The position numbers and the translations under genes are program-made. From a virus: a stretch of DNA of 25,553 nt. Positions 1-25,553 of this stretch are shown piece after piece (positions within the stretch are counted from its first letter, which is position 1; the number at the start of each line of letters is the position of its first letter). The notes under the pieces are model-generated. The model did not search any database. It saw only the letters and a list, made by a program, of their open reading frames with translations, and was not told the DNA's origin. Location: positions 1 to 25,553 of IMG/VR virus record IMGVR_UViG_3300025112_000166; one strand, written 5' to 3'.

Positions 1-100
1 CTACCGGGCCCAGACCAGCTGGAGACGCTGGTACCTGCGAATTGTCAATTTCATTAACAAAAACGCCAGGGGATACAAATCTAAACTTCTTAACCGCCAT
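1..100 (-). CDS. gp18: Tail sheath protein, N-terminal fragment (T4 gp18-like)
   Basis: Only the first 33 codons are inside the window; the gene runs off the left edge. The start is ATG at 98-100, with an AAAGGAG Shine-Dalgarno about ten bases upstream. The peptide begins MAVKKFRFVSPGVFVNEID and continues with a Ser/Pro-containing stretch ending in GLGPV. A 'sPGVfvnEiD' opening is the hallmark of contractile tail sheath proteins, whose N-terminal arm links neighbouring subunits. Sheath subunits assemble around the tail tube and contract during DNA delivery. It follows the gp13/gp14/gp15-like genes, as expected for a tail gene. The family call rests on the N-terminus and position only. Confidence 0.8.
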   Translation of the reverse strand, partial: MAVKKFRFVSPGVFVNEIDNSQVPASPAGLGPV

Positions 101-184
101 TCTTGATGTTCTCCTTTTGCATTAATTAAGTGATTAACTTAAGTTATTTTCATTATTAAATAGTATAGGGGCACCCCAACAGTC
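101..184 (-). promoter_or_regulatory. Leader between tail-completion and sheath genes
   Basis: This 84-base AT-rich gap is one of the longer spacers in the window. It contains a 12-base palindrome TAACTTAAGTTA at 135-146 and, read on the minus strand, a TATACT hexamer at 162-167 that could be a -10 element, although no good -35 lies upstream of it. No clear T4-type late promoter (TATAAATA) is present on the minus strand. It may be a 5' leader giving the sheath gene its own expression; this is a guess from spacing. Confidence 0.25.
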
Positions 185-1126
185 TTATTCTCTATAAAAA
201 CCTCTACTATCAATATTTTCGGGTATATCTCCCACTACTACGTGCTCTCTGGCAAAGCGAAATTCTACGGCATTTTGACGCTTTACTATCTTCGGACGTT
301 CTTGGTTGGGCCCGTCGCCGATCAAATATCCTAAAACATTTGCTGTAATTACTGTCTCATAATTTCTTTGAGTCATGTCTAAGTTGCTAGTATTGCTATT
401 ATTTGCATAGTTTCCTTCAAGGAACACTTCAAATTTGTGATTATCTCTCTCGATTCGAGGAGGCATTGTGCTGTTCCCTGCGATAGTCACCCACGGCTGG
501 ATAAGGTCGTTCATTTGCTGCTGGTATTCGGTGCGCAAACTAATTTCATATCCAACGGTCACCCAGGTGGGAAGAGGTATAGTTATCGTTTCATATACAT
601 TTTTTCCAGCTACCATATTTCTTTTATTGGTGGCATGCATAGAGGAACGCACGTTGCCCGGGCCAAATCTACGATCCGCCAAGTTGTTTTGAAACTCGGA
701 AGTTTTCTTCTGATTAAGACGTCGAGCTACCGTAATAGTGCCCCCTTTGGAATCGTTAATTGGCATTACATTAGCCCACGGAAGTCCTCTCTTATTTGGC
801 TCTTTGATAACCGACTTTCTTTCAACAGTGATAAGGGGAAGTATTAATGTTTCTTCTGAGTCCCTTACGTCTTTGTTGTTTTTAATCTGAAAAGCTCTTT
901 CTGCGGACGCCCAAATAATGGGCACCTTTTCAAAGCCTTCGTTGGTGGTGGTGAATAAATTTAATTTTTCGTTAATAAAATCGTAAAGAGCATAATCAAT
1001 GGTTTCTAATGTAGAAGGCATCATCACTACTTCTTGTACTTTACCCTCGGTGGTATTATCATCCATATACGCAAATCGAATGGGGAACTTGTTCTGTAAC
1101 TCTTTTTGATTCTTTTTAACTGTCAT
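185..1126 (-). CDS. gp15: Tail sheath stabiliser / tail completion protein (T4 gp15-like)
   Basis: This 313-residue protein resembles the T4 gp15 family, which caps the tail end and joins it to the head neck. Visible family-like features are a 'kVPIIWAS' strand followed by a segment ending 'ETLILPLITVERKSV' (T4 gp15 has a similar 'vPITYAS ... ETILPRINL'), then a central 'ITIPLPTWVTVGYEISLRTEY' stretch and a 'QPWVTIAG' segment matching the 'YELSIFTRYEDDM ... LPYF' part of gp15. The ATG start has a GAGG SD, and the first bases overlap the end of the gp14-like gene by 11 bases. Position between the gp14-like neck gene and the sheath supports the call. It is somewhat longer than T4 gp15 (about 270 residues). 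Confidence 0.72.
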   Translation of the reverse strand: MTVKKNQKELQNKFPIRFAYMDDNTTEGKVQEVVMMPSTLETIDYALYDFINEKLNLFTTTNEGFEKVPIIWASAERAFQIKNNKDVRDSEETLILPLITVERKSVIKEPNKRGLPWANVMPINDSKGGTITVARRLNQKKTSEFQNNLADRRFGPGNVRSSMHATNKRNMVAGKNVYETITIPLPTWVTVGYEISLRTEYQQQMNDLIQPWVTIAGNSTMPPRIERDNHKFEVFLEGNYANNSNTSNLDMTQRNYETVITANVLGYLIGDGPNQERPKIVKRQNAVEFRFAREHVVVGDIPENIDSRGFYRE

Positions 1127-1622
1127 CGTTTATACCTCGAAATGTTCCTCTGCGTGCACGGACACAATCTGCACTTATCTGAAATTTATGTTCTACCTGA
1201 CCGAAATAATATTTAGTATCATTATAGGTTTTGGCTATTTCGTATAGCTTATCGCCGTATTGAACAAAGTCGCCAGGGCGAACATAAAGATTTTGATCTT
1301 CTGTTAATCTTTTGCGATGAAAATGAATCGTTAATTTGCTTTGATATTCATAGCTGTATTTATCGTTTGTTTGCTCGTTCTCAACAACTACATAAGCATA
1401 TACTCGGACTGGCGGTAAAAAGGTTTTATCCAATGCCTCCCCGTATAACGAATGAAAATTAGTTCTATCAACGTCAATAGGGTAATATATAACAGTTTGC
1501 CCAATAACGCGCTCAGCTAGCTCGTCATTAACCTGCTTGACCAAATCACGCTCCTTCTTCCCAAAAAACATGGGAGGAGGAGGGGCCGCAGGTTGATCCC
1601 ATTTGTTGTTCGTGTTTCCCAT
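1116..1622 (-). CDS. gp14: Neck protein / head closure (T4 gp14-like)
   Basis: This 168-residue protein starts with a Pro-rich N-terminus (AAPPPPMFFG) followed by 'ERDLVKQVNDELAERVIGQ', a likely helix. A 'LYGEALDKTF' segment then leads into beta-rich sequence. The 'YGEA..k.F' stretch and placement next to gp13- and gp15-like genes fit the T4 gp14 neck family, which closes the filled head and receives the tail. The 'VRPGDFVQYGDKLYEI' segment resembles a small beta-barrel seen in head-closure proteins (inference). The ATG is four bases past the stop of the upstream neck gene, so translation is probably coupled. It is shorter than T4 gp14 (about 256 residues), so the neck may be simplified. Confidence 0.65.
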   Translation of the reverse strand: MGNTNNKWDQPAAPPPPMFFGKKERDLVKQVNDELAERVIGQTVIYYPIDVDRTNFHSLYGEALDKTFLPPVRVYAYVVVENEQTNDKYSYEYQSKLTIHFHRKRLTEDQNLYVRPGDFVQYGDKLYEIAKTYNDTKYYFGQVEHKFQISADCVRARRGTFRGINDDS

Positions 1623-1626
1623 CTAT

Positions 1627-2889
1627 CTACCCTACGTAGATGCCGGCCGGTATATCGGCCAAAACTTTTTCAGCATTATCTCCGATTGTTGCATCGACCT
1701 CGGCAAGTTTAGAGTACGTAAGTTCGTCAAATGTTGTCTTAAGCTCTTCTCGCAAAGCATCTTGCTCCGCTTTCGCTTGGGCTAACAATTCAGAAGCATT
1801 CAAGGTGACCGATTCTCCTGGAATAGGAATAGAAGCAAACTTCCCACGTATCTGTCCTAGCATTTCTTTTGCCAAGGCCAGAGCAAAGCGGCGGATCCAC
1901 TGCTTTCCTATGGAATTAATACTATTATAGGCTATATTTTGAAACGGTAACGTATTCATATTATTGACGCCCTTGACTCCTGAAAGCCTATCTCCAGCAG
2001 AATCGTCCCAAGGGTCCGTCTCTACAGTAAATTGAAACCAAAACTTTGCTGGACTGTTAGATCCGGGAGTAGGGTGTATACGAAGCATATTATTCTTTAT
2101 CTCATACGACCAATGAGATACCCTAGTATTTAAGGCATCCTCGTAAGCCATTGATTGAAGTTTGTTCTGCCAAACAGGTACAATATCGAATGTGGAATCG
2201 TCTGCATACTGTCCGTAAGTTCTTAAGTTTCCAACTACACTGAATCCTCCGTAATAACCATAAAAGCGCCACATGGCTTGAGGTGTTTTATAATAAAGTC
2301 TCCGAATTGTAATTCTTTTATTACCGACTTTGCCATAATACGGAACAGTCGAATCGGTTGCCGCTGACTCAGAAATAATAGTCTGTAAATCATAATCTGA
2401 TTGACTATTAACTTTGGTTACAGATCCTGAATAAATATATTCGGTGCCCCCAACATTAGAATCGGTAGCAACGCGTTCTCCAACTCGCCTTATATAGCCG
2501 TAATCATACTTTGGATATCTTAGTTCTATTTTTGAACCCGAAAGAGAGTGGCCGCTTGTAATTTGCCCATCCTGATTAAAGGAGGCAGTAGAGTGACCCA
2601 AAAAGCTTGAGAGCGAATTCTTCGACTGATGCACGTTAACAATGTATGAATATTCCAAGCAGGCCTCTTCATAGGCTGCATATATATTTCCAGCCGTTAA
2701 CTCAATATCTAATATATCACCGCCTAATTTTTTATAAGTGTATGCTACCTGATCAGCTGCGCCGGCGTGAAATGCCGTCGTTTCATAAATGCCAAAAGGG
2801 AGTGCCGCGGCAACATCACCGGACGTTCCCGTGACCGGTAAAATATTAGAATTCGTAGTAGAAGCTGGATTTAATTTTGGAAGAGCCAT
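1627..2889 (-). CDS. gp13: Neck / head completion protein (T4 gp13-like)
   Basis: This 420-residue structural protein directly follows the capsid gene in transcription order. The N-terminus is small-residue rich. The middle is beta- and Tyr-rich ('RRVGERVATDSN', 'YYKTPQAMWRFYGYYGGFSV'). The C-terminal third contains 'IGKQWIRRFALALAKEMLG' followed by 'RGKFASIPIPGESVTLNASE' and a helical tail of Ala, Glu and Leu. A helical 'WIRRFALALAKE' element before 'IPIPG' is typical of head-tail connector/adaptor subunits that dock under the portal. By position it is the gp13 equivalent. It has an ATG start with a GAGGACTAATAA leader and is preceded by a terminator, so transcription may partly restart or read through. 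Connector role is likely; exact gp13 homology is not proven here. Confidence 0.62.
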   Translation of the reverse strand: MALPKLNPASTTNSNILPVTGTSGDVAAALPFGIYETTAFHAGAADQVAYTYKKLGGDILDIELTAGNIYAAYEEACLEYSYIVNVHQSKNSLSSFLGHSTASFNQDGQITSGHSLSGSKIELRYPKYDYGYIRRVGERVATDSNVGGTEYIYSGSVTKVNSQSDYDLQTIISESAATDSTVPYYGKVGNKRITIRRLYYKTPQAMWRFYGYYGGFSVVGNLRTYGQYADDSTFDIVPVWQNKLQSMAYEDALNTRVSHWSYEIKNNMLRIHPTPGSNSPAKFWFQFTVETDPWDDSAGDRLSGVKGVNNMNTLPFQNIAYNSINSIGKQWIRRFALALAKEMLGQIRGKFASIPIPGESVTLNASELLAQAKAEQDALREELKTTFDELTYSKLAEVDATIGDNAEKVLADIPAGIYVG

Positions 2890-2931
2890 TTATTAGTCCT
2901 CAAGGTTAACTAGTGATACTGTTATAAATAG

Positions 2932-2961
2932 AAAGCCCCGCCTCAAAAGAGACGGGGCTTT
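2932..2961 (-). terminator. Rho-independent terminator after the major capsid gene
   Basis: The arms 2932-2940 (AAAGCCCCG) and 2953-2961 (CGGGGCTTT) are perfect 9-base complements. A further CTC/GAG pairing around an AAAA apex lies inside. On the minus strand the stem is followed by TTTCTATTTATAA, a U-rich run. It lies 28 bases after the capsid stop codon (2990-2992) and before the neck gene, where it would isolate a very abundant capsid transcript from the rest of the operon. The plus-strand reading also gives a weaker U-run, but no plus-strand gene leads into it. Confidence 0.85.
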
Positions 2962-2989
2962 AACTATTTTGACCTTACGTCAGTTATAA

Positions 2990-4858
2990 TTAAACTAGAT
3001 CACGAATGACAACTAGTCCATACATATCTGGACGCACCATCTTCTTGGCATATCGGGTCATGACGCCCTTACGGGGTACAAAGTCCTCAACGCCGAAGAT
3101 TGTAGGCGTGGTCTGCAGCGGCACATAGGGAGCGTATACATAACCACTCTCTAGGAAACTACCGCCTCTACGGCCCACCAGCACGAGGCTGCGCGGGAAG
3201 TAGGGATCGACATAAACATCCCATTTCTTAGAAACGGAACCAACCTTAACGGTGCCAATCGTGCCCTTATCACTGTCAGCAGTGACATTGGCGCGGAAGC
3301 CAGCCGTGAACTCAAGGATGTTGGCAACTTCAGGTCCGCAGACGACGAAGTTAGCAGCACCGCGTAGAGTCTTACGGTGGATCTGAGCAGAGACATCATT
3401 GATGGTCTCAATAAGCGTCTCATACCACTCGCTCACGTTACCGGTGAAGTCGGGAGTAGCCGTGGTGGCACCAACCTCCTTACCAGTTTCGCGATCAAGG
3501 AATCGACCTGCAGCACGTGACCAGTAACGAACACCAGCCTTCGAACCGCGAATTAAGTCCTCGATGATCTCGCGATCAATTTCAAGAGCGATCTGCTCAG
3601 ATAGAATCTGAGTAAGCTCGACCTCGGCATCAAGGTTGTGGTAGGCGTTAAGATCCTGTCCTAACTCCGGGGTCCACTTAGCCTTGAGCTTCTTGGTAAC
3701 TGCCGTAACAGCCACACTGTCGACCTTAATATCGATCTCAGGAATGTTTGGACTACCTTCCAGTCCCCATTCACTATCACCCTTTAGAGAGCCTAGACCC
3801 GTACCGACGTCAAAGTCGTCTGTCTCGGGCCACGACCACGTGTTGTTTGCGAGTATACTGCCGGTCATCAACTTCATAGCCGGAAGAGAGTCGCTACCAT
3901 CACGACTAACAAAAGTCATTAGAAGTGATGTTGAAGCACGGTCACCGATCGGACCTCCCTTGGATGCGGAACCAAACTGGGTAAGTCTGCGAACGAGACG
4001 GACACCAGCGGTGGGCCAGTCGCCACTTCCGGAAGAATTAAGAATACCGGGACCACCTAGAACATTCCCGCCGACGGGGCCCTTACCACCAGAAACCTGG
4101 ATAGCAACAAGATCATCTGCATTTAGAGCAGCACCTTCTGCAGTAAAGAGACTTGCAGAAACCTGACACACAATAACTTGGCTCGAGCCAGAAAGGAAAT
4201 CCGGATCGTATTGAGTAAGTGCTCCTAAAGTGTGGGCACTACTGCCGGCAACAACAGAAACATTACGACTACCAGTCGTGTCTGTTTGACCAGCGGTACC
4301 GGAAGCAATTACAGTAAAGTTGACTCCGGCAAGAGTAGAAGAAGCCGTAGGCGACGCAAAACCATTATTTAGGGCATACGGGCCGGCTTCGGGATTATTA
4401 CCCGTGGCCAAATCCACACCGCCAGTAATCTGTGATCCAACAACGCCACCACCAAAGAGTGACTGGTTAATATCGTTACCTAGACGATACTTCTCATTAG
4501 CAGAAGCACCACCAGAATCGGGTGAATAAAGGAAATCAAGGAAGAAGATCAGGCCAGAAGGCAAGCTCATGGGCTGAACACTTACAAGATCGTTGGCAAT
4601 TAGATTGCCGAATACTCGGCGAACGAGGGGGAACGCGACGGCAGCAAAGCCCTCAACGTCTCCAGCAGCCATGCTGGAGGCCTCACGAAGTAGCTCTCTT
4701 GCTTGGTTTTCAAGCAGCGACGCCATTCCGTTACGAAGATGATCATTATCTAGACCCTCTAGAAGACCAGTCTTTTCCCACTTAGAGATTAGAGCTTCGC
4801 CTTCTCGAGAAAGATCTCGATTAATAATACCTTCGGTTAACTTTTGAACAATAGACAT
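2990..4858 (-). CDS. gp23: Major capsid protein (T4 gp23-like, HK97 fold)
   Basis: This 622-residue protein forms the head shell. The N-terminal ~59 residues are helical and charged, a scaffold-like delta region. A L57-R58-E59|A60 sequence matches the T4 prohead protease rule (L/I-x-E|A). Immediately after comes 'FPLVRRVFGNLIANDLVSVQ' (about 76-95), which closely parallels the T4 gp23 'VRRaipnLIAfDicgVQPM' segment. Residues about 115-290 form a Gly/Ser/Ala-rich insertion, making it longer than T4 gp23 (521). The C-terminal half has classic features such as 'AKWTPELGQDLNAYHNLDAE' and 'EIDREIIEDLI'. A very strong AGGAGG SD at 4869-4875 and a downstream terminator fit high expression. Base composition is more GC-rich than the replication genes. 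Confidence 0.93.
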   Translation of the reverse strand: MSIVQKLTEGIINRDLSREGEALISKWEKTGLLEGLDNDHLRNGMASLLENQARELLREASSMAAGDVEGFAAVAFPLVRRVFGNLIANDLVSVQPMSLPSGLIFFLDFLYSPDSGGASANEKYRLGNDINQSLFGGGVVGSQITGGVDLATGNNPEAGPYALNNGFASPTASSTLAGVNFTVIASGTAGQTDTTGSRNVSVVAGSSAHTLGALTQYDPDFLSGSSQVIVCQVSASLFTAEGAALNADDLVAIQVSGGKGPVGGNVLGGPGILNSSGSGDWPTAGVRLVRRLTQFGSASKGGPIGDRASTSLLMTFVSRDGSDSLPAMKLMTGSILANNTWSWPETDDFDVGTGLGSLKGDSEWGLEGSPNIPEIDIKVDSVAVTAVTKKLKAKWTPELGQDLNAYHNLDAEVELTQILSEQIALEIDREIIEDLIRGSKAGVRYWSRAAGRFLDRETGKEVGATTATPDFTGNVSEWYETLIETINDVSAQIHRKTLRGAANFVVCGPEVANILEFTAGFRANVTADSDKGTIGTVKVGSVSKKWDVYVDPYFPRSLVLVGRRGGSFLESGYVYAPYVPLQTTPTIFGVEDFVPRKGVMTRYAKKMVRPDMYGLVVIRDLV

Positions 4859-4881
4859 TTTTTATATTACCTCCTAAAATT

Positions 4882-5952
4882 TTATTGTTTTAAACCTGCC
4901 AAACGTAACATTCGATCCATATTTGGATCAACAGTAGTAGAAGCATTTCTACCTCTATTTGAGTCTATACTAGAACCTAAAAGCATAGAAGTGGTTGGTT
5001 TACTAACAGCTTCGCGAAGTGATTCAATACGGCGAGTCGTGTGACCGCCCACTGCGCCTTGAAGTGATTCAAACAACATCTTCGTTTCTTCTACCGAACT
5101 GGCGTTACGAACAGCTTCGACAATTTTCTCTTTTTGTCGCTCATTCAAGGAGGTGCTATTCAAAGCCTTATTTTGATAAAGAAGTTTGGCGTTTTCTAAT
5201 ATCAAGATATTTAATTGATCCTTTGCTTCTCCAAGCAAGGACCTTAAACCGCCGACCTCGTTTTGCAAGTCAACAATTTGTGATTCATAAAGTTTTAGAT
5301 AATTTTCTTTTTCATCGGTTACCTCATCCGATTGGGCCTCAGCGGCCGCGTTTTCAGCAGCGGCTTCTTCAGCTTGCTCCTTGGACTTCGGCCAGATAGA
5401 TCCCTGCAGCCGAGAGGCAACGTCCACCGTCAACTCTTCCGCTATGGCATCGATAAGCTCATCAGAGATCTCAACATCTTCTTCTAGTGGCGCAGCCTCC
5501 GGAGCTTCCGGGACTTCCGCTCCTGGCTCGCCACCTAGGGGGGGAGCTTCTTCTTCCCCGCCAAAAATTTCTTCGGCCGTCTCCTCGGAACTCATTAGTT
5601 CTGAGGCATCGGGTCCTAGACCCTCTTCCTCTTCGGCATGGAGCCGAGCCTTCAAATCGTCAAAATCAATCTCGATCATCTCTTCATCCTCGGGGCCTTC
5701 GATGTCGGGATTTTCATGAGCCAACGGCACATCATCAGCAAAAGAGGCGTCTTGAGCGGGAGGTACATCTTCTCCTAAGCCCATGCCTAGATCCTGTTCT
5801 AAGCCCATATCTAGATCCTGTTCTAGAAGAGTGCCGAGAGCGTTTTTAACTTCCCCCGAATACTTCTCTAATACGGCATTCTCGGCGTTTTTTAGCGCGG
5901 CCTCTTTTAGGGCTGCGGCGTCGACGATAGCCTGTTCTAACAATGAAGACAT
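4882..5952 (-). CDS. gp22: Prohead scaffolding protein (T4 gp22-like)
   Basis: This 356-residue, strongly acidic protein is encoded immediately upstream of the capsid gene. Residues 1-40 are an Ala-rich helix. About 40-180 is Glu/Asp/Pro-rich low-complexity sequence, including a short duplicated 'EQDLxMGL' unit. About 220-275 is a predicted coiled coil ('YLKLYESQIVDLQNEVGGLR'). The C-terminus ends 'DRMLRLAGLKQ', resembling the conserved '...LAG' tail of T4-type scaffold proteins that contacts capsid subunits. Scaffold guides prohead assembly, then is cut to peptides and leaves. Several L/I-x-E sites are present. The start is ATG with a GGGAG SD. Identification rests on composition, position and C-terminal motif. 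Confidence 0.8.
   Translation of the reverse strand: MSSLLEQAIVDAAALKEAALKNAENAVLEKYSGEVKNALGTLLEQDLDMGLEQDLGMGLGEDVPPAQDASFADDVPLAHENPDIEGPEDEEMIEIDFDDLKARLHAEEEEGLGPDASELMSSEETAEEIFGGEEEAPPLGGEPGAEVPEAPEAAPLEEDVEISDELIDAIAEELTVDVASRLQGSIWPKSKEQAEEAAAENAAAEAQSDEVTDEKENYLKLYESQIVDLQNEVGGLRSLLGEAKDQLNILILENAKLLYQNKALNSTSLNERQKEKIVEAVRNASSVEETKMLFESLQGAVGGHTTRRIESLREAVSKPTTSMLLGSSIDSNRGRNASTTVDPNMDRMLRLAGLKQ
5775..5822. repeat. 24-base tandem duplication in scaffold gene
   Basis: Two adjacent 24-base units (5775-5798 and 5799-5822) differ at only two positions. They encode EQDLDMGL and EQDLGMGL, so the reading frame is kept. This is a small in-frame slippage event in the acidic linker of the scaffold. 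Confidence 0.85.
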
Positions 5953-5988
5953 TAAATCACTCCCATTCCTGATAATTTATCAACTTAA

Positions 5989-6007
5989 TTAGTATTGAGA
6001 ATACTAA
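5989..6007 (-). other. Stem-loop in the leader of the scaffold gene
   Basis: The arms TTAGTATT (5989-5996) and AATACTAA (6000-6007) are perfect 8-base complements around a 3-base loop. The hairpin lies about 22 bases after the micro-ORF stop and 37 bases before the scaffold start codon. There is no following U-run on the minus strand, so it does not look like a terminator. RNA processing or transcript stabilisation is possible but speculative. Confidence 0.4.
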
Positions 6008-6028
6008 AAAGACTGTAAAGACAATATT

Positions 6029-6091
6029 TTATACCTCACGAAGAGCTTCATAGATATCTTCAAACACCGAGGCTTGATAAAAAGCAGTCAT
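6029..6091 (-). CDS. Possible 20-residue micro-protein upstream of scaffold
   Basis: A short open frame starts at ATG 6089-6091, seven bases after the stop of the lectin-like gene, and ends with TAA at 6029-6031. The product would be MTAFYQASVFEDIYEALREV, an amphipathic helix candidate with a regular pattern of aromatic/aliphatic and acidic residues. A GGGA stretch sits three bases before the ATG, too close for an ideal SD, so initiation may rely on coupling to the upstream stop. It occupies the otherwise empty 146-base gap before scaffold. I do not recognise it. T4 encodes small core proteins near its head genes, so a head role is conceivable. It could also be chance. Confidence 0.35.
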   Translation of the reverse strand: MTAFYQASVFEDIYEALREV

Positions 6092-6098
6092 ATTCCCA

Positions 6099-7022
6099 TC
6101 ACGCACCTAAGCCGGCAGCCTCAAAGATGCCTTCAAATGTATCTTCGTCTACGTCATCACTAAATATCGCGTGGGCCGCCCATCTGATATCGGCGGGCGG
6201 TGTTCCGGTTGTATTATATCCAAAGCGCAAGCCGGTAAGGGGGGCGGGGCACGGGTCACAAGATGGTGCCATATCCCACGTGGATTGGTTGGTACCCCAG
6301 TTACTACCTATCTGTTGAACGAATGCTTCGAATCTATCAGCGCTACCGTTGGCATCGGAGTCATATAGTCTCCACGCAAAAAACCACCAATTGTTAGTTC
6401 TATCGTCGCTTGAATTACCGTGGGATAGCGCAAAGTTAGTCCCCGTTGCCCCGAATGTTACCCCGTTAATTTTGTTGTATGTGGCAAGCCCCAGCACATT
6501 AGCCGTGCCTTGTGGTGTGGTGGCGGTACCGAAATAAGACACTATCTCGATGCGGCTGTGAACGGACGGCTGGTAAAAGATGACGAACCCAGCGCAAGGC
6601 TCGACCGGATCGCAGCAACCGACAGGCGCTGTCCAGGAGTCTTGGGCTGCGCCATAGTTCGTAGTATTACAATCCCCAGCGTCAGTAGAAACATACTTTG
6701 TTAAGGCTGTTGAGTGGCCGCCAGGCGCGCTGCTGTCTTCAATCTGCCAGTTTCCTGTACTGGCCAGCTCGGCGATGAGGTTTGGTTTATCGTTACCGCC
6801 AATCTCTGTCATTATTGTAGCACCATCGGCCAAGTCTCCAGTGTTAACTTCTTGGCAAGTCCATAGTCCGAACAGATTCCCGGTGCTCTGACATGCGGCA
6901 ACGAAGGCATCTCCTCCTCCTCCCCCCTCAATACCCAATACATTTTTAATGTTATCGCCAGGAACTTCCAAGATCGATTTGATTGATTCGCCTGAAACCG
7001 AATTAAGAGTTTTAATTGACAC
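6099..7022 (-). CDS. Cys-rich virion protein with possible concanavalin/LamG-like lectin domain
   Basis: The 307-residue product starts with GTG (7020-7022), using an SD (GAGGA) that overlaps the stop of the upstream fibre gene. The first 33 residues are three 11-residue repeats: SIKTLNSVSGE, SIKSILEVPGD, NIKNVLGIEGG. These probably form an oligomerisation or attachment helix, and a Gly run acts as linker. The rest is beta-rich with several Cys clusters (GCCDPVEPC, CDPCP) and Trp/Tyr strands such as 'NNWWFFAWRLYDSD'. It ends 'AIFSDDVDEDTFEGIFEAAG', similar to the closing segment of LamG-like domains, which place a short helix after the last strand. Adhesion to a host glycan is plausible; the lectin fold is inferred from pattern, not proven. 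Confidence 0.5.
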   Translation of the reverse strand: MSIKTLNSVSGESIKSILEVPGDNIKNVLGIEGGGGGDAFVAACQSTGNLFGLWTCQEVNTGDLADGATIMTEIGGNDKPNLIAELASTGNWQIEDSSAPGGHSTALTKYVSTDAGDCNTTNYGAAQDSWTAPVGCCDPVEPCAGFVIFYQPSVHSRIEIVSYFGTATTPQGTANVLGLATYNKINGVTFGATGTNFALSHGNSSDDRTNNWWFFAWRLYDSDANGSADRFEAFVQQIGSNWGTNQSTWDMAPSCDPCPAPLTGLRFGYNTTGTPPADIRWAAHAIFSDDVDEDTFEGIFEAAGLGA

Positions 7023-7027
7023 TATTA

Positions 7028-8647
7028 TTATTCCTCGACACCTAGTTCAACATAAGTGGTGCTGGGATTAAAATAAATTACATTTGCCACATCGGTTGCA
7101 TAACCAACGACCCTCACATAAGCGTTCCCGCCCCCGTTTTCGTGTTTGCCTGTATCGGGGAGACCGCTGGTCATAAAGGATTTGTGCGCAAAACTAGAAC
7201 TACAAACATATACGGGGCCCCCTTTTACAAATGACTCAGAGAACCACGTATGAGCATCAAAATAGCCACGAACTAACATTCCATTCGAATTAGGGTTGCT
7301 ACCAATAGAAATTGCAAGAAGTTGAGTATGACCGCTTCCTGTAGCAGTCGCGGACGCCGAGGTCCATGTGCCAGCGGTATTCAGATAATATAAGCCACCC
7401 GCTTCCAGAGTGGTGGTGGCTGTGCCTAAATATAAGACCTCTCCGCCGCCCGTATCATTAGAAAGGTTTATTGGATTTCCGGCGCCGGTATGATGTACAC
7501 TGAATGAAACTTTAGGCGCCGTAGTGTTAACACCGACTTTAGCAGAACCAGCAGTCGTCGCTCCGCCGACGGCGGTGGGGCCCACCAGGGTGGTTGTATC
7601 GCCACTAAATACAGCATTCCCAGCGATAGTCAAACCAGCCGCGCCAGAAAAGGCGCCTGCTGCTGTAATGCTGCCATTTGCTGTCACCAAATTTTGACCG
7701 CTGACGGCGCCGGCACCAGAGACAGTGGTTCCAACAATTATAGAGCCCCCAATAATGCCGTTCCCAGAACCAGATATGGCGCCGGCAGCGCTAATGCTAC
7801 CATTGCGTAACGTCAAACCAGCAGAAGCAGATATGGTGCCATCAGATTTAATCGTCCCGCCGCCATTTCCATCGCCATAGCCATTTGCAATATGCAAGTT
7901 TTGTCCAACTATATCACCAGATGCGCTTATGTCAAGTGAAGCGGTAATGGAACCAGAGGCCTTGATTGCAGAAGCGCGCGACGAGAACAAGGTTTCCCCA
8001 CCAAAAGTGGATCCCAGACCGGCACCATAATCACCACTAGAGGAAAAATAGGCGCCGGCCACCCTATTAGCACCTGAAACGGCCGTGCCAGCAACCACGG
8101 TTGTGTTCACCGCCAAATTTTTCCCTTCGATAAGTTGGGAGGCAGAAACGTTATTACCTGCTATCACATTCGCCGCACCGGAAATAACTCCCGTATTGGT
8201 GATGGAACCGTGTGCCAATGTTATACTTTGGCCCAATATTGGGCCGGATGCACTTATAGCCACAGAAGCAGTGATTGACCCCGAGGCCTTGATTGCAGAA
8301 GCGGGCGCTGAAAACAAGGTTTCGCCGCCGAAAGTTGAGCCCAAACCAGCACCATAGTCGCCGCTAGAGGAGAAATAGGCGGCTGCCACCCTATTGGCAC
8401 CTGAAATAGCTGTGCCGGCAACCACAGTTGTATTTACTGCCAAATTTTTCCCTTCGATAAGCTGGGAGGCAGAAACATTATTGCCTGCTATCACATTCGC
8501 CGCGCCAGAAACAACTCCTGTATTGCTGATCTTGCCGTGCGCCAATGTTATGTCTTGGCCTAATATTGGGCCAGAGCCAGTAATACTTCCATCTGCCTCT
8601 ATGCTACCTGATGCCTCAAAAGATCCAGTTTGAAATTTATAAGCCAT
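7028..8647 (-). CDS. Repeat-built fibre-like structural protein (downstream copy)
   Basis: The 539-residue protein begins MAYKFQTGSFEASGSIEADG. For about 330 residues it is made of short repeats of the type 'I..G..S..G.ISG' rich in Gly, Ala and Ser, the pattern of a beta-helical or triple-stranded fibre shaft. Two copies of the 'YFSSSGDYGAGLGST' cassette sit about 109 residues apart. The last ~170 residues are a distinct globular domain containing 'EAGGLYYLNTAGTWTSAS' and 'SNGMLVRGYFDAHTW', seen (from memory) at the end of many marine phage structural proteins. It lies 20 bases after the larger paralogue, with which it shares long DNA stretches. It has an ATG start. Probably a trimeric fibre or head/tail appendage; receptor unknown. 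Confidence 0.65.
   Translation of the reverse strand: MAYKFQTGSFEASGSIEADGSITGSGPILGQDITLAHGKISNTGVVSGAANVIAGNNVSASQLIEGKNLAVNTTVVAGTAISGANRVAAAYFSSSGDYGAGLGSTFGGETLFSAPASAIKASGSITASVAISASGPILGQSITLAHGSITNTGVISGAANVIAGNNVSASQLIEGKNLAVNTTVVAGTAVSGANRVAGAYFSSSGDYGAGLGSTFGGETLFSSRASAIKASGSITASLDISASGDIVGQNLHIANGYGDGNGGGTIKSDGTISASAGLTLRNGSISAAGAISGSGNGIIGGSIIVGTTVSGAGAVSGQNLVTANGSITAAGAFSGAAGLTIAGNAVFSGDTTTLVGPTAVGGATTAGSAKVGVNTTAPKVSFSVHHTGAGNPINLSNDTGGGEVLYLGTATTTLEAGGLYYLNTAGTWTSASATATGSGHTQLLAISIGSNPNSNGMLVRGYFDAHTWFSESFVKGGPVYVCSSSFAHKSFMTSGLPDTGKHENGGGNAYVRVVGYATDVANVIYFNPSTTYVELGVEE
7983..8378. repeat. Direct repeats in downstream fibre gene (two cassette copies)
   Basis: A roughly 70-base unit encoding YFSSSGDYGAGLGSTFGGE starts near 7983 and again near 8310, a spacing of 327 bases (109 codons). 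The intervening sequence is also repeated further on (around 8385-8570), so the whole is a tandem duplication with scattered substitutions. The same unit occurs three times in the neighbouring fibre gene. Confidence 0.8.
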
Positions 8648-8667
8648 TTAGTTTTCTATCCTTTTCA

Positions 8668-10503
8668 TTAGAATACCATCCAGCTCGTGCCACTAGTAAT
8701 TAGTTGCACAGATGCTCCCGGTGTTGTTAAATATATCTCTCCGGCGCCATCAATATTATCGCCCGGATAGTACGGTGTAATAATTTTTACATTATGATTC
8801 ATATGGTAAGGGGTGAATTTACCAACAGCGGCTCTCTTGATAAAGAAACAACTCCCCGACCTAATATCTTCTGCACCAGTTCCCAACCTTGGTAGTTCCA
8901 AGGTTATAACGCCGCCGCCAGAGCAATTAATGTACATATCGCCATGCTCAGGCTTCAAAAACCCAACTTGGGCGGCGTTTATTGTCCCAGTGGGCTTTAC
9001 ATTATATTGGAAAGTGGCGCCGAGGATCTGGCCGTACTCGTTGATAATTTCGTTATTGTTGATTGTCAGCGATTGTCCAACTAGGGAGCCGGCTCCTGAA
9101 ACATTAACTAACGAAACTATATTACTTCCAGTGATTGACCCCGAAGCTTTGATTGCAGAGAATGGCGCTGAAAATAATGTTTCACCGCCGAAAGTGGAGC
9201 CCAAGCCAGCGCCATAATCACCACTAGAGGAGAAATAGGCGCCTGCCACCCTATTGGCACCCGAAATAGCAGTGCCAGCAACCACAGTTGTATTCACTGC
9301 CAAGTTTCTACCGAGTACACCAATAGAAGCAGAAACATCATTACCTGCTATTACATTAGCAGCGCCAGAAACAATTCCTGTCGCACTAATAGAGCCATGG
9401 CCAACTACTAGATTTTGACCGCTGATTGTGCCGGCACCAGAGAGCGTGCTTCCAGCTACAATACTGGCAGCGCCAGAAACAATTCCCGTATTGGTGATGG
9501 AACCGTGTGCCAATGTTATACTTTGGCCCAATATTGGACCGGATGCACTTATGGCCACAGAAGCGGTAATAGAGCCAGAGGCTTTGATTGCAGAAGCGGG
9601 CGCTGAAAATAATGTTTCGCCGCCGAAAGTGGATCCCAGGCCAGCACCATAATCACCACTAGAGGAGAAATAGGCGGCTGCCGCCCTATTAGCACCTGAA
9701 ATAGCCGTGCCGGCAACCACAGTTGTACTTACTGCTAGATTTTGACCGCTGATTGCGCCAGCACCAGAGAGCGTGCTTCCAGCTACAATACTGGCAGCGC
9801 CAGAAACAATTCCTGTCGCACTAATAGAGCCATGGCCAACTACTAGATTTTGACCGCTGATTGCGCCAGCACCAGAGAGCGTGCTTCCAGCTACAATACT
9901 GGCAGCACCAGAAATAATTCCCGTATTGTTGATGGAGCCATGTGCCAATGTTATACTTTGGCCCAATATTGGACCGGATGCACTTATGGCCACAGAAGCA
10001 GTAATGGAGCCAGAGGCCTTGATTGCAGAAGCGGGCGCTGAAAATAATGTTTCGCCGCCAATAGTAGAGCCCAGGCCGGCGCCATAGTCGCCACTAGAAG
10101 AGAAATAGCCGGCCCCAATTTTGGCAGCACCAGAAATAGACGGTGTCGTCCCCACCACGGGGCCAGCGCCTATTGATATTGTTCCAGTAAACTGATGGAG
10201 ATCGTCCGCGGTATCCCCAAACTTTGAAGCGCCGCTTGAAGAAAATACAGTAACGTGTTTGTGAGATAAAGTGGTAACATACATCCCATGGGCAAATATT
10301 GACCCAGAAACATCTAGAGTGCCTGTAAGTTTTAGTGTATGGTGGTCGGTAACGGTCGCAGATCCGGTAGGATCCCCAGAAGACGTCAAAAAGACAAGAC
10401 GGTTGCTACCGGTAAAATAATTATCGTCTTCTAGATACTGTAAAGATCCAGTTGGACCACTCCCTGTGGAAAGGTGAGCGCCTACGTATGCCCAGCCACC
10501 CAT
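8668..10503 (-). CDS. Repeat-built fibre-like structural protein (upstream copy)
   Basis: The 611-residue protein has a unique N-terminus with 'GSLQYLEDDNYFTGSNRLVF' and 'KHVTVFSSSGASKFGDTADD', the latter common in large marine phage fibre proteins. Next comes a shaft of about 340 residues of Gly/Ala/Ser-rich repeats with three YFSSSGDYGAG cassettes spaced exactly 145 codons. The C-terminal ~110 residues are non-repetitive ('KPEHGDMYINCSGGGVITLE' ... 'GTSWMVF') and probably form a terminal knob. The ATG start has an AGGGG SD, six bases after the stop of the small upstream structural gene. Shared cassettes with the next gene point to gene duplication or recombination. It may be a fibre or a head decoration; the position among head genes leaves this open. 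Confidence 0.65.
   Translation of the reverse strand: MGGWAYVGAHLSTGSGPTGSLQYLEDDNYFTGSNRLVFLTSSGDPTGSATVTDHHTLKLTGTLDVSGSIFAHGMYVTTLSHKHVTVFSSSGASKFGDTADDLHQFTGTISIGAGPVVGTTPSISGAAKIGAGYFSSSGDYGAGLGSTIGGETLFSAPASAIKASGSITASVAISASGPILGQSITLAHGSINNTGIISGAASIVAGSTLSGAGAISGQNLVVGHGSISATGIVSGAASIVAGSTLSGAGAISGQNLAVSTTVVAGTAISGANRAAAAYFSSSGDYGAGLGSTFGGETLFSAPASAIKASGSITASVAISASGPILGQSITLAHGSITNTGIVSGAASIVAGSTLSGAGTISGQNLVVGHGSISATGIVSGAANVIAGNDVSASIGVLGRNLAVNTTVVAGTAISGANRVAGAYFSSSGDYGAGLGSTFGGETLFSAPFSAIKASGSITGSNIVSLVNVSGAGSLVGQSLTINNNEIINEYGQILGATFQYNVKPTGTINAAQVGFLKPEHGDMYINCSGGGVITLELPRLGTGAEDIRSGSCFFIKRAAVGKFTPYHMNHNVKIITPYYPGDNIDGAGEIYLTTPGASVQLITSGTSWMVF
9170..10108. repeat. 435-base tandem repeat in upstream fibre gene
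   Basis: The cassette encoding YFSSSGDYGAGLGST begins near 9170, 9605 and 10040, giving two exact 435-base steps (145 codons, in frame). Substitutions are scattered and mostly conservative. Within it, a 108-base (36-codon) sub-unit beginning TAGATTTTGACC starts near 9736 and again near 9844, with another copy near 9409, exactly 435 bases before 9844. Confidence 0.85.
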
Positions 10504-10509
10504 AGTTCG

Positions 10510-10968
10510 TTAAACCCCTACGCTGCCGGTCCAGTTCGTATAGCTAGCGCTTACAGGGTCTGGCGATATACTAGGATTGTTGATCGCCCCTTGATTAATA
10601 AATGTTAGGCCAGCCACAACAATAGCATGGTTAGAACCGCTTATCCACACCTCTGTTAATTTTAGATCAAGTGGGCCTACTTGGCCGGGGCCCGTGGTGG
10701 TACCAGAGGCGGGGCACAAAAAATACCCTGTATTATTATGAAGCTCGGCTTCGAGCGAAGCAGAAGAAAATCCCACACGCAGTTCCGAAGCGCCTTCGTT
10801 CTGAATCATAACCCACTTGGTTACATTAGGAAATTGTATTTTAACAGGGCCGCCTACATTTCCACAGTTTACAGCACCCGTAACGAACGGTTTTCCTGAA
10901 ACTTGATAAGACCCTACATTTTGTAATCCAGCTCTGTATTGATAAGTTGGGTTCGATGGGTGTGTCAT
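10510..10968 (-). CDS. Small virion-type structural protein
   Basis: This is a 152-residue beta-rich protein. It opens MTHPSNPTYQYRAGLQNVG and soon has 'SYQVSGKPFVTGAVNCG', a segment I associate with small structural proteins of marine tailed phages. The middle ('FPNVTKWVMIQNEGASELRV') predicts a jelly-roll or beta-sandwich, and the C-terminal part is Ser/Asn/Pro-rich. No catalytic motif or signal peptide is visible. An SD (GGAG) precedes the ATG. It heads the fibre block, directly after bS21, and is followed within six bases by the large fibre gene. A head-decoration or fibre-base role is plausible but unproven. Confidence 0.5.
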   Translation of the reverse strand: MTHPSNPTYQYRAGLQNVGSYQVSGKPFVTGAVNCGNVGGPVKIQFPNVTKWVMIQNEGASELRVGFSSASLEAELHNNTGYFLCPASGTTTGPGQVGPLDLKLTEVWISGSNHAIVVAGLTFINQGAINNPSISPDPVSASYTNWTGSVGV

Positions 10969-10986
10969 TAATATTTCTCCAGCTAT

Positions 10987-11004
10987 ACTTAAATAGTATT
11001 AAGT
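10987..11004 (-). other. Small hairpin between bS21 and structural gene
   Basis: Arms ACTTAA (10987-10992) and TTAAGT (10999-11004) pair around a 6-base loop in the 42-base spacer after the bS21 stop codon. It is AT-only apart from the two end C-G pairs, and has no U-run. It is more likely incidental or a weak processing signal than a terminator. Confidence 0.25.
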
Positions 11005-11010
11005 TTGTAA

Positions 11011-11226
11011 CTAATTCCTTTTATTGCTTTTTCTTTCAAGGCGTTCGCGCTCTCGGATAGCCTTTCTTCGTTTTATTTTTCTTTTAACAGATGGCTTTAT
11101 ATAGTGTGAGCATCTTTCACGATAACTTTCTAAGACTCGCTCCTTTTTAACTTTTTTTATAAAGCGTCTGATCAGCCTATCTGAATTTTCACGTGGGCGC
11201 GCGCAAACACTAACATTAATAGCCAC
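11011..11226 (-). CDS. rpsU: Phage-encoded 30S ribosomal protein bS21
   Basis: The 71-residue, very basic protein matches bacterial bS21. It has the 'RENSDRLIRRFIKKVKKERV' segment (the family has RENEPFDVALRRFKR..EKAGVL), then 'SYRERCSHYIKPSVKRK' (family: R.REFYEKPs.kRK) and a C-terminal Lys/Arg helix. bS21 sits on the 30S platform near the anti-SD end of 16S rRNA and helps initiation. The start is GTG (11224-11226) with an AGGA SD overlapping the stop codon of the upstream gene. An eight- to ten-residue N-terminal lead (MAINVSVCAR) precedes the conserved core. It is embedded in the late head operon, so it is probably made together with virion proteins. Phage bS21 genes are known from marine and large phages. 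Confidence 0.9.
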   Translation of the reverse strand: MAINVSVCARPRENSDRLIRRFIKKVKKERVLESYRERCSHYIKPSVKRKIKRRKAIRERERLERKSNKRN

Positions 11227-11235
11227 TGAATATTC

Positions 11236-11682
11236 CTATTTCCCAGATTCTACATGCGCTTTCCAGTGCTTGCCAACTGCACCGAATAAGCCGTCTATAT
11301 TAACGCCCTGATCTGTAGCCTCAACATGTGCTAGGGGGCCTTCGTAAGGTATTGGCGCGCCAGGAGCAGGACCCCCAGATGACAAGGGACTTGTACCTTC
11401 AAAAAGGTTAATGCCGTTGTAAGAATCTTTTCCTATTGCATCCAAAAGTTTCTTTTTGTGTGCGTTGAATTTCTCTTTTTGCTCTCTGATTGACCGTTGA
11501 CGAGCCTCGTCGGACTGAATATTTGATTTACTTTGTGGCTGAGATTCAACAATTTGAGCGGCGCGCAGACCGGTAGTCACCTCCGATATAATTCCTGATA
11601 ATACGCCGTCTTCAAACATCACCTCCTTTATACATTCTTTTATTAAGGGCTTAAGAATTTCTTTTAATTGTTTTTTATTCAT
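11236..11682 (-). CDS. Small protein co-encoded with prohead protease, unknown function
   Basis: The 148-residue protein opens with a Lys/Glu amphipathic helix (MNKKQLKEILKPLIKECIKE), continues 'VMFEDGVLSGIISEVTTGLR', then a charged helical linker ('RQRSIREQKEKFNAHKKKLL'). It ends in a Gly/Pro-rich stretch before a short tail with 'GVNIDGLFGAVGKHWKAHVE'. Its ATG directly abuts the stop of the protease gene (TAGATG), with a GAGG SD inside the protease C-terminus, so the two are translationally coupled. Contiguity with the protease and upstream head genes suggests a prohead core or assembly factor. An I-S-E motif is present, so it might itself be a protease substrate. Not recognised with certainty. 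Confidence 0.55.
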   Translation of the reverse strand: MNKKQLKEILKPLIKECIKEVMFEDGVLSGIISEVTTGLRAAQIVESQPQSKSNIQSDEARQRSIREQKEKFNAHKKKLLDAIGKDSYNGINLFEGTSPLSSGGPAPGAPIPYEGPLAHVEATDQGVNIDGLFGAVGKHWKAHVESGK

Positions 11683-12297
11683 CTAGTCCTCTAAAATTTC
11701 ATTTAATACGCGGTTAATTCTGTCTGCCTTTGTAAAGACCTCGTTGATTCTGTTTTTGTTTTCTCGCATCATAAACGCGCCAGGGGTGGAGGGCTCTGAT
11801 ACCATATCAAAACAGATTAATTGAAAATCGTCTTCGACCATGGTTTTTCCTGCACTTTCAGTAACAGAGCCCAAACCACGAGAAGAGATTCCAATAGATA
11901 CTCCCGAATCCACCAAAGAACGGAGGATGCCGCCAGATGGGGTATCCAAAACCTTCATTTTACCCATAACTTTGTTGGTATCCATCCAGATATCTGTTAT
12001 TTGATGAGAGACGTTTCTAAGATTGATAACCGAATCTTCCGGGTGATCAAGTTCACCCAGTGCTCGGTTATCTTTTACTAGTTTTTTATAGTTTTTAACC
12101 TCTCTTTCCAATATTGCTTGAGGATAAATGCGCCCGTTGCCATTTTGTGTTTCTGCCATTTGCATCATACCAGACAACATCATGCCACCTTCGGCAACAA
12201 ATTTCTTTTCAGCTTCTGTAAGGAGATCCTGACAGGAGCCCCCATCGCAAAGCTCATAATATTCTCGGAGAAGTTGTTGGGTCATTCCGACGCCCAT
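11683..12297 (-). CDS. gp21: Prohead core protease (T4 gp21-like)
   Basis: This is a 204-residue serine protease of the herpesvirus-assemblin-like fold that matures the prohead by cutting scaffold, capsid and core proteins. The conserved landmarks are 'NGNGRIYPQAILEREV' (about 52-67), 'ALGELDHPED' with catalytic His85, and 'VSIGISSRGLGS' containing the nucleophile Ser138/139. After these comes 'ICFDMVSEPSTPGAFM'. Length matches T4 gp21 (212). The start is ambiguous: the first ATG (12295-12297) overlaps the previous gene by 16 bases, and a second ATG four codons on gives MTQQLLREYY. It is immediately upstream of the small unknown at 11236 and bS21. Confidence 0.9.
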   Translation of the reverse strand: MGVGMTQQLLREYYELCDGGSCQDLLTEAEKKFVAEGGMMLSGMMQMAETQNGNGRIYPQAILEREVKNYKKLVKDNRALGELDHPEDSVINLRNVSHQITDIWMDTNKVMGKMKVLDTPSGGILRSLVDSGVSIGISSRGLGSVTESAGKTMVEDDFQLICFDMVSEPSTPGAFMMRENKNRINEVFTKADRINRVLNEILED

Positions 12298-12950
12298 GGC
12301 GATATATTTTCAGGCTCGGGGAGCGCGCCGAGCGTCTGCGCTTGTCGATGCGCGGCTTGCTGGATGCGACCGGTGCCCCTACCGACACGGCGAGACCGCG
12401 GAGAACCGACATGCATAAGGAAAGCCCGTCGGGCGTTCCTTAGCTCCACTTTCATTCTGGTATTATTTTCTTTCTGCTCTCTTCTTACCAATAGTTTTTC
12501 AATGGCCTGCCCGGCCGGTGAACCTACGAGGCCCTCGGGATCTTCTTCATATGTTGGAGAGGTGTAGGCCGGCGGAAACGCGGCCTTTGGCTCGCCCGCG
12601 GCGGGATTGCTCCAGGGTCTGGTCCGTTTTTCAAGTTCTTTACGAGTCATGCCGGGCTTCTCCTTGCCCGGTAAACCGGAGCCAACGGGGACCGGTCCTC
12701 TATATGGTCTTGAAGGTACGTGTACTTCGCCCGACTGTCCAGTCTTCGGTGAGGCCTCTATTATCTGATATACAAATTCAACCAATTCTTGATTGGTAAA
12801 GCCATGCCTTAAAAGTGGAACTTCTAATCGTTTTGCTAATTCCTCAATAGCTGGATCTACCGCCTCTAGTAAAATTTCTCTATCGCGATCAGCCGTCTCA
12901 TGCAAGAAATATCTTGGATCAATTCTTTTCTTATTTTTTTTATACCTCAT
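12282..12950 (-). CDS. KRIDPRYFL-motif protein with basic tail; candidate prohead core protein
   Basis: The 222-residue protein begins MRYKKNKKRIDPRYFLHE, the same opening as the preceding gene's product. Residues 15-60 are helical and acidic. Residues about 70-145 are Pro/Gly-rich and disordered, and about 165-205 are Arg-rich ('RNARRAFLMHVGSPRSRRVG'). Two or more L/I-x-E sites are visible, including L-H-E right after the shared motif. Cutting there by the adjacent gp21-type protease would release a basic fragment, as for T4 internal head proteins (inference). The bases 12300-12720 are clearly GC-richer than flanking genes. The ATG has a GAGGA SD overlapping the previous stop. Function is not recognised. 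Confidence 0.6.
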   Translation of the reverse strand: MRYKKNKKRIDPRYFLHETADRDREILLEAVDPAIEELAKRLEVPLLRHGFTNQELVEFVYQIIEASPKTGQSGEVHVPSRPYRGPVPVGSGLPGKEKPGMTRKELEKRTRPWSNPAAGEPKAAFPPAYTSPTYEEDPEGLVGSPAGQAIEKLLVRREQKENNTRMKVELRNARRAFLMHVGSPRSRRVGRGTGRIQQAAHRQAQTLGALPEPENISPWASE

Positions 12951-12953
12951 GAT

Positions 12954-13478
12954 CTATTCCTCTGAAATCTCTCCTTCGCTGGCTGCAGCGAGGAACTGCC
13001 CTAAAAGTTTGGAAATTGCTCTTTGGTCCGCGGCTAACGCTTCTCGATGTCCTCTAAGAATGCCTAAGATATCTGCGACAGCTTTAGAATCTGTCAAGCC
13101 GAGCTTTTTAGCATCATTTTCTAAATCTTTCAAAGCCTTCCCCATGGGCTTATCAAACTTCAAAAGAAGATTTTCAATCTTTTTCTTGTGAAGGTCAATG
13201 ATCTTTATTTTCTTTCCATAGCCATAAGCCCCCGTGGTGGCTCCTGCTATCGGAGTTTCCTCGGGAACTTTTCCGCCGCCGACCGCGGTGCGGATTGCGG
13301 AGGCTCTTTTGCCAACTGCTTTGCCGGCAGCCCCTACGGCACCCTTGGCTCCTGCGAAGCGACTCCGGAGTCGGTCGAAGACCCCCTCTTCAATTGCTTC
13401 GAGTTCCTTCTGGGTGAGGCCCTGCTCTTCCAAGAAATACCTAGGATCAATTCTTTTTGTATTTTTTCTGCGTGCCAT
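12954..13478 (-). CDS. KRIDPRYFL-motif protein; candidate prohead core protein
   Basis: The 174-residue protein starts MARRKNTKRIDPRYFLEEQG, paralleling the next gene. An Ala/Gly/Lys-rich middle ('AKGAVGAAGKAVGKRASAIR') looks like a flexible basic linker. The C-terminal half is helical ('KKIKIIDLHKKKIENLLLKF'; 'GILRGHREALAADQRAISKL'). L-E-E and I-E-E sites follow the motif, and I-S-E occurs at the C-terminus, all compatible with gp21-type processing. T4 has small core proteins (gp67, gp68, internal proteins) in the equivalent interval between portal and protease. No sequence match to those is claimed. The SD is GAGG before ATG. A gap of only three bases separates it from the next gene. Confidence 0.6.
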   Translation of the reverse strand: MARRKNTKRIDPRYFLEEQGLTQKELEAIEEGVFDRLRSRFAGAKGAVGAAGKAVGKRASAIRTAVGGGKVPEETPIAGATTGAYGYGKKIKIIDLHKKKIENLLLKFDKPMGKALKDLENDAKKLGLTDSKAVADILGILRGHREALAADQRAISKLLGQFLAAASEGEISEE

Positions 13479-13498
13479 TGTATTATCCTCTTAAGCAG

Positions 13499-13549
13499 TC
13501 AACTACCCTTGCAACACCGTCGTACTGGTTGTAACATCCATTTAGTCAT
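13499..13549 (-). CDS. Possible 16-residue micro-protein
   Basis: A short frame starts at ATG 13547-13549 and stops at TGA 13499-13501, giving MTKWMLQPVRRCCKGS. It has one of the best SD sequences in this region (AAAAGGAG, six bases before the ATG), and the membrane-protein stop at 13542-13544 lies inside it. This SD has no other gene to serve, since the next gene has its own GAGG. The peptide is basic with a Cys pair. I do not recognise it. Confidence 0.4.
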   Translation of the reverse strand: MTKWMLQPVRRCCKGS

Positions 13550-13868
13550 GTCGTTCTCCTTTTCCTATTTGTATCCCGTCGTCGCAGATAATCACATTTA
13601 AAGCATATGATGTACCAGAACTCAGGCATCCAAGCAAAAATCCAGTTAAAAGATTATTGCCATCAAAAATAAATAGTTCCGTATAGTTATTAACGCCCCA
13701 TAGAAATACGCCAACCCAAAATCCTATGCACATGGGGCAAGAAAAAAAATAATGTTTAGGTCTAATGCGATCTAAAAGCTTTGAAAAACAAAGCATCTGT
13801 GTAAGTCCATAAGCACAAAGAATGAAAAAAACCAAACTTTCAAGAATGGGCCACATTATGACTTGCAT
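13542..13868 (-). CDS. Small membrane protein with SCPMC motif
   Basis: The 108-residue protein has a hydrophobic helix at about 6-27, a basic loop, then 'FFSCPMCIGFWVGVFLWG' (about 41-58) and a third hydrophobic stretch at about 70-93, ending in a charged tail. The CPxC-x-GFW(V)G motif recurs in small phage membrane proteins (a DUF1360-like pattern, from memory). Its Cys pair could bind a metal or form a disulfide. The start is uncertain because no SD is evident before the first ATG; the fifth residue is also Met. It lies between head-morphogenesis genes, which is odd for a membrane protein. A role in prohead initiation at the membrane or superinfection control are both only guesses. Confidence 0.6.
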   Translation of the reverse strand: MQVIMWPILESLVFFILCAYGLTQMLCFSKLLDRIRPKHYFFSCPMCIGFWVGVFLWGVNNYTELFIFDGNNLLTGFLLGCLSSGTSYALNVIICDDGIQIGKGERHD

Positions 13869-13869
13869 T

Positions 13870-14376
13870 TTAATATCTGTATCTTAATGGAATATAATAG
13901 TAACCCGGTCGCATGGCGCCCTTTTCGGCCTCTTGTGGAACTTCCCCGAGTTCTGTGCTGTCTCGATCGGTTGGATTTATGTAATAATCCTCCAGCTCTT
14001 TTTCATACGAATCAACAACAAGCTTAAGCTCTTCTTCTTCTTTTAAAAATTCAGAAATAACATACACAGCGGACTGCAAAGAATTCGCTTGTTTTGCTTC
14101 TGGAATTGCAGCCTCCAAAGAATTAAATATATTGCCCCCTTGAACCGATTCCCTTTCAACAACCCCCTTGTCTGCCAAATACTCAAAAAATCTAGACTGA
14201 ATTGAGTAAGTATCTTCCATCGCAATGTCTTTTGGGAAGGCAATAACCTTATTCCCTTCTGGCAAAACGACAATATCAATTTTATCGTGATCCATAATCA
14301 AAAGATTGCCATCAAGCGTTTTTCTGGCGTTTAGCTCAACTGATGCTTGCGGCCCGCCGATGTCAATTTTAATCAT
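13870..14376 (-). CDS. Conserved-type unknown protein downstream of portal region
   Basis: Using ATG 14374-14376 gives 168 residues starting MIKIDIGGPQASVELNARKT. An upstream in-frame start at 14397 would add seven residues but overlap the previous gene by 29 bases, whereas the chosen start overlaps by eight (ATG inside AATGATTAA). The N-terminal half is a beta-rich domain ('GNLLIMDHDKIDIVVLPEGN'). The C-terminal half is helical and acidic ('EFLKEEEELKLVVDSYEKEL'), ending in a Tyr-rich tail (PGYYYIPLRYRY). No enzyme motif is visible. Operon position suggests head assembly. Not recognised. Confidence 0.55.
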   Translation of the reverse strand: MIKIDIGGPQASVELNARKTLDGNLLIMDHDKIDIVVLPEGNKVIAFPKDIAMEDTYSIQSRFFEYLADKGVVERESVQGGNIFNSLEAAIPEAKQANSLQSAVYVISEFLKEEEELKLVVDSYEKELEDYYINPTDRDSTELGEVPQEAEKGAMRPGYYYIPLRYRY

Positions 14377-15190
14377 TTGATCCGATTTCCTTAACAAGGT
14401 TCTGAATTTTAAGTACCGATAGAATCAATTCTTTGCCTAAAACGCTTGTTCTAAATTCTTCTAGTTTGTTTATCACTCTTTTTGCTTTTAAAAGCATGTC
14501 TTCATCAGTGTATATTTCTTCCATTTTTAAGGCGCCTTTAATTTCTTTTTTAAGGCGACCAATCTCTTCATTTAAATAAGCTTTGAGCTCAATTCCGTTA
14601 TCAGCAAAAGAAGAAATGTACTTACCCAAAAGAACTTTCTGTTCTTCCAAAAGAGAATTATATTCTTGATTATATTTTTCAACAAAAGATCGGTAAACCA
14701 AACTATCAACATGTTTCATTTCTTCAGCGCTTGTTTGAGTTCCTGACATTGTTTTTAATATTGCATCTTCGTACAACACACGCTGTTTTATAGGCGTTAG
14801 AGAATTAAAAATTGAGGAGACAGTCGCAAGAGATTTAAAATTTGGCACAAAATTGTTCCAAATGGCGCCGCCGAGTTCTTTATTAATTTTTTTAATTAGG
14901 CGTGTCTGTGTGTAAAACAACTTCTTCTTGTCTAGGGTTCGATGTGATTCTTTGACTTCGTTTAATAACTTTTCCGCGATAGTGGGCGCCACTTCGGTGG
15001 TCTCTAAAAGGGCTTTGTATAAATCGAACTCTTCGAACAGAATACTATTTTTATTAAAGTGCCCCCTTATGATTGATATAACAAGATCTCTTTTTTGAAT
15101 ATCTTTATGAATCAAAGATTTTGTTAATTCTCGTACGAGTACCTCATACAAAAATGCGGTATTACGCTTTTTATTGTGCTTTTTCCTCAC
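14369..15190 (-). CDS. Helical unknown protein encoded after the portal gene
   Basis: The 273-residue, largely alpha-helical and Lys/Glu/Leu-rich protein starts with GTG at 15188-15190, inside the end of the portal gene (20-base overlap). The SD is GGAG within the portal C-terminus. The basic start, 'KKRNTAFLYEVLVRELTKSL', followed by long helical stretches, suggests a coiled or repeat-helical assembly factor. Its placement directly after the portal, before core and protease genes, suits a prohead initiation or portal chaperone role (T4 uses gp40 and core proteins), but no homology is claimed. It has no catalytic signature. Confidence 0.6.
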   Translation of the reverse strand: MRKKHNKKRNTAFLYEVLVRELTKSLIHKDIQKRDLVISIIRGHFNKNSILFEEFDLYKALLETTEVAPTIAEKLLNEVKESHRTLDKKKLFYTQTRLIKKINKELGGAIWNNFVPNFKSLATVSSIFNSLTPIKQRVLYEDAILKTMSGTQTSAEEMKHVDSLVYRSFVEKYNQEYNSLLEEQKVLLGKYISSFADNGIELKAYLNEEIGRLKKEIKGALKMEEIYTDEDMLLKAKRVINKLEEFRTSVLGKELILSVLKIQNLVKEIGSND

Positions 15191-17165
15191 CTGTATTGCT
15201 CTCCATTATTGTATTTTTTGCCTCTAACTCGTCAATCAACTTTCTGACAGCAGCAGAATTTTCTAAAAACTGTTGCTCGCCTTCGTCCCTATAACTAGGT
15301 TGCAAGTTTTCATAAAGAGAGTTTATGTTTAAAAGGTCACTCCCTTTAAATATGTCTCTACGCGCACTTGCTTTAACTGGACGTAGGTGGCTTTGTGATG
15401 TTCTCTTCGTAGGCCCAGACTTGTTTGTTTTTCTTTTATCTTTTATTTTCTTTACCGGATGGTACTCGCTCTTTGAGTATTTGTGGGGCGTGTCTTCTCT
15501 CCTTGCCGGCGCCGCCAGAAGGGAGCTCTCTTCTCCCTCGCCTTCTGGTTCTGTGCCCGGCGCTTCGGCGCCTAGAGCACCCGCTTCAGTGCCTGGAATT
15601 TCGGCGCCGAGTTCGTCGAGTTCCGGCTCCAAACCTAAATCTCCTCCAGGGGCCCCGAGACCCCCCATACCCATGCCGGCCTCTTCGGCTGCCATTTCTG
15701 CGACGGCCTCAAGAGAAGCTTGATATTTACGATCATAATAAGCCTCACGCTGATTGCGTAAAAATTCTTCATCCGATTGCGCAAAAACGTTCTTAGAAAT
15801 CCATCTCTTACTAAACATTCCTTCTGTTACGCTGTTAGCAATTTCAAACTTTGTACGCATATGCTCTAATTGTTGCATTTCAGCTAATTTGGAGGGGTTA
15901 TTTAAAACGAGTTTAAATGAAATTAAATCTTGCCCTCGATAGCCAAGCGTAAAAAGATGGACAACGGCAATTTTTTCTAATTCCGAGACTAGCGTACGTT
16001 GCAGTCGTTGTATTGTTCTGGAGAACCGGATATCTTTTTGTGCTAATGTTGTCTTATCTTCTTCAGCGCCTTCCCCCGAAGACAAATATGATTGAGGAAT
16101 CTTAATTGCTGAAAAGAGTTTATCTCTAACATATTTAACGTCTTCAATATCGTTGAGACTTGCGGCGCCCGGAAGCGTTGTTATATCTGATCCTACACCG
16201 CCCCTCATAGGAATAAAATAATCTTCTTCAACTGAAAGGGGGTTATATCGTAAATCCACTTTCCCAGTCGTTGCGTTTACAAGAGCATTTCTTTTTAAGG
16301 AAGTCTTTACCTTTTCCATATATTGCTCAACATCGTGAGGTGGTATATTGCCAACATCGATCTTAAAGACACGTCGTTCTGGCGCGCGAACAACCCTGTA
16401 GGCCAACATTGCATCTTCAATTAAAACTAATTGTCTCCAGATTCTACGGGCCGGCTCCAAAATTGAAGTACCGTACGGTGCATTCTTATCATTGCCAAGA
16501 ATTCTAAAATGCCCAACTTGCCAATTTTCGAATGTCATCTGTGCACTATTCCACTGATACTGAACATAATTTGGATTTGTTGAATCTTGTCCTTCTAGCC
16601 TCTCTACTTCGTTTGGTGGCAAGCCAATAACATTTTTGACGCCGATTGCTTCATCGATGTCTAAATACAAAAAGAAATCGCCATATTTGCACATCGTGCG
16701 GGCCCAGCCAAATGCATTAAATTCAATATTTAAAGCATCATAAAAAAGACTATGTAAAATTGTTTTAATTTCATCATTTCGGCACTCTATTTCCATAAGC
16801 TGATTATATTCATTAGAGGTTGTCATTTCATCGGCGTAGATATCCAACGCAGAGGCAATCTCGGGCATATATTCCATCTGATCAAAATCAATATACCTTT
16901 CATTGCGGTTTTGATTCCGCATTGCCATAGAGGTTAATAGGTTGTAGTTTCTAGATAAATTATCCTGAGCTGCCTTAAATTGTTGGCCACTAAGGCTCTT
17001 AAATCGGTGTTTATATTTATCAAGTGCAACACGGCGGTCTTGTCGCGTAAATTGAGCGCGATAGTTTATTAACGGACCAGAAAATAGTCGGGTTAATCTT
17101 TTAAAAAGAGGAGAGCCCGGGTTTCTTGGATTGTTGGTGTGTTTAATGTTGTTGTCGGATGCCAT
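15171..17165 (-). CDS. gp20: Portal protein (T4 gp20-like)
   Basis: The 664-residue protein forms the dodecameric ring at one head vertex through which DNA is packaged. Family features include 'YIDFDQMEYMPEIASALDIY' (about 91-110), 'APYGTSILEPARRIWRQLVL' (about 229-248) followed by 'IEDAMLAYRVVRAPERRVF', and 'DKLFSAIKIPQSYL' with 'KTTLAQKDIRFSRTIQRLQR' (about 371-390). T4 gp20 is 524 residues. The extra length is mainly a C-terminal tail from about 495: Gly/Glu/Pro-rich (about 495-550), then Lys/Arg-rich (about 555-605), then helical. The ATG has an AAGGG SD three bases after the terminase stop codon. Confidence 0.93.
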   Translation of the reverse strand: MASDNNIKHTNNPRNPGSPLFKRLTRLFSGPLINYRAQFTRQDRRVALDKYKHRFKSLSGQQFKAAQDNLSRNYNLLTSMAMRNQNRNERYIDFDQMEYMPEIASALDIYADEMTTSNEYNQLMEIECRNDEIKTILHSLFYDALNIEFNAFGWARTMCKYGDFFLYLDIDEAIGVKNVIGLPPNEVERLEGQDSTNPNYVQYQWNSAQMTFENWQVGHFRILGNDKNAPYGTSILEPARRIWRQLVLIEDAMLAYRVVRAPERRVFKIDVGNIPPHDVEQYMEKVKTSLKRNALVNATTGKVDLRYNPLSVEEDYFIPMRGGVGSDITTLPGAASLNDIEDVKYVRDKLFSAIKIPQSYLSSGEGAEEDKTTLAQKDIRFSRTIQRLQRTLVSELEKIAVVHLFTLGYRGQDLISFKLVLNNPSKLAEMQQLEHMRTKFEIANSVTEGMFSKRWISKNVFAQSDEEFLRNQREAYYDRKYQASLEAVAEMAAEEAGMGMGGLGAPGGDLGLEPELDELGAEIPGTEAGALGAEAPGTEPEGEGEESSLLAAPARREDTPHKYSKSEYHPVKKIKDKRKTNKSGPTKRTSQSHLRPVKASARRDIFKGSDLLNINSLYENLQPSYRDEGEQQFLENSAAVRKLIDELEAKNTIMESNTGEEKAQ

Positions 17166-17168
17166 TTA

Positions 17169-18755
17169 TTAACCCTTTATAATAGTCATATATTGATCAT
17201 TGAATTCCTGCGCATTTGCTGATTGTTCAACAAGTTTGGTTGCTTTGTGTCCGAGTTGGCCCGGAATAGTAGTAGAGAACTTAGTCTCTTTGGAAGAGAT
17301 AGAAGAGATAAATTGTTTACTATATTCAACTCCTCGCTGGTTTTCCACCAAAACTGTATCCCTCACCCAACAACCAATTGCTAAAGACATTATCAAATCA
17401 TCATTATAACCCCTCATAGCCTGCGGTCGCCCATTATGCCAAATAAATGTTTTCATTTCTGAAATCAAGCGGTTAGAGTACAACTTAATTAGTTTGTTTC
17501 TCATAAACTCTTCCATTTTGGCAATAATGAGGGGTCTTGTTTTTGTCGAGGTGGTAAATCCCGGTATCGCATTCGTTTGCCATTGTGCTGTGATGGGATC
17601 AACGTAATCATGGGAACCTTTTGCAGAGTGATAAATATTATTATAGCCTTTATCTAATAGTTTTTTAAGAACAGCAAAGCCTATGTTATTGTTTTCAGCG
17701 ACAATCATACAGTCGCCATATTCCTTGCCAACATTATAGAGCATATCAGCATAATCATCAGGAGTGGGTTTCCCTATATATTCTGCCGCAATAGACAAAT
17801 CGGTTAAATCAAAAACGTGAAATGCAGAATTATCAGCCCCATCGCCACGAGCTATGTCAGCTGCGATCATATATGATTTTTCAGGATTATATTCTTCCCA
17901 AATCCAATAGTTCCTATCAAAACCGGTGCGGTATTTTGGTTCACAAGCTTTTTCTATATACCACATCAAATCATCCGAATGAACAACTGTTTCGCCTGAA
18001 ACATTAAAATTGCATTCAAGCTCTTGTGCAATTTGTCGTCGCGACATATTTTTGGTTTCTTTTTCAAACCATAGGCGGTCTCGATCTGGATGTACGTCCC
18101 ACATCAAAGTGGTCATAAAAAAGTTGTTGGTACCACTTTCTGCCTCTACGCATGTTTTATGAAACCAATTGCCTACCCCATTGGGAGTAGACAGAGCGAT
18201 ACAACGACCTCCAGTTGATAAAGTGGGGTATAATGCTGTCCACAGCTCCTCTAATTTCTCAACATGGGCAGCCTCATCGATAACCAACAAAGACAGAGCC
18301 TCTGAGCGGCCGACATCCCCCGATGTTGAGGCGGCTTTAATTTGTGATCCGTTATATAATTCAAAAGAGGTTCTATTATCAATTGAAATCTCGGAGATGC
18401 GCATCCACTTTGGGAGGCTTTTCATAATTTTTTTAACTTTTCGTACAAGATTGGTGGATGTTTGTAATTTAGTGGCCACGACAAGAATATTTTTATCGCG
18501 ATGAAACAACATCAACCATACAACATATGCCGCCGTAATGGTCGATATTCCAAGCTGTCTTGCTTTCAATACAACATTAAAACGATAATCATTAAAATCT
18601 TTTAAAAGATCTTTTTGGTATTCATAGGCATTAAAAGGAATAATGCCCCTTTGGGGGTGAGAAATCTTACAGTAATTTGTAGTAAAATAAGCCGGATCTT
18701 TACCGGCTTTAACGACTTCTTTAACTATTTCCTGTTTAGAGAGACTGTACCCCAT
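17169..18755 (-). CDS. terL: Terminase large subunit (T4 gp17-like)
   Basis: This 528-residue packaging motor and nuclease is complete. ATPase: a Walker A-type 'ARQLGIST' (65-72), Walker B 'LLVIDEAAH' with D160/E161, and coupling motif 'STPNGVGNWF' (189-198). Nuclease (RNase H-like): D300 in 'AADIARGDG', E354 in 'VAENNN', and D452/D453 in 'GYNDDLIMSL'. It pumps DNA into the prohead through the portal encoded next, and cuts concatemers. Length is a little below T4 gp17 (610). The start ATG lacks a strong SD. A small terminase is not obvious in the window; the two short genes upstream are candidates only by position. Confidence 0.95.
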   Translation of the reverse strand: MGYSLSKQEIVKEVVKAGKDPAYFTTNYCKISHPQRGIIPFNAYEYQKDLLKDFNDYRFNVVLKARQLGISTITAAYVVWLMLFHRDKNILVVATKLQTSTNLVRKVKKIMKSLPKWMRISEISIDNRTSFELYNGSQIKAASTSGDVGRSEALSLLVIDEAAHVEKLEELWTALYPTLSTGGRCIALSTPNGVGNWFHKTCVEAESGTNNFFMTTLMWDVHPDRDRLWFEKETKNMSRRQIAQELECNFNVSGETVVHSDDLMWYIEKACEPKYRTGFDRNYWIWEEYNPEKSYMIAADIARGDGADNSAFHVFDLTDLSIAAEYIGKPTPDDYADMLYNVGKEYGDCMIVAENNNIGFAVLKKLLDKGYNNIYHSAKGSHDYVDPITAQWQTNAIPGFTTSTKTRPLIIAKMEEFMRNKLIKLYSNRLISEMKTFIWHNGRPQAMRGYNDDLIMSLAIGCWVRDTVLVENQRGVEYSKQFISSISSKETKFSTTIPGQLGHKATKLVEQSANAQEFNDQYMTIIKG

Positions 18756-18763
18756 GCCACAAG

Positions 18764-19306
18764 TTATTTACCTCGTGTATCGTTTGAAGGGCGCTTTTTG
18801 CCCGGGCCGAGAGCTAAAAACTTTTTGTAAGTGTCTTGCAGTTTATCTTCAGAAGGGCCCTTAACTTCATCAACATCTCCAATGCCGCCAATTTTATAAT
18901 CACACGTGGCACACACGTCTGTTCTATAGTTTGAAAGCTTTTGTACAATAATTGATGGAGATCCTACCTTGGTCAATGTTAAGCCGTTCCCAGTAACTGC
19001 TTTATATTCTTTTTTAAGGAAGGAGGCAATTTTACCTATCATTCCGGTGATTTCATTTTCAAAACCATTCTGTGCCACCTCTTTAAGGCGAACCTCTGAT
19101 TGGTAGAGGATCGTTAAATGAGGACCGCGGAAACGAACCTTAAATCCGTCGGATATGCGCTTATCATTAATAAGGTGTCCCTCTTCACGTTTTAGGCCCA
19201 CTTTACGAGCCCTTCCGTCCGCATTCAAAGACTTTTCATGAGAGCCATCGTAAGCATTTGCAGCTGCTTGTGATATCCCCTGAATTATTTCTAATGTTGT
19301 GGCCAT
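18764..19306 (-). CDS. Unknown protein upstream of terminase
   Basis: The 180-residue protein opens MATTLEIIQGISQAAANAYD and continues 'GRARKVGLKREEGHLINDKR' and 'RFRGPHLTILYQSEVRLKEV'. I associate this pattern with a conserved gene beside terL in marine myoviruses, without known function. The middle is helical ('ITGMIGKIASFLKKEYKAVT'), and a CATC pair lies at about 132-135. The ATG has a GAGG SD that overlaps the upstream stop. It could be a head-tail completion or tail-terminator protein, or, given its place, a small terminase; none is demonstrated. Confidence 0.55.
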   Translation of the reverse strand: MATTLEIIQGISQAAANAYDGSHEKSLNADGRARKVGLKREEGHLINDKRISDGFKVRFRGPHLTILYQSEVRLKEVAQNGFENEITGMIGKIASFLKKEYKAVTGNGLTLTKVGSPSIIVQKLSNYRTDVCATCDYKIGGIGDVDEVKGPSEDKLQDTYKKFLALGPGKKRPSNDTRGK

Positions 19307-19699
19307 CTATATATCCTCTTTCTCGGGGCGCCAACTGCTGCTCCATCTTTCTTCTCTTCCTTCAATCCATTTTATATAACATGAAAAACATGTTTCAAAT
19401 TTGTTTATATACAAATCGTCTTGGAAGCTAAAAGAATATTTCTTGCAAACAGAACACGTCCTTTTTATATTTTCTCTACTAAGTAGTTTTTTGTTTATTA
19501 AAAATCCGCCATGATCAACTTTCTCGGTTTGATTAACTATCTTTTCAAGCTTTTGATTTAATTCATGTGACTCTTGGATGTATTTTTTTTCTTTTTCCTC
19601 GTCCCAAAGCTGCCTGGGGTTGTCTACCGCTTCTTTGCCATATTTTTGGGCGATAGCTTTTTCTAACTTGGGGATATAGTTGGGGTCTTTGTCGGTCAT
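19307..19699 (-). CDS. Zinc-finger protein upstream of terminase
   Basis: The 130-residue protein has a Lys/Glu-rich helical N-terminal half ('EKEKKYIQESHELNQKLEKI') and a compact C-terminal zinc-binding module: C82-x2-C85 ('TCSVCKKYSF') and C104-x2-C107 ('CFSCYIKW') spaced 18 residues apart, followed by 'IEGREERW'. Such a four-Cys ribbon binds nucleic acid or protein. It is followed with no spacer by the next gene and then terL. DNA recognition for packaging or late-gene transcription control are reasonable guesses. No SD is obvious before the ATG. Confidence 0.55.
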   Translation of the reverse strand: MTDKDPNYIPKLEKAIAQKYGKEAVDNPRQLWDEEKEKKYIQESHELNQKLEKIVNQTEKVDHGGFLINKKLLSRENIKRTCSVCKKYSFSFQDDLYINKFETCFSCYIKWIEGREERWSSSWRPEKEDI

Positions 19700-19702
19700 G
19701 TT

Positions 19703-20248
19703 TTAAGGATAGGCGCCGATAGTAGCCGGGAGGGCGGTGGCCTTCATTATAAGATCACTGGTGACCCCTCCCCAATACACGTTAACCGTTTGGCCAGCAC
19801 CGCCGGCCGCAAAACCTAAATAAAAAGTGTACTCCTCGTCGGGCGTGAGACCCGTGAGCGTCCAGTATATGGTTAGAAGGGAGTAGTCGTTGAGTGTAGT
19901 GGTAAATAAAACAACAATCTGAGTATCCGATAAGGCTCCAATAGGCGTATAAGTGGCCCAAGTAGAGCCGTCATCTGACAATGCGAACTGGGCCGAGTCG
20001 TTCGAGCCGGGGAGGCAGGTGAGGGTTGCAGCTATCTCCACGTTTCCCGAGGGAGATGCTCTAAAAGTTACCGAGTGTTTGTTTGACTTTCCGTCTTCAA
20101 CATAGGCTACCGTCGCCGTTGTGGTGGTGTCGGTGATAAGGGTAGCAGCGCCATAGCGACTATATCCTACAATTGCGCCGGCGCCGTTGAAATATTTTCG
20201 AAGAAAACTCAGTAAGCGATTTCTAGATTTTAGCTCGGGGAAACTCAC
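19703..20248 (-). CDS. Beta-rich Thr/Ala/Gly protein, probable structural or adhesion protein
   Basis: The 181-residue protein starts with GTG (20246-20248), overlapping the previous stop as GTGA. A short basic start ('RNRLLSFLRKYF') precedes a Thr/Ser/Ala/Gly-rich domain with alternating hydrophobic strands ('SVTFRASPSGNVEIAATLTC', 'YTFYLGFAAGGAGQTVNVYW'), the texture of an Ig-like or fibronectin-type beta-sandwich. No signal peptide or enzyme motif is seen. It is GC-richer than the lysis genes beside it. It may be a virion surface or baseplate protein displaced from other structural genes. Not recognised. Confidence 0.5.
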   Translation of the reverse strand: MSFPELKSRNRLLSFLRKYFNGAGAIVGYSRYGAATLITDTTTTATVAYVEDGKSNKHSVTFRASPSGNVEIAATLTCLPGSNDSAQFALSDDGSTWATYTPIGALSDTQIVVLFTTTLNDYSLLTIYWTLTGLTPDEEYTFYLGFAAGGAGQTVNVYWGGVTSDLIMKATALPATIGAYP

Positions 20249-20709
20249 TTCACTATTTCCGTCGATAGGGCAAAAATTCCCAAAGACGTCAAGGTCCCAA
20301 TTCCAAATCCCAGAGCAACCATAAAAGGCTCCGAGCCGGGCTTTTGCTTAAGTACAAGTTCTTGCAACCTTTCGTTTTCAGCAACTTTAAGAATCATCAT
20401 GGATTCATACTTGTCTTTCCAAGAATGAATTTCAACATCTTTGAAGTCCAACTGTAATTGAAATCGTTCTTGTTGTAAATTAAGTTCATAGTCAATGCGC
20501 AAATCACATTCCGCATCCTCAAATTTCTTCTCCACTGCGATCTTAGCTGCGGCGTCTAAAGATAACAATACACCATCAAATGGCGCAGGCTCTCCCGCCT
20601 TTAATGAAGCTATGTCATACTCTGCTTTTTCTTCTTCGTCGTCGGCTACGGCAACCGTTGGAAAAATTAAAAACGAAACCAAACAAAGCGATAATATCTT
20701 TTTAACCAT
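20245..20709 (-). CDS. Exported coiled-coil protein of the lysis block (spanin-like candidate)
   Basis: The 154-residue protein has a clear Sec-type signal peptide (MVKKILSLCLVSFLIFPTVA, likely cut after VAVA or VADD), then 'GEPAPFDGVLLS' at about 39-50, a recurring motif in small phage proteins encoded near holins. A coiled coil (about 60-125, Gln/Leu/Glu-rich) and a C-terminal hydrophobic helix at about 129-148 complete it. No lipobox is seen, so it is not a classic o-spanin. A protein anchored in the inner membrane with a periplasmic coil could act like a unimolecular spanin, but this is inference. It overlaps the upstream gene by eight bases. Confidence 0.55.
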   Translation of the reverse strand: MVKKILSLCLVSFLIFPTVAVADDEEEKAEYDIASLKAGEPAPFDGVLLSLDAAAKIAVEKKFEDAECDLRIDYELNLQQERFQLQLDFKDVEIHSWKDKYESMMILKVAENERLQELVLKQKPGSEPFMVALGFGIGTLTSLGIFALSTEIVK

Positions 20710-21118
20710 ACCTCAATCCAAACGCTTCCGCTATTTCTCTCGACAGCTTCTCAGGATCATTATAATCCTCGTCCACTAGTTTTTTAAGCTCAGCTCTTTT
20801 CTTTTTGTCCAGCGTCTCATTTCTAGTTTTGAATTCCTTTTCTAGCTCCAGCATTCTTTTTTGATGTTCGGCCAATCTTTTATTCTTTTCTTCAACCTCT
20901 GTGCTATGAATGCGATCCAACGTTTCCATTTCATCATTGTGGGACGCGTCTTTAGACTCCATCAAGTCTAAAAGGGCAGCCAAATATGCTCCGTTGCGAG
21001 TAAGTGCTCCGATGAGAGCTACCGTTAAGAATCCCAATCCTAAAACAATTGCCCACCAGTACTTCTTAGCTTTAAGCCAAGCCTTTTTTAAAAAAGTTTT
21101 AACAGCCAGCCACTTCAT
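20702..21118 (-). CDS. Membrane-anchored coiled-coil protein (i-spanin-like candidate)
   Basis: The 138-residue protein (ATG 21116-21118, overlapping the preceding TGA by one base; a GTG just upstream is less likely) has one transmembrane helix at about 20-41 after a basic N-terminus. The rest is a long charged helix ('EVEEKNKRLAEHQKRMLELE'). It ends 'DPEKLSREIAEAFGLRYG'. Single N-terminal anchor plus a periplasmic coiled coil is the i-spanin (Rz) layout, and it follows a holin candidate. No partner Rz1-type lipoprotein frame is visible inside it. Confidence 0.55.
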   Translation of the reverse strand: MKWLAVKTFLKKAWLKAKKYWWAIVLGLGFLTVALIGALTRNGAYLAALLDLMESKDASHNDEMETLDRIHSTEVEEKNKRLAEHQKRMLELEKEFKTRNETLDKKKRAELKKLVDEDYNDPEKLSREIAEAFGLRYG

Positions 21119-21303
21119 CACTCAACCCCTTTTAATCTTGCTACCATGTCAACAACGCCCTGAGTTCCGATATAAACCACAGTGATCATAGTCCAGTCCG
21201 CTGATGCCAGATCGGCAAACCCCAATAGGAAACAGGCGGTTATCCAAGCCAGGAGCTTGCGAGATACAAATTTCTCAAAACCCTTGTCTAATAAATGTTT
21301 CAT
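21118..21303 (-). CDS. Holin-like small membrane protein
   Basis: The 61-residue protein has two hydrophobic segments, about 17-33 ('LLAWITACFLLGFADLA') and about 37-53 ('WTMITVVYIGTQGVVDM'), with a basic start (MKHLLDKGFEKFVSRK) and short polar tail. The '(V/T)YIGxQGVVD' ending of the second helix is typical of one class of phage holins. Holins open the inner membrane at the end of infection. Strong SD (GAGAGGAG) at 21313-21320 sits in a hairpin loop. It is followed by one-base coupling to the next gene, consistent with a lysis cassette. No endolysin is adjacent. Confidence 0.65.
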   Translation of the reverse strand: MKHLLDKGFEKFVSRKLLAWITACFLLGFADLASADWTMITVVYIGTQGVVDMVARLKGVE

Positions 21304-21307
21304 AATC

Positions 21308-21336
21308 TTAGACTCCTCTCGTTATAATTAGTCTAA
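21308..21336 (-). promoter_or_regulatory. Hairpin enclosing the holin ribosome-binding site
   Basis: Arms TTAGACT (21308-21314) and AGTCTAA (21330-21336) pair around a 15-base loop. On the minus-strand RNA the loop holds AATTATAACGAGAGG, and the SD (AGGAG, 21313-21317) runs into the 3' arm. Ribosome access could thus be modulated by folding, a plausible way to tune lysis timing. Confidence 0.4.
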
Positions 21337-21348
21337 AGAATTAATTTA

Positions 21349-24300
21349 TTACACCTGGACGTTTGCATAGTTCCCTCGTTTCTCGATTATAATTTGGGTA
21401 TCAACACAATCTTTCAAACTCTCAAGATGAGAAATTAAAACAACTGTCTTGAAATACGATTTAATTATTTCAAGTATCCGGATAAATCCTTCCATATTTT
21501 CTGCATCGAGAGCCGTCCCGGGCTCATCAAGAATAAATATGTCTCCCTTTGGCAAGCTAGAAACCGACAATAGCGCTAGACGAATAGCCATTGCGGCGAT
21601 TGTTTTTTCTGCGCCAGATCCCAACTCTAGGGGCCGAGGTTCATGTTTGGGGTGCTTAATGAATATATTCAATCGCTTTCCATCGTCCTCAAAAAACACC
21701 TCAAATGAAACAATATTTGCCAATACCTTTGCCACCTCTTCATTAATAACAGGAAGCTGTTTCTTAATAATGTCATAGGCAATCCCATTAGAGTGCATAC
21801 AACGAAGATACAAATCATAAGCTGCATATTCTTGCTGAATATTTTGATGGTCTCGTTTTTGAGTTTTAATATTTTCTAGTTTTTGTTCCATCGATCCGTT
21901 AGCTTTGTAAAGCTCTAAGATTTCATTATTACACCGTTCCCACTGTTTTTGCATTGAGTCTGTTTCTTTTTGAGCAGCTGTCTTTCGTTTTACTAAGTGC
22001 TCAAAATTTTCGATGGATTCTTCGTTTTCTTCATATATGACAATATCGCTTTCCAGAGTATATAATTCATTTTGCAATGATAATATGGACGTCTTAGACC
22101 TTTCATGTTGCAGTTGCGTATCTTTTAACAGAGACACCATATTAGAGTATTCATTCATCGCGTCGTTGTACTTTGCTATATGGAGCGTAGTTCTTTTTGG
22201 ATCAAGTGTTATAATATATTCTTTTGTGCTCTTCGCAATTTCTAATTTGGATAATACTTTTGTTCGAAGAGGGGTTACTTCGTCTTTAACTGCATGTGCA
22301 TCTTTGATAAACTTACATTTGGGAAACTTATCCCCACACGGAACCTCATCCAAGAGCCGTAGTTTTTTACTTTTACTATTATAATCTTTTTGCAGAAGTT
22401 TCGCCGCAGTGGTCAAATCAGAAAGCTCTCTGCTTTTTATATCGATTTCGTTCTGTTTTTCGTTAAGCTCATCAATATCAAATTTTTCAATTACAGAAGA
22501 AAGGCGCTTCACGTTTTTATTAATTTCTTTTATTTTCTTAGCGTGCGCTACATTATTGTTCTTTTCAGTCTCGATCTTTTCTAATAATTGTTCTTTCTTT
22601 TGACGTATGCCCAAAATATCAATAATTTCACTTGGAATCGATTCTATCGACTCATTAATCTCGACCAATTGGGCCTCTTTGGCGGCCAGTTCTTCTTTTA
22701 TCTCTTCGCACAATATCTTCTGGTCTCCTAAAGAAGCTCGATTAAGGCCGATATCTCTCTTTGCGTCGACTATTTCTTCATCAAAATTTCGATCTCCGAC
22801 GCGTCGTATAAGGGCCTTAAGATCTGAGCTATCTTCCTTTGCATACTTAAATTTCCTTTCGAACACCTCTAGATCTAAAAACTTAGCCAGAATCTCTTTA
22901 CGACGAGTAGAGCCTTCTTTAATAAACTGCAGCGAATCTAGCTGCGAAGCCATCGATGTTAGCAAAAAGTCCTCAACGGTGCCAAACTTTTTTCTAATGT
23001 TGGCGTCGGTTTGTAATCTGCTCGTGCCATTAAAACTTGTAGTTTCATCTATAACAGGGTCATATACACTAAATTCTAAATCTGTTTTCGCCTCTAGGGT
23101 TTCTTCTCCCTTAAGGCGCTTTGTGTACTTCTGAGATGTCCTTTCAATAGAATAAACTTTAGAACCAATACGCAATTCAGCGGCGCCTCTGCATTCTTCT
23201 TTGTTCTGATTTATTATATTAAGATTTTTTCGTTCGTTCTTGGATGTGGTATTAAATATTGTATACAGCAGCCCATCAATAATGCTAGACTTTCCAGAAT
23301 AGTTTTTACCAAAAATGCCAACAATGCCATTAACATTTTCAAAATTAATTTTATTATTAGAGCCGTAATTAAACAAATTATCCCACTCAAATGATTTAAG
23401 CTTCCAATTAATATTCCTAGCTACGTCTTCGCTATCTTCGGCCGCTTTATTATACTTTTGATTTAAATCAAAAACCCTCTGTAGCATATCTTCAGAGGCC
23501 TCAAAACCTTCCAAATATTCTTTTATAAGTCTTTCTTGTACTGAAATGTCACGCAAATTTTCTTTCAGAAATTTGTTGCCATTTAAATCAACACTGCCGC
23601 GCTCGCCTGCAGCGCGATTCAAAAATGTAATTGATTCAGGGTGAAATCTATGGCGCGCGATATCGACGGCGCGCTTCATAACATTTAAAGGAAGATTATT
23701 ATTACTTACTAGTCGTAAACGCGCGTTTTTGGGCACTGCGGCGCCCTTGGGCATTCGCCCCTTTGTGGTCAATTCAATGGTAATAAAGGGCTTCGGATTA
23801 GAAAGTAAAACATGTCGAACATTAAAAACGTCCTTGTTCTCAATTTCCCAAATTAAAAAACCTTTATCATTGGTCTCGCCGTGATTCTGCTGCACGATTG
23901 AGCCGCTATAGCGAACGCGGCCGGCCGGGTCCAAAATTTGATTAGTCTTGTGAATATCCCCCAACATAGCATAATCAAAACCTTCAAAAATAGAGACATC
24001 GTGATCTCCATGATCCATTACCCAGCCAACATCCGTTTGCACTCCCACGACCGATCCATGATAAAACGCAATATTTATTTTATCTAAATCGGTTGGCTTT
24101 ACCCAATTATCTTCATCGAAGACGCTCAATACATTAAAGCAGAGATCGGCATTAACGTGAACCTCTCCGGCATCCTTTAATAGGTGCAAATTATTGTGAT
24201 TTAATGCTTCAACAATAGGAGTAATGGCATCTTGCCTCGATGAATTACGTAAATTTCCATCATGGTTGCCCAAAATAACATAGGTTGGAGCTATCTCCGC

Positions 24301-24504
24301 CAAACTATTAAGGAAATTAGAACACATATCTACAAATTCTGGCGATATTTGTGTCTTTGTATGGGCGATATCTCCGCCAATATAGATGTAATCGACTTTT
24401 TCAGAACGCAAAGCCTCATACATCTGTTCGAAGACCTTCTTATATTCCCAGTGATATTTTAAATTTTTAATGTGCACATCGGCACAATGCGCGATTTTAT
24501 ACAT
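21349..24504 (-). CDS. Fused SbcD-SbcC (Mre11-Rad50) recombination nuclease (T4 gp47 + gp46 in one chain)
   Basis: The 1051-residue protein has two enzyme parts. Residues 1-~245 are the Mre11/SbcD phosphoesterase: D9/H11 (ADVH), D45 (GGDI), N80/H81 (GNHD), H149 (FYHGS) and 'GDIH' at 182-185. From ~365 on it is Rad50/SbcC: Walker A 'GKNYSGKSS' (399-407), long coiled coils on both sides of a C723-x6-C730 hook ('PCGDKFPKCKFI'), signature 'LELGSGAEKTIAAMA', Walker B 'FILDEPGTALD' (990-1000) and a His switch (H1026). T4 encodes gp46 and gp47 separately. The role is processing DNA ends for recombination-dependent replication and host DNA degradation. Its stop is about 46 bases before the holin. Confidence 0.9.
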   Translation of the reverse strand: MYKIAHCADVHIKNLKYHWEYKKVFEQMYEALRSEKVDYIYIGGDIAHTKTQISPEFVDMCSNFLNSLAEIAPTYVILGNHDGNLRNSSRQDAITPIVEALNHNNLHLLKDAGEVHVNADLCFNVLSVFDEDNWVKPTDLDKINIAFYHGSVVGVQTDVGWVMDHGDHDVSIFEGFDYAMLGDIHKTNQILDPAGRVRYSGSIVQQNHGETNDKGFLIWEIENKDVFNVRHVLLSNPKPFITIELTTKGRMPKGAAVPKNARLRLVSNNNLPLNVMKRAVDIARHRFHPESITFLNRAAGERGSVDLNGNKFLKENLRDISVQERLIKEYLEGFEASEDMLQRVFDLNQKYNKAAEDSEDVARNINWKLKSFEWDNLFNYGSNNKINFENVNGIVGIFGKNYSGKSSIIDGLLYTIFNTTSKNERKNLNIINQNKEECRGAAELRIGSKVYSIERTSQKYTKRLKGEETLEAKTDLEFSVYDPVIDETTSFNGTSRLQTDANIRKKFGTVEDFLLTSMASQLDSLQFIKEGSTRRKEILAKFLDLEVFERKFKYAKEDSSDLKALIRRVGDRNFDEEIVDAKRDIGLNRASLGDQKILCEEIKEELAAKEAQLVEINESIESIPSEIIDILGIRQKKEQLLEKIETEKNNNVAHAKKIKEINKNVKRLSSVIEKFDIDELNEKQNEIDIKSRELSDLTTAAKLLQKDYNSKSKKLRLLDEVPCGDKFPKCKFIKDAHAVKDEVTPLRTKVLSKLEIAKSTKEYIITLDPKRTTLHIAKYNDAMNEYSNMVSLLKDTQLQHERSKTSILSLQNELYTLESDIVIYEENEESIENFEHLVKRKTAAQKETDSMQKQWERCNNEILELYKANGSMEQKLENIKTQKRDHQNIQQEYAAYDLYLRCMHSNGIAYDIIKKQLPVINEEVAKVLANIVSFEVFFEDDGKRLNIFIKHPKHEPRPLELGSGAEKTIAAMAIRLALLSVSSLPKGDIFILDEPGTALDAENMEGFIRILEIIKSYFKTVVLISHLESLKDCVDTQIIIEKRGNYANVQV

Positions 24505-24507
24505 ATT

Positions 24508-25440
24508 TTATCGAATTGTGTTGGTTTTGGATATCATATATTCATCGAAATCCATTCTTTTTGCTTTCTTTTTTCGATCGATGAACCGTTCCGCTGTCAT
24601 TTCACCCACGTCTGCATAGGGGCTTACTTCTATCATATAGAGTTCAACGTCGTATGTCAAGAGTTTTTTAATTATTTCTAATGATTTATTTTCTGCATCC
24701 GGATCGAGGGCGATATATACAGGCGTGTCATTCTTTACTATTTTCTGAAAAAGCTTTGACTCTTCTCTTAGGGTAGAGCCCAGCATCGGTACTGCATTGC
24801 GGCCGGCTTTTATTGCATCAAAAACGCCTTCAACCAAAATTACATCTGATGTCCAATCAATAAATAAATCATTAAACACAATGTCCCGGCCAACAGGGGG
24901 GTTTTTATATTTTGAATAATCTCCCGTATATGATCGAGCAATAAAATAATCAACATCGCCATCCTCATTAAATGAAGGTACAATAACCCTATTCTCATAT
25001 TCTCCAGAAGAGCAGTACCCCATCTTCCACCAAATTATATCCTTTTTGGCTAGGCCTCTTTCTTTTAAATATTTTCGAGCTTGAAAGCCTGTTGGTGGGA
25101 TTTCCTTATTTGCTAATGAAATAAACTCTTTTGGCAGTTCTGCCACCTGTTTGTCTTCTTTTGGGAAATCAAAAAGAGTTTCTAAAATAGAATAATCGAC
25201 GCGGGCTTCTAATTGTTCCCATTGCTGTCGATGTTTATAGGTTCCAAATTTACGAACTATTCTTTGTATATTGATACCACGCGAATCGCATATCCAGCAT
25301 TTATAGGCATTTTTTTCAATATTAATTGAAAATTTCCTTTTGTGGTGGTCGCAATAGGGACAATAAAACAAATATTCGCTTCTTGATTTGCTATACGCAC
25401 CAAGAATGTCTTTTAAGATTTTAAGCTTTTTTTCTTCCAT
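24508..25440 (-). CDS. DNA primase with zinc ribbon and TOPRIM domain
   Basis: The 310-residue protein makes RNA primers for lagging-strand synthesis. A zinc ribbon lies at residues 27-51: 'YCPYCDHH' and 'CWICDSRG' (C27, C30, C48, C51). The TOPRIM catalytic core follows: E204 in 'ILVEGVFDAIKAG', and D246-x-D248 in 'YIALDPDAENK'. The zinc-ribbon/core layout is that of DnaG and phage gp61-like primases; no helicase domain is fused. The ATG lies within the end of the upstream frame (28-base overlap) and lacks an SD, so translation is probably coupled. The SbcDC gene begins three bases after its stop. Confidence 0.88.
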   Translation of the reverse strand: MEEKKLKILKDILGAYSKSRSEYLFYCPYCDHHKRKFSINIEKNAYKCWICDSRGINIQRIVRKFGTYKHRQQWEQLEARVDYSILETLFDFPKEDKQVAELPKEFISLANKEIPPTGFQARKYLKERGLAKKDIIWWKMGYCSSGEYENRVIVPSFNEDGDVDYFIARSYTGDYSKYKNPPVGRDIVFNDLFIDWTSDVILVEGVFDAIKAGRNAVPMLGSTLREESKLFQKIVKNDTPVYIALDPDAENKSLEIIKKLLTYDVELYMIEVSPYADVGEMTAERFIDRKKKAKRMDFDEYMISKTNTIR

Positions 25441-25553
25441 AATTCACATGCGGCGCGCGCCACTATAAGGCTGTCCGCACGATCATAATAGCCGGGTCGA
25501 GGATTCCCACTTCTTGTATATTCTACCTTAAAATTGGGTTCCGTGTCAAGTAA
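25413..25553 (-). CDS. 3' end of possible RuvC-like Holliday junction resolvase
   Basis: A 46-residue C-terminal part runs in from the right edge, with TAA stop at 25413-25415. It contains 'NPRPGYYDRADSLIVARAAC'. A '(Y/F)D.ADa..vA' element is like the last acidic motif of RuvC-type resolvases, in which an Asp completes the metal site. Recombination nuclease and primase genes follow, which suits the call. Only the tail is visible, so the family is a guess. Confidence 0.4.
   Translation of the reverse strand, partial: LLDTEPNFKVEYTRSGNPRPGYYDRADSLIVARAACELWKKKSLKS

Follow-up and report, generated by a model that had tools for sequence, protein, structure and literature searches.

One repeated shaft common to two adjacent fibre genes with different ends in a genome fragment of an uncultured T4-like phage

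In T4-like phages, conserved motifs at the distal long tail fibre locus (gp37/gp38) were described as sites of homologous recombination through which the adhesin modules of fibre genes are exchanged (Tetart et al. 1998, cited in PMC3797505 and PMC6027323). Marine phage metaviromic islands encode fibres whose N-termini are fixed, whose C-termini vary and whose repeat shafts are fibre-specific (Mizuno et al. 2014, PMC3909814), and the host recognition cluster of pelagimyophages is a hypervariable multi-fibre island in the structural region of these T4-like marine phages (PMC7029224). Collagen-like repeats occur in fibres of phages and virophages and have been called recombination hotspots; a virophage mutant with a wider host range was found to have lost whole repeats in frame (81 nt within 27-nt repeats) (PMC7242381). 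In T4, fibritin is attached to the neck protein gp13, and fibres are carried by the neck (PMC12270204, PMC3797505).

The DNA analysed here in its whole length of 25,553 bases, hereafter the window, is IMG/VR virus record IMGVR_UViG_3300025112_000166 and is a genome fragment of an uncultured T4-like phage. It contains a minus-strand T4-like block that encodes a primase, a fused gp47/gp46-like nuclease, terminase, portal, protease, scaffold, a gp23-type capsid protein and a gp13-type neck protein. According to the terminase and the capsid protein, the nearest cultured phages are Flavobacterium phage immuto and Microcystis phage Mel-JY01, with less than 50% identity, and the order of terminase, protease, capsid and neck genes is kept in both of them. 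Two fibre genes, B and A, were located between the protease region and the scaffold gene (Table 1). Just upstream of the fibre interval lies a 71-aa gene with a GTG start (11011-11226, minus strand) that is homologous to ribosomal protein bS21 (PF01165, E=1.1e-9); an S21 gene is annotated at a similar position in Mel-JY01. The nuclease of the block (21349-24504, minus strand) appears to unite gp47 (metallophosphoesterase) and gp46 (SbcC-like) in a single fused protein of 1051 aa.

Exactly five copies of the YFSSSGDYGAGLGST cassette were found, all on the minus strand, two of them in gene A and three in gene B, and the two genes are separated by 20 bp. The copies are spaced 327 nt apart in gene A and 435 and 435 nt apart in gene B. 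Exact matching and TRF therefore confirmed what had been reported in the initial annotation, namely two adjacent fibre genes with common cassettes at these spacings and a 108-base sub-repeat, and a second repeat search returned the same repeat families as TRF. Because 435 equals 327 plus 108, the unit of gene B corresponds to that of gene A extended by a single block of 36 residues. The fifteen residues of the cassette were identical in all five copies, and the DNA between copies was approximately 70-95% identical. The annotation had also stated that all periods were multiples of three. This is true of the spacings within each gene, but not of the distance from B3 to A1, which spans the gene boundary and equals 860 nt. 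Moreover, all 93 repeat offsets measured in the fibre shafts of the phage group were multiples of three, and such spacing is uninformative since it is expected of any repeat within an open frame, where other lengths would break the frame.

Table 1. Positions in the window of the fibre genes, their repeats and the neighbouring genes.
Feature	Position	Strand	Basis
Homologue of gp13 (neck protein)	1627-2889		phmmer E=1.9e-7 vs PDB 9mkb
Scaffold-like gene, bounding the fibre interval at its other side	4882..5952	-	
Fibre gene A (539 aa) with an anchor of type N1 (MAYKFQTG...), a hexad shaft of two units and a tip of type C4	7028..8647	-	ORF; anchor and tip classes common to relatives
Tip domain of gene A (type C4), conserved on genes whose N-termini differ	7028..7450	-	Alignments; blastp
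Repeat array of gene A, period 327 nt, 1.9 copies	7938..8572	-	TRF
Cassette copy A2	8006..8050	-	
Cassette copy A1 (YFSSSGDYGAGLGST)	8333..8377	-	
Fibre gene B (611 aa) with an anchor of type N2 (GWAYVG...GPTGS), a hexad shaft of three units and a tip of type C1	8668..10503	-	ORF; both ends conserved among relatives
C1-type C-terminal domain of gene B, commonest in the group	8668..8985	-	
Repeat array of gene B, period 435 nt, 2.2 copies	9146..10113	-	TRF
Cassette copy B3	9193..9237	-	
A-type segment within the third unit of gene B, approximate limits	9291..9360	-	Codons -41 to -18 before cassette B3
Cassette copy B2	9628..9672	-	
Sub-repeat, period 108 nt (36 aa, six hexads)	9731..9948	-	TRF; hexad period
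Cassette copy B1	10063..10107	-	
Conserved 152-aa gene, in most relatives directly upstream of the fibre interval	10510..10968	-	

Outside the YFSSSG block, a strict six-residue hydrophobic rhythm was observed in the shaft. The best hydrophobic period was 6.00 in A and 6.05 in B, with a power of 18.6 and 34.6, respectively, against shuffle maxima of 9.7 and 12.8. This period suggests a beta-helix built of hexads. Because the AlphaFold models of the fibres were poor (mean pLDDT 45 and 48), the proposed beta-helix was derived from the periodicity and from weak matches to left-handed beta-helix enzymes (E 0.3 and above). The low-pLDDT model of fibre B resembled T4 gp9/gp10-type chains with a Foldseek probability of 0.99-1.0, but with E values of 0.008-0.2. 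A search for named fibre families gave only weak PHROG matches and no PDB sequence match for either fibre of the window, the hits of the PDB sequence searches being chance matches. The fibre of relative L003, which has the same tip class as gene B (C1), matched phrog_972, tail fiber proximal subunit, with E=1.6e-7. Several candidate matches were discarded: those of the fibre A model in Foldseek, which were insignificant and included several capsid decoration proteins; those of the fibre B model to giant-virus proteins in BFVD, which were attributed to noise from the repeat fold in view of the poor model; and a Pfam PF06598 match on the L003 fibre, which covers a short generic repeat and was rejected as homology. 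The products of genes A and B are presumably virion fibres that bind hosts, possibly as trimeric beta-helices, and the length of their shafts may matter.

The relationships among the repeat units were then compared along their length. Runs of shared polymorphic sites were significant by permutation for B2-B3 (p=0.0002) and B1-B2 (p=0.002). The plain longest-run test was not significant for B1-B2 (p=0.09); this test is too weak for that pair, and comparisons of site patterns and of dS were added. The third unit of gene B was found to be a mosaic: it is like unit 2 upstream (codons -56 to -42), then A-like for about 24 codons, and then of B type again. Sites at which B3 agrees with A1 and A2 against B2 fell inside the A-type segment in 16 of 17 cases (Fisher p=1.2e-4). 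Between B2 and B3, codons -56 to -42 contained no synonymous difference (dS 0), while the adjoining block had a dS of 2.4. Similarly, dS between B1 and B2 was 0.42 in the core versus 0.10 at codons 66-105. Over 63 codons, A1 and B2, which belong to different genes, had no amino-acid differences, whereas A1 and A2 of the same gene had 16. These patterns support in-frame exchange of segments between copies, both inside one gene and from one gene to the other, as had been suggested in the initial annotation; the support concerns past events. Most of this exchange appears to be old, and some blocks appear to be younger. The long independent divergence that the annotation had taken to speak against its reading was present in the cassette cores (dS up to >1), but not in some blocks (dS 0 to 0.1). 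Considering that dN in the cassette cores was 0-0.06 and dS was 0.3-1.6, it could be concluded that the protein sequence of the cassette is conserved by purifying selection and not diversified.

Relatives of the window phage were gathered from IMG/VR by a capsid search (80 loci) and a protease search (21 loci). Their fibre interval, which extends from the conserved upstream gene to the scaffold gene, contained from none to several fibre genes. The anchors and tips of these genes fall into few families, which are reassorted across the relatives. Within the group, 15 genes have the N2 anchor and 18 have the N1 anchor, so the N-termini are conserved between phages. Three tips (C1, C3 and C4) were found on genes with anchor N1 and three (C1, C2 and C5) on genes with anchor N2; the commonest tip, C1, occurred with anchors N1, N2, N4, N5 and N8. 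In these terms, genes B and A of the window are of types N2-C1 and N1-C4, respectively. The shafts between these conserved ends were mostly private to a genome. For example, L003, the capsid protein of which is 75% identical to that of the window, has a different repeat, which is common to its own fibre genes.

The sharing of shaft DNA between fibre genes of one genome was found to recur in related phages. With the window left out, it was detected in 7 of 75 gene pairs from the same genome versus 29 of 2070 pairs from different genomes (odds ratio 7.2, permutation p=0.0002), and it occurred in 7 of the 18 other genomes with two or more shafts. Mosaic units and segments common to different genes, as are typical of a recombination-shuffled fibre locus, were thus present in the window and in its relatives. 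The clearest sign that modules move was provided by L083 and L084. Their flanks are 89-92% identical and the fibre ends are kept, and a 321-nt shaft module (90.7% identical) is placed approximately 1.7 kb apart within a fibre gene that encodes 1430 aa in L083 and 1521 aa in L084. No homologue of the window cassette was found when IMG/VR and 84,980 genomes were scanned with the fibre proteins or with the cassette alone; no strain-level relative of the window fibres was present in these collections, and phage sequences searched with the fibres by blastn and tblastn returned nothing. When strain variants were sought with the L085 and L084 fibres, the yield was limited to distant contigs or to one or two that were near-identical.

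Other variable regions were observed in the group. A second variable position is located upstream of the terminase genes (19703-20248 in the window; L083:2144-2902; L085:664-2013; L102:1752-2153), where the same C4-type tip domain is carried by differing proteins in the relatives; that of L102 is a 133-aa protein with little beyond the tip domain. Large genes of unknown function (~700-1050 aa) lie between the protease gene and the next conserved gene in L083 (10606-13752), L085 (10598-13108) and L088 (10608-12701), and genes of this type are absent from the window.

Most relatives have, after the gp13-type gene, a small gene (1116-1622 in the window). It gave only weak family matches (head protein, head closure), and it is labelled a neck protein because of its position beside gp13. 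In L003, L097 and L098, the fibre interval contains a fibre gene of 968 residues (L003:710-3616; L097:12999-15905; L098:7605-10511), the N-terminal domain of which is formed by the small gene (72% identity, 162 aa). The gp13 region is covered in L003, and the small gene is missing from its usual place there. The fibre interval of L024 contains one free and one fused copy (2550-3065 and 3078-5009), with none at the usual place. This fusion of a neck gene to a fibre gene is a direct clue to the position of a fibre on the virion, and the fibres of the fused sub-lineage (L003 type) may be placed at the neck. The argument applies to the fused lineage; no such evidence was found for anchors N1 and N2 of the window.

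The fibres of the window are probably a product of modular T4-like fibre evolution, in which repeated shafts were duplicated and recombined in frame and the ends differ. In each fibre protein, a repetitive shaft of six-residue period, which is probably beta-structured, lies between an N-terminal anchor and a C-terminal domain, both of which are conserved. The shaft DNA would have grown by tandem in-frame duplication of 36-, 109- and 145-residue blocks, and homologous recombination between the copies, within a gene and across both genes, would next have produced the mosaic units. Selection would hold the amino-acid sequence of the shaft while synonymous sites diverge. Across the group, the same process together with exchange of ends would have given each lineage its own shaft and its own set of fibres at the locus. 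The most likely agent would be the general homologous recombination of the phage acting on repeats born by tandem duplication, and the fused gp47/gp46-like (SbcCD) recombination protein encoded by the window phage was counted in favour of recombination. If B3 and A1 crossed over, 860 nt would be lost and the anchor of B would be joined to the tip of A in a single frame of 871 residues; events of this kind would explain the reassorted ends in the group.

It was also considered that A and B might be simple paralogues that arose by whole-gene duplication, had their ends replaced later and inherited their shaft similarity without any subsequent exchange. The adjacency of the genes and the correspondence of the A unit to the B unit minus 36 residues agree with this. 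However, the relationships among the units conflict, since the third unit of gene B changes from B-like to A-like and back, A1 equals B2 in protein sequence over 63 codons and differs from A2, and the ages of the blocks are uneven; such an origin is therefore quite improbable. An assembly artefact, in which short-read assembly duplicated or joined repeat copies, could be suspected because some metagenome contigs of the group, e.g., L087, end within fibre repeats. Nevertheless, the longest exact repeat at the fibre locus is 70 nt, which is below the usual read length and makes mis-assembly unlikely; in addition, the copies differ throughout, the frame is kept in every unit, and both genes have complete conserved ends. 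The probability of an artefact is accordingly very small.

The initial annotation had regarded the repeats as a built-in device for length or antigen variation, that is, as repeats kept for frequent recombination that alters shaft length or swaps pieces between genes, during infection or within the population. Exchange between copies did occur, the B3-A1 crossover described above would yield an in-frame fibre, and length and module position have changed in relatives, all of which would agree with a device. On the other hand, diversifying change in the exposed repeat, which marks a phase or antigen variation system, was not found; the many synonymous and almost absent amino-acid differences in the cassette cores indicate neither fast turnover nor diversification, and they contradict antigen variation. 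Moreover, no special recombination site or dedicated enzyme was seen at the locus in a non-exhaustive search, and the in-frame spacing, which was universal among the repeat offsets of the group, is a residue of selection expected in any coding repeat. A dedicated device is therefore unlikely. As an extension of modular evolution by ordinary recombination, it may be speculated, with considerable doubt, that the shafts of this large marine T4-like group serve as common, genome-private homology tracts, which would keep neighbouring genes similar in their middles so that anchors and tips reassort by ordinary recombination. The fibre set would then be self-renewing, with at least some fibres mounted on the neck via the fused neck protein.

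The relative ages of the segments show how uncultured T4-like phages may build shafts, namely, by in-frame duplication and by exchange with a neighbouring gene, the protein being held while the ends reassort. As far as the T4-like gp37/gp38 locus is described in the papers cited above, the two systems are alike in that the function of the ends is retained as the variable part changes. Unlike at that locus, the exchanged repeat DNA of the window is the shaft, it is common to two adjacent genes, the locus lies among head genes, and no gp38-type adhesin was identified. The fibres of Mizuno et al. belong to T7-like pelagiphage, whereas in the window two genes of a single genome have a repeat in common, and the course of the exchange was traced. 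The pelagimyophage island is likewise multi-fibre, but it is located between VrlC and the gp14 neck gene and not between protease and scaffold genes. Collagen-like repeats have another repeat chemistry and their loss was seen in culture. The presence of a gp13 homologue is a likeness to the fibritin system of T4; in contrast to T4, the product of the gp13-adjoining gene is itself fused to a fibre shaft in L003-type relatives. Recombination of fibre modules is thus already known, and the window contributes a clear case of one shaft that is common to two genes with different ends.
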